DNA of 64,000 nucleotides from contig NC_089493.1 in the NCBI RefSeq assembly GCF_036850765.1, forward strand, positions 125,928,239 to 125,992,238, written 5' to 3'. The position numbers were made by a program, and so were the translations under genes. The notes beneath the pieces are model-generated. The model was not told the DNA's origin. It saw nothing but the letters and a program-made list of their open reading frames with translations, and did no database searches. Shown here piece by piece: positions 1 to 64,000 of the stretch (its first letter is position 1; each line of letters opens with the position of its first letter). The DNA is from Saccopteryx bilineata. Taxonomy: Eukaryota; Chordata; Mammalia; Chiroptera; Emballonuridae.

Positions 1-689
1 AAAGTCACCAAGTTCTGAAAGAGAGGATTTGTACTAGACAGAAAACTAGAGTTGTATCATAAAGCATCATTAACCATTCCCAAAGGAAAGATTTAGTTTT
101 TAAAACAAGGAGGGGGGAAGATACAGAATGTTGAAAGAGCATATGGAAATTATTTCTTTCTCTGAGGACTGATGAAATAAAATACCTAGGGGTGTGGTAA
201 GGAAGAGGCAGCCGGCCCTCTGGCCTGAACTACACAAAAGATCTCTAAAGACTTGCTTGGGTATGTGTTTTGTACACTTACTGCTTTGAAACTGTACTCT
301 AGCTTAGAGATCTGCTTTAATAAAAACACAATTATTAAACAAGAGAACAAACTACCTCCTTTCCTTGCCCAAACTGACCTTTAAACTCACACAATAGTTT
401 AGAAAGCTATTTCTTTCTTCCTATTTGAAAGCTAAAAAAAAGCTAATGCTTTAATTTCCCAAGATAATTTTTTATGTTTCATATTATTTGTTGAGTTTTG
501 TTTAATCAAGTGTTTAAACTATCATTCTAACAAAGAGTTTGGGTTTAGAATTAGAGGGACAGCTTCCCATTAAGAAGATCACCTGTATCTACAATTTGGC
601 CCAAACTATTTACAGCCTCTTTCCATCTACCACAGGGCTGTTCTTCCTGTGGACCTGGCCAGTCTACTAGCCCTGTCATCCACTGCCTT

Positions 690-1128
690 ACTTACCTTCA
701 GAGGGCCCCTGATGGCCTGCGCCTGGACACCTGCTCTGTGAAGTGCACACACTCCTGTCCCTGCAGTGCTCCCCCATCAGGGGCTTGGCTCGGTCCTGGT
801 CCCTCTCCTCTCTCCACAAGGCACCACCCACAGAGCCCAGCGGCCCCCTCATCTCCTTCAGATCTGTTCAAACTTCACTGTCACCTCGTAGGAGAGGCCT
901 TTGCTGACCACTCAGTCTAAATTAGCTTCCCTCCCCTTTCTTCCTGATCTCATCCTGCTCCACTGTTCTTCAGAGCATCTGCTATGATCTCAAATGCTCC
1001 TCTGCCATCAGTCATCTCTTTCACTGGGCTAGAGCTAGTTCTGTAGGTAGAAACTTTGAATGCTCTCATCTCCCGGCACTGAGAACAGTAATAGGTGTTC
1101 TACAGATACTTGTTAGGCAAACTAAATA
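690..1128 (+). repeat. L2 LINE 3' fragment
   Basis: The sequence follows the mammalian L2 3' region: a CT-rich body, a 'ggcctttgctgaccactcag' segment, then a segment resembling the L2 end ('tctcccggcactgagaacag', 'taggtgttctacagatactt'). It is old and diverged. The call rests on remembered consensus, not on a search. Confidence 0.7.
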
Positions 1129-1139
1129 ACTGTATTTTT

Positions 1140-1590
1140 TTTAATTGTATTGCCTTGGAGAGCATTGTGCTAAGTGAAATAAGCCAGTCAGAGAATTACA
1201 AGTACCATATGAGTTCACTCATATGTGGAATCTAATGAACTAACAAGCAAAACAGAGGCAGACTCATACACAGAGAGCAGGCTGACAGCTGTCAGGTGGG
1301 AGTGTTGGGTGAGGCAGGTGGAGGGATAGAGCAAAAAAGGACAAATAAAAGCAAAGAAAAAAATACATGGGCACAGAACAGTGTGGTTGGGTGATTGTGG
1401 GGAGGAGAGGAGGGGGAGGGGGTGGGGGTGGGTAAGTGGTGATGGCCGAAGATTTGACTGGGGGGGTGGTGAACACAATACAGTGTACAGAGATGTGTTA
1501 TAGAATTGGGCACCTGAAACCTGTATAATTATGTTAACCAGTATCACCCCAATAAATCCAATTAAAAAATAAAAATTTAAAAAGTCTACT
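1140..1590 (+). repeat. L1 LINE 3' end fragment
   Basis: L1 3' UTR signatures are visible: 'agtgaaataagccagtcaga', 'catatgtggaatctaatgaa', and an end 'ccccaataaatccaattaaa' followed by an A-rich tail. The same 3' terminal words recur at 27635-27690, showing a shared L1 subfamily. G-rich runs occur inside (about 1398-1475). Confidence 0.8.
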
Positions 1591-2877
1591 ATAGTCCTCT
1601 TGATAACAGGGATCATATGCCCCTTAATACTGGAAGATACTTAAATTTACAGAATATATTTTTAATGTATTCAATAAAAATAGAAAAAGTGAGTTTTACA
1701 GTTCCCAGCAGAATATTATTAACTCCATGTATTCTTTTAGACTTCAATGAGCAGAGTACCATCCCCATATTAATATTCAAGAGTTCTTCAAACATCTGTA
1801 TGTTTCAGACATCATCGTTCTCTGCTTCTATGTGTGATGGCTTGGACAGACAACACTGTATGTTTCACTTCCCCTACCCCTACGCACGTCATCCAAGGAA
1901 CAAGAGAGTAGGTCAGCACAGCTGCTCCAGATGGAAAAGAAAAGTGACAGCAGGCAGACCCATGCATGACTGTATTACCTAGTTCTGACTCGGGGAAGCA
2001 GGCTTTCCTACAGCTCTGACTCGGGTGAGAGGGAGAGAAATGACGCAGAATGATGATAAGAACTGCATAGAGGGTGCCCAAGGGTGCCTGACGGTGCTGT
2101 GTTCAGGGCCGGGCACTGCCCAGGCCTCCCCCTAGAGAAAGGCTGAGAGCCGGAAGGAAAGAGCGGCAGGAGGAGCAGCCTGCACTGAGAGGGACCAGCG
2201 CCGGAAGCCCACCCCATTCTGACTGGGTGAAATGAGGAAAGAACGATAAGGCATTTACTGAGACGAGGCTCACAGAACCGGGGCTGAAGAGTGAATTGAT
2301 AAGACTAGTGCAAGGCAGGAATTAGTGCATGCACTGTATTGTTTTAAAGGAAAAGCCCTCATTAAATTAAATACAGAAAAGAAAAAGGGAATCAAAATGT
2401 TAATAGCCATATTGAAATCACAATATATAATAGATTTTGAGTTCTGTTTTCTTCATTTCTTATCATGTTGGGAGAATTTCCCTTAACAGTAAATACATGA
2501 TCCGTCATTAAGGAAGAATAGAAAAAACCCAGCCACGACCTGCCAGGCTAAAACACATCATTTAAGAACCTCACACAATGCAGTGTCTCATACTCGGAGG
2601 GTGGATATTCCAGGTCGGCAATCAAAGGGCTGCCTATTTCCCACTGGATGCACTCATTTAATTGAATCCAATGTCTCAAACTGAGCAAGATTATTTAGGC
2701 AAAACCTCAGCTATTAACACCCAGGTTCTATATGGGCAGGATTCACTGAGCAGAGAGAGGGGAATGCTTTTAAACTCAAAACAGTTATACAAAATCACTA
2801 ACCACTTTTACTAAGCACTTTACTTAAACTGCATTTTATATATACATAAAATTTTTTGAATTAAAATTAAGATCTAC

Positions 2878-2915
2878 CTGTTGTAACGATGGTCCTTTCT
2901 TCCAAAATTCTCTCC
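2878..2915 (-). CDS. UACA: UACA small coding exon (ankyrin to coiled-coil linker)
   Basis: This 38-bp exon lies between an ACTCTTCAG acceptor and a GTAGATC donor. With one base from the previous exon it encodes GREFWKKGPSLQQ, matching the UACA linker, which I recall in human as GRELWKKGPSLQQ. It ends in phase 0. Being only 38 bp, it was found purely by expected sequence and splice signals. The next expected exon, starting RNLTHMQ, was not seen before position 1 and is presumably outside the window. Confidence 0.92.
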
Positions 2916-3298
2916 CTGAAGAGTTAAAAAGATGAGGAAGAGGAAAGTGAGACAGCAGGTTAACTTGGGTAGATATGAGTTCCCTAACTACCCAACTGAG
3001 TCAATATGAGAAAACTAAATTTTAAAGTTTCCTTTAAAGCTTACAGTTAATAATAGTGAAATAACATTTTTACAACTCAAATTGGCAAAGTAGTCTTTTT
3101 TTTTTTTTTTTTTGCAATGACAATATCCAGGTAGATAATATTCAATGCTATGGAGGGGAGGCAGGTAGAAACTACCATATATCAAACACTCCCAATTGAA
3201 AGGCAATTTGTCAATATATAGTAAAAGCTTAAAAAAAATGTGCAGACCCTGAGAACCCATGATTCAATTTCTAGGAATTGATCTTAAGGGTATAATAA

Positions 3299-3666
3299 GC
3301 CCTGGCTGACTGACTCAGCAGTAGAGCGTTGGCCCGGTGTGTGGGAGTCCCGGGTTCAATTCCCGGCCAGGGCACACAGGAGAAGCACCCATCTGCTTCT
3401 CCACCCTTCCTCTTCTCCTTTCTCTCTATCTCTCTCTTCCCCTCCCACAGCCAAGGCTCCATTGGAGCAAAGTTGGCCCGGGTGCTGAGGATGGCTCCAT
3501 GGCCTCCGCCTCAGGCACTAGAATGGCTCCAATTGCAGCAAAGCAATGCCCCAGAGGGGTCAAGCATCGCCCCCTAGTGGGTTTGCCGGGTGGATCCCAG
3601 TAGGGTGCATGCAGGAGTCTGTCTGCCTCCCCACCGCTTCTCACTTATGAAAAATATAAAAAAAAA
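3299..3666 (+). repeat. Bat tRNA-derived SINE, long family (Rhin-1-like), copy 1
   Basis: The tRNA-like head begins 'gccctggctgactgactcag' and includes a B box 'gggttcaattcc'. The body carries the diagnostic 'agaagcacccatctgcttct', a CT-rich tract and 'ggctccattggagcaaagtt', then an A tail. It is flanked by a direct repeat 'ggtataataa' (3288-3297 and after the tail), so it is a complete retrotransposed copy. It carries a CTCF-core-like 'gccccctagtgg'. Confidence 0.92.
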
Positions 3667-4090
3667 GGTATAATAAAAATATGCTAAAATAGTTATGCAT
3701 AAGGACAGTCACTAAATTGTTATTTATAATATTAGTAAAAACTATAAACAACTTAAATACCTACAGAAAATTGCTTAAACTTAAAAATAGATGGAATTTT
3801 ATGCAACCATAAAAATCATACTGTAGAAAAAATATTTATTTATGAAGGAAAAGTCTACAAAATATATTACACAGAAAGTAATCTACAGCTCACTCCACTC
3901 GCTCACTCTACTCAATCGCATGCACAGGGAGAAGGCTGAAAGGTATTCCTCAAAATGTTAACAGAGGCTCCTCAGCAGTAGGATGAGTGGCTAATTTTAT
4001 TTGTCATTCTTTTCTGTATTTTCCAATTGCTTTCTAGTAAACATAGAAAAGCACTTGGCACAAGTATTCAGTAAGTATTATTGAATATAT

Positions 4091-4325
4091 ACTGCTCACA
4101 AAAATTAGGGGATATTTAAAAATGAATATGAAGTAATAAAGGATTTGATTTTTTTAAATTAAACGAGAACATCAGAAAAGCAAACAAGTCAAAGAAAGTT
4201 GTTCAATTATGCAGATGAGAAGCAAAACCAACTTTTATTTCATTGGTGAGAATGCATGATACACAAGGCTGAAAGTACTGGAGTATCTGCACGTTCCCCT
4301 GATCCCCTAATTTTTGTGAGCAGTG
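4091..4325. mobile_element. Tc1/mariner-like MITE with 21-bp inverted ends
   Basis: The left end 'actgctcacaaaaattaggg' is a perfect inverted match to the right end 'cccctaatttttgtgagcag' plus t. The 235-bp interior is AT-rich and has no coding capacity. TA dinucleotides lie close to both ends, as expected for a mariner target, but the exact TSD boundary is blurred by one base. A non-autonomous element is inferred. Confidence 0.85.
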
Positions 4326-4410
4326 TTATATACTAGTTTGAAAAATGATCCTTTAAAACTGGAAGTATAAAAATTTAGAGCTTCACCCTACCTCATCTAT
4401 ATATCTATAG

Positions 4411-4412
<2 letters not shown>

Positions 4413-4458
<46 letters not shown>

Positions 4459-4459
4459 T
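4413..4459. repeat. (TG)n then (TA)n microsatellite
   Basis: About 17 TG units run directly into about 7 TA units. It is a simple repeat inside a UACA intron and is likely length-polymorphic. Confidence 0.97.
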
Positions 4460-4724
4460 ACTAAAACACTTGATTTGATTATTTCTACTCAGTTCTTAAT
4501 TTATTCCACAGTAGAGTAGGGTTTACTGATAAACTAGACAATATTCGCAACACGCACTGCCTCCCAGCAGGTGACGAAGCACAGAGCCAGGGGACACAGG
4601 GAGATAAGCTGTTGATCGGTAATGAAGATTTTGCTTCTTATAAATTGTAGTTCTACCATCTAAATTTTTATAAGCTGTTCCTAATTAACCTAGACTTTTC
4701 TAGTTACAAAAAAACTGTTGGTAC

Positions 4725-4906
4725 CTTTGTTGGTACTTTCCGATGCAGTCTTCAATAAGGTTAGAATGTCCAGATTGTCACCAATTCTTGCATAGTAAGA
4801 ACAGTCATGGCCAAGGGCGTCCAGCAAGCTTCCGTCAGCACCATTTTTAATTAAGACCTCTACGGCATCTTTGCAGCCATACTCACAGCCCAGCATGAGA
4901 GCAGTT
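4725..4906 (-). CDS. UACA: UACA coding exon (last ankyrin repeats and linker)
   Basis: The 182-bp exon follows a CCCTCTTAG acceptor and has a GTACCA donor. It reads TALMLGCEYGCKDAVEVLIK, NGADGSLLDALGHDCSYYAR and IGDNLDILTLLKTASESTNK. It covers the last full ankyrin repeat, the degenerate one that follows, and the start of the linker to the coiled coil. The open frame continues a few codons past the donor into the intron, but that is read-through: the next exon joins in phase at AAAG|GG. A 5'-truncated SINE lies 115 bp upstream of the acceptor. Confidence 0.95.
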
Positions 4907-6922
4907 CTAAGAGGGAAAACAGAAGAATAAAGAACCTTAAGAAAGACCCAAGCAAATACTTCTGAAATCTTCTAGAGCCACCTTTTTTAAAGAATAAATG
5001 TTACTTTAAAAAGTCATACTACGGGTTTGATTCCCAGCCGGGGCACACAGGAGAAGCGCCCATCTGCTTCTCCACCCCTCCTCCTCTCCTTCCTCTGTCT
5101 CTCTCTTCCCCTCCTGCAGCCAAGGCTCCATTGGAGCAAAGTTGGCCCGGGCACTGAGAATGGCTCTGTGGCCTCTGCCTCAGGCGCTAGAGTGGCTCTG
5201 GTTGCAACAGAGCGATGCCCCCGATGGGCAGAACATCGCCCCCTGGTGGGCATGCCGGGTGGATCCCGGTCGGGCGCATGCGGGAGTCTGTCTGACTGCC
5301 TCCCCGTTTCCAACTTCAGAAAAATACACACACACACAAAAAGTCATACTTACACCTCTAAGTTTTAATCTTATATTTTAACTTTCTAGCAATTATTTTG
5401 CCCAATTCTCTCTTTTTATGCTGAGGAAAGCAGCACCTCAGGAAGTGAAATGACTTATCTAACTCTGTCTTCGGTGGTGAACACTGGATCTCAAAAGGAA
5501 GCTGATTCTCGCTGCACACCACATACGTTCTAGTTCTTTCTTATCCTCCCTACCAGTTACTGCTACACAATTTTATACAAAACAAATGTTAACACAGTTT
5601 GTGTGACTGGGGAAGAAAATGCTATATGTAGATAGGACAGGGGAATAAAAAAAAACTTGAATACAGAGTCAGAACCTAAGGTTTTAATTGATTTTTAAAA
5701 CCATCTGCTACCTACACTCATTGATGTTTTTGTGAAATTCCGATGAAAACTAAAACAGAGACAAACATGCTTGGAACAATTTATGATCTAAAAAATAAGG
5801 CATTATATATGGGCCAACCAGACCATGCCTCTCTGACACTAAAATTTATTTTAAATCAAATTTTCTTAGTCAGGCTTGGAACCAGATTATAGCATCTGCA
5901 AAAACAAATACATGGCCACTTTCTCAGTAACCATGTCAATAATTTAACTGCTTAAGAATTTCTTCCTTTGAGATTCTGAAAAAGTAAAACAGAACTATAA
6001 AATCTGACATCTAAAGACTATTTTATTATATTTATCTACTTGCAATGGACTACAAACAATAGGTACATGTTTAGAAAAATAAAATTACGTCAAAAGAAAC
6101 CGACTTCGCTCATAATCATCCATAAAATCCCAGAAACTCATTATAAATTACTGTAATGCTTCAACTAATAGAGGGGCTGCCTTTCAGCTACTTGGTTGTC
6201 AGAAACTTGATGACCATAAACACCAGAATGATAATATAGCAAGCGCCATGACACACCAGGCCTAGAAATTCTAAGTGCACATCAACTCAAACAGCATCAA
6301 ATACAGAAGCTCAAATAAACCAAGGGAATCTTGGGACAGAGTATGAACTCAGTTTCAGAGGTGGTCCTGTGCCTGGGCCAAGGAAAGAGGCACAATTTTT
6401 CTCAAGGAAAATCTGTACGGAAACATTTCAAGCTCCTTGAGAAAGCGCTGCACTCCGCTGTGTATGGATGGTCTAGGTCTCTTTCACATAGCCGTTACTG
6501 GTACACAACTGAGGATCTGTCCTGAAACAGGCCAGCTCAGGGCACTCAACAGTCAAAGACTCATTAGTGGAGAAGTGAACTGTAGATGTAGTTTTCACTC
6601 TCAAAAGACAAACAAAGAGCTGTCACGTTGATGTAATTTTTTATTCTTCTCCCTTACACCTTATTTGAACCCATTTCATTAGACATCCTCCTTCTTCCAC
6701 CCTTTGACTCAGGCCCGGGCTCTAATCTCTGCTTGTATTCTGCATTTACTTGTCACCTTCCACATGTTACCCCACCCTAGGCAGGCTCTGAGGGAAAATA
6801 AAAAGCAGTGTTAGTTCCAAGGAAGGGGATAACCAAAAGGGATGGAAAGGCTAAGTCCCGGCAGCATTTCAGAATCACTGTGCAGGCTGCTGGTGTGTGG
6901 GAGCTGTGATAGAAAAAATTAC
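4907..6922 (-). other. UACA: UACA intron
   Basis: The 2.0-kb intron has a 5'-truncated SINE next to the downstream exon and a MIR-like stretch around 5410-5530 ('gaaatgacttatctaactct'). The remainder, including 5540-6900, shows no recognised element. The two short plus-strand open frames at 6331-6631 have no supporting features. Confidence 0.7.
5021..5340 (+). repeat. Bat SINE, long family, 5'-truncated copy 2
   Basis: The copy starts inside the B-box region ('gggtttgattcccagccggg') and runs through 'agaagcgcccatctgcttct' to 'acacacacacaaaaa'. A direct repeat, roughly 'aaaaagtcatact', lies on both sides (5008-5020 and 5337-5350), so the truncation happened during insertion. It contains an intact CTCF-core match 'gccccctggtgg' at 5238-5249 and lies 115 bp from a UACA exon. 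Confidence 0.9.
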
Positions 6923-7029
6923 CTGTTTTGTTTGTCTCGGGAATTAACATCCGCTCCTCTGTCTATCAGTAGTTGACAGATCGCAGGCCTACACATCTGT
7001 GTGGCCAGAACAAGGGGTGTCCGCCCATC
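6923..7029 (-). CDS. UACA: UACA coding exon (ankyrin repeat)
   Basis: The 107-bp exon follows a TTACTTAG acceptor and has a weak-looking GTAATT donor. It encodes DGRTPLVLATQMCRPAICQL and then LIDRGADVNSRDKQN, with the Arg codon split into the next exon. The DGRTPL and GADVNSRD stretches are ankyrin consensus segments. The order and phase match UACA. Confidence 0.95.
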
Positions 7030-7132
7030 CTAAGTAACAGAAAAAATAAAACGGCTTTAAGGCAGCAAAATCCTCACAACATAAAAGTCAGAATACATGG
7101 GTTGAAATGAGAATAAATGTAAACTGACTTAC

Positions 7133-7203
7133 CATGTCTTTGGCATTCACCGAAGCCCCGTGGTCGCAAAGCAGCTGTATGCTAGAGGGACAGTCTGCCA
7201 TGG
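7133..7203 (-). CDS. UACA: UACA coding exon (ankyrin repeat)
   Basis: The 71-bp exon follows an acceptor ending CTTAAAG and stops at a GTAAGT donor. In phase it encodes AMADCPSSIQLLCDHGASVN then AKDM. The last codon is ATG (Met) where I recall Val in human UACA. It sits directly at the splice junction. The following intron is only 103 bp, which is very short compared with its neighbours. Confidence 0.95.
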
Positions 7204-8449
7204 CTTTAAGAACAAAGGGACACAAGAGATGGTGAACATCTGTTGGTGAAACATGGTGTTCTGCTAAGACCATATAAGGGATAAATTCTTCATTTTCTAA
7301 ACTACCACACTTCACAACATTCACTCTCAGTTCAGTATTATAAGCATCAGTTTCCTATCTGAAAATGGATTAGATAAGATCATTTGGTAAATTTTTATAT
7401 AATTTATTGGAACCAACAAATATCATCCTTGTAGAAAACAAGAATATACTGTCATTCTAAAGGTAAACACGGATAATAAAAATTAAAGATAAGCTTTCTA
7501 TTGATAGTATTTTTTAAACATGGGTATATCTGGCTTGACCCATGAAGTGTGAGCTGAGTTTTTATGAAAGAATCCTGTTCACTTTTTTAGAAAAGAGCCA
7601 CAGTAGACAAAGTATGACTCATACAATTCACACTCTCTTTCAACGTCTGCCCTTAATGATGCAAAGCAGGGTCAGTTTACTGAAAATTACAAAACTGCAC
7701 GATGTTTCTTCTCTGACCAACACTAATGTTCATATCTGTATTAGGAAAAACATTACCGTTAAATTTATAAGATAGGATTGTTTATACTCCCCATGAATTC
7801 TTTTTAAAGCCTATGCATTAATACTAGATTATTAGCACCAAAAGTACTGACAAGGTCAGTGTTCCTTTTTTGTGTGTGTAAAATTTAATAGTGCTAAACC
7901 AAATATATATTAAGAAAATCCAATAAATATTCATTTCTGGATGTCTTTATTCAGCAAGTTTTTTACAGAAAATATATAACCGAACTTAAAAAAAAAAAGA
8001 TAAACCAAAACTGATACATTAATTCAGAAATTATAAAATCAAGAACCATTCAGGCCCAATTAAAAATAAGAATGAAAAAAATGTAAAGCATAATAAATTC
8101 CAGTTATGATATATTGAACAAATAAAGCCACTAAGAAAGGTGCTATGATGAAGAATGCCAATTGTTCACCCAACTCTGACCACCCTTTCTTCCATGGCAG
8201 TACAGTTATGCTGGGCACATGGATGGCTCCCCTAGAGACCACAGTTCCCAGTGTCCCTGCATGCATGCAGAACCCCATGAGTTAGAGCATGCCTCTGTAA
8301 CCTTACTGGAGTGATGGCGCTACCTTCTGAGTCTAGGGCTTAAAAGAATGGTTATGCATTCCTGTACAATCTTTCCCCTTTCTGCTAGCAGGAAAACAGA
8401 GGTGCCTGCCATCTGCTTCAGTCTTAAAGATGAGGACAATGCCCTAGGC

Positions 8450-8639
8450 CCCTGGTTGGCAAACTGCGGCTCTTTGGCCCCTTGAGTGTGGCTCTTCCAA
8501 AAAATACCATGTGCGGGCACTACCTCGATAAGGAATGTACCTATCTATATAGTTTAAGTTAAAAAATTTGGCTCTCAAAAAAAACTTCAATCGTTATACT
8601 GTTGATATTTGGCTCTGTTGACTAATGAGTTTGCTGACC
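8450..8639. mobile_element. hAT-family MITE, diverged
   Basis: The ends 'ggttggcaaactgcggctct' and 'gagtttgctgaccactg' are imperfect inverted repeats. They share internal words ('tatatagtttaagtt', 'ttggctctgttgactaatga') with the better preserved element at 38762-38972. An 8-bp target duplication is not clear here, so the boundaries are approximate. It abuts the CDC42 pseudogene. Confidence 0.75.
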
Positions 8640-8659
8640 ACTGCAGGCGACTGTAGAAC

Positions 8660-9830
8660 TGCAAAATGGAAGAACTCTAGATCCATGAATGACCATGTGG
8701 AGCAGAGGCACAAGCTAATCTTAATGTCAGGATTGAAACATGAAAGAAATGTATTCTGCAGTACTGTCAACACCCTTGCAGAGAAGCTGAGGTCATCATT
8801 GGATACGAAACATTTAAAGTGGATAGAAATCTATTTCAGCAATGCTGACAATTAAGTGAGCTTGGGCAATAGTGCCGTTGGTAGAACATATTTCCCGTTA
8901 TCCTACACAACAAACTTCCATCTGAGCAGGCGTCGCCTGTTTCTGATAACTACGTAGTCACAGTTATGATTGGTGGACAGCCATATACTGTTGGGACTTT
9001 TTAATACTACAGGACAAGAGGATTATGATTACATCATGGAGTTATACCCAAACAGATATATTTCTAGCCTGTTTTTCAGGGGTCTTTCCATCTTCATTTG
9101 AAGATGTGAAGGAAAAGTGAGTGCCTGAGATAACTCGCCACTGTCCAAAGACTCATTTCTTGCTTGTTGGGACCCAAACTGATTTCAGATGACCCCTCTC
9201 CTAGTGAAAAACTTGCTAAGAAAGGCAGAAGCCTGTTACTCCAGAGACTGCTGAAAAGCTGGCCCATGTCCTGGAGGCCAGCAAGTGTGCAAAGTGCTCT
9301 GCACTCACAGAGGAAGGCCAACGCACACTCTGGACAAAGCAATATTGGCTGCCCTGCGGCCTCCAGACCCCAAGAGCTGCAGCACACGCTCCTGCAAACA
9401 TCTCTCCAGTGCCCTTTCTGCATCACATTAAAAGCAATGTTCAAATCAAGCTAAAGATTCAAAATTAAAATTTGTTTTTGCAGTAATGACACGTCCTGCA
9501 CTTACGCACAGGCACTCATGTGAGACAAGACCCATAGGTATGGCCCTTTCCCCTTCTCAGTGTTAGTTAACTTGAGTAATTGTATATTGTCAGAAAAGTG
9601 ATCAGTACTAGCTTCTGTTTCGTTGTTTCAAATTTTTATTTTGTTTAACAACAGGGCATGCTTGTGGTGACTTTGCAACAGTCTAATTCAGTTAAAGCTG
9701 CTCTCAGGTTGCACTCTGGATGGAGAGTGATCTGAGACATCTAGTTCTCGTTGCTCTTTTTTCTTTTGGGTGGTGAGGGGTACAGGGGAAAATTAGTTTT
9801 CAATTAGTCATTTTTTAAAAGTGCATTAAC
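8660..9830 (+). pseudogene. CDC42 (pseudogene): CDC42 processed pseudogene (with UTRs)
   Basis: This intronless copy of a CDC42 mRNA lies antisense to UACA. The 5' UTR is recognisable ('cttgcagagaagctgaggtc', 'catttaaagtggatagaaat'). The CDS-equivalent starts at ATG 8842 and ends near 9397. Fragments of the GTPase remain: [15 protein letters not shown] near 8940-8990, 'gaggattatgat' for the switch II region, and 'actgctgaaaagctggccc'. The third codon after IK is TGA, and further stops and indels follow, so no Rho GTPase can be made. 3' UTR words ('gtgagacaagacccatag', 'cttgtggtgactttgcaaca') continue past 9690. The 3' boundary is uncertain and may reach about 10090. Open frames at 8625-8855 and 9164-9454 are debris of this copy. 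Confidence 0.93.
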
Positions 9831-10557
9831 GACTGGACTGGCCTTAAGGAGGGCGGAGTTTTTCTACACTGCACTCACTGTCCAGACCTAGCTTAGGAAA
9901 CACGCTCCCCACTGGGTACTCTCAGCAGAGTACAGTAATGCCTCATTTAGTAACGTCCTCCTCTTTGAAGTCGCCTTTCTCTCCACCCTGAAGTGGGCCC
10001 AGTACTGGGTGAGTTTCATGAGAGTAGGGAGACCTGCCTTGTCCCTCTTCTTTTTTAGCCATTTACCCATCTTTTTGAATTTCTAATTTCTTTCACTGAA
10101 AAATGAGAAGTGTTACACCTTTTGAAATACTAAATGGACTGAGTACACAATTAAGAAAAAATAATAATTTTCCCTGTCAGTCATTGTCTTGCATGCTCAG
10201 CACAGATGTGAGGCTCCGCAGCCTACAGTTCTGTGTTCCCGAGACACTGCTGACGACCCGGAACACGTGCCGGCTGGTGCTGGAAGACGGGCCAACGACT
10301 GTGGAATGATTAACATCCTCTTCAGGCCATGAGAATGGAGATCTGCTTCACTAAGAAGCCAGAGGAGGCCTGGGGGTGGGGAGGACATTAACAATATGGG
10401 GCCAGGCAGGGGAATCCTGATTTCTGTTCTGCATGAGGAACCCTGGTGCAGCCAACTGAAGCTCTCCAGCTCACTATGTGTTAACTGGGATTGTCTCAGC
10501 TGGTTTTGGTCACAGCTTCCAATTTTTAAAAATGTTAGGTAAAAAAAAAAAAAAAAA

Positions 10558-10715
10558 GCCTGACCTGTGGTGGTGCAGTGGATAAAGCATCAACCTGGAA
10601 TGCTGAGGTTGCCAGTTCAAAACCCTGGGCTTGCCTGGTCAAGGCACATATGGGAGGTGATGCTTCCTGCTACTCCCCCCCCCCCCACTCTAAAATGAAT
10701 AAAGTTTAAAAAAGT
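10558..10715 (+). repeat. Bat tRNA-derived short SINE (second family, short form)
   Basis: It starts 'gcctgacctgtggtggtgca' with an A-box-like 'gtggataaagca' and a B-box-like 'cagttcaaaaccc', then 'ggtcaaggcacatatgggag', a run of 11 or more C, and an A-rich end. Two minus-strand relatives at 16333 and 51421 share this layout. Confidence 0.85.
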
Positions 10716-10867
10716 CAAAATAAAAATAAAATGTTCAGGTCATTTCCACCTTTTCCAAATCCTAATCCTTGTAGATTCATTAGTGTTGAACCAATGCTTT
10801 ATCATGTCTTAATTCCTTGCATATGCATACTTTACAGATGTATTAAACAAAGAACCCTTCCACAACC

Positions 10868-10869
<2 letters not shown>

Positions 10870-10899
<30 letters not shown>
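10870..10899. repeat. (TCA)n microsatellite
   Basis: Ten perfect TCA/ATC units sit in the UACA intron. They translate as a poly-Ile or poly-His run only by chance. Confidence 0.95.
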
Positions 10900-12889
10900 C
10901 CCTATGGGGTTTTTTGTAAAGCGAATATCACTTTACAGTATCTCTAACAACAGCCTATTCTCATTCCTAAAACAAAGGTGGTTGACAAGAATTAGGAATG
11001 CTAGAGCAGATTCCTAAATCCCCTGACACTGCTTTAAGCAGTGGGGTACCAGGCAGTAAGTAAACATATTTCGGGCTGGGAACCTTGTGGCTTTTCTCAT
11101 GGTCTGGCAAAGCATCTGACTGAGCTACCATCTACGACCATTTGGGAAGTGAACCATGTGACTATGGAGCCTTACTAGGGGAAGCAATAAAAAGCAGTGC
11201 ATATTTGCAGCTGCTCAGTACTTTCAGTAATGATTGTAAGAAAGAGATGAGATCAGGCAAGAATCAGCCAAACTGTGAACACAGAGGGAAGGAAGTAGAG
11301 AATGTCTGGATATCTGGGACCTCACAGATGTGGAGAGACCATTGTTTCTTTTATCACACAAGTTATAAAACTAGTATCAGTCACAACTTTTCTCAAAGAT
11401 CTCCCAATAAGGAAGAACGGGGGAAAAAGGGATAAAAAGATTCAGTGCTGGACTAAACATCAGACTAAGAAGATTATATTCCCATTCAAGACTATTATTC
11501 AGATGGCTCTGAGGTACTAGCCATTAAAGGTAGAGAAGCACGAGCCTAGAAATACAGACAAGAAATAAAGAAGGGTTAAGAACTTTATGTGCAGAAAATA
11601 ACTTTGGAGATGGATCCTGACACATGGAAGTGGCAGGCAACAAAGAGATCAGAAATGTGCCAAAGCTTGGAGGGAAATTTACTGCCTGAGACCCCAAAAG
11701 CTCAGCTGCCTAAAACTGATGATTATCCTGGCCCTTAAGCTGCCTCCACAGACGACATACTCTCCAACATCCAATTTATTTTGGGTCTTGAAGGACAATG
11801 GACAAGTAAGAACCTCCTAGAAGGCAGGGCTAGGGTCCACAGTGGACAAAGGATAAGGGATTTCTTCCAGAAAAGAGAACTAGGGGCATCCAGAGGAGCT
11901 AACCAAGAAATGCTCTCCAAGACGCCCATAGGAAGTCTTTGCAAGTTTTGCTTGGCAGCGTTTGATACCTGCTATTGACCAGTGACTGCTGTGTGTTTCT
12001 GGGTTCTTCCTTTTCTGAAAACGACTCTTTGTTTCACTTACTCTGTTCTTGCTCCATCACTATATACTGTGAGGAGCAGATCTCTTCTGAGTCTGCAGAT
12101 TGCTTAGTGATGAAGAGCCACATCAGAACCAAAAACAAAAACCAGAAAACTGCAGTGCAGGAATCCTAGAGTTTGAGCAAGCTGCACTAATGGGGTGGCC
12201 TGAGCATCCTCTCCCTTGGGGAGGGGTAAAGGGATCTATGTGTGGAAAGTAGGGGCTGCAGCAATACCTGGAAGGCCAGAGGGTTGCAGAAAATGCAATC
12301 TGTTACCAAAATCTGTTCTTCCTTGTTCTATAGGACAGCAGCTTGGCCATAACTGTCACCTACACACTACATTTCTGAGCCTCTCCTGCAGACAGATACA
12401 GCCAACTCACTTTGTTTTAATTGACAGAATACGAATAGACAGCTATCTACCACTTCTTGATCTGAGCCACAGACTTTGGGCACATGCTCTCCTTCCCCTT
12501 CTGGTCACCAGACATGGATAAGATTGCAACACTGCTCTAACCACGCAGTTGAGGGAGATACTGAGGGGAGTGGAGCAACAAGATGGAAAGAACTCAGTTC
12601 ATGAAGGGCCTTCAGTAACCTGCCAACCTCTACCACTCAACAGTGTTTTTAATAAGGAGCTAATATTGGAGTTTTATTTTTTAGTCACATCAACTTAGTC
12701 TTCATTCTAGCTTCACCCATACACCTACTGAACAAATATTAAGATTTCAATTCATAAGTTGTACCAGTGTTAAATACCAGGACAATAAAATCTATAGCAT
12801 ACCAAACACTGCACATGTATACATTCATAAATGGTGATACCATCACCACACAATAAATGTACACACTCATCACATACAAAAATTTCATC

Positions 12890-12929
12890 GCACACACACA
12901 CACGTGTGTGTGTATGTGTGTGTGTGTGA
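12890..12929. repeat. (CA)n/(TG)n palindromic simple repeat
   Basis: A CA tract is followed immediately by 'cgtgtgtgtgtatgtgtgtg', giving a near-perfect inverted repeat of alternating purine-pyrimidine. It could adopt cruciform or Z-DNA structure. Confidence 0.95.
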
Positions 12930-13237
12930 GTTTTGTTTTCGGTGTTCTCTGTGTATGATAAAAATTTTAACATGAGAGCCAACCTCATATCTTAAAATGC
13001 ACATTAATTATGTATATGTACAAATTTATGTACACAATTTTACCTCAAAAAAGCATAAAATAAAAATAATGGGGAAAATTGAACACTGACTAGATAACAC
13101 TAAAAACATCTTCAAATGCATTAAGTGTAAAAATGTACTTAGGTTACAAAACAGAATCATTATCTTTTAGAGACACAAATGGAATTGCTTATGGATAAAA
13201 TTATATGATGTCTTATATTTCATATAAAATATGCCAG

Positions 13238-14885
13238 GGAGCGGAAGAATAGTGTGTGCTGGTCTAGATGAGCTCAAATGGGCCCTATGTCATTAGAGCG
13301 GGAGAATAGTGTGTGGTGGTCTAGACGAGCTCACATGGGCTCTATGTCATTAGAGCGGGAGAATAGTGTGTGGTGGTCTAGACGAGCTCACATGAGCCCT
13401 ATGTCATTAGAGCGGGAGAATAGTGTGGTGGTCTAGACGAGCTCACATGGGTCCTATGTCATTAGAGCGAGAGAATAGTGTGTGGTGGTCTAGACGAGCT
13501 CACATGAGCCCTATGTCATTAGAGCGGAAGAATAGTGTGTGGTGGTCTAGACGAGCTCACATGAGCCCTATGTCATTAGAGCGAGAGAATAGTGTGTGGT
13601 GGTCTAGAAGAGCTCACATGAGCCCTATGTCATTAGAGCGGGAGAATAGTGTGTGGTGGTCTAGACGAGCTCACATGAGCCCTATGTCATTAGAGCGGGA
13701 GAATAGTGTGTGGTGGTCTAGAAGAGCTCACATGAGCCCTATGTCATTAGAGCGGGAGAATAGTGTGGTGGTCTAGACGAGCTCACATGGGTCCTATGTC
13801 ATTAGAGCGGGAGAATCGTGTGTGGTGGTCTAGACGAGCTCACATGAACCCTATGTCATTAGAGCGAGAGAATAGTGTGTGGTGGTCTAGACGAGCTCAC
13901 ATGAGCCCTATGTCATTAGAGCGGGAGAATAGTGTGTGGTGGTCTAGACGAGCTCACATCGGCCGTATGTCATTAGAGCGGGAGAATAGTGTGTGGTGGT
14001 CTAGACGAGCTCACATCGGCCATATGTCATTAGAGCGGGAGAATAGTGTGGTGGTCTAGACGAGCTCACATGAGCCCTATGTCATTAGAGCGAGAGAATA
14101 GTGTGTGGTGGTCTAGATGAGCTCACATGAGCCCTATGTCATTAGAGCGGGAGAATAGTGTGTGGTGGTCTAGACGAGCTCACATGGGTCCTATGTCATT
14201 AGAGCGGGAGAATAGTGTGTGGTGGTCTAGACGAGCTCACATGGGTCCTATGTCATTAGAGTGGGAGAATAGTGTGTGGTGGTCTAGACGAGCTCACATG
14301 AGCCCTATGTCATTAGAGCGGGAGAATAGTGTGTGGTGGTCTAGACGAGCTCACATGAGCCCTATGTCATTAGAGCGGGAGAATAGTGTGTGGTGGTCTA
14401 GATGAGTTCACATGAGCCCTATGTCATTAGAGCGGGAGAATAGTGTGTGGCGGTCTAGACGAGCTCACATGAGCCCTATGTCATTAGAGCGGGAGAATCG
14501 TGTGTGGCGGTCTAGACGAGCTCACATGAGCCCTATGTCATTAGAGCGGGAGCATCGTGTGTGCTGGTCTAGACGAGCTCACATGAGCCCTATGTCATTA
14601 GCACGGGAGAATAGTGTGTGGTGGTCTAGACGAGCTCACATGGGTCCTATGTCATTAGAGTGGGAGAATAGTGTGTGGTGGTCTAGACGAGCTCACATGG
14701 GCCCTATGTCATTAGAGCGGGAGAATCGTGTGTGGTGGTCTAGACGAGCTCACATCGGCCGTATGTCATTAGAGCGGGAGAATAGTGTGTGGTGGTCTAG
14801 ACGAGCTCACATGGGCCCTATGTCATTAGAGCGGGAGAATAGTGTGTGGTGGTCTAGACGAGCTCACATGAGCCCTATGTCATTA
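13238..14885. repeat. 57-bp minisatellite, 29 units
   Basis: The unit contains 'tctagacgagctcacatg', 'ccctatgtcattagagc' and 'gggagaatagtgtgtggtgg'. Counting the 'tctaga' anchor gives 29 occurrences (13263 to 14853). The spacing is 57 bp, except for three 55-bp units ending at 13432, 13772 and 14055, where one 'tg' is lost. Unit variants (gagccc, gggtcc, cggccg after 'cacat') are mixed along the array. Because 57 is a multiple of three and the consensus lacks plus-strand stops, long repetitive open frames (19-residue period, WWSRRAHMSPMSLERENS-like) appear. They have no start context, introns or homology and are not regarded as genes. Confidence 0.98.
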
Positions 14886-15686
14886 CTGTCTCAGCTGAGT
14901 GAAGAGTTTAAGTGTTTTACTATATAACATTCTAACTTAATGTTTACACTTAATTTCAAATGTATGTTTGAAATTTTCCACCATAGTTAAAAATAATTTT
15001 TAAAGTAGTTATTAATAATGTTGGATTAATTTTTTAAACTAGGAAAAAGTGGTAAGAAAACATATGTATCATGTGTTATACAGTCATACTTCAAGCAGCA
15101 AAATCGTTTTTAAAATTCCATCAAGTACAGCAAATTAGCATTATAAATATAAACTGCCCTTTTAATGGTTATAAATTTTATTTGTCTTGGTGATTTCATA
15201 ACTATACAAGTTTCATAAGGATATCACTTATGAATCTAAGCTTATGTTTTTATTTAAGTAGCATTACAAAATTATCATAAAAAATAAAATCTATAGTAAT
15301 TTATTATGAAGGTCATTTTGAGGCTCAAATGATAAAGTATGTAAAAATGCCTTGCAAATAATACCATTCTCTGCAAAAAGAAAAGAAAAAAATGCACTGT
15401 GTAAAAAAATTAAACTATCATAAAAGCACCATAAAATGTAAAAAGAAAACACTGAAAGAAAATTTAGGTATAAATGTTTGAAGAAAATTTGAAGTACAAT
15501 GCATATTTAATGCAAACCACTTTAATATACTGGAGATAGTCCATATATGTGAAAAGAGAGGGTAAGTATTCTTTTTCCATTCTTTGGCTTTCTAATAAAC
15601 TGTAGGAATGTCAGGCTTAGAAGAGTCAGGCCACAGGTCAGATACTATATTCCAAAAATACCTAATATCCAACTTTTTTCTAAGGG

Positions 15687-16064
15687 TATTTTTTTTTTTT
15701 TTTGTATTTTTCTGAAGTTGGAAACAGGGAGGCAGTCAGACAGACTCCCGCATGGCGCCCGACCGGGATCCACCCGGCATGCCCACCAGGGGTGATGCTC
15801 TGCCCCTCTGGGGCATCACTCTGTTGCAACCAGAGCCACTCTAGTGCCTGAGGCAGAGGCCACAGAGCCATCCTCAGCACCCAGGCCAACTTTGCTCCAG
15901 TGGAGCCTTGGCTGCGGGAGGGGAAGAGAGAGACAGAGAGGAAAGAGAGGGGGAGGGGTGGAGAAGCAGATGGGCGCTTCTCCTGTGTGCCTTGGCTGGG
16001 AATCGAACCCGGGACTCCCACAAGCCAGGCCAACGCTCTACCACTGAGCCAACTGGCCAGGGCC
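15687..16064 (-). repeat. Bat SINE, long family (Rhin-1-like), copy 3
   Basis: It reads in reverse from a T tract (complement of the A tail) through 'agaagcagatgggcgcttct' to the tRNA head ending 'ggccagggcc'. The target duplication 'ccaacttttttctaag' is perfect on both sides. The CTCF-like core here has lost two bases ('ccaccaggggtgatg'). Confidence 0.93.
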
Positions 16065-16332
16065 CCAACTTTTTTCTAAGTATTTTAAGACACCTAAAAA
16101 ACAATATAGGTAAGTTTAGATACACAAGTATGAGTAATAAAATCTGTGAAATTATTACTATAAATCTTTTTCTAAAATATAGTACACACAGTAGCATGAA
16201 ATTCAGGATCAACACCTTTAAGCAAACAGCCATCACCACCTTAATTAAGAAATGACTACGTCAGGTGCTATTTATGACTTAATTATAACCACTTATTGTA
16301 GTAATATTAATTAGATAAATGTAGTTTTCTCT

Positions 16333-16508
16333 TTTTTAAATTTTATTTATTGGTTTTTAGAGAAAGAGGAGAGAGAGAGAGAGAAGGGGGAGGAGCAGGA
16401 AGCATCAACCCCCATATGTGCCTTGACCAGGCAAGACCAAGGTTTTGAACCGGCGACCTCAGTGTTCCAGGTCGACGCTTTATCCCATTGCGCCACCACA
16501 GGTCAGGC
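16333..16508 (-). repeat. Bat short SINE, second family
   Basis: A T-rich start and a GA-rich tract are followed by 'catatgtgccttgaccaggc', 'ttttgaaccggcgacctcag' and 'gcgccaccacaggtcaggc' (complement of the tRNA-like head). The flanking duplication 'taaatgtagttttc' is on both sides. Confidence 0.9.
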
Positions 16509-16859
16509 AATAAATGTAGTTTTCAAGAAAGAGAAAACTTCCCAAACTAACTACTAATTCTTATTCTCTCCCTCTTCCCCCTTCCCCCACCCCCTTCCTC
16601 CTTGGAGGGCCTTGGAAGCTAGTCATGGTTCAGTCATCTTTGGACTTTTAGGATTTAGCAAACTGGCCAGTAAATATTGGCTGAATGAATCTTTTTAAAG
16701 CTACAGAATCTAAAAGAAAATTCAAGTTTGAGTAAAAAAAAAAATTTGTGATACTCTGTTTCTCTATACAAATATATACATGTTAAAACTTTGAAATTAA
16801 TATAAGCACCTAGACGTTTTAACAAATACTTGTTCCTGTCCAGTGCAGCCTCAGCTTAC

Positions 16860-16917
16860 CAGCATCATGAAGGGCGGTCCTTCCCTGCAGGTCTGCATGT
16901 TCGGTGGGGCAATTGTA
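16860..16917 (-). CDS. UACA: UACA coding exon (ankyrin repeat)
   Basis: The 58-bp exon lies between a TTTAACAG acceptor and a GTAAGC donor. It encodes YNCPTEHADLQGRTALHDA plus one base of the next codon, and includes the ankyrin GRTALH motif. The exon is too short to appear as an independent open frame. It was located by looking for the continuation of the ankyrin series. The next exon is about 9.7 kb away. Confidence 0.94.
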
Positions 16918-17702
16918 CTGTTAAATACAGAATCTTAATCAACTGGAAGAGTTTTATTTTAAAATTAAATATCTAAACTGCTATGAGCAACTGTTATCTC
17001 ATCTATTTATCAAATACTACTAGACAAGCCACTAAATATTTTGACATAAAAGAAATATAATAATAATGTTGTACTGTAAATTTAAAAATTATTTCACCAC
17101 ACAGAAAAACATACGGCACATAACAATAGTCTGGGATATAGAAACTACACTATTGTTTTAGGGTTGTTGTTTTTTTTCAGGCAGGGTTAAAACTTGAAAA
17201 AATGAATCAGAAAAACAAACAAGTTCTGCTGTTAAACTTAGTAGGAAAAAATGTTATGGAAATTCATGACCACACCCTTTAACTGAAAACCCAGCCCACT
17301 AGCTCACAGAATGTTGTGGTTGACTGATTACATGTTTAATGACTAATATTATGTAATATAAGTTACCGATGTTTATTAGAAATATACAGATCTTGTGCTG
17401 GCTCACTTTGTCTCATGTTCTATACCAGACAACAGAAATTCCAATATCTACCTACTGTCAACAGGTAGGTCAGGTCTTTGTTATTTATTTTTAATAGACT
17501 GAGTTATGCCATTGACTTCCCTCAGAGCTTTTGCTCTTTATTGTTCGCATTCTTTCAAGAACGATGGAAAAAATGTTATGTAAACTAACACTCAGAGTTA
17601 GCCTACTACTTTCTTTGATCTCAAATTCCTAAAACATAGTAGATACACATGTATTATTTGCAGTCAAAATAACACAGCCAACATGTCAACTGCTTCTCCT
17701 AC
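16918..17702 (-). other. UACA: UACA intron
   Basis: This 785-bp AT-rich intron has no recognised repeat. Confidence 0.8.
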
Positions 17703-17767
17703 CTGGAGAAGTTTCTGCAGGCACAACGCGTGTCCATACTTCGCAGCCAGGTGGAGAGCATTTCTTC
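17703..17767 (-). CDS. UACA: UACA coding exon (ankyrin repeat)
   Basis: The 65-bp exon follows a TTTTATAG acceptor and ends at a GTAGGA donor. With one base from the preceding exon it encodes exactly 22 residues, GRNALHLAAKYGHALCLQKL and LQ, containing the ankyrin signature ALHLAA. The phase runs 1 to 0, which fits both neighbours. I see no frame damage. Confidence 0.95.
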
Positions 17768-20700
17768 CTATAAAATAAATAATTTAAAATGTAGATGTAA
17801 ATTTTCCAGAGAAATGTGATTCATTTCTTTCAGAATTAGTTGACTGGATCTTTAATTTGTAAGCAGCTTTCAGTTTCTAAGATGTTTTAATAAGATATGA
17901 TTGTACACACCAAGACATAACAATTGGGTAGAAAAATTTAACATACAAATGCATAACGAGTAAGCATTTTGTCTTATTTGCCCTGGACCTCCAGTACCTG
18001 CAGCCAGGCCAGAGACAAAGTAAATAATTATGTACTAGAATAGCGGAGAAGGGAAGGAGAGAGGGGGAAAAGAGAAAGAGAAAAGGAGAATGGGGAAAAC
18101 AGGAAAAGAAAGACACCCAGATTCCTCATAACATTTCTGTATCAGCAGCATGGGTACTAAAATGGGGGAAGTTAAGAGACAGAAGTCAATGAAAGGCTGT
18201 TCTCTAACTATTGTAATTTCTATGCTTCAACTAAAATTCAAAGTCCAGGCCCTGGCCAAGTAGCTAGTTGGTTACAGTATCATTCCGATACACCAAGGTT
18301 GCGAGTTAGATCCCTGCTCAGGGCACATACCTGTACAAGAATCAACCAATGAATGCATAAATAAGTGGAACAACAAATCAATGTTTTTCTCTCTTTCTTT
18401 GTCCTCCTTCCTATCTCTCTAAAATCAATTTTTTAAAAGTTCATTAAGAGACTATGTACTTAAAATCAGTCTGTTCAATTGTGTGTGTCAAAATGTGCAA
18501 TTTAAAGGAAATGACAAGGAGGGCAGGGAAGTGGTTGCTAGATAATCTGAAAGGTTAACTCTGAACACTGAAACTGGTAAATCTACAGAGAATGTTCTCC
18601 CTTCAAATGCCCTTTTTCCTAGTGTACTCCCTTACCCACACATCTCTCTGTGGTGGTGAAAGAGGACAGGGTTTCACCAGGCTAGTCCAGCTCTCAATCT
18701 CTAATGCTCTTCATTCCCTCTAACTTCAAACTTCTGAAAAGCTTTTTTTTATTTCACAAGTAGATCTTTCTGTTAGAAAAGAATTTACACTATGTTCATC
18801 CTGAATGAATCAATTGATTTTCAACTCTGTTTTGTGTAAGTCTGGGTAAGAGGGTAAGCTGTCCTGGGCCTGCTCACTTCCATGCAGATGCCCAATCAGG
18901 CTGACGAGCAAAAGGCCAGGACTCCAGGGCTCCATGCAGGTCCAGATACAAAATGCTAACCATGCCAAAAATTCCCTAATGACAACTAAGCCAGAGTGAT
19001 GACTTCAAATTTCAATTTGCTATTATGCATGGGCACATTTTCTAGAAACATTTTACATTGTGAAAAATGATTAGAACAACTGTCGTTTGCACTGAAATAA
19101 CAGAGTGTGAAGTGGAATGGTGGGAGCAGGCAAGGTGGTGACAGTCCCTGCTGTTCAACAAAATGCCACATAAAAATGTCAGGTCAGGTATTTTCAAGTT
19201 CAAATCCAGCCACTTGAGACAGAGTAGTAAAAGGATCAAGAAAACATCAAATTTAAAGCTTACCACTATAAAGGTGCACACTCGGTGAGACAGAGGTCAC
19301 AAATAACCTCAAAACCACACTCACTTGAAATCCAGTTATCTTCCAGATACTCTCATATTGCTTGCAAATAAAGAAATTAAGATAAAATACATAAAATTCT
19401 TTTAATCAAATTTTATCAAGTATCCACATCTGGATTAAAACAAATGGTGCAAGTGAGAGAAGGTCCTTGTCCTCAGAAAAGGACAACTCTGTCTAAAGAC
19501 AAACATGATAAGCCAAGCAAATAAAAGCATGACTGAAGAACAGCAGAAATAAGACAAAATGAGGTGGCCTGTGCCAGGACGGAGAATGTGAAACGTGAAA
19601 TGCTGTCTGCTGAGCTGGGAAAGCGTCTGAGCCCGGCCAGGCCAGGAGGAGGGAAGGCAGGAGTTACTGGGCTGTGCACCACGCGAAGTGTCCAGAGCAG
19701 AAAGAACACAGAAAAAAACCAAAAAAAACAAACAAACAAAAAAAAACTTGAATCAGCACAATAAATTTAAAAAGCCTTAAGGTTCTAAAGAGATGTGGTT
19801 AGTCCAAATTTCTAAAAACTCATATTCCTCTCCATCAGTGGAATGCGTATATAAGTCAGAGACTGCACTTCTGTTCCTTCACAGGTGGTAGGTACAGTAT
19901 ATGGTGTGGCCTTCAGTTTAGAATTTGATATATATGTAAATAAAGATGATCCTCCTTAATTCAGTTGTGATTTCTCTTTCCTGCTCCCTCCCTCCCATTT
20001 CTAAATAGCAACGGGACTGTGTGTACTGCTCAAGAAACAGCCTCCTAGAAAAAGTATTAAAGTTGTTAAGGAGATTCTCTGCTGTAGGCCGCCTTCCATT
20101 TAACTGACTAACAAAACACAAACACAGAGAAAAAAGCTGTCAGGTGTCCTGGAGAACTGAGAATGGTTACCCTGAGGAATGGAAAACCAACACACTCACT
20201 GAAGAAAGCAACAGCTGTGAGGTAATACTTAAAGGTCTACCTTGTGATGTGTAAAGACTTCACACAGACTTATGCTAAAAGATTTTAAAAGACAGACATA
20301 GGTATGGCTAAGTTTATGCAAAAAACATGGTAAGGGATAATTTTTTTAATAAATGTAGCTAACCAAACACAGAACAGTTTCCTCGTGAGACATAATAATT
20401 AAGAACACATACCCACTGCAGGACCCAGCGCCCACAGACTCACTGGGATGATGATGTGAGGATAAAAGGAGCCGGCATGTGTAAAGCACTTACATGTATG
20501 TCAGCGTCAGATACTCATCATGATCATTACTGGCAATGTTGTTGTAAGGCAGTGAGCTCCCCCCCCCCAAGACACATCCAACCAAATGCCAAATGATCCC
20601 ACAACACAGAGAATTCATAAACTGAATAGAATATGAGTAGAAACTAAATGGCCTTAACAGTTCTTTAAAGTCTGAGATTTTGGGATCCTTTAACACTCCT

Positions 20701-20935
20701 AAGACCAGCAGCTAACTTTAGGTCTTCAGCTGCTCACCAGTCAGTAACCCTCTCTGTTCCATTTCCTGTGCTTGCCCTCTCCCCCACAATACCTCAGAAG
20801 TAACCTCTTCTCAACGACTTAGAAAATTAAGGACTGCTCTTTTCAAATTACGTTGAGGTCTGAATAAAAACATTAGCAGTGGACAATGGCTGTGACCCCT
20901 TCCTGTTTTGTGACAGAAGACGGAGACAAACGCAC
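17768..20935 (-). other. UACA: UACA intron
   Basis: The 3.2-kb intron carries one Ves-like SINE (18246-18437) and a possible MIR fragment near 20400-20520. No element or gene was recognised in 18440-20400 or 20520-20935. A C run lies near 20561. Confidence 0.7.
18246..18437 (+). repeat. Ves-like bat SINE
   Basis: It starts 'gccctggccaagtagctagt', with 'cgatacaccaaggttgcgag' and 'ccctgctcagggcacatac', then 'agaatcaaccaatgaatgca' and a CT-rich tract ending in an A-rich tail. This is the layout of the Ves family of tRNA-derived bat SINEs. Confidence 0.85.
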
Positions 20936-21024
20936 CTGCAGTGTCACTGGCTGTGACATCCACTCCCTGGACAAGGATGGCATTCAGACACTCCAGGTTC
21001 CCCTTGGAGGCTACCACATGGAAG
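20936..21024 (-). CDS. UACA: UACA coding exon (ankyrin repeat)
   Basis: The 89-bp exon is bounded by a TTTTGTCTAG acceptor and a GTGCGT donor. Joined in phase to the previous exon it reads VFHVVASKGNLECLNAILVQ and then GVDVTASDTAG. This is a canonical ankyrin helix-turn-helix unit in the usual UACA order. A few conservative differences from the human protein, as I remember it, are expected for a bat orthologue. The downstream intron is about 3.2 kb. Confidence 0.95.
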
Positions 21025-21595
21025 CTAGACAAAAGGAAATATCTGTGATGACATGGAAACTACCAAAAGTCAACTGTAATGTTACACTAATGTCACCCTT
21101 AATTCAACACACACATTTTAAAGACTGGAGTGCATATATAGTTAACACAGGAAAAGAAATCTATCCCATTTACTAAAAAACTCATCTTAACCCAAATATA
21201 CATATGGGACCAATACTTTGCAGAAATACCTCCTTAGAACTAATGGAATATTTCAATACTGTACTCAATAGTCTTAATAACAGAAAATTTATGCTACACA
21301 TCATTAATTCCATGGTTTATTGTTTCAATAGAAGGCACTGTTGCTTGAAACTTAATAACGTACTGAAAATTTTCTATCAGCAGTGATATAAATAAAATAA
21401 ATTTAAATATCTAGTTTGCTTTGTTTTAAATATACTGAAAATACAAAAACAAATGAGGTTACAGCCAAATGTGAATGCCATAAACTGATCAAAACACTAG
21501 CCCTTCTTTTTAGAATTATCCAGTTAAACAGAATAGAAAAGTCTTCAAAAGGACAAACGAAACTGTACTTGAAAGTCATTAAAGAATTGGCATCG

Positions 21596-21780
21596 GCCCT
21601 GGCCACTTAGCTCACTTGGTTAGAGTACTGTCTCAACAAGGTTGTGGGTGTGATCCCCAGTCAGGGCATATACAGGAATCATCCAATGATGGCATGTATG
21701 AGTGGAACAAAATTGATGTTTCTCTCTCTCCTTCTCTCCCTCTCTCTCTCCCTGCCTCTCTAAAAATCAATTAAAAAAAC
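21596..21780 (+). repeat. Ves-like bat SINE
   Basis: It starts 'ggccctggccacttagctca', continues with 'gtgatccccagtcagggcat' and 'caggaatcatccaatgatgg', then a CT-rich tract and an A-rich end. It is more diverged than the copy at 18246. Confidence 0.83.
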
Positions 21781-21937
21781 CCAACTTTTGGAGACTTCTC
21801 CAAAAGTCTCAAGACTACCACCTAATTCTTCGTTTGGCTCAGGAACCTGTATGACTGGTTGAAGTTTCATATAAACAGACATAATTGAACAATTTCCCTA
21901 ATGAGACAAGTAAAGCCTACTTAAAAATTAACTTTAG

Positions 21938-22307
21938 GCCCTGGCCAGCTAACTCAGTGGTAGAACATTGGCCTGGTATGTGGAAGTCCTGGGTTTGATT
22001 CCCAGCCAGGGCACAGAGGCAAAGCGCCCATCTGCTTCTCCACCTTTCCCCCTCTCTTTTCTCTCTCTCTCTCTCTTCCCCTTCTGCAGCCGAGGCTCCA
22101 TTGGAGCAAAGTTGGCCTGGGTGCTGAGGATGGCTCCATGGCCTCTGCTTCAGGAGCTAGAATGACTTCGGTTACAACGGAGCAATGCCCCAGATGGGTA
22201 GAGCATCGCCCCCTAGTGGGCTTGCCGGGTGGATCCTGGTCAGGCATATGCGGGAGTCTGTCTCTCTGTCTTCCTGCTTCTCACTTCAGAAAAATACAAA
22301 AAAAAAA
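21938..22307 (+). repeat. Bat SINE, long family, copy 4
   Basis: It is complete, from 'gccctggccagctaactcag' to an A tail. The target duplication 'attaacttta' flanks it. The CTCF-like core is present with one change ('gccccctagtgg'). Confidence 0.92.
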
Positions 22308-22639
22308 TTAACTTTAAGCCATGATGTATTCCAGACATAAGATAAAGTACTCCATTGTTTCTTTGATCATCTAATATTTTATTAATCAACTAATATTTAC
22401 AGAAATATTTTGCGTGCATTAAGAATTGACACTGTGCTCCACCAAATCCAAACTGGGAAATAAATACATCAGGACTTGTTGGCAAAGGACAGAGGACTCA
22501 GGCTGAAATAGAACTGAGGCCCTCAGCAGCACAATAACTGCCATGAAGATGGCAGAAGATGAAGGGTATAGAGTACCCAGCAAGGTGCCCGGGACAGACA
22601 CACTGTAGCACACTGTCCGCAGGGGTCTTTCCTGACCAC

Positions 22640-22915
22640 ACCACTCAAATATTTTACAGTTCCCTATCCCCTGAAAACTCAGTTCCCCATCCCTATTATA
22701 TATCTATACAATAGAATTACTCATTTTCTAATACAATACATAAATTGAAGATTTATTTTCTTATAGTCTATCAATCCTTTCCTACTCAACTATAAACTCC
22801 ATAAAAGCAAGGATTTTTGCCTCTTTTGTTTCCTATTACATTCCCAGAACCAATCTAAGTACCAGTAAGATGCTAGGCCCTCAAATATTTGAATAACTGA
22901 ATGCTTAGAGACAAC
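22640..22915 (+). repeat. L2 LINE 3' end fragment
   Basis: The segment resembles the L2 3' terminus: 'ataaactccataaaagcaag', 'gatttttgcctc', 'gatgctaggccctcaaatat' and 'ttgaataactgaatg'. It is diverged and assigned from memory of the consensus. Confidence 0.7.
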
Positions 22916-25574
22916 ATCTGGAGATAAATTACAAGTTCACTTTCAGATATTACAACATTCAGTCACACGTCTGTATGATGGCTATAAATGCAAACCAGAG
23001 ACCAAACTACTAATTAAAGTTAAACATACCTAGTACAATTTGAATTAGAGAGAAGGAGATGTTTCTTATAAAAGGAATGTACTATTCTTAAAAGCTGGAT
23101 AAGTCCTCCTATAGCAGAATTAAAATGCTGGAAGGCTGAGGGTATCAATCTCTCTGCAACACTGAGATGGGAAATTATACCATGCAATGCACATCAGAAC
23201 TTTTGAGGACAGTAATTTCTTTCAAGGAAACAGGGTTTCACGCATATGTTTTTATTCTCCCAACAATCTTAGAGGTATTTTTTGTTTGTTTGTTTTCATT
23301 TCTTAGCTCACAAAATTAGAAAGACTTGTTTCTTCAAAATACATCAACATGATACACTAATGATGTACTAAAGGGCAGAAATCAGAACAATCTACAATGC
23401 ATTATTAATGCTGGTGTGTTATAATTAGATGTACTCCAGAAAGGAGATGGAGCAGTCACTAAGTTGTATGCAAAGAGTTGTGCAGGAAGTTTGAAACACT
23501 GCATTACAGAAATACTCTTTTGCAATTAAAAAAAAAAGTCAGTACATTTTCTTTTTTAAACAAGACATGTACTTCTATTGATACTTCCATAATGGAAATG
23601 CAGATAATGACAGATATGCAGAGAATCTGGACAATCCCGACCTCTGAGGACAACTAGAAAAGCTACATAAAATATGATATATATGTCTGAAGGCATCAGT
23701 GAGCTAAAAGATGGTGAAAAAGTCCCAAAATGCAGGGAAGGATAGAGGCACAGAGAGGTGAGCTTGGTGTGTGAGGCATTTTGTCTACGAGCAATTGCTG
23801 ATTCCAGGGAACTGAACAACACTTCTGACAGTGAGGGGCTGAGGTGCTGGGAATGGAAACCCACAGCTCTCTGAGTGGTTGTGGGGGCCCCATTTGCCCT
23901 TGCAAAGGCCTGCAATGGAGGAGGGAGTGAAACAGGAAGAGAACGAATACTCATGGAACTAAGGCTGGGCTTCAAATATTTTGTTTCTGAAACTGGATAG
24001 AGCTCAAGGAGCACTTATTACTTTTTTCTTTTGTCTTTTGTGGTCATCCAAAATAAAATTATTTTTATAATTATAGAATGTATATTTGTATATAGAATAT
24101 GAATTTGTAACAGGGTTTATATTGACTAAATAGAAAATGCTTTTTCATTAAGGAAGAATAGTTTGTATTTTTATCCTATAAAAACCAGAAAGAATTCTAC
24201 TTCCTATAGTGAAAACCCTTTCAAAGACTAATACTACTCAAATATTTCACAAAACGAAGTTCATAGTTCCTCAAATTATACCATATTTTTTAAAATTCTG
24301 ACCATTAATACAAATAATTTCACTCAAAATTGAACCTTAGATCAAAAAAATCAGAACAAAAGCTCAAGCAATCATTCATTCAAAACATTCAAAGTGTGGA
24401 CAGGCAAGACTGGAAAGAGAATTCAGTGAAGAAGTTCAACCTAGAGAAGGTCCCCTTCATCTTCTAACATATTGGTGTTAGGAAAAAAAGAAAAATGAAA
24501 AACAGTTGCTTTTAGAAATTAAATTTTCACTATTTGTACTGTGAGCCCTATAAATAGCTTAAAATTTAGCTGAAATAGGAGCAGGACTCAAAATAACCAA
24601 TGTTTCTGTAGGTGTCAAATTGCCTACTTGATAGAATTAAAACATTATAGAAAAACTGGAACTTTTCAAACTTTATTGCTCTTAAACACTATTTCATTTT
24701 TAAGTCATGCTTTGTTATTTTTACTATTCTTAAATATCTAAGTATTCTAAGGTAGTGGCCCACATCAAACATTACCTATTCACTTCTTGATATTAACTTC
24801 TATATTTAGTATCTGGTTTCCAGTTATGACAGTCTAAATAAACTCATGCAGTATAAGACTGAGAGGAATTTCAGGAAATGAGACTTTTCATGTCTAACTC
24901 TGGAAGGTTTCCCAGGCTTGCTTTTAACTGCTATAATTATAGATGATAGTAACAGAGCCTACATCTTACCCTTTAACTCAACTGACCCCCCCCCCCCCAC
25001 ACACACACACAGGAAGGGACAGGATGAGGACTAAGGGGAGGTGGGGAAAAGATAAACATGTCAACAATCCAGCAGTCCTCAGTAACAGAAAAACAAAGGG
25101 AAGGATCACAACCTCTGTCTCCTTAAGCCACTCAGGTTATTTTGCCTCCCTTTCTGCTATAAACACTGTCATTTAAACTAAGTTTAATTCTCACCTACCC
25201 ATATACAAATGAATTGGGAGTTGAGAGGAAGACAGTTGGTAATTTACAGAACTCTTTCAAGACAAAAGTTGGGTTCATATCCCAGCTCTAAGACTGTTCA
25301 TGAATTAGACCCAGTTATTTAACCTCTGTACACTCTTCCTGCCTCTCTTAGGGGCCAGCTCAGGCCACAAAGGAAGTGCGGCAAATAAGGCAGGCTGCAC
25401 TCTACCACAGGGCCTGAAGAACAGACCACTGGTCGGACTGTGACATTCTCTCTCTAGCTCAGAATTGTTCAAGTTGGGAGCAAGTATTAGCCCAGAATGT
25501 TTAAAAGTGATGCTTGAAAGATTTTATAATGTGGGTTTTGATAAAGACTTTTTAATTTAAAAAGTTGATAACCA

Positions 25575-25891
25575 GCCTGACCAGGCGGTGGCGCAGTGGA
25601 TAGAGCGTCGGACTGGGATGTGGAAGTACCCAGGTTCGAGACCCCAGAGGTCGCGCGCGGGCTCATCTGGCTTGAGCAAAGAGCTCGCCAGCTTGGACCC
25701 AAGGTAGCTGGCTCCAGCAGGGGGTTACTCGGTCTGCTGAAGGCCCGCGGTCAAGGCACGTGTGAGAAAGCAATCAATGAACAACTAAGAAGTCGCAACG
25801 CGCAACGAGAAACTGATGATTGATGCTTCTCATCTCTCTCTGTTCCTGTCTGTCTGTCCCTGTCTATCTCTGCCTCTGTAAAAAAAAAAAA
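25575..25891 (+). repeat. Bat SINE, second family (long form)
   Basis: It starts 'gcctgaccaggcggtggcgc' with an A box 'gcagtggatagagcg' and a B box 'ggttcgagacccc'. It continues with 'gcttggacccaaggtagctg', 'gagaaagcaatcaatgaaca' and an A tail. The duplication 'agttgataacca' flanks the copy. It is high in CpG, so probably young. It lies 83 bp from a UACA exon. Confidence 0.92.
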
Positions 25892-25974
25892 AGTTGATAA
25901 CCACAATTCACAAGCTTCAGTATCCCAAGGTCCTTCCAAACTCCCTTTAGGACATTATCATCAGCAATACTTAC

Positions 25975-26108
25975 ACAGATCTGCCCTCCACATCCAGCTT
26001 GCCTGGATTGACCCCTTTTTTGGCAAGGATTGAGGACACTTTTTCTACATCTCCTCTTTCTGCTGCTTTCATCAATCGGTCATCGTATTTGTTCCAATCT
26101 GCTGCATG
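25975..26108 (-). CDS. UACA: UACA coding exon (start of ankyrin region; equivalent to human exon 2)
   Basis: UACA (mouse: nucling) is a cytoplasmic and cytoskeletal protein with N-terminal ankyrin repeats and a long C-terminal coiled coil, linked to stress-induced apoptosis (APAF1/apoptosome) and known as an autoantigen in uveitis. The 134-bp exon translates without stops as 44 residues beginning HAADWNKYDDRLMKAAERGD and ending KLDVEGRS, plus two bases of the next Val. This matches the start of the mammalian UACA ankyrin region, about residues 27-70. It follows a TTTTGTAG acceptor and ends at a GTAAGT donor. The preceding exon, which should encode the basic N-terminus, was not found upstream in this window. 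The close paralogue RAI14 has a similar start but differs at many positions, so UACA is clearly the better call. Confidence 0.95.
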
Positions 26109-26643
26109 CTACAAAATTTAAAAAAAAAAAGTAAACATGGCATACTGTATGAACTAGACTAGTGAGACTTTCAAAAGAAGAAAGGACAAGGAGTATTGTG
26201 TAATATACCACCAGCTTTCCAACTGCATCCCAAACTTCCTCCTCCCTGCGGTGCCATTCTCACAAAAAGACCTTTCCAAAACACATGATATACAAGAAAT
26301 ATTTTAAATCAGACATTTGAGAAAACGCATGTTTCTCATGGTCTCCACGCTTTTTTGTGTTTTGTTTTTGTTTTTGTTTTTTGCCTTCAGAACAAAGAAA
26401 GGAAGTCAGTTATTGGCAGGCATGAATTACTCAAACAACCCTAGTAAACAAATTATCATCCCCAATGAACAGATGTGAAAAGTCAAGGCTCCAGGAACAT
26501 GAATGAATTAAGTAGCTAATTGTGACTTCTCATGATTTCTGAAATCAGTGTGGCTCTCCTATTTTCTCACTCATGTTGGTGGATCTGGCTCTGGTTACAT
26601 ATATCTCAAAATCTTTTGATAGAGTTTAAAAGGTACTATTGAA

Positions 26644-26913
26644 CAGAGGTGGATTAAGGTCGGTTGAGGCTCCAGAAGAAAAAGAAAATATTGGGCCTCT
26701 TTAAAAAAAAGAGAGAAATGGTGAAAATAAAAATACATGTTAACCATATTTTTAAATAAATAAAAATGTTATGTACTATTCATGTTAAAATTGCCATATG
26801 AAACCAGACTTGGTATCATTAGAAAAAAGTGTAAAGTTGGGGTTTTGCGGGGCCCTTCAGAAGTCGGGACCCAGGGTGTACACCCACTGCACACCCCATT
26901 AAATCCACCTCTG
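26644..26913. mobile_element. hAT-like MITE, about 270 bp
   Basis: The left end 'cagaggtggattaag' and right end 'attaaatccacctctg' are inverted repeats. The flanking 8-mers 'ctattgaa' and 'ctgttgga' match at 6 of 8 positions, suggesting an old 8-bp target duplication. There is no coding capacity. The family is unnamed here. Confidence 0.75.
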
Positions 26914-29900
26914 CTGTTGGAAATATAATTATGGAGGCAAATTACATACACAAACATACACACTCAATAGAGAAAGCAATTCATCATGCTTATATTAGGA
27001 TAAAAAGAAATTACTACATAGAAAATACTTTAAAAAGGATTCTCAAGTATTAAGTACTTAAAAATCCTAACATAATTGTATTACAGCTGACTTTCTCTTT
27101 TTTACAGTTTCTACCTTCTTTTTTACAATCAAAATACACTGTTTTTGTTAAATATTTTTTTATTTTAACAAAAGCTCAGTGCACAAGTATTTAAAAGGAA
27201 GAGCAAAGGCAATTCTTACAATGTTTTAATTGTATCAAGGCGAACTTTAATATATTCAAGATATTCTGGAGCCAGTCAGCTTGGATCTTCTGTTAACAAG
27301 CAGAAATGTAGAACCCAGGACTAAAATATGGATTATTTTAGCATTTTAAAATATACAGTTGTCTTATTGCTAAATTCTGTGTTAAATCCAGTATTAATTA
27401 CTTCTAGAGCAAAAAAAGATGCATATATTTTTTACTTAACTGATGAAAGTAAATCCTATGTCTGCAAATACTATTCAAATCTCAGGAGGTAGGGGGCATA
27501 AATCATTTATATGAAGCATATCCTCTAAATGTTTGACCAGTATGATTATTTTACATCCAAAAATACATCACCCATTTTCTAGCTAAATAAGCAATGTATT
27601 TATTGAATACTTGAAGTGAAAAATAAATATGAAGCCTGTGTAATTATGTTAACCAGTATCATCCCAATAAATCCAATTAAAAAATTAATATTAAAAGTAA
27701 ACATTCAAAAACTAAATACATTAAATTTTTTACCCACTCCTGAAATGTAGTACTTCAATGGAATCTGGTTCAAGCACCTACACAGATTTCAGAATTGTTG
27801 TCTCTGAGTTCATCAAATTCAGAGATGAACCCACTTCCTTCTAACTGCAAATAGTCAAACTGACCAGGACAAGTAGAGACAGCCCTACATGTTGGCTCAA
27901 AGTCGAAACTACATTTTAGATACCTCCTTTCTTTCAGTCTCGACTGCATTTTAGATACCCCCTTTCTTTCACTTTAAAAGAAAACAGTTTCCTGACTGAA
28001 TTGAAGAGTGGTAGGTAGAACATGTAGGCTTAGGAGGCTCTGTGTTTTCAAATGCCTAAGGGATTAAGTCACACAAATACTTGATCTAAACTAATTAATT
28101 TATCCTTGCAGTTAAAACAATCTCAACTGTATTTCCAAGTAAATTTGCTGGTGGAGAAAGCAGCTATTTAAAACACTAAAAAATAATGATAAAATCCAAA
28201 AGTAAGGCTTTTTAAAAGACAAAGGTAATTAGAGTCTCACATCATCATGCGATTGTCACTTCTACTCCGCTAACCACTATTTTCCATTTTGCTCCACTGT
28301 CAATTAACAGAAATACTACTCAATTATTAAGGTTCTATTATGTGCTTTTTAAAGCCAGAAAAAGAAACAAGAACTTTTATTTTCTATTTTTAACCCCAAT
28401 CTGTTAATCAGATAAATCAGAGAGACTATAATAAGACAAAGACAACAAAATTAATAAAACAGGAGTACATTTTAAATGAATACAGTTCAGAAAGCCTCAC
28501 AGAGAATCTTTTGTTACACTGGACGACAGGGATACCTACTTTGTTCTTAGGAGCACAAGAAAACCAACAGTTCATCATAGACAGGATTTAGTTTCTTGTT
28601 GCTAACAGCAAACTACTTTGCATTAAGTTACAAATCTCTGTAGCTCACAAAGCAAGCCCGCAGACAAACTCCTGACCAGAGATTCGTTCCTCTCTTTACA
28701 ACTCCTCCTGCTCTACAATCCTCATGCTGTACTACACTTAGCTTGGATATCTAACAATATTTTCTTCATCTTCGGGATCCTTCTCCGCCTTCATAACGCT
28801 TGAAAACGATCTTCCTTGCCGTGCAGAATGAGTCAGAGCAGCCCCGAGTCAGGTACTGTAACTCCACCTATTTCTTTTTTGGAAGCTGTATTTCAAAACT
28901 GTCCCTTTCAGGCACTCCGGTGGAAAATTTGAAGTGCACTCTGCATCCTGCTGCCTCAACACTGCAACACGGACGCTGCAGTGCATGACAAAACTGTCCA
29001 CGTCCCAGTCCTCCGTGAACAGTGTGGAGACTGTCTCCCATTGGCCAGGTTCTATTTTAGATTCCATAGGACTTCACAGCTGAGTGACAGAACGCAGCAG
29101 CTAAGAATATACTGTAAATGCTTCTCCTCTGAGAAATAAGTTGCAGGTCTATGGGGGGACCAATGACTCAACCATACTGTAAAACATCCTTATAATATCA
29201 AAACAACTTGCATGACATTATAGCAATATTGTTAAGAGTCAAACTTGGTTATTCCACAAAATAATATCTAAAACCAGCTTCAGTCTTAGGACCAGCTTTG
29301 TGAACTTATAATAGCCTTGATAAACAGAATTAAAAATTCTATTTAAAGCAGATGTGTCACACTTTAATTTAAGGAAACATGCACACACAGTAACACTTTC
29401 AAATTCTCCCCATTTTCCTTCCTGCCCCATCAAGCGCCTTCTGCACACAATCAGGTTTCAGTTTCTGACTGCTGCCAGTCTGTCTCCTCACGCGTCAAAT
29501 GAGAAGAGCCAGAGGCACTGCCAAGACATTAAATAGACTGCATTATGATGAATACTTTTCAACAAATTTTAAATTTAACTTGGTACTCTTAATTTCCAAG
29601 TTTAGCGCCCTGCCTGATATGACAAGTAAATATTTTATCAGTGGAAAATTAAATTATCAGGATTCAGGGATTAAGAAACAAACTAATTAAATACAAAGGA
29701 GGCAAATGAATATTAAACACAGAGTTTGATAGTAAATAAAATTCCATTTGGGGACAAAGCACATAATATCTCCACAGTCTCGATAACGTTTAGCATACGT
29801 GCACCAACATTTCTTACACTATCAAGGACCAGAGAGTGTTTTGTACCTTCTAGTTACTGCAACAGCATGAAAATAATATCTACTTCCTCCAAAAAGACAG

Positions 29901-30477
29901 ATTTGGAAAGTGTTTTATAAAAATGCAAAACATTCCAACGCAAGTGTTTATATGAAGGGGTAACAGCTATATACTAGAGATCATGCTGACAGTTAATACT
30001 TGTTACAAACATCGTCAAGAAATCCATTTCCTACTATTTAAAAAAAAAAGATTAGACCCATAGTCTAGTTATAAACTATATAAGGTCACACACCATAATG
30101 TATTATTTCTGAAACAATGATTTGTTTTTTCTCAAATCACATTAGACATCACAATGAATTCTTGGCTGAACCCAGAGACTCCACCCCGCAGTATTTCACC
30201 CCTCTTCAAAGGAAATCTGGAATAGAACTCAGGCTCTGTCCTTCGGTTAACAAAGCAAGCACATTCTTTCTAGAAATAGGACAGCAAAGGCAAAGGAAAT
30301 AAAAAGAAAATGGGAACCCTGTAACAGGAATTCAAAGCCATGTAAGGAGCTGTTCGTGCTAAGTAAGGCTCAGGAGACAGTGTTGATGTGCTGTCCTAGA
30401 CTCCAGATGTCCTGAGCCTCCCCAACCCCTGTGAGTAATCTCCTGTTCCTACTCATACACCCTCCTTCCCAGCTATT
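26914..30477. other. Intron stretch, mostly unrecognised
   Basis: It contains a short L1 3' terminus at 27635-27690 ('taattatgttaaccagtatc', 'ccaataaatccaattaaa'). The stretch 28690-29070 has more CpGs than its surroundings and an uninterrupted minus-strand frame of about 70 codons, but I cannot identify it. The rest is AT-rich and plain. Confidence 0.5.
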
Positions 30478-30479
30478 TC

Positions 30480-30770
30480 CTAAGAACTCCAGGTAAATCC
30501 CACCTTTAATGACCCCTGTGCCTGTCAAATTCTTCCCTCAGCTTCATTCAGGTGCTCCTCAAACATCAATCACTTCCTTAGAAGGCTTCTCAAACCTCTA
30601 TATCTAAGCAGCCTCAGCCCCCTCTACTCTTTATACTTTCTATCTTCCTGCCCTGGTTTGCTTTTCTTCATAATGCTTATCAGTATCTGCAATTATACCA
30701 AGTGTTTACCTGTTAGTTTACTGTCCATGTCTGATAGCTGCATTAAAATAATGAATTCAAAAGCACATTA
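30480..30770 (+). repeat. L2 LINE fragment
   Basis: The order of L2-like words is 'caggtgctcctcaaacatca', 'cttccttagaaggcttctca', a CT-rich middle and 'gcttatcagtatctgcaatt'. It is diverged. Confidence 0.65.
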
Positions 30771-30777
30771 AAAGTAT

Positions 30778-32940
30778 TATTTATACACCACGAGACCAAA
30801 CTGGATTTACAACATGAAAATCGCAACATAATACATCATATTAACAGAATTAAGGACAAAAATCACATGATCATCTCAATGGACACAGAAAAAGCATCAG
30901 ACAAGATTCAACATCTCCCATGACTAAAACAACACTCCACAAACAAGAAATAAAACTATCTCAGTATAACAAAGGCTGTATATGAAAAGCACACAGATAA
31001 AATAATATTTAATAGTGAAAGACTGAACATCTTTTCTCTAAAGTCAGAAAAAAGAAAAGGATGCCCCTTCCCTCTACTTTCATTCAACACAGTACTGGAA
31101 GCTAACCTGAGCAATTAGGCAGGAAAAGGAAAGGCATCCAAACTGAAAAGCAAGTAAAACTATCTGTTTGCAGATAATCTGACCTTATATGTACATAGGA
31201 AACCCTAAAAACTCCACAAGAAAGCAAAACTGTTAGAATTAATAAGTTCAGCAAAGTTGTTGGATACAAAATCAACATATTAAAATTGTGTTTCCATATG
31301 CTTACAATGAACAATTCAAAAACCAAATCAAGAAAGCAATTTCGCTTACAGTAGCATCCAAAAAATACAATAATCAGGATAAAACTACCAAGAAGTGAAA
31401 GACTTGTACACTGAAATCACAAAATATTGTTGAAAGAAATTAGAGAAGTTACAAATAAATGGAAAAATATCTGTGTTCATGGATTGGAAGATTTAATGTT
31501 GTTAATACGTCAATATTACACAAAGTGATCAACAGATACAAGATGATATCAAAATTTCATTTTTTTTTTTCAGAAATAGAAAAACCTATCCTAAAATTCA
31601 TATTGAATCTCAAGCAAACCCAAATAGCCAAATAATTTTGGAGAAAAAAGTTGGATGTCTCACAAGTCCTAATGTTAAAACATATTACAAAGACACAGTA
31701 ATTTAAACAGTGTGGCACTGGCAAAAAGACACATAGATCAATGAAAAAGAACAGAGAGCTCACAGATTAAATCCTAATATACATGGTCAAACGATCTTCA
31801 ACAGAAATGGTAAGGCCACTTAATGAGGAAGGACAGTCTCTTCAATGTATGGTGCTAGAGAAACATGCAAAAGAGTCAAGTCATCTTATACATATACAGC
31901 AATAATGCAAACTTATTAAAGACCTAAATTTAAGATCCATCTATAAAACTAAAAGAAAATACAGGGAAAAGCTTCACGACATTGGGTTTGACAATGATTC
32001 CTTAAATATGACACCAAATTACAGGCAACAAAAGCAAAAATCAACAAATGGAACATAAAACGTAAAACTTTCTGTACATCAGAAGATATAATTAACACAG
32101 TGAAAGGCGACCAATGGAATGGGAGAAAATATTTGCATATCATGTCTGAAAGGTGCTAAATATGAAGAATATACTATTTTCTGTTTATTTGATAGTAGCT
32201 ATCCTAATGAGTATGAAGTTATAACTCATCATGATTTTGATTTGCATTTTTCTAATGATTAAGAATGTTAAGCATCTTTTTATATGTATAAGTATTAACA
32301 AGGATGTGGAGAAATTAGAACCCTGTGCACTATTGATGGGAATGAAAAATGCAACCACTACGAAACACAGAATGGCAGTTCCTCAAAAAAATTAAAAATA
32401 GAATTACCATATGACCCAGCAGTCCCTCTTTGGGGTATATACCTGAGAGAACTGAAAGCAAACTCAGGTTCATAGCAATGCATTCACAATAACCAGGAAC
32501 TGGAAGCAACACAAACGTCCAGTGATGGGTGAATGGATAAACAAACTGTGGTATAGACATGCAGTGGACTATCACTGAAACATTAACAAGGAAGGAAATT
32601 CTGTCACATGCTACAACATGAATGAGTTTTGAGGACAGTAAAACAAACCAGTTCCAAAAAGAAAAATACTGTATGATTCCACTCATCTGATGTATCTATT
32701 AGTCAAATTTATAGAAACGAAAAGTGGAAGGATGGTTACCTGGGGCTAGAGAAATGTGGGAAATGTGGAGTTGTTGTTTAATAAATGTTGTATTTCAGTT
32801 TTGCAAGATGGAAAAAATCTGGTGATTAATTAATTACACAACAATGTCAACATAGTTAACACTACTCAACTGCACACTTAAAATACTTAAAATGATAAAT
32901 TGTATGTTTTTACCACAAATGAAAATAAAAAATAAAAGAA
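30778..32940 (+). repeat. Old L1 LINE: ORF2 remnant and 3' region
   Basis: The sequence reads as the reverse-transcriptase half of L1 ORF2 broken by many stops ('atcatctcaatggacacaga', 'aaagcatcagacaagattca', 'gtgaaagactgaacatcttt'). The 3' segment follows ('aaggatgtggagaaattaga', 'ccatatgacccagcagtccc', 'gtatgattccactcatctga') and an A-rich end. No intact frame remains. It lies antisense to UACA. Confidence 0.88.
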
Positions 32941-34203
32941 ATGCAATCTCTCAGTGTCAGCATAATTAATATGAATTAACGATTTTTTAACATAATCAAG
33001 TGGGTCAGGATATAGATAACCTAAGGTTAGCCATAGGTTAATAACTGTTAAAGCTGAGTTATAGGTCTATCAGGGATCATTATACTAAAGTATTCTCTCA
33101 TCTGTTGTGTATTTCATGCACTTTTGATACATGGTCCAATATATCTGGTTGATGTATAAACTTTTGAACTATATTTCATGCTTCCCACCCAGGCCCTTGC
33201 AGACCCATTAATAAGACAGGAAATACAGCACAAGATGGCTCAGTTCTCTCTGGGTTGAAATGAAGCTACTGACATTTCAACATGTCTTGGTGAGTCCACA
33301 GTCATATACTTACAAGGTAAGTCCCATGATATCAAATGAAAGCATTCTAAAAAGAAGCAGTAAGAGTTTTAAGGAGCATTAACGTATACCATCTATTATA
33401 ATGAATACATTTCTAACGAGGGCACTGCCTTGGTTTGAAAAGGAGATATCCATCACAGTCAGAATGCAGCATGCCTAAGCACTAATGGTAGAGTTGAAAT
33501 CCAGCTGTTTCTGGAGAATAAATGCAGCATTCTAACACAAAGAAGCTACTTCACGAGGTTGACCCAAGAGGATGTTAACTTCCTTAAACTCTAAATTGAC
33601 ATAAAAGAAATCACTTTAAAATTTTAATAGTGATACCTCATATCAATATAAATTGCAAATTCAAAACTTTTTCAGAAATAATAAAATTTTTTAAAAATTT
33701 AAAGAAATGTATGTTCAGTGGAGAAAATCTGTAATACATTTAAGTTTATATATAAAAATAGAGATGACCTATAATTCCATCATGCAGAGAATACCAGTAT
33801 TAAAAAATTTTGCAGATTAACCTCTAATCTCTTTTCTGTTAAAAGGTCTAATCAAGACTTTTTAAACCTAAATGAATCCATCAGTTGCTTCATTTATACA
33901 ATACTTATAATAGAAAGTCTCCTGAGAAGAAATGTATAGATGTAAATAAACAAGGAAACTTTAAAATACCTGCAAATCCATTTAAAATACTTATATTTAA
34001 GGGGTGGACTCAACAGAACAACTAAAATGATTTGATGACCAGCTTTAGCCTGAAGGCAACTTCTGATATATTATCAAAAACAAAACAAAACAAGCAAAAA
34101 AACTTCCATGAAACTGCTTAAAACCAAGGAGTCATGCTGAATAAAAGTATCTAATTCATGAATCTTAATGTTGATGTCATGGTCTGCATCAAGAATTTGA
34201 TGA
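32941..34203. other. Intron stretch without recognised content
   Basis: AT-rich sequence. I see no repeat boundaries, coding signal or inverted ends that I would defend. Confidence 0.5.
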
Positions 34204-34515
34204 GCCTGACCAGGTGATGGCACAGTGGATAGAGCGTCAGACTGGGATGTGGAGGACCCAGGTTCGAGACCCCAAGGTTACCAGCTTGAGCGCAGGCTCA
34301 TCTAGTTTGAGCAAAGCTCACCATCTTGGACCCAAGGTCGCTGGCTTGAGCAAGGGGTTACTTAGTCTGCTGAAGGCCCACGGTTAAGGCACATATGAGA
34401 AAGTAATCAATGAACAACTAAGGTGTTGCAACACAAAACTAATGATTGATGCTTCTCATCTCTCTCCTTCCTGTCTGTCTGTCCCTCTGTCTCTGTAAAA
34501 AAAAAAAAAGAAAAG
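34204..34515 (+). repeat. Bat SINE, second family (long form)
   Basis: It runs from 'gcctgaccaggtgatggcac' through 'gcttgagcaaggggttactt' and 'gaaagtaatcaatgaacaac' to a poly-A tail. The 'aagaatttgatga' duplication lies before the head and after the tail. Confidence 0.92.
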
Positions 34516-34535
34516 AAAAAGAATTTGATGAAAGC

Positions 34536-34951
34536 GCCCTGGCCAGTTGGCCAGTTGGCTCAATGGTAGAGTGTCAGCCTGGCATGTGGAAGACCTGGGT
34601 TCAATTCCTGGTCAGAGCACACTGGAGAAGTGACTATCTGCTTCCCCACCCCTCTCCCTCTCGTGCGCCTCTCTCTCCTTTTCTCTCTCTTTCTCTTTCT
34701 CTCTCCCTCTCTCTCCTTCTCTCCCCTCCTGCAGCCATGGCTCGATTGGAGCAAGTTGGCCCCTGACACTGAGGATGGCTCCATGGCCTTTTCCTCAGGC
34801 ACTAAAAAATGGCTACAGTTGTAATGGAGCAAGAACCCCAGATAGGCAGAACATCACCCCCTGGTGGGCATGCCTGGTGAATCCTGGTCCAGGCACAAGC
34901 AGGAATCTGTCTCTCTGTCTCCGTTCCTCTCACAAAAAAAAAAAAAAAAAA
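34536..34951 (+). repeat. Bat SINE, long family, copy 5
   Basis: It is inserted immediately after the tail duplication of the preceding SINE. The head is slightly expanded ('ggccagttggccagttggct'). The CT-rich tract is long, and a 19-A tail is followed by 'agaatctgatggaagc', a duplicate of the upstream 'agaatttgatgaaagc'. Confidence 0.92.
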
Positions 34952-35410
34952 GAATCTGATGGAAGCAGTGGATCTTCTTTTAAAAATGATACATGAGTAC
35001 ATATTCTGACAAATTTACACTAATGTTCAGGGGGTTCATTGATCTCTCTACAAATAAGGAGTCCATGAATGAACCCCAAGATAGAAAAACATATTAATAG
35101 ATAAAGAGAAGCAACAAGAGAGTTTCGTCTTTTATATGTTCATAAAGTTACTAATAAATAACTGCCAGGCATTTGGAAAATTTAATTGGTCAATAATAAG
35201 TTACTGAGCAACGATGTGCAAAGCAATAGAAATACTTCACTCAACATTCAAATACGTTTCACTCAACATTCAGATACGTCTGATTGTTTGATATGTGCCA
35301 AGCCAAATACTGGGTGCTAGATATATCATAGGAAACAAAGCAGACAGGAGACCTGGCCTCAGGCAGTTCACTTTCTTCAACTGACCTCACAGTATAAAAA
35401 GACATATAGA

Positions 35411-35802
35411 GCCCTGGCCCGTTGGCTCAGCGGTAGAGCGTCGGCCTGGCGTGCGGGGGACCTGGGTTCGATTCCTGGCCAGGGCACATAGGAGAAGCGC
35501 CCATTTGCTTCTCCATCCCCCCTCCTTCCTCTCTGCCTCTCTCTTCCCCTCCCGCAGCCGAGGCTCCATTGGAGCAGGGATGGCCTGGGCGCTGGGGATG
35601 GCTCCTTGGCCTCTGCCCCAGGCGCTAGAGTGGCTCTGGTCGCGGCAGAGCAACGCCCTGGAGGGGCAGAACATCACCCCCTGGTGGGCAGAGCATCGCC
35701 CCTGGTGGGCGTGCCGGGTGGATCCCGGTCGGGCGCATGCGGGAGTCTGTCTGACTGTCTCTCCCCGTTTCCAGCTTCAGAAAAAATACAAAAAAAAAAA
35801 AA
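35411..35802 (+). repeat. Bat SINE, long family, young copy 6 with duplicated core
   Basis: It starts 'gccctggcccgttggctcag', has an intact B box 'gggttcgattcc', and is flanked by 'agacatataga'. It contains two successive '...cccctggtggg' motifs (about 35671-35710). The low divergence and high CpG content mark it as recent. Confidence 0.94.
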
Positions 35803-36479
35803 GAGACATATAGAAACATGCACATAGTCATAACATACTGCAATAATGCCATGATAATTACATGTAAGGTACAGAAGTAATTCAAAAGAGAAAAAATTCA
35901 TAAATGTTTAATAGAAAAAAAAATGACTAAAGCACCCACTAAAAGATGAGTAGAAAACTCACCTGGTTTGAATAGCACCAAAAATTATGAAACTACAAAC
36001 ACAAGTTGAAGCCCTTTATAGTCTACAAAACACTTCATATTCATGACATGTCAGTTAAAATCCATACAGAAATGACTCACAAACTTCTGCAATATAGTCT
36101 TCCCTATGTGCCAGGCCAAAATATTCAATTACCTTCTTGACAATTCTCCTTTAGTGTCCTAAAACTATCTCCATGTTCCAAACCAAAAACATGTTCTTCC
36201 TCCTGAAATATGAGCCTTTCCCAAGTTCACCAGCACAGTAAGTAATACCATGATCCATCAAGTGGTACAAGACAGACATCTAGAAATCAGTCTTCCTTCC
36301 TCTTGGTCCTCTCTATCACTAAGACCTGGTGATTTCACCTCCTCCGTTATTATTCACACCCACCTGTTAAGCTCCACACCCACCAACATGACTAAGTGAA
36401 GTCAGCACCATGCCTCACTGGGACGACTGCATTCACCTACTAGAGGGTCTGACCATCTTCATTCCAGCCTCTTTCCGTG

Positions 36480-36700
36480 TGCTCCATATGGCAGACAGGG
36501 TGATTTTCCCAAAATGAAAACCTAATCACATCACGATCATTATCAGTCCCTTCCATATCACCTGCTCCACCTCACTTAAAAGCCTCCAGTAGTTTTTTCT
36601 TGTAAAGACAAAATTCCCTAACAGAGTCTACAGCCCCCAAACAGTGTTGCCCCACGACCCCCTCAGCCTCATCACATGAAGTGTCAGCACGGCTCCTTAT
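36480..36700 (+). repeat. L2 LINE fragment
   Basis: L2-like words are 'gtgattttcccaaaatgaaa', 'aatcacatcacgatcattat' and 'cctccagtagttttttcttg'. It is followed by an unassigned CT-rich stretch. Confidence 0.6.
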
Positions 36701-38753
36701 GCCACCTGTGCAGAACCTGGGGCGCTAGGGGACTGCAGGGTCTGCCCACCCTGAGGCAACCACAGCTAACTGCAGAATGACTGGAGGATCCTATTCTATG
36801 ATTTCTAGTCCAGTGCTTTCCACTAATTAAGCTATTTTTCTAATCATCTGAAGAAAATAAATCTTTGATATAAAAAGGAGAGCATCTTTTAGAAGTTTCA
36901 ACGTCATAAATTTAGATGTCTTTACAGCAAAAAAAAAAAAAAAGGATGATACCTTCCATGTTTGCATATGCAAACCTTTATGAAGCACTCACCACACGGG
37001 ATGTATGGCACTAGGGATACAGCAATAAATAACAGCCACGGCCACTTTTTTTAACCACTTTATTGAAATATGTTTGCCATGTACAAGGCTGAACTTATTT
37101 AATGAGTTTGGGGATAAAATACACACCAGGGAAACCATAGCCATCACCAAAGCCGTAATCATACCAAGGTCTCTCTGCTAATGGAATGCGATGTTCTAAT
37201 GGAAAAGAGACAGGCAAACAACCAAGGGAAACCAGAAACCACCAGGTGAGGACAGGGAAGGAGATGTGACGGGAATGCTGGGGGTAAACTGTGAGGTCAG
37301 GTGACCTGGAGAGTTCTGAGAAGGTGACACTGATGACGTTATTTGAATAAAAAGAGAGTCAGCCGGTATAACTCACACTGCAGAGGGCACAGCTAGTGAG
37401 GAAGGCTGGCGACTCTGAAAGAGACAGTGACATGTAAGGAGTAAGCAGGCCACAGGGGAGGTGGGCGTGGAGGGCTGGCACTGACACGGCGGCGGGGACA
37501 GTTTTCCCATAAAAGCTTTTCCAAGGGGACTTTTTCAGAAACACAGGCAGCTCTTTCTCATAAGGTTCTTTTGGCCACTTTAGAATCATGTCTAAAAAAA
37601 TTATTCATCCCAACATACTGTTCTTTGTTTTAACTTCTAAAAATGTGTAATGAACAATAACTGCTGAACCTTAACTTTCTTGAAATGTTTATAGTATAAC
37701 TCAGTTACCTTAACATAATAGACATCACTACCTCCAGAACCCTCCTCAGACATAGAAGCCTGAACGAACACTGCAGTGAAGTATAGTACACTGAAAAATT
37801 CTCCATGAAAGAAAAACAGCACACCAAAAACCAATTTCAGGACCACATCCTCAAGATAAGGCTCTTCAAGAAAATCAACTAAATAAAGCATTTTCCCAGG
37901 GGGAAAAATCCTAAATAAAAACTAAACAACACATATGTTTAGGCAAATCCCATAGCATCTAATTGAAACAAAAGTGCAAAAGGGTTCCATAGGACCCTAC
38001 AATTACCAGCGTTCCCCTGACTAAATCAAGGCAAGCTGGACCACAACTGAATGCTGAGCACGGTGCAGGGAGCAAAGCTCACTGGGCAGAAACATTCCTT
38101 CAAGATTAGGCTGCACAATTAGGAAGTGTTCAATAGTTCATTGGCTTGATGATAATTAGAATAGTTTCCCCATTCTATTTAGTCCAAAGTTTACTTATTC
38201 ATTCCTCTTATATAATGGGGAGTGTGAATTTACACAATAGATAAAGAAAAGTGTTCAAATAACCTAGGAAAATAGAAGCCGTACCCCAGCTTCTTGCTTG
38301 CCAACCCCAACCCTCCCCTTTGTTTTCCCCTATTCTCACTTAAGTCCCCCCCACTCCTCTCATTCTCTTGAACCCTCCACTGTCTGATCTCAAAGTATGG
38401 AGTTGAAACTCGATGGAACAAATGGAGGAAAGGGAAAATTATATCGTATCAATCATGTTTCCCACCAAGACAATAACAGGCTTCATCTTGCTATATTGTA
38501 TTTCTCTATATAAACATCAAGGACAAAAAAATGATGATGATGGTGATTTAAGCAATAACTCTAACATCTTTAGGACTGAAGGCGGTTCTGCAATCTAAAA
38601 AGAGTCTTGAAAGAACTAGAGTAGGAAAGACTCAGAAAGCCCTGTTTCAATACAACTTTCTAACTAACTCATCTGCTTCTATTCTGGTCCATTGTATAAA
38701 TAGCAGACTGCCTAGCCCTCCCTAGTGCAGGTATTTGTCCCTTTATTAGGACT
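36701..38753. other. Intron stretch, a short L1-like segment, otherwise unrecognised
   Basis: The stretch 37040-37170 resembles an inverted L1 3' segment ('accactttattgaaatatgt', 'ttaatgagtttggggataaa'). The remainder has short random open frames and no supported feature. Confidence 0.5.
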
Positions 38754-38761
38754 GTCTAGAC

Positions 38762-38972
38762 CAGTGGTCGGCAAACTCATTAGTCAACAGAGCCAAATAT
38801 CAATAGCACGATTGAAATTTCTTTTGAGAGCCAAATTTTTAAAACTTAAACTATATAGGTAGGTACATTGTTATTAATTTAATTAGGGTACTCCTAAACT
38901 GGCCTTTGCTAAAAACATCCTCAATCTGATTGAGCCGCATGTGGCTCACCAGCCGTGGTTTGCAGACCACTG
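38762..38972. mobile_element. hAT-family MITE with perfect 8-bp target duplication
   Basis: The 211-bp element has inverted ends 'cagtggtcggcaaactcatt' and 'tttgcagaccactg'. It is flanked on both sides by 'gtctagac' (38754-38761 and 38973-38980), an 8-bp duplication that is itself palindromic and fits the nTCTAGAn hAT preference. It has no coding capacity. It is a relative of the element at 8450-8639, in opposite orientation. Confidence 0.95.
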
Positions 38973-38989
38973 GTCTAGACAACCAAGAG

Positions 38990-39925
38990 AGTTAATTCAA
39001 AATATAGACAAAGAACTGTCTTTCCCATTTTAATAAGTGTCATTTGTTCTGTAATATTAATTATTTCACCCTTCCTCACTGGAAACATTCAATTCTAAAA
39101 TAAATATCTACAAGGATCTTAAATACAAGTATAGAGCTCTTAGGCTGGATAAGTAAGATTTTCTTTTATATTCCTTTTAAAATGTTAAGCAATTGGTAAC
39201 TCAGGGAAAAATATAAAAATATAAGCTTTGTCCTTAGAAAATTCTATAGAAAAAGGTATTCAAATTAGAGTTCTTAAAATGCCTAAATGTCATGAGTGAA
39301 ATTTTTTAAATACAAAGGTAAAAGATGAAGGAGGTCTATTACGCTTCCTATCCCGCCTACACGCTCACAATGGTCGTGAGCATTAACATTTTTGCCAATG
39401 TCTGCTATATATTTGTAGCTCTCAAAGCTGAACAGATTTAGGAAGCATTCTATGTCCCTGACAAAGCAGCAGAGACACTATTGAAAGAGCCTCTGATGGG
39501 ATCCGACCACAATAAAAAGTGAGATATTTTTGTTTCTGTGCCTTTCTATTTTTTCTTGGCTTTGCAAAGAAACATCCGTGAAACAAAAATGTTTGCTATA
39601 ACTCAAAAGACTCTTCAGGAGTTAAGCTGATAATAAATCTACAAGCCAGTAGTTTTACACACACACACACACATATACACAGAGGATTATAGGAAAATGT
39701 ATGTTTCTGTAAAGACATTAGCAGTTAATTGTTTTCTTTATTTATTAAATGAAGACTGGATCTATACAAATGCATAACTCTTCCTACACAGCTATTTCAC
39801 AGAGGATTTCCTTCCAGTGAGTCTCCCAAATTAAAACTACTTGGCCAAATTAATACCAAGAAAGAATTCATACTCTCGTGACATTTAAGTCTATAATAAA
39901 AAACAGCAATTAAAATAAGGATTCA
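38990..39925. other. Intron stretch without recognised content
   Basis: AT-rich sequence with a (CA)n tract at about 39656-39673. Nothing else is supported. Confidence 0.55.
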
Positions 39926-39926
39926 G

Positions 39927-40276
39927 GCCCTAGCAAGTTGCTCAGTGGATAGTGCGTCGGCCCAGCGTATGGACGACCTGGGTTCGATTCCCAGTCAGAG
40001 CACATAGGAGAAGCGACCATTTGCTTCTCTCCTCCTCCCTCTCTCCCTTCTCTCTCTTCCCCTCTCACAGACATGCCTCAATTGGTTCGAGCGTCAGTCT
40101 GGGCACTGAGGATATAGCTTGGTTGATCCATGCACTGAGGATAGCTCAGTTGATTCAAGCATCAAACCCAGATAGGGGTTGCAGGGTAGATCCCAGCCAG
40201 GGGACATAAGGGAGTCTGTGTCACTATCTTCCCTTCTCTCACTCAAATACAATACAATACAATAAAAAATAAAATA
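39927..40276 (+). repeat. Bat SINE, long family, variant copy 7 (host of a nested SINE)
   Basis: The tRNA head 'ggccctagcaagttgctcag' is followed by an unusual body: 'ggttcgagcgtcagtctggg' and repeated 'gcactgaggata' modules instead of the normal middle. It ends in an (AATAC)n/(AAAAT)n-rich tail interrupted by copy 8. Its target duplication 'taaaataaggattca' (39911-39925) reappears as 'taaaatagggattca' at 40664-40678, beyond copy 8. Confidence 0.88.
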
Positions 40277-40277
40277 G

Positions 40278-40669
40278 GCCCTGGCCGGTTGGCTCAGTGG
40301 TAGAGCATCGGCCTGGCGTGCAGAGGTCCCAGGTTCGACTCCCGGCCAGGGCACACAGGAGAAGCACCCATCTGCTTCTCCACCCCTCTCCCTCTCCTTC
40401 CTCTCTGTCTCTCTCTTCCCCTCCCGCAGCCAAGGCTCCATTGGAGCAAAGATGGCCCCGGGCGCTGGGGATGGCTCCTTGGCCTTTGCCCCAGGCGCTA
40501 GAGTGGCTCTGGTGGCAACAGAGCGATGCCCCAGAGGGGCAGAGCATCGCCCCCTGGTGGGCGTGTCGGGTGGATCCCGGTCGGGCACATGCGGGAGTCT
40601 GTCTCTCCCCGTTTCCAGCTTCAGAAAAATACAAAAAAATAATAAAATAAAATAAAATAAAATAAAATA
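40278..40669 (+). repeat. Bat SINE, long family, young copy 8, nested in copy 7
   Basis: Near-consensus copy: 'ggccctggccggttggctca', B box 'ggttcgactcc', and an exact CTCF core 'gccccctggtgg' at 40549-40560. Its tail merges with the (AAAAT)n tail of copy 7, proving that copy 7 is older. Confidence 0.93.
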
Positions 40670-40722
40670 GGGATTCAATTTCAGAATTAAGAAATACTTC
40701 TAAGTACTTTTTATACATAATT

Positions 40723-40800
40723 TTTTTTATTTTAGAGAGAGAGGATGGGGGGTGAGAGAGAGAGTGAGAGAGACAGACATTGATCTGTTGTTCCATCTAT
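40723..40800 (-). repeat. SINE 3' fragment
   Basis: A T-rich run, a GA-rich tract and 'acattgatctgttgttccat' look like the inverted 3' part of the Ves-like family. The tRNA head is absent. Confidence 0.65.
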
Positions 40801-41728
40801 TTAAATTGTTAAACTTCAAGAAGAACTCTTCAAGCCATACTGTTATTTCTACTTTCCAAATGGGCCAGAAAGATATTAAGCAATTTACAGTTGCCCATTG
40901 ATTCTTTTCACTCCAGTAAGTCCATCACTTTGCAAGGTGACTTTGCCATGCTTGCTACCAAGAGCTGGGATTTATTTCCTCATCCCTTAAATCTGGGTTG
41001 GCCATGTAACCTCTTTCCACATATAAAATGCAGCAGAAGTGACCTTTCAGGACTTCTGAGGATATGTCCCAGTATCCTCTTAGGCTGCCACTTGCAGTGT
41101 GAACAAGCTAGCATCCTAAAGCAGCAGAAACCTAGAGAGAAAGAGCCCAGACACCAGGCCAGGCCAGCTAGCATGAAGTGCCAGATACTACAGCATGGCC
41201 GTCTTAGACCCTCCAATCCTAGAGCATCTACCAGATGAGAGAACTCATGTGAGTAACTCAAACAAGACCAGAAGCACAGCCAACAGCAGAGCCCAGACCA
41301 AACTGCTGACCCATGAAGCTAGCAGAAAATAAAATATCAATAGCTGTTGTTTTAAGTCACTAAATTTAAACCTAGGACTGTCTGAATCCAGAGCCTAGGC
41401 TCTCCCCACTAACTAAAGCTGCAACTTACTCTTTGGTTTGAAAACAAATATATTTTATAGTCTAATTCAATTTTATAGATATTATACAAGAGCAATCAAA
41501 TGGAGAAATAATAGTTTTAAATTTTTATTCATTATCTAAAAAAGAAATATACCTTTTTACTGCCGTATAAGGAAAATACATATATATGTTGAAATATATA
41601 ACTGCAATAATTGGAAGCTGGTAAAATTTTATAGAAAAAGTACTCCCTCTTCATTCCCAGAGATACACAAGTATTCATTTAAAAACTAATAACATTCATA
41701 TATATTTCATCCACAAAAAACTGAACTA
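40801..41728. other. Intron stretch, possibly an ancient interspersed repeat
   Basis: The stretch 40890-41360 reads like old mammalian repeat sequence ('gggttggccatgtaacctct', 'gcagcagaagtgacctttca'), but I cannot assign a family. Both overlapping frames (40891-41238 plus, 40980-41261 minus) lack coding support. Confidence 0.45.
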
Positions 41729-42106
41729 GGCCTTGGCTGGTTTGCTCAGTGGTAGAGCATAGGCGCAGCATGTGGATGTCCTGGGTTCAATTCCCAGTCA
41801 GGATACATAGGAAAAGCACCCTCTGCTTCTCCATCCCACCCCCTCTTCCTTCTCTTTCTTTCGCTCTCACTCTCTATCTCTATCTTCTCCTCCCACAACC
41901 ATGGCTCCATTAGAGCAAGTTTGCTCCAGGCACTGAGGATGGTTCTTTGACCTCCAAATTATCTTGGTTGCCAAGCAATAGCCTCAGATGGGCCTAGTAT
42001 CACCCCACAGGGGGCTTGCCAGGTAGATCCCGGTCGGGCACAGATGGGAGTCTGTTTCTGCCTCTTGCTTTTTACTTAAGAAAAATTAATAAAATAAAAA
42101 AATAAA
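41729..42106 (+). repeat. Bat SINE, long family, older copy 9
   Basis: It is complete but diverged, from 'ggccttggctggtttgctca' to an A/T-rich tail. The 'aaaaactgaact' duplication is visible on both sides. The CTCF-like core is eroded ('caccccacagggggc'). Confidence 0.9.
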
Positions 42107-42334
42107 TAAAAAACTGAACTTACCATATGATCTAAAAGAAAAACTGAATGGCTGTACAATTTAAAAAATTAAGAAATCATTAGTTTTTATGACTCTAATA
42201 AAATATAGGCCTTTAAACAATAACACCTTGCTACTGCAATGTCTAATGAGTATTCACTCATATTTAAATGGAAACACTAAACTAGGACCATGTCGGAGCA
42301 AGAGCCACAAATGCCTTTTCTGTACATTCTTTAA

Positions 42335-42592
42335 CCCTTTGAGTAGTATGAATGTTCATGTACATCCTTGTGCCTTCTGACCATCCTAGTTTATTTTAAA
42401 ACTGCATAAGGCAACATTTAAAAAAGGCAAATGTATGTTCTTCTTGTTCCCATAAATTGGTTATCAAACAAACATAATTTTAAGTTAATTAAAACTGTAA
42501 CTGTAACTAATTTCATTTTTTGAAAAAAAAAAAAAAACTCCCGAGGGTCAGCGAGCATGAAAAACACTCACTACTCAAAGAGTTAAGGGTTG
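42335..42592. mobile_element. piggyBac-type MITE flanked by TTAA
   Basis: TTAA lies at 42331-42334 and 42593-42596. The element ends are inverted: 'ccctttgagtagt' on the left and 'actactcaaagag' on the right (one mismatch in 13). The 258-bp AT-rich interior has no coding capacity. A TTAA target with short ends starting CCC/CTC fits the piggyBac superfamily. Confidence 0.88.
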
Positions 42593-42600
42593 GCAGCATT

Positions 42601-42968
42601 TTTTCTTCTTCTTTTTTTTCTTACAGAGAGAGACAGAGAGAGGGACAGAGAGGGACAGACAGACAAGACGGGAGAAAGATGAGAAGCATCAATTCTTCAT
42701 TGCAGCTCTTTAGTTGTTCATTGATTGCTTTCTTATATGTGCTTTAACTGGGGGGCTACAGCAGAGCAAGCAACCCCTTGCTCAAGCCAGCAAGCTTGGG
42801 CTCAAGAAAGCGAGCTTGGGCTTTAAGCCAGAGACCTTTGGGATCAAGCCAGCGACCCCATGCTCAAGCTGGTGAGCCTGCACTCAAGCCGGCAACCTTG
42901 GGGTTTCGAACCTGGGTCCTTGGCTTATCAATCCGATGCTCGATCCACTGTGCCATCGCCTGGTCAGG
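42601..42968 (-). repeat. Bat SINE, second family, long form with extra modules
   Basis: In reverse: T-rich and GA-rich start, 'gttcattgattgctttctta', repeated 'gctcaagccagcaagcttgg'-type modules, then 'ccactgtgccatcgcctggt' and 'cagg'. It inserted a few bases beyond the TTAA of the preceding MITE. An approximate 'agcatttt' duplication flanks it. Confidence 0.88.
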
Positions 42969-43309
42969 TGGTAAGCATTTTCTCTAAGGGGTTAGATAGT
43001 AAATATTTTAGGATTCACAGGTCAAGTGGTCTCTGTTTTAAGTATTCAACTCTGTTGTAACTACTCTGTCATTGTAGACTGAAAACAGCCATAAACAATA
43101 CATAAAGAATAAGTAGGCTATGTTGCAATAAAGTTCTGTTTATAAAAAGCAGGCAGTGGGCCATAGTTTGCCAACCCTTGTTTTAAGTGCTCAATTACCT
43201 TCAACCAAAAAACACCAGTTTATTAGCTGTGATCAAGCTAACTTGCCACCTTACTAAGAGACCTATCAGAAAGTTCCCTCTGTATTCAGTCTATCTGCAA
43301 AATAACGCT

Positions 43310-43680
43310 ATCTAGAGATGATGGTAAATTTTATGTCAACTTGGCTTGGCTGTGGTGCCCAGTTGTTCAGTCAAACAGGAGTTTAGATGTTGCTACGAAG
43401 GTATTTTGTAAATATGATTAACATCTAAAATCAGATGACTTTAAATAAAGGAGATAATCCTCGATCACCCTTGATAAAGCCTCATCCAATCACTTGAAGA
43501 CTTTGACAGCAAAAATTGAAGTTTCCCAAAGAAACACTTCTGCCTCGTGACTATAACAACAATTTGCTTTACACATTTTAGGTTTTCCAGCCCAATACAT
43601 ATGGAGGAAGTGGTCCATATGGTTTCCTTAAAGAAAACCACTCTCATAGGTGCAGCTATATGGATCTAATAACATTTAAA
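43310..43680. repeat. Ancient interspersed repeat, family unassigned
   Basis: The words 'ggtaaattttatgtcaactt', 'ggtgcccagttgttcagtca' and 'gcctcatccaatcacttgaa' belong to a widespread old mammalian repeat. I do not name its family. Confidence 0.55.
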
Positions 43681-43689
43681 GTAATATGC

Positions 43690-45290
43690 CCTTAAATTAA
43701 AAAAATATACATATTCTGATCTTTGTGCATCATCCAAAACTATGTGAGTACTAAGTAGTGAACTGTATTATTATTTTATATTATTCATTCCCCTGCTTCC
43801 TTGCAAAATTATATGAGTTTAATTTCCTTATGTAAATATGAGACTTGTATATATCTCATAAAGACTGAACACCCTATGTTACCAATGTTGGGATCACCTT
43901 GAGATATATTTTGGTCAACAAAATGTGAGGTGTGATGTACACCACATCCGAGCAAGGCTTGGCGCAGCCCTCGGAATCTGGGCTAGTCTTACTTCAGGGC
44001 TTTTTCAAGAGGTCGTACACTGCACATGAGAGCTGTTCCTGTAGCCTTGGTTTGGGGGGGGCACAGGTTGTGTCTACAGAGCAGACCCACAGTCAACCAC
44101 ATAAAGTTAGTAGGAAATAAAACTTTGTTATTCTGAGAAGAAACTGAAATTCGGAGGCAATTACTACAACAAAGCTGCACACTGTAATAAACTGGTACAT
44201 AAGTGGGGACTTCCTTAACAACTCCTGCCTCCAAAAATAAAACAATTTCTGTGATATGAGCTTTGAACCCAGGTGGCAGACAGCAAGTAAACTGTTACTA
44301 GGTTTTGGAAAAATGGTAAACCACACATCACAGTGGTAAATAAAACTGTCACGTGTAAAAATATTAGGTAGCTCGGTGGAAAGACAGCGCTTGTGACTGG
44401 CATCTCGAGTGGGAGGGGCAACCGTGTGAGGCTGAGCAACCAGTGGGCTCTGAGCTAGCTCCTGGAAGTCAGTGTAAGACTGAGTTAAACTGTAGGACAT
44501 CCCCGCTGGTGCCGACAGAGATTTGCTTGGTGTGGGAAAGCCCCCCACACTCCCACAGTTGGAGAACAAAAGTATTCAGTGACTAGTGAACAAAGGAAGT
44601 GAGTGTGTTCCTTTCACCAGAAAACCCTTTCCGGAAGAACGAAATGGAGGGACATTCCCCACAGGAAAAGACGAGGATGTGGTCCATAGAAACCCACTAA
44701 CCTCAAGATAACTGCATAAGCAGTCTGGACAAAAATGCACACCCCAACGAACTGAAAATGTAAGTATTAGCAAATGGCTCTGACTCACATCAGAGAGATA
44801 AAAGGACAAAAAGCCACCCTCCGCAGCACTAAGGTCTGTTACTCTCCTAGAACACTCTGGCCCAGGTTTCTACAGCTACAGAAGCAGGCTGCGAAAGCTG
44901 CTCCGCCCTCACCTGTTCCCTGAACAGGAAGAGCATACCCTCTACCACTCCAGTCCACTATGGACAGCAGGATATAGTAAAGGAAACATCCCACAGAGGG
45001 CACCACCAAGCGCAGAAAACAACAGCCTGGGGAGCTACACAAGGAGCCAAACCACCGCCTAGTCCAGGAACGTCTCCCCAGTGCAAAAGAAAGGAGCCTA
45101 GATGACATTTATGCAGCAGCATTTTCACGACTGCCAGAGACCAGTGCTCGCTGTGAGCCTCCATTCTTTCCTTTTCCTACCAGGCATGACACTGTGGATC
45201 TCCTGTTCCTGCTCCACTACTGTATGTTGTCAAGATGGAAGGTGTAAGGTCTTTGGATCAAGAAAATCTACATGCATAAAAATGTGGAAA
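43690..45290. other. Intron stretch, no gene recognised
   Basis: Several overlapping minus-strand frames (up to 158 codons, 44093-44569) are uninterrupted but show no domain, signal or familiar motif. The base composition is less AT-rich than the neighbourhood, so an old LTR or retroelement interior is possible but not shown. Confidence 0.4.
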
Positions 45291-45296
45291 TTCTAG

Positions 45297-45682
45297 GCCT
45301 TGGCCGGTTGGCTCAGTGGTAGAGCGTCAGCCTGGTGTGCAGAGGTCCTGGGTTCAATTCCTGACCAGGGCACACAGGAGAGGTGCCCATCTGTCTCTCC
45401 ACCCCTCCCCCCCTCCTTCCTCTCTGTCTCTCTCTTCCCCTCCTGCAGCTGAGGCTCCATTGGAGCAAGGATGGCCTGGGCGCTGGGGATGGCTCCTTGG
45501 CCTCTGCCCCAGGCACTAGAGTGGCTCTGGTCGTGGCAGAGCGACGCCCCGGAGGGGCAGAGCATCGCCCCCTGGTGGGCAGAGCTTCGCCCCTGGTGGG
45601 CATGCCAGGTGGATCCCGGTCGGGCACATGCGGGAGTCTGTCTGTCTCTCCCTGTTTCCAGCTTCAGGGAAAAAAAAAAAAA
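45297..45682 (+). repeat. Bat SINE, long family, young copy 10 with duplicated core
   Basis: It runs from 'gccttggccggttggctcag' to an A tail. The duplication 'gtggaaattcta' is on both sides. An exact CTCF core 'gccccctggtgg' lies at 45567-45578, followed about 20 bp later by a second, shorter 'gcccctggtggg'. Confidence 0.94.
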
Positions 45683-45689
45683 GTGGAAA

Positions 45690-47256
45690 TTCTAACAAAG
45701 TTCTATACTCCAAGCCTGTGATTGAAATTCTTGAGGCATTTTCCTTGAGGAAAGGATAAATACATTTTATATGCAGAAGGAGAAAAGTCAATGGTTGTGA
45801 TCAAGAGGGTAGATTGTGGTAGATTATAGTATTATTCGTATTTACCACTCCCATCCTTGGAAAGCACTTATCCATCCTGCCCACTGAGGTACAACTTGCC
45901 TGTATCTCCAGTGGGAACAGTGTTTCTACCTGTGCTTTCATGACTAGTAATGTGACATGCTTTGGGAATCATGAAGCACCAAGAAACCCTTTAGGAGGTA
46001 CCACAAGACCCAACTAGCCCTCTGAGTCCTCACTACCATGCAAAGGGCAAGTTCAGATACAGGTGGCTCATTAAGTCTGCGTCTTTAGGATAAAAATGTA
46101 TGGAATAGAGCCACTCACAAAGGCAGCCCAAAGTCTATGTTCAATGTAATGTTGTTATACACCACTAAGATCTGAGGTTATTTATTTCTGCAGCAAAGTT
46201 GATTAATACAAAAATCAAGTGAAACAAAAGGTAAAAAGGGGAGGAATTATGTGGTACATTGCTATTATTTTGGTTGTTGAATATAGCATGAGATGCCTAA
46301 GATTGTATATAAGCACAGCTGGTGAAGGGGCTACGTTTCCAAGGCAGCTATGGGTTTGGGTAAATAAGATTCTATAGAATTAATCAGTTCACGTTTGTTG
46401 TTAGGTGATGCTAAGGCAAAGATAAATCTAAGGTTGTAACCTGATAGTTTAACATTTATTGTTAATAATAAACCATTTTCACACACTTCACATAGTCCTC
46501 AACTATTACCAAAAGACTTTTATTACCATCTTTATTTTCCACATAAAATCAGGTCAGTAACTTGCCAACATAAAATAGCTACCAAGTTCCAGAGCTAAAA
46601 TTCAAATTCAAGACTAATTCTTAACTTCAATTTTTTCTATATCATGCTGTCAACAAAAGTACAGATCATTTAGTAATCATTCTATAAAAATTATAACACT
46701 TTTAAACTATTTACCAATTCTACACATAGATGCAGGAAAAACCTGATACCATGAACTCAGTTCTAAGTCTGAATCCTATTAAATATATTATTCATAATGA
46801 ATTTTTTACTCTAAAATGTTCTCCTTAATATACAATCTAAAATATTCTTTATTTCTAACTTTCCTTAAATTTCAACTATAGAATTGAGAATTTTAAAGAG
46901 TCATACAAGTGGTGAGCTCAATTTACCTTGTCAGTATGAAAAAGATTTCCCAAGCAAATAAAGAATGCATTAAATGGTGGATAATGCATTTTAGACTAAA
47001 AGAACAAACATTTAAAACAGTTTATAAACCATTTAATGGCTCCATGTACATTACAAATAAGAATTACTAATATATAATATATATTAATAGTAGAAAATTA
47101 GACAATAATACATGTTCAGAAAAGAAAAGAGCAAGACAACCATGATTAAGTAGTAACGGTAACTTTAATATTTTGTTATACATCTTTCCAGACTTATTTT
47201 CAATACTTAGATACACATAGACTCTGTATCAAAATATCACACTGCATAGATATTTC
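45690..47256. other. Intron stretch with ancient repeat traces
   Basis: The stretch 45850-46220 resembles an old mammalian repeat ('gtgctttcatgactagtaat', 'ctgcagcaaagttgattaat'). A MIR-like inverted segment may lie at 46490-46620. Nothing else was recognised. Confidence 0.45.
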
Positions 47257-47264
47257 ATTTAAAT

Positions 47265-47611
47265 CAGGGGTAGTGAACCTTTTTATACCTACTGCCCGCT
47301 TTTGTATCTGTTAGTAGTAAAATTTTCTAACCGCCCACCGGTTCCACAGTAATGGTGATTTATAAAGTAGGGAAGTAACTTCACTTTATAAAATTTATAA
47401 AGCAGAGTTACAGCAAGTTAAAGCATATAATAATAATTACTTACCAAGTACTCTATGTCAGATTTTCACTAAGTTTGGCAGAATAAATCTTTATAAAACT
47501 TACTATAGTTAAATCTATCTTTTTATTTATACTTTGGTTGCTCCGCTACTGCCCACCATGAAAGCTGGAATGCCCACTAGTGGGTGGTAGGGATCAGGTT
47601 GACTACCACTA
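47265..47611. mobile_element. hAT-family MITE, 347 bp, perfect 8-bp duplication
   Basis: The ends 'caggggtagtgaaccttttt' and 'ggttgactaccacta' are imperfect inverted repeats. 'atttaaat' flanks both sides (47257-47264 and 47612-47619) and is palindromic. Subterminal 'accgcccaccggttcc' and 'cactagtgggtggtag' also pair. It is non-coding. Confidence 0.95.
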
Positions 47612-47706
47612 ATTTAAATGATTATGCTTAATATGAATTCAAGAGAATGACTTATGAATGAATAGTTCCAATGTGCAGAATTCCAAAGTTTACTGAGATA
47701 ATTTTT

Positions 47707-47726
47707 CTGGCTCCCTCTGCTGGCAA
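47707..47726 (-). promoter_or_regulatory. CTCF-like motif outside a SINE
   Basis: On the minus strand the sequence reads 'gccagcagagggagc', close to the CTCF core (CCAGCAGRKGGC type). This is a motif match by eye only. Occupancy is unknown. Confidence 0.35.
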
Positions 47727-47886
47727 CTAAGAAAGAAGCTTTTTAAAATTCAATTTGGTTGAAAAATCAAACACAGAGAAACACTAATCTACCACTAAAA
47801 ACATACTTAAAAACCTGTCTGAATGTACAAATGGGCCAGAAAGTGTAAGGTGGACAATTTTTTAGTGCATCCCTATTAGTAGTAAG

Positions 47887-48110
47887 GATCTGGCATCAGG
47901 AAAAAATGGACTGAGTTCCCAGCTTGATCACTTATTTGTTAAGGACTTTGGGTCAAATTACTTAATCTTCCTGAGCATTAGTTCCCTCATCTGTGAAATA
48001 AAGCTAACATCAAGTACCCCATGTGTATAATATCAGGGTTTATATATTTGTACTTGGGTATGTTCCAAGATACTATATTAACACAGAGTAGCAAAATAAA
48101 CATCAGTTAA
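47887..48110 (+). repeat. MIR SINE
   Basis: Core words 'agttcccagcttgatcactt', 'gtcaaattacttaatcttcc', 'ctcatctgtgaaataaagct' follow the MIR consensus in order. Confidence 0.8.
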
Positions 48111-48239
48111 GCATTACCACTACTAAGATGCTGAGCTGTGGTTAGATAGCTGTGGTTCCTTAGCTCTGTAACTGCTAAGGAATTACTACTATATTGCTGT
48201 CAAATTCAAATAGATTCACTTTTAAAATATAAACTTACT

Positions 48240-48725
48240 GTATTTACACTCTTTTAATAACTTCCTAATGCTCTCAAGATCAAAATCTTTAATATGACTT
48301 CTAAAATTCTTCACAGTGCGGCGCCATTGACCTTTGAAGGGCAGTCTTGAGGTTGGATGGCCTCCCTCCCGCCCTGCAATCTCATTTTATAGAGAAGTTT
48401 TTCAGAAGTACCCTGTTCCCTCACAGGCTGTCTGGGAACAGCATCCCTTCCTCTATACTTCTTAACAACTCGGTCTTTTAGATCTTAGCTCAACACTTTC
48501 AGGGAAACTTCTGATTTCCCAGACCAAGTAGGGCCTTCCCTATGCTGTATTCTGGCACGCCTCTCCACCACACCGCTTAGGACATAAAGCTGCAGCCTCA
48601 TCTCTACACGTGCAAGTATGGCCACCCTGTCGGCCCGTTTGGCTGTCCACACAGTCCTCAAGATCAGGGAGCGCGTGGTGCCTTCCCAGCCAAGCCACTT
48701 GTGTGCATGGAGGGGGTACATAAGC
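48240..48725 (+). repeat. L2 LINE fragment
   Basis: It follows the L2 3' half: 'acttcctaatgctctcaaga', 'caaaatctttaatatgactt', a CT-rich middle and 'agatcttagctcaacacttt'. The overlapping minus-strand frame is spurious. Confidence 0.75.
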
Positions 48726-49502
48726 ACCTGTTCAGTGACTGAACAAACTAAAGTTAAATACTGACATTAAAAAATTCTTTCTAAGCATGACTACTTCAGT
48801 GAAAGGCGGCTAAAGAAGTGTCAAATATAGCAATATTACAAGTATTTTGCTTCATATTGTTTCTCAGGCAAGCTGGTGTTCATGAAGTCCGACAGAAACT
48901 CATACACAGAAAAACCTCGAACATATGAACTCACTGAAAAAGTTCTGCCCTTCAAAAAAAAAGAAAAAAAATCTTTAAGAGGATAGAAACCAAAATATAT
49001 GACAAATGACAGTCCCTTTAACATTTCTGATTTAAATTTTTAAAAAGTTTTTAATGTGTGCAGTTTGTTTTTGTAACAAATATTCAACTGAAAATTTGTC
49101 TGAAACTGAGTGTTTTATACTACAGAACAGAGTTGTACTTTTCCAGGAAATCTGTGGTAAATAAATTAGTAGAGGTAATGATAACACTGGGAACAATTTT
49201 TTTTTCATTTTCTGTTGTGTGAGGTTTTAGAACTGTTTCTATATATTTCTGCATCGCTGATTCCAAATCTGAAATCCATTTTTTGGTGCATGCTCTAGTT
49301 TTTATGCAAATTTAATTTCTTTTTGTTACAGTTAATGGCATGCATTGGTTTTTAAATTGGAGGGCAACGAATCTTGGATTGAACATAACCACAAGGCAAT
49401 TAATGTTTTACAAATATCACTTTTACATAATTGTAGTTGTTTTTAAATGCAAAAAATTATTATCTGATAAAACACCCTCTTATTTTGTTTTAAGATTGAA
49501 TC

Positions 49503-50093
49503 ATGGCTTCTTCAAGTAGGCGTAAATGTAAGAATAGTCCTGACATCTTCTGTTATATATGAGGCTGTTACACACTTCAACGTCAAAGGTGCAATATTTC
49601 ATCATTTGTGACATGTGCATATATTGCCTATTTTCAAGTTCCCCTTGGTGATCAAGACAAGAATTGGGCTCCTCATATTGTGTGTCATAATTGTGAGGAA
49701 ATGGTTCATGACTGGACAAAAGGAAAACACAAAGGAATGCCTTTTGGTATTCTCATGGTTTGGCGTGAACCTAAGGACCACAGCAGTGACTGTTATTTCT
49801 GTCTGATCCATACAAAGGGCACCAGCAAGAAAAAATGGAATATGATCGCATATCCTGATATTCCTTCAGCAATACAACCTATCCCACACTCTGAGACACT
49901 CCCGGTTCCCGTTATCAATGGTTTTATTTCTTCTAAGGATGAAGAAAGTGAACATGATGATCAAGTGTACTTGGATAAGATGCATGAGGAAATGATTGTA
50001 GAATCTGAAGGGTCTTCTTCTGATGCCAAGCAGTCATTAACCCCTCAGCAGTTTAGCCAACCCGAATTGAATGACTTAGTAAGAATGACATAA
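49503..50093 (+). pseudogene. Transposon protein remnant, N-terminal zinc-finger block
   Basis: From ATG 49503 the frame opens MASSSRRKCKNSPDIFCYI and then hits TGA at 49560-49562, exactly where the family has the second Cys of its CYIC finger. Past it the same frame runs to 50093 with paired cysteines (HIVCHNCEE, DCYFC) and PFGILMVWREP, YPDIPSAIQPIPHSETLPVP. I recognise these as hallmarks of a multi-copy family of uncharacterised proteins in arthropods, cnidarians and fish. An acidic, Ser-rich linker follows (SKDEESEHDD). The block ends at ELNDLVRMT with a frame change, where the family continues for a long stretch. Confidence 0.85.
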
Positions 50094-50820
50094 AAATTGT
50101 CCTCGACTTTCTGAAGTATGAGGAGCATAACTGGATCATTCGTGTGTATCTTAAAATGGTAAAGTTTCTGCTAGAACAACAGAGAGGTTTCATGAAGTAT
50201 CCTTGCTTTCTGTGTTTGTGGGACAGCCGGGCTTAGGAGAAATACTGGACACAGAAGGAATGGCTGAAACGTGAAGCTCTGGAAGTAGGGATGCAAAATA
50301 TTGTGAATGAACCTGTAGTTAATCCAGACAAGATCATTTCTCCCCCACTTCACATCAAACTTGGCTTAATGAAGCAGTTTGTTCAGGCTTTGAATAGAGA
50401 AAGTGAATGCTTTCAACATATTATTTCTGCTTTTCCTGCCTTGTCTTCCGAGAAGATAAAAGCAAGTGTATTCGATGGACCTCAAATTCAAACCCTTCTA
50501 CCTGACGAAGAATTTGCCAGGAAGATGAATAAGGAGGAGAAAGCAGCATGGCAGTCTTTCGTGGCAGTTACAAAGAACTTCTGTGGCAACAAACAAGCAG
50601 AAAACTATGAACTTCTGGTTCAGAGGATGCTGCTGGCTTTCTGCAACACTGGATGTAACATGAGCGTTAAGATTCACTTCCTGAACAGTCTCACCTTGAT
50701 AAGTTTCCTGAAAATCTTGGAGCTGTTAGTGTTGAGCAGACTACTGCTGGAGCATCAAACGAGATTGTCCTCAACAAGTACACAAACACAAGAGCTACAA
50801 ACGCAAATTTTTGCCTGAAT
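50094..50820 (+). pseudogene. Transposon protein remnant, C-terminal block (internal deletion)
   Basis: From about 50096 the frame reads KIVLDFLKYEEHNWIIRVYL, then YPCFLCLWDSRA. A TAG at 50234-50236 and KYWTQKEWLKREALEVGM follow, then PPLHIKLGLMKQFVQALNRE and on to CNMSVKIHFLNS. A +1 shift near 50690 moves HLDKFPENLGAVSVEQ into another frame, and the rest before the terminus is lost. Compared with remembered relatives, the whole middle of the protein is missing. The GDLK motif is VYLK here. The copy cannot be functional. Confidence 0.82.
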
Positions 50821-51420
50821 AGAATTTAAATAAGTTTTGCGCAAATTTTATGATTAAAGTGTTTTAATATGTTCTATTTCGAAATTGTAGACAAATTCTG
50901 ATGCAATCATAACTTTTAGTGTATTAGTATATTTACTGTGTTATATAAATTATTATATTTTCACAAAGATGATGCCCAAGAAGACATTCTACTTCATTAT
51001 GTTAAACTAAATGTTGAAAATTTTACAATAAGATGAAAACCTATAATCTTGAACTGCAAAAAAACTGTAGCTTACAGAGAAAAACTAATGTCAGATTTGA
51101 GATCAGCACACTTGAATTAGGTAAGAACAAGTGTTTTTGTGGATGCAACAAAAATTTTGTTCCCCAGTGTAACCCCCTAAAAGGGGTGCTTCATGGCTGC
51201 TTTGGGATGTAGTAAGCATACTGCATGGTTGTAAACCACAGCACACCTACGGCTGCCTTGAAGAGTGTGAGCTCAAACCATATAAACTCATTCTTTACAC
51301 AGTAAGCATTCCCAAGTATATAGTAAATTTTGGCCCCAATGGTTTTTCCTCTATTCTTTTATATCAAAAAAAAAATACAACTCTTAGAGTCAGATCTTTA
51401 TTTGATCGAATAATAAATAG

Positions 51421-51635
51421 ATTAAAAAAATTTTTTTTTCAAGATTGAGAGACAAAGTGTGTGTCTGTGTGTGTATGAAAAAGAGAGAGGAGAGAGAGAG
51501 AGAGAAAGAAGGGGGGCAGAGGAGCAGGAAGCATCAACTCCCATATGTGCCTTGACCAGGCAAGCCCAGGGTTTTGAACTAGCAACCTCAGCATTCCAGG
51601 TCAATGCTTTATCCACTGTGCAATCACAGGTCAGA
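51421..51635 (-). repeat. Bat short SINE, second family
   Basis: A T-rich start and GA-rich tract, then 'catatgtgccttgaccaggc', 'ttttgaactagcaacctcag' and 'ccactgtgcaatcacaggtc'. It inserted soon after the CACTA-like element. Flanked by 'aatagatt'. Confidence 0.88.
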
Positions 51636-51639
51636 CTAA

Positions 51640-53245
51640 TAGATTTTTTGATTGGTTTTTATCTTTCTTTGATAGATCTTTAGAAAAACATATGATTCCA
51701 AAACAGCACTGTCATTTTCCCCAAAAGCTGTATCATACTGTATAGAAAATCTAAAACTTTCTTTATTTTTGTTATATTAAAGGTAACTGAATTTTAAACT
51801 ATATCTCATATAGACCAGAAACAAGCCCTTCGGGGTCATCCAGTCCCAGAATGGTAAATACTCAGCATTATATGTGGCCCTTCCCATGGATAAATCAATG
51901 TTAGTACCCTTTCCTTTGGACCAAGACGCGTGTCCAGAGGCCGCGTGGTCCTTGAGGATAAGGCAGAAGCAAATAATGTAAGAAAAGCAGGGCCATTTCA
52001 ATTGCCACAGGCAACTTTTGCTGGTAATGGTTGTGTAAGGAGATAGCCAAAAACTGGAAAAAGTCCCTCCTCCCTGTTTGAAAATAAAATCTTTCAACTT
52101 TCACAAAGTCCTTCCAACCCGAAGGGGGATCTCTGGTGATGGACAGATCTCCTAAATTCAGCCACAGTTCACAGAGCTGGACAGACTGTGATCGGACTCA
52201 ACAAGACATTTCCTACATTACCACTTAGGAATCAAGAGTGGGGACACAACTGAAGTATCTATGAATGTACGTGAATGAGAGCAGAGGTGCATTTCGGGAA
52301 TTCTGACACTGACCATGCAATCCAAGTATTGCGATGGGAAACAGATTTCCCATAAAGGTATACAATGGGCTACTAGGGAAATCTCACAGAAATCAAGTAA
52401 TGGGACCAAGTTGAGCTGAACCCCACAAGTCTGGAGCTGGAGGGCAGCCCTGGAGTCAGTTCTGTCCCAGGACCTTCATGAAGAGTGGAGGGGAGGGGCA
52501 TGCCCACCGAGGCTGCAGCTGGGGCACCGCTCCCCCGAGCCCAGCCACACCACTCCTCTCCTGTCTCAGCTGTGAATGCTTTTCTCCTGCTGCTGTCTCA
52601 AACTCCAAGTTTCTTCCATTTCAAGTATAAGACTATGGTTCAGGTACAAGAAGGTTAAAGAAACAGGGAGCTTTTGCTTAACAACTGAATTTTACCTTTT
52701 TGGATTATGAATCAAATACATATACATGGTTTTCAGAAAGATCCAACAGTGCAGAGAATGGTTTCTAAAAAAAAAGTCTCCCTCCTTTCTCCTGACATTT
52801 TTCGGGCATGGAAGGGTGGTAGTAATCTGTAAAAGAAAAATATTTTATTTATGTTTCTAAAATCATGCACATATAACTTAACAAGACACAATAACTATAA
52901 AGTTTTTCCTCATTTTATTACTGTATAAAACTAGAAATGTACATAAACAAAATAGATACTTTAAAATTATTTGGTATCACATCGCATAGAAACAATATGA
53001 AGCACTCTGACTGATGGGGTTTATTTTAAATTTTTCTGAAACTTACTGTGACAGAACAAATTAATTTAGACTGGCAATCCACTTATAAATTAAATTTTAT
53101 AAATTATATTATGTTTCTATCACAGCAGAAATACTTTAATTTCTATTATACTTTTTGTTTGTCCCACTCAGAATAAATTGCCTAAAATAAAAATAATTGA
53201 GAAAATGTTCTAAAAAAACTAAAACCACCAAATACACATAAAGTT
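51640..53245. other. Intron stretch without recognised content
   Basis: The stretch 51800-52620 is less AT-rich than its flanks and contains a few CpGs, but I cannot assign it to a repeat or exon. No coding feature is supported. Confidence 0.45.
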
Positions 53246-53248
53246 TTT

Positions 53249-53614
53249 TGTTGTTGTTTTTTTTTAATTGAGAGGCGAGGAGGTAGAGAGACAGACTCCC
53301 ACATGCACATAGACTGGGATCCACCTGGCAAGCCCCCTACAGGGTGATGTTCTGCCTACCTGGGGCCAGTGCTCCATTGCTCAGCAATCAAACTATTTCA
53401 GCACCTGAGGTACCAACCTGGGGCCAACTTGCTCAAACCATTCGAGCCATGACTATAGGAGATGGAGGGAGGAAGAGAGAGAAAGAGAGAAAAGAGGGAG
53501 AGGGGGAGTGGAGAAGTCGATGGTCACTTCTCCTGTGTGCCCTGAGTGGAAATTGAACCCAGGACTTCCACACATTGGGCTGATGCTCTACTGCTGAACA
53601 AACCAGTCAGGGCC
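53249..53614 (-). repeat. Bat SINE, long family, old copy 11
   Basis: Reverse orientation: T tract, 'gagacagactcccacatgca', 'gggatccacctggcaagccc', GA-rich tract and 'tggtcacttctcctgtgtgc', ending 'ccagtcagggcc'. 'cacataaagt' flanks it. It is strongly diverged and its CTCF core is destroyed. Confidence 0.88.
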
Positions 53615-54038
53615 ACATAAAGTATTGATGTTTAAAATTTTAATTATTGAACATCCTCAAACCTTCCCAGAACTTTCACTTGATATAAACAAGTTATCGC
53701 AGATGGTAGTTTCCAGATCTTTCTAATTTCAAAATTTTTCTTCAAAGAAGTAATCTTTCTTCTTTGAAATGAACAAAGAAAGAGCAGTTGCTCTGATAGA
53801 AGGCAGGGTCCCCTCAGACAGAATGTAGATGGCACTATTTGCATCAAAGTGACCTGGTGCATGTTTTTATTCAGAATGCAGACCGACATCACTCTTGATC
53901 TTCCAAATCCATCTCTTAGAGTATGGTCTAAGAATATGTTTGAGAACCTCCTATTTCTGTATCCATAAAACACAGTAAACTGTTTTTAAGAGTTTGGTGA
54001 AGAATTTGGTGTATATTTTTTCAATTAAAAAAATTTTC

Positions 54039-54374
54039 GCCTGACCAGGTGGTGGCACAGTGGATAGAGCATCGGACTGGGATGCGGAGGACCCAGGTTC
54101 GAGACCCCAAGGTCGCCAGCTTGAGCGCGGGCTCATTTGGTTTGAGCAAAGCTCACCAGCTTGGACCCAAGGTCGCTGGCTCGAGCAATAGGTTACTCGG
54201 TCTACTGAAGGCCCACGGTCAAGGCACATATGAGAAAGCAATCAATGAACAACTAAGGTGTCACAACAAAAAACTAATGATCGATGCTTCTCACCTCTCT
54301 CCATTCTTGTCTATCTGTCCCTATCAATCCCTCTCTCTGACTCTCTCTCTCTGTCTCTCTAAAAAAAAAAAAAA
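54039..54374 (+). repeat. Bat SINE, second family, first of a three-copy array
   Basis: 'gcctgaccaggtggtggcac', A box 'gcacagtggatagagcat', B box 'ggttcgagaccccaag', 'gagaaagcaatcaatgaaca', A tail. It is near consensus and probably young. Confidence 0.92.
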
Positions 54375-54378
54375 TCTC

Positions 54379-54807
54379 ACCTGATCAGGAGGTGGCACAG
54401 TGGATCAAGTGTCAGACTGGGACGCGGAGGACCTAGGTTCAAAACCCCAAGGTCGCAAGCTTGAGCGTGGACTCATCCAGCTGGAGCACAGGATCACTGG
54501 CTTGAACATAGAGTTGCTGGCTTGAGCGTGGGATCATAGACATGACCCCCATGGTCACTGGCTTGAGCCTAAATGTCGTCTCTGGATTGAAGCTTAAGGT
54601 CACTGGCTTGAGCAAGGGGTCACTCACTCTGCTGTAGTAGCCCACCCCTTCCCACCCCCGTCAAGGCACATATAAGAAAGCAATCAATGAACAACTGAGG
54701 AGACTCAGGAGTTGCAATGAAGAATTGATGTTTCTCATCTCCCTTCCTTCCTGCCTGTGTCCTTGTCTGTCCCCCTCTCTGTCTCTGTCACACACACACA
54801 CAAAAAT
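54379..54807 (+). repeat. Bat SINE, second family, expanded second copy in the array
   Basis: The head is 'acctgatcaggaggtggcac'. The middle contains additional 'gtcactggcttgag' modules compared with the first copy. It ends in (CA)n and A instead of a pure A tail. Confidence 0.9.
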
Positions 54808-54815
54808 TTTCTACT

Positions 54816-55168
54816 GCCTGGCCAGGTGGTGACACAGTGGATAGAACATCAGCCTAGGATGCTAAGGATCCAAGTTTAAAAACCCAAGGTCACTGGCTTG
54901 GGCATGGGCTCATCTGGCTTAAGCGCAGCCTCACCAGCTTGAGCGCAGGGTCACCAGTTTGACCATGGGATTATAGACGTGACCCCATGGTCGCTGGCTT
55001 GAGCCCAAAGGTCACTGGCTTGAAGCCCAAGGTGCTGGCTTGAGCAAGGGGTTACTCGGTCTGCTGTAGCCCCTGGTCATGGCACATATGAGAAAGCAAT
55101 CAATGAACAACTAAGGTGCCACAAGTACGAGTTGATGATTCTCAACTCTCATCCTTCCTCCCTGTCTT

Positions 55169-55199
<31 letters not shown>

Positions 55200-55218
55200 T
55201 GCTAAAAAAAAAACAAAA
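54816..55218 (+). repeat. Bat SINE, second family, expanded third copy in the array
   Basis: The head is 'gcctggccaggtggtgacac'. Again several 'ctggcttgagc' modules are present, then 'gagaaagcaatcaatgaaca', a (TC)n tract and an A tail. Confidence 0.9.
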
Positions 55219-56063
55219 TAACTTCACTAATGAACTGAAATTATACTAATAAACTATCTTCCAATTTGCTTTGTCAGATCACAAATATTTCCTGGATATC
55301 TTGACATGTCACATATATATGGAAATATGGAAAATTTTCATATTCTCAATGATAATTTCTAATGACTTACAATTTTATATCATCAGAGGAAATAGATTTT
55401 TTTAAAGGGATGAATAACATTTTAGTTCTGCTACATTTGTTATTTTGAGTATTTTACATTGAGTTTAGAATTTAATGTTAGAGACGAAATGAATATTGTA
55501 CTCTCAGACACATTTATAAGAAATATCCTTGGTTTGAGGTTTAGAAGTTAATTGCTAGATTTCTATATTGGTTAATTAAATTAGCTTTCATGTTTTATAA
55601 ATATTTAATAATTCTTAAAAGCAATTTTTGAATGTTTTACATTATATTTGATATCAGTCAAGTCGCTGTATAAGAGAATAAATTGACTTGGCATGGACTA
55701 ATAAGTAGTTTCCATATTATTTAGTATGCCTTAAGTATTGTGTTTGCATAGTCAAATTCCTATTTATAGCAAATTTTTCTAAAAATCATATTTTACTATA
55801 CAGTTGAAATTAAAATATTTTGTACTGATTTTAATAAAATGCTGATATATTCAACATGCTTTCAAATAATACTTTCTATATGTTAAAAATTACGGAGCTT
55901 AAAGTTCAGTATCTTTACTATCACTTTATTAGAGGACATAGCTTTCTGCATTGAGGTAATTATTCTAATCATAGCTAATAAATGCTTATGCTTGCAACCT
56001 CTTGGCTACAGTGACAAAGCTCAATGCTTTTCTGATGGCAATGTCAGGCTCTGTGTCTAAACT
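55219..56063. other. Intron stretch without recognised content
   Basis: Very AT-rich sequence. No repeat or coding signal was recognised. Confidence 0.55.
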
Positions 56064-56343
56064 CACTGGTTCTCAAATGTTGACTAGAAGTATGCATAGG
56101 TATTGTGAGAGCTATGGAGGTGTCTCTTATTCATCATATTTTTCTGAATTTCAAGGATGTGAAAAATGTTTAATAGTGAGTAGATGTGAAACCCAGGACA
56201 GCTGAGAAGCTTTAAAACCATTACTGCTCTGAGCTGGGAGACCACTTGAATAAGGTGGGCACTGGGACTCGGAGCGTAGGGCAGAATGTCTTGGAAGGTT
56301 TTCTGTCCCTTTGCGTCTAACAGTACCCTATTTGAGAACCAGT
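56064..56343. mobile_element. hAT-Charlie-like non-autonomous element
   Basis: The left end 'cactggttctcaaat' and right end 'atttgagaaccagt' are inverted repeats of the MER5/Charlie type. The flanking 8-mers 'tctaaact' and 'cctatact' agree at 6 of 8 positions. The 67-codon plus-strand frame crossing its left edge is not a gene. Confidence 0.78.
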
Positions 56344-56615
56344 CCTATACTGTGAACAAATTAAAGAAAGTGAAATATTTCATCCAGAATGAACATATAC
56401 ATTAAAGGAAAAAAATCTGCAATTTTTCTTGAAGTCAAAATCTTAAATTTTATGTTAGATTCTTTGGGTTTTAAATTTGCAGTTTTTTCCCCTATATATA
56501 AAAATACATGTTAAACTATTTGTTTACAGGTATGTATACAATATAATTATTTTGTTATATACATTACAATTTTTAAGGACTTTTATCTCAACCACAGCCT
56601 TATACTTAAAATGAA

Positions 56616-57013
56616 TTTTTTTTTTTTTTTGTATTTTTCTGAAGCTGGAAACGGGGAGAGACAGTCAGACAGACTCCCGCATGCGCCCGACCGGGATCCA
56701 CCCGGCACACCCACCAGGGGCGAAGCTCTGCCCACCAGGGGGCGATGCTCTGCCCCTCCAGGGCGTCGCTCTGCCGCGACCAGAGCCACTCTAGCGCCTG
56801 GGGCAGGGAACCAAGGAGCCATCCCCAGCGCCCAGGCCATCTTTGCTCCAATGGAGCCTTGGCTGCGGGAGGGGAAGAGAGAGACAGAGAGGAAGGAGGG
56901 GGCAGGGTGGAGAAGCAAATGGGCGCTTCTCCTATGTGCCCTGGCCGAGAATCGAACCTGGGTCCCCCGCATGCCAGGCCGATGCTCTACCGCTGAGCCA
57001 ACTGGCCAGGGCC
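56616..57013 (-). repeat. Bat SINE, long family, young copy 12 with duplicated core
   Basis: Reverse orientation, from a T tract and 'gtatttttctgaagctggaa' to 'ctggccagggcc'. 'aaaatgaa' flanks it. An exact CTCF core on the minus strand (complement 'ccaccagggggc' at 56732-56743) sits next to a second 'ccaccaggggcg' at about 56711. It is close to consensus. Confidence 0.94.
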
Positions 57014-57409
57014 AAAATGAAATTTTTTTAAAGAATAGCATTAAAAAAAAAATAGCATTAACCACATTACTTAAACAGAAATCAAGCCACATTTAGAGGG
57101 CCACTGACTCCTCCAAATGAACAACTTACGTAGACTTTTCCAATAATGTGATATAACACCAGTCTGACACATTTGTGATTTCTTGTTACCTCCTCATATG
57201 TCTCCTGGACTTATTAACGTTTTGGGGGAGAGATGCGTTTTACATAAATCCATGTGCATATTATCTTAAAAGGCCATTTTTTAAAAATTCCATTAGTTTT
57301 CAAATGAGAGTACACTATATGAAAAATGCAAAAGTAAGTTTTAAAATGTAGCCTACAATAAAATTAACCTATTAATCAATGGTAGAAAGATCTATTTAGC
57401 TTATTTCTT

Positions 57410-57570
57410 TTTCCTGTTTCTGCATCCTGGACTATTTATGATGATAATCTACTAATTGGTCTCCTCAGCTCTACCCTTTTCTCCCACTGCAGCTTATTCT
57501 CCACACAGTGGTAAGAATATTTTTAAAGCATATCAGATCATGTACCTTATTTGCTTGAAACTCTCTAGTA
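57410..57570 (+). repeat. L2 LINE fragment
   Basis: Words such as 'aattggtctcctcagctcta', 'gcagcttattctccacacag' and 'aaagcatatcagatcatgta' follow the L2 body. It is short and diverged. Confidence 0.65.
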
Positions 57571-57699
57571 GTTAGTATTCTTGACACAAATAGAATAATT
57601 AGGAAGCAATCAAACAAATTCAAATTGTGGGATGTTCTAAACAAAAACAAACAAAAAATTAGCTTACTGAACTCTCTAGAGGAAAAAGCAGCTGTCCAT

Positions 57700-58050
57700 T
57701 CCCTCCAAAAGGCATTACTATATCACAATGCATCCATTTTCTATTGTGCAAAACCATAATACAGTGACTTAAAACATTGTTATTGTTCATGAGCCTACAG
57801 GTCAACTGGGCAGTTCTGCAGCTATGGTTAATCTCGGTTAAGCCCATATATGCATTTACAATGAAATGGCCATGCTGGTTGGGGCAGGTTGGTCTTGAAT
57901 AGCCTCTTTCCCATGTCTGGTGATTGGCTAATAGTAAGTTGGGGCAACAGGGGAAACTGGTAACCAGCAGCCTAGCTAGGCTAGTGTGGGCTTGTTCATA
58001 ATTTAGACCTCTTAAGACTTAGGATCAAAATGATTTCCAACGTATTCTAT
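57700..58050. repeat. Ancient interspersed repeat, family unassigned
   Basis: 'attgttattgttcatgagcc', 'tcaactgggcagttctgcag' and 'ggctagtgtgggcttgttca' suggest a known old mammalian repeat that I cannot name with certainty. Confidence 0.5.
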
Positions 58051-58278
58051 TGTCCAACACAAGTCACAAGGACAACCTAGATTCAAGAAACCAGAAAAGA
58101 GATAGAAAAAGTCACATTACAAAGACTATGGACAAGATTAGGGAAGGGTAGAGAATGAGGCCATTTTTGTAATCAATTTACCAATAACATGACAAGAGCA
58201 CTTAGAACGCCGATTCATCTAAAATGAGAAAAAAATACAAAAGATGACATAAAGTATACTTTGTTATGAATCCTATAG

Positions 58279-58474
58279 GGCAGGGTGTCTCAACCTTGGC
58301 ACTATTGGCATTTTGGGACAGATAATCCTTTGCTGGGGGGAGGGAGGTCTGACCTGTGTATTGTAGAATGTTTAACAGCATCCCTGGCTAGATGCCAGGA
58401 GTACCCCCCAAGTTGTGACATTGCCAAATGTCCTCTAGGGAACAAGATCACCAAGAGTTGAGAACTATTGCTTT
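58279..58474 (-). mobile_element. MER5A-type hAT element
   Basis: In reverse it follows the MER5A consensus: 'gggtgtctcaaccttggcac', 'gcatccctggctagatgcca', 'ccaagttgtgacattgccaa' and 'gagttgagaactattg'. This is an old, placental-wide element. Confidence 0.88.
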
Positions 58475-58734
58475 ATATGAATGAATTATGTAAGTGATTA
58501 AGGTAAAGATACCCTCGTCTTATTCCTGTCAATATAAACTAACTGTACTTTAAAAGGCTGTTCAAGTGATTCTAAAATGAAAACTTTATAGATAGGTAAG
58601 ATGAATACCAAATTTTTAGCAGTTTACACATTAAAAATTCAAAATTTCATTGACCATACTTAGATTCCTGCTAATCCATATAATTTTTTGTTAATGAATG
58701 AACAACATATTAAATAAAATGTTTTTATTTTTTT

Positions 58735-59085
58735 CTTCTCACCCATCCGGCACCCGCCCACCCCTCTGGCAACCATCACCTTATTCTCTGTATTGATGGA
58801 TTTGTTTTTGTTTTATTTGGTTTACTCATCTGATTTGGTCTTTTTTAGATTCCACATATAAGTGAAAGCATATGGTATTTGTCTTTCTCTGTCTGACTTA
58901 TTTCACTTAGCACAATACTCCCTAGGGCCATTCATGTTGTTACAAATGGCAAGATTTCATTCTTTTTTATGGCTGAGTCATATTATATTGTGTATACACA
59001 TACATATATATTATATATATACATACCACAGCTTCTTTTTCCATTCATCTAGCAATGGATACCTAGGCTGCTTCCGAAATATATA
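58735..59085 (-). repeat. L1 LINE 3' fragment, inverted
   Basis: 'tctggcaaccatcaccttat', 'tagattccacatataagtga', 'acttatttcacttagcacaa' and 'atggctgagtcatattatat' are the complement of an old L1 3' region. Confidence 0.82.
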
Positions 59086-59089
59086 ATTA

Positions 59090-62000
59090 TATAAATTAGC
59101 CAAAAATATTACCATATTTTGAATTCAATATAAAAGAAGATAATTGTGTCAAAAGTTAAACTAAATTAATACTAGGTTTTCTTGGCTCTAGAATTTGGTA
59201 GGTCATGCATCTATAAGCCCAAATTGGTCAGTTTTAAATAAATAAATATCATTAGTGCTGTTTTTCTTGCAACCTCCAAATATAAAACTGTCTCAAAACT
59301 ACCGTTCCTGTCCAGTCTTCCTCCCTTCCCATTTCATGGCAACAGCAATTACCTTCCAACTCCACCTCTCACTCTATCACCAATTATAAATGTGAAACAT
59401 ACCTCAGAAAGTCTCTGTAATAAATTACAGGAGTATAAAGCAATAAGCAATAATTTTTTTTAGAAAAGAGTAAAACAACAAATTAGAAAATTCCTTGGGC
59501 AATTAAGAAAACTAGTAAACATCAGAAAACCTAGCAGTCACAGTCATGTATGTTGATTGATCTGAACTGTTTTCACAATACTTATGTTCTTGAAATGCTA
59601 AGTATCAATCAAACAACTTCAAATGCATAAAAAATCTTGAGAATATTTGTCAGCTAAGTATTTCTAGGTTAAAGTAGTGTACAAATCTGGTATAGCTTCA
59701 GCCAAGTGAATTTATACATACAAGAACCCACTTAAAGACTCTCATGACGAATTCTCTGGATGAAAAATAAGAATTTCTCCTTCAAAGAAAAGAAAAGAAA
59801 AGAAAATGGGGCAATTTGCTAACACAGTGATGTACCAGTGAGCAGAGCTGGAATAAGGGTAAGAGGAGTGAAGTGTTTAGATCACCACATTTAAGGAAGG
59901 ACTCATTCTGAGGGCCAAGTACAGAGCCAAACTATGAGGCTAAAGCCAGCTGCTGTAATCCCACTCCACCCCACTCCAGTCCAGCAGGAACTGCATTTCA
60001 CAGCAGAAAACAGCAGCCGAGTTTCCGCAGCCCCAAGGTCTGTCCTGTATCAAGCCTTGGCACTCACGCTTGACTCATCATCATCCCTCTGTAACCTCAC
60101 AGGGCCTGCCTAGCCTGCTAGACTGATGGTCCCAAACAGGGATGAGGAGCCCAGCAGACAGGAAGGGTCAGTACATGTATACAACTGGACCATGTGAAAG
60201 TTTTTTAAATTGTGACAGAGGAAAAGATGAGAATTCAGGGAACTCCAAAACTCTGCCTTTCATAAAACTGGCCTTATGTTTAAAAATGATTTGTAATTTT
60301 TAAGAGTGTGTATTCACACTTTCAATGGAAATGTTGTTTTAGTCAATTTTTCCAATTATTGCTATTTAACTGAATTAATGTTATCACCCAAGAACACTGA
60401 AGAGCAACCGTATTCTATGTGGTTAGATGTTAGTTTTAATAATTCATTTTCATACAAAAAGGGTTTCATCTTCACAACACATTATTCCTTCACTACTTAT
60501 GGTCCTCTTTTAGAAATATCCTCAATGCTAAGCAGTCAGGAGCAGACACAGGAATTGTTTGTCCTATAAGTTAATACCAACAACAACATAAAACCCTACA
60601 CGACAGCCTCACTGTATTAAATCAGACACTTCATTTGTGTTCAGAATAACCCAAAGACACCACCACACCCAAAAGTGTTCAGAATGGGTCTTCAGTACAG
60701 TTCCTTCCTTTTCTGTGACTCACCCATTCCCAAGCTCTGAAAACAGTTCAACAGCAGGGACGCAGTTAGGAACCCTGCTGTTCTATTTCCTCAGTGTGTG
60801 ATTAATAAAGCTTAACTTACAGGACCCCCTGCAATAGTAGCTTTAAAAAGGCTAAATTTCTTAAAGTAGCTTGAAGACAAGTAATAATAGGCACAAGTCC
60901 TTTGACATCTCTGTTTTGAAGGTCATACATTAGCAACTTTAAACCTATCTTCCCAGCAGCCACTGTAAGACTTCAAGACAATCTTCAAAGATCATGCAGG
61001 TCTGCTCATTCTCAACACAGGACAGCAGGAGCTACCTCCTCAGCAAGTCAGGGGGTCAGTAAGTGTTAAGGAATACAGGGTTTTAGTTTATTAGCTTCAG
61101 GTTCTTGATACCAATTATCTTAATGATATATTTAGTAATTACACAATTCTAGGGAAACATTCTTAAGTTTTTCATGTATAACACAAGCAAGAGTCTTTTC
61201 AGGACTATAAACATGCACATTGCCAGTAATAAATTCCCAAATAAAAGTAAGTTCAAGTTTAAATTAAATCCTATCACTATAATTTATATTAATATAAATC
61301 TATTTTAATTATAAAAATAACAACATAAAGAAATAAAAGACAAAAATTTCAGAATTCATAACTGTAAGGCCAGGGGCATCCACAGCCATCGTGGCCATTC
61401 ACGTGCAGGTTCTCACTGAATTCAGGTAGACCCAGTAATGAAACAGCAGGGACAAAAACTGGTGGGCCATTTCTTTATTCTAGCTTGCTCGGGAGGGTGA
61501 GTAAATACACACGCAGGAAAACACTTCCCTTTCCATTCAGGGCTCCCAAAGCCACTGACTTTCTCCTGGTTTGCCTAGAATCAAAGGCCCCACCAGCCTT
61601 AGCCACCTCCTTTTCCCCATCTGCATACCTCCATTTTGGCTGCCTGTCTCCTCTGCAACAACGTGGTCTCTTTCAACCTGGTCTCATAGCTCCTCCCCCT
61701 CCTTCTTAAAACCTTTCAGAGTGAACAGTCCCTCCTCCAGCACATATTAGCATAACCAAGCCCCTTCCCAAGCATGAAGGTAATTAACAGTATCACCTGG
61801 GCAACACAATCACTTGGTCAGTGGCCATTTTTAACAATAAAAGTGAGCAAACCAAATAACACAAATTTTACAAACTTATTTGCCCAACAATAACTATGAT
61901 CATCCTTGTATATCCCTGGTCTTTTCCCATGTGAATGTTTTTTATGTCTATATAAATATAGATTATACCTGTATTTTTCATTCTGAGTTTTTTCACTTAT

Positions 62001-64000
62001 GAGATGTCCATTTTCTTCTACAGAATTTCTTCGTATGGTTGCAAAATAGTCTTGCATATTAGTGTTCCACTACTGTGTAAAAACATTACTGCAAACTTAG
62101 AAGCTTAAAATGACACTTAGGGCACAGTCCTATTGGTCACTAGACTGGGGGGGGGGGGATGGGACTCTGTGTGGAGGGTCTCTTAAGCTAAAATCAAGGA
62201 GTCAGACAGGCTGAGTTCTTATCTGGGAAGATTTCGATTCCAGGCTCATTTGGTGGTTGGTAGAATTCGGTGCCCTGCAGCTGTAGGACTGAGGTCTTGT
62301 CCGTGTTTCCTTGGTAGCAGTCAGTGCAGAGCCTTCCTTTCAGTTCCATAAGGCTACTTGCATTTCTTCCCACATGGCCCCATCCATCCTCACACCAGCA
62401 ACAACATCCCAAGTCCTTCTTGTCCTTCAAATCTCTCTGGATTTTCCCATTCCACTGCAGCCAGAGAAAACTCTGTTTTTAAAAGGTTCATGCAATTAGA
62501 ATAGGTCCACCTGGACAGTCTCCCTTTTTTGGCTAACTCAAGTGATTTGTAACCTGAATTACATCCACAAAAATCTCACTTACCACCTAACATAAGCATG
62601 GGTATATTTTGCCATCATATTCAAAGTCCTACGGGTTCAAGTGGGAAATCCTGGGGTGGTGTGCATTTTATCACTCCTCTGTGTTACAGAAAATGTACTT
62701 CTAGAGGTGTGTGGTGGTCTCAAGGTTTAAAGGTCATCTAGCCACTGGACGAGAAAATTTTAAGGTTCTTTCCAATCCTAAAAAAACTAATATTTAAACA
62801 TAATCAAGAAATAAAATGTAAGATTATTTTAAAAGTTGGAAAGAATATAGAGCTGTATGAATTAAAAAATTAGTTCAGCTCAAATAGGGAGCTGAATTTT
62901 CTCTAGTTAAAAAACGAGACATGTTTTTGCAAAATTGTCACCTTTTGGGAGGCCAGGTTTCTAGTCACAACCTTTCATAAATGAAAAAAAAAGTCCCATA
63001 GTAGGAAATATCTGTTGAGTTGAAGTAAAATGCAATAGACCATAAATGTGTGTTAGCTTTCAGGAACTTCAACCCAGACAAAGAACAGGGCTCTTTCTAG
63101 ATCTCAGCGACAAACAGGCTAAAACTACCAACAACAACCTGCCCCTAAAGCCACAGTGGGTAGTCTACAAGGGGCTGGAGAAAAGTTCCCAGGAGTCCCA
63201 GGAGAAAATGAAGGCAGACAACAGATGTGTTAAGCCAAATAAATAGATAGATAGATGCTGTATCAGTGGAACTGAAATTTTGTCTTGAAGTAATTATAAC
63301 ATACAATAGCAAATACAAAAGTAGGTACAGTATCTCTCAATAGAACTCCAAAGACTTGTTCCCAGCAAAATAAGCTGGGACTCTGCTGACTGGCATTTCC
63401 CAGGGAGTGGAAAGGGCACACAGACGGCTATGATGATACCACAGAATGGGAAGCTCATAAAAGCCATGGTGTAAAACACTAACCGCAGCTTGAATGGCTT
63501 TATCAAATACTCAAGCGTCATGTTTTCCATGGCTTGCAAACACTCTTCCTCATTCATTGCTCTCTTCTGTGATGAAAATGCAGTGGGGGGGGGGGATATA
63601 TATTTTGTCATTTTACAAAGAATTTTTCTATCTCAACTGTGCTATATTTAGCTAACCCATTCAAAACCCCTTTGTACAAAAGACAAAGTTGTACCCTCCC
63701 CAGTCCTGCAAATCAATATAAAAAACAACTCAAATTATGGGTCAGAATAGCTTTTCATTCTACATATAAACAATAAACTTCATGTTTCACCTCATAAAGA
63801 TGAAACCAACATTTTATTTTCAGAACTGAATCAGTACAATTTTAGGCACACCTAATAAAAACTGATTTAATGGATAATCATCACTGCTTAAACTTCTATT
63901 TATATTGTTCTATGGAGTCTAAAATGTCTTCATTCTTTTTAGTGCCTAAAATCTCTACCAGAGCTGTAAGGCAAGTGGTACTAAGGCCATCTTCAAGGGG
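59090..64000. other. Intron stretch, largely unrecognised
   Basis: The stretch 62080-62480 resembles an old mammalian repeat of unassigned family ('ctaaaatcaaggagtcagac'). G runs occur at about 62148-62158 and 63584-63594. An exon-like block at 63484-63566 on the minus strand is discussed in the findings. No supported gene. Confidence 0.5.

Follow-up and report, generated by a model that had tools for sequence, protein, structure and literature searches.

The 1,985-base element at 49185-51169 of the window (the whole 64,000-nucleotide stretch of the genome of the bat Saccopteryx bilineata that was analysed) is very probably a dead, non-autonomous DNA transposon of the Chapaev3 group, which would have spread in trans and probably reached its host by horizontal transfer. 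This reading was drawn from direct observation of the ends, of the target-site duplications and of unoccupied sites of sister copies, from the number of copies, the nesting of their deletions and the motifs of the protein, and from the predicted fold.

Direct reading of the sequence gave TAA immediately outside each end (Table 1), and the inverted termini, coordinates and flanking TAA of a preliminary description of this DNA were exact on re-reading. The same description had put the length of the imperfect inverted ends at about 120 bp. This is a fair account, but the repeat is in two parts, namely 12-13 bp at the extreme ends and, after a gap, a 53-nt subterminal pair with 74% complementarity. 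Because the local-alignment score of the inverted repeat was equalled in 4 of 979 random 200-bp pairs from the window, the repeat alone is moderate evidence; it is the genome-wide copies that settle the reality of the element.

Table 1. Features of the element copy in the window, with positions numbered from the first base of the window.
Feature	Position	Strand	Basis or remark
Left target-site duplication, TAA	49182..49184	.	A at 49181 precedes; sequence
5' terminal inverted repeat, CACTGGGAACAA	49185..49196	+	one G fewer than the consensus of the copies, CACTGGGGAACAA
5' subterminal inverted-repeat arm	49256..49308	+	53 nt, 74% complementary to 51055-51107; repeat search
Transposase N-terminal part, residues 1-194 of P0001	49503..50083	+	tblastn of P0001, 88% identity
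Stop TGA replacing codon 20 (Cys)	49560-49562	+	translation
Junction of the 325-bp internal deletion	50083..50084	+	residues 195-302 gone, catalytic D270 included
Transposase middle part, residues 303-504	50084..50689	+	C(2)C and LH motifs kept
D324 replaced by Tyr	50147-50149	+	translation compared with P0001
In-frame stop TAG	50234-50236	+	translation
Transposase residues ~504-520, shifted frame	50689..50735	+	ends at the 76-bp deletion (residues ~521-544 missing)
Transposase C-terminus ADYCW...FLPE and stop TAG	50736..50822	+	alignment of copies
3' subterminal inverted-repeat arm	51055..51107	-	repeat search; pairs with 49256-49308
3' terminal inverted repeat, TTGTTCCCCAGTG	51157..51169	-	sequence and comparison of copies
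Right target-site duplication, TAA	51170..51172	.	C next, usual base T

In the scan of the assembly (2.61 Gb, 256 contigs), the best 40 of 3,620 candidates yielded 41 matches, distributed over 40 places of which the window is one. Further copies with the same ends, for which a search of the bat assembly had been proposed, were found at the 39 other places, 90-94% identical and most of them across all 1,985 bases. Patterns of 24 bases were counted in the whole genome on both strands with up to two mismatches (0 to 3 matches for reversed-pattern controls). The junction of a 325-bp deletion gave 1,053 matches (reversed control, 3) and a piece of the 325-bp region that is still present elsewhere gave 1,448, while 2,424 and 150 matches were obtained for the junction of a 76-bp deletion and a retained piece of that region, respectively. 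These counts are approximate, because two mismatches were tolerated and the patterns were placed at low-variation sites; each junction/present pair sums to about 2,500, which points to about 2,500 family copies in the genome.

The 325-bp junction was found, with at most two mismatches in 24 bases, in 40 of 40 copies compared, window included, all of which had been chosen for their resemblance to the window copy. The full-length copy L077 measures 2,407 bp. Eleven other long copies were aligned to it, seven of which lack the same 76 bp, and the window copy lacks both the 76 and the 325 bp. These nested deletions suggest an order from the full form to the 76-bp-deleted and then to the doubly deleted form. 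A single uninterrupted frame over residues 1-564 was found in the genome among the best 65 of 8,943 candidates. In 29 complete deleted copies, the mean K2P distance to the consensus was 0.044 (range 0.032-0.060), or 0.033 without CpG, and that of the window copy was 0.037. At about 2.4e-9 substitutions per site and year in bats, the age is roughly 14-18 million years.

Target-site duplications were analyzed in a top-scoring sample of 70 loci from the genome, consisting of the window, 39 deleted copies and 30 loci from the protein search. Both end scores were at least 36 in 52 loci, and the 18 with one or both ends below 36 were dropped. The terminal consensus CACTGGGGAACAA lies at both ends of the family, and CAC...GTG was intact letter for letter in 34 of the 52 two-ended copies and mutated in the others. 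Exactly half of the two-ended copies (26/52) carried an exact 3-bp duplication, which was TAA in 16 cases, TTA in 10 and no other sequence, in keeping with the TAA-type duplication claimed at first; 4-bp matches were observed in 2 copies and 5-bp matches in none. When left and right flanks were randomly re-paired, the mean was 12.0 and the maximum 23 in 20,000 trials, as compared to the 26 observed. Taken separately, the deleted copies showed the duplication in 14 of 30 cases, a value reached by 14 of 20,000 trials, and the copies outside the deleted set in 12 of 22, reached by 8 of 20,000. The exact duplications were preceded by A on the 5' side in 23 of 26 copies and followed by T on the 3' side in 22. 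Several observations count against the Chapaev3 reading: the other 26 two-ended copies are without an exact 3-bp duplication, in 14 of these a T stands where A is expected, CAC...GTG is intact in no more than the 34 copies mentioned, and the protein reaches the cut-off of no Pfam model.

A T precedes an intact CACTG in L015, L017, L019, L020, L024, L028, L034, L049, L050, L054 and L058; L014, L056 and L072 are also among the 14 copies without duplication that have T before the element. This T often closes a stretch ..AT or TTAT, which would suit a duplication that is sometimes 4 bp long or displaced by one base, and in 3 of the 14 the first base of the element is altered as well. Five two-ended copies (L049, L052, L059, L060 and L067) are 2.65-2.92 kb long. 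L049 and L052, which were aligned, owe their extra length to inserted sequence, with 537 bp in the 3' part and pieces of 26 and 218 bp in the 5' part.

For 59 of the 70 loci (end scores of at least 29), empty sites were sought by aligning the joined flanks to the window and to the sampled loci, and spanning matches were obtained for five of them. Two were clean. The joined flanks of L073 matched two empty loci with a single TTA, L074 at 89.6% (491 columns) and L068 at 84.3% (503 columns). The flanks of L052 matched an interspersed repeat at window positions 18249-18403 (77.6%, 156 columns), which has a single TAA and represents the unoccupied counterpart of the L052 insertion site. The match of L070 was compatible, and those of L015 and L042 were too gapped or divergent to be read. 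An empty site of the window copy itself was not found among the window and the sampled loci.

At full length the element measures about 2.4 kb, and its transposase has about 565 residues. The best protein match of the window transposase is P0001 of Saccopteryx leptura, an emballonurid bat, in line with the bat host proposed at first. Residues 1-194, 303-504, 504-520 and 545-563 of P0001 match the window blocks in order and in three frames (tblastn), which bears out the idea that the coding blocks belong to a single protein. A frameshift near 50689 breaks the H(4)H motif in the window copy. With D270 lost, D324 replaced by Tyr, two stops, this frameshift and residues ~521-544 lost, no working transposase is possible; the enzyme being dead, the doubly deleted class would have had to spread by means of the transposase of fuller copies.

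P0001 contains the motifs C(2)C (C343/C346), LH (L391-H392) and H(4)H (H500/H505). In 58 aligned proteins C343, C346, L391, H392 and H505 are invariant and H500 is kept in at least 90%; D270, D324 and E519 are invariant too, and conserved Cys and His residues mark the N-terminal region. The predicted structure places D270 at the end of a strand, D324 just after a strand and E519, the putative catalytic Glu, at the start of a helix, and the predicted fold is closest to the Transib/RAG1 catalytic core, at a sequence identity of 10-14%. The DDE residues lie in a predicted RNase H-like fold, a feature of Chapaev3. The preliminary description was right on two points: the element is a DNA transposon, and this protein is its transposase. 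The Pfam model RAG1_imp_bd matched the N-terminal block of the window with an E value of 0.05, below the cut-off, and was unmatched in seven relatives; two of these gave a weak zf-AD match instead. No Pfam model reached the cut-off for the window protein or the seven relatives, so that no profile assigns the protein to an unrelated family, and no Pfam transposase model was found at E up to 0.5 in the seven proteins. Of two sequence searches of solved structures, one gave three weak mannosidase matches (E 0.23 and up) and the other none.

The origin of the family was considered in a tree of 53 of 131 listed proteins, 8 labelled by organism. In this tree the sister of P0001 is a protein of the stick insect Bacillus rossius (partial, 409 aa; support 100/96), and both lie in a group of 22 sequences. 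The frog, lizard and snake proteins fall elsewhere, in groups that are themselves well supported, and the lizard protein clusters with that of Hydra. One sequence of the P0001 group is labelled as a bacterial metagenome assembly and is probably stray animal DNA. This placement and the young age favour the horizontal transfer put forward in the preliminary description; the family probably came from another animal. What counts against transfer is the distance: P0001 is 73% identical to the Bacillus rossius protein (410 columns) and 77% to its nearest relative without an organism label, and these 73-77% of residues compare with 79-99% nucleotide identity in published transfers. The same distance from the nearest non-bat relatives would suit an old mammalian relic inherited vertically. 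We consider this unlikely, given that the copies are just 3-4% from their consensus and that the bat protein groups with the stick insect, apart from frog, lizard and snake. Searches for a virus-borne relative gave 14 pattern matches in viral_contigs, none of them related, and megablast gave no match in phage records.

P0001 itself is a 681-aa gene model made of the transposase and about 117 further residues, which raises the question of whether the family protein has been kept as a domesticated host gene. In this genome (loci L048, G000:C4:45176595-45181289, L078 and L081), the copy with 97.7% identity to P0001 lies upstream of the same non-transposon exons, with 21 of 21 residues of a downstream exon identical to the Saccopteryx leptura model, which places the host in Saccopteryx or near it. 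The dN/dS of this copy, for which the reference was a codon consensus built from the 28 copies other than the two best P0001 matches, was 0.37, the lowest of 30 copies; the other best match gave 0.49 and the remaining 28 copies 0.45-1.38. However, codon 105 of the P0001-matching copy reads TAG here, and this copy occupies a different locus from the dead copy of the window. Since no copy is clearly selected by dN/dS and the lowest one carries a stop, domestication was not adopted, and we regard it as very unlikely. The L048 locus is a possible transposase capture that is not intact in this genome. A second set of the downstream exons (L079 and L080, G000:C4:45014710-45015807) lies about 160 kb away in the opposite orientation, with no transposase match within 1.5 kb upstream. 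A wider scenario, in which the element passed from an insect-like source to sac-winged bats, grew to about 2,500 copies, left an uninterrupted frame and was captured in a spliced Saccopteryx gene, seems rather doubtful to us; if true, it would be a present-day mammalian replay of RAG1 domestication.

CACTA/EnSpm elements end in CACTR, and Transposase_21 is a CACTA transposase family. The CACTG ends fit this pattern, as does the 3-bp duplication, and CACTA/EnSpm shares the CMC megafamily with Chapaev3 (PMC4079192). Nevertheless, a CACTA/EnSpm element in the strict sense is highly improbable: every exact duplication among the 26 reads either TAA or TTA, in a setting between A and T, which is the Chapaev3 signature (PMC4079192), and the seven proteins have no Pfam transposase model, hence no Transposase_21. 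The initial assignment to CACTA/EnSpm (CMC) therefore holds for CMC in the wide sense and not for CACTA/EnSpm proper. PIF/Harbinger elements make TWA duplications with a DDE_Tnp_4-type transposase; the 3-bp TWA duplication would match, but the CAC/GTG ends, the C(2)C, LH and H(4)H motifs, the predicted fold closest to Transib/RAG1 and the lack of a DDE_Tnp_4 match in the seven proteins (Pfam) leave this reading next to no chance. For Chapaev3, the published account describes TWA duplications between A and T confirmed by empty sites, CAC/GTG ends, and a transposase with C(2)C, LH and H(4)H motifs (PMC4079192); the group has been placed in the Transib superfamily, with a RAG1-like Chapa zinc finger (PMC4411706). 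As the features of Chapaev3 that could be compared are present, save for the Chapa zinc finger, for which the N-terminal region gave a match below the cut-off, we file the family there, within CMC, an assignment made on published group features.

For such a Chapaev3 element, the transposase, with its N-terminal Cys/His region and a predicted RAG1/Transib-like RNase H core containing D270, D324 and E519, would bind the CACTGGGGAACAA ends and the subterminal repeats, excise the element and integrate it at A-TWA-T sites, where the 3-bp TWA would be duplicated. After a probable horizontal entry into an emballonurid bat ancestor, two internal deletions in turn, of 76 bp and then of 325 bp, may have produced the 1.99-kb form, which would have been multiplied in trans by the transposase of fuller copies and would later have decayed.

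The bat Chapaev3 family seems to be new, whereas the Chapaev3 group and mammalian CMC elements were already known; to our knowledge, Chapaev3 is otherwise known in mammals only from the tenrec. Among the papers listed on Chapaev/CMC in bats, tenrec and mammalian genomes, on DNA transposons in Saccopteryx and on transfer in Emballonuridae, no title or abstract opening reports the family. The preliminary description knew of no established CMC family in mammals and expected to link an orphan protein family to its terminal repeats; both points were anticipated, the former by Conan (Repbase Chapaev3-1_ET) of the tenrec, and the protein-to-ends link is likewise in print (PMC4079192), so that no orphan family was solved. 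Conan resembles the bat family as a Chapaev3 with many copies in a mammal, for which horizontal transfer was proposed, and has relatives in lizards; compared by description, it differs in its 1,865-bp consensus, 461 aa and 88 copies, against about 2.4 kb, 565 aa and about 2,500 copies (PMC4079192). Closer in size are Merrow and Garfield, Chapaev3 families of lampreys, fishes, insects and a bracovirus, with full copies of about 2.3-2.45 kb, 556-562 aa, TWA duplications and the C(2)C, LH and H(4)H motifs; their transposase comes from two exons (78 + 478 or 484 aa; PMC4079192), whereas that of the bat family is a single frame over residues 1-564. Kenshin of Myotis davidii also has a bat host, CACTAG ends and horizontal transfer, but it is filed as piggyBac, a different superfamily, and its host belongs to the Vespertilionidae (PMC4298943). 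Horizontal transfers in bats are described as predominantly seen in vesper bats (PMC13003292), and the present family would add a mammalian invasion outside this group, by an element whose full, 76-bp-deleted and doubly deleted forms are a datable and countable record of its spread and death. With Transib and RAG1 the bat enzyme shares the catalytic-core fold, as predicted, at 10-14% sequence identity. The target duplication of Transib and RAG is of 5 bp, in contrast to the 3-bp TWA of the bat family. The host is a mammal that itself uses RAG1 and carries a transposon whose enzyme has a predicted RAG1-like fold.
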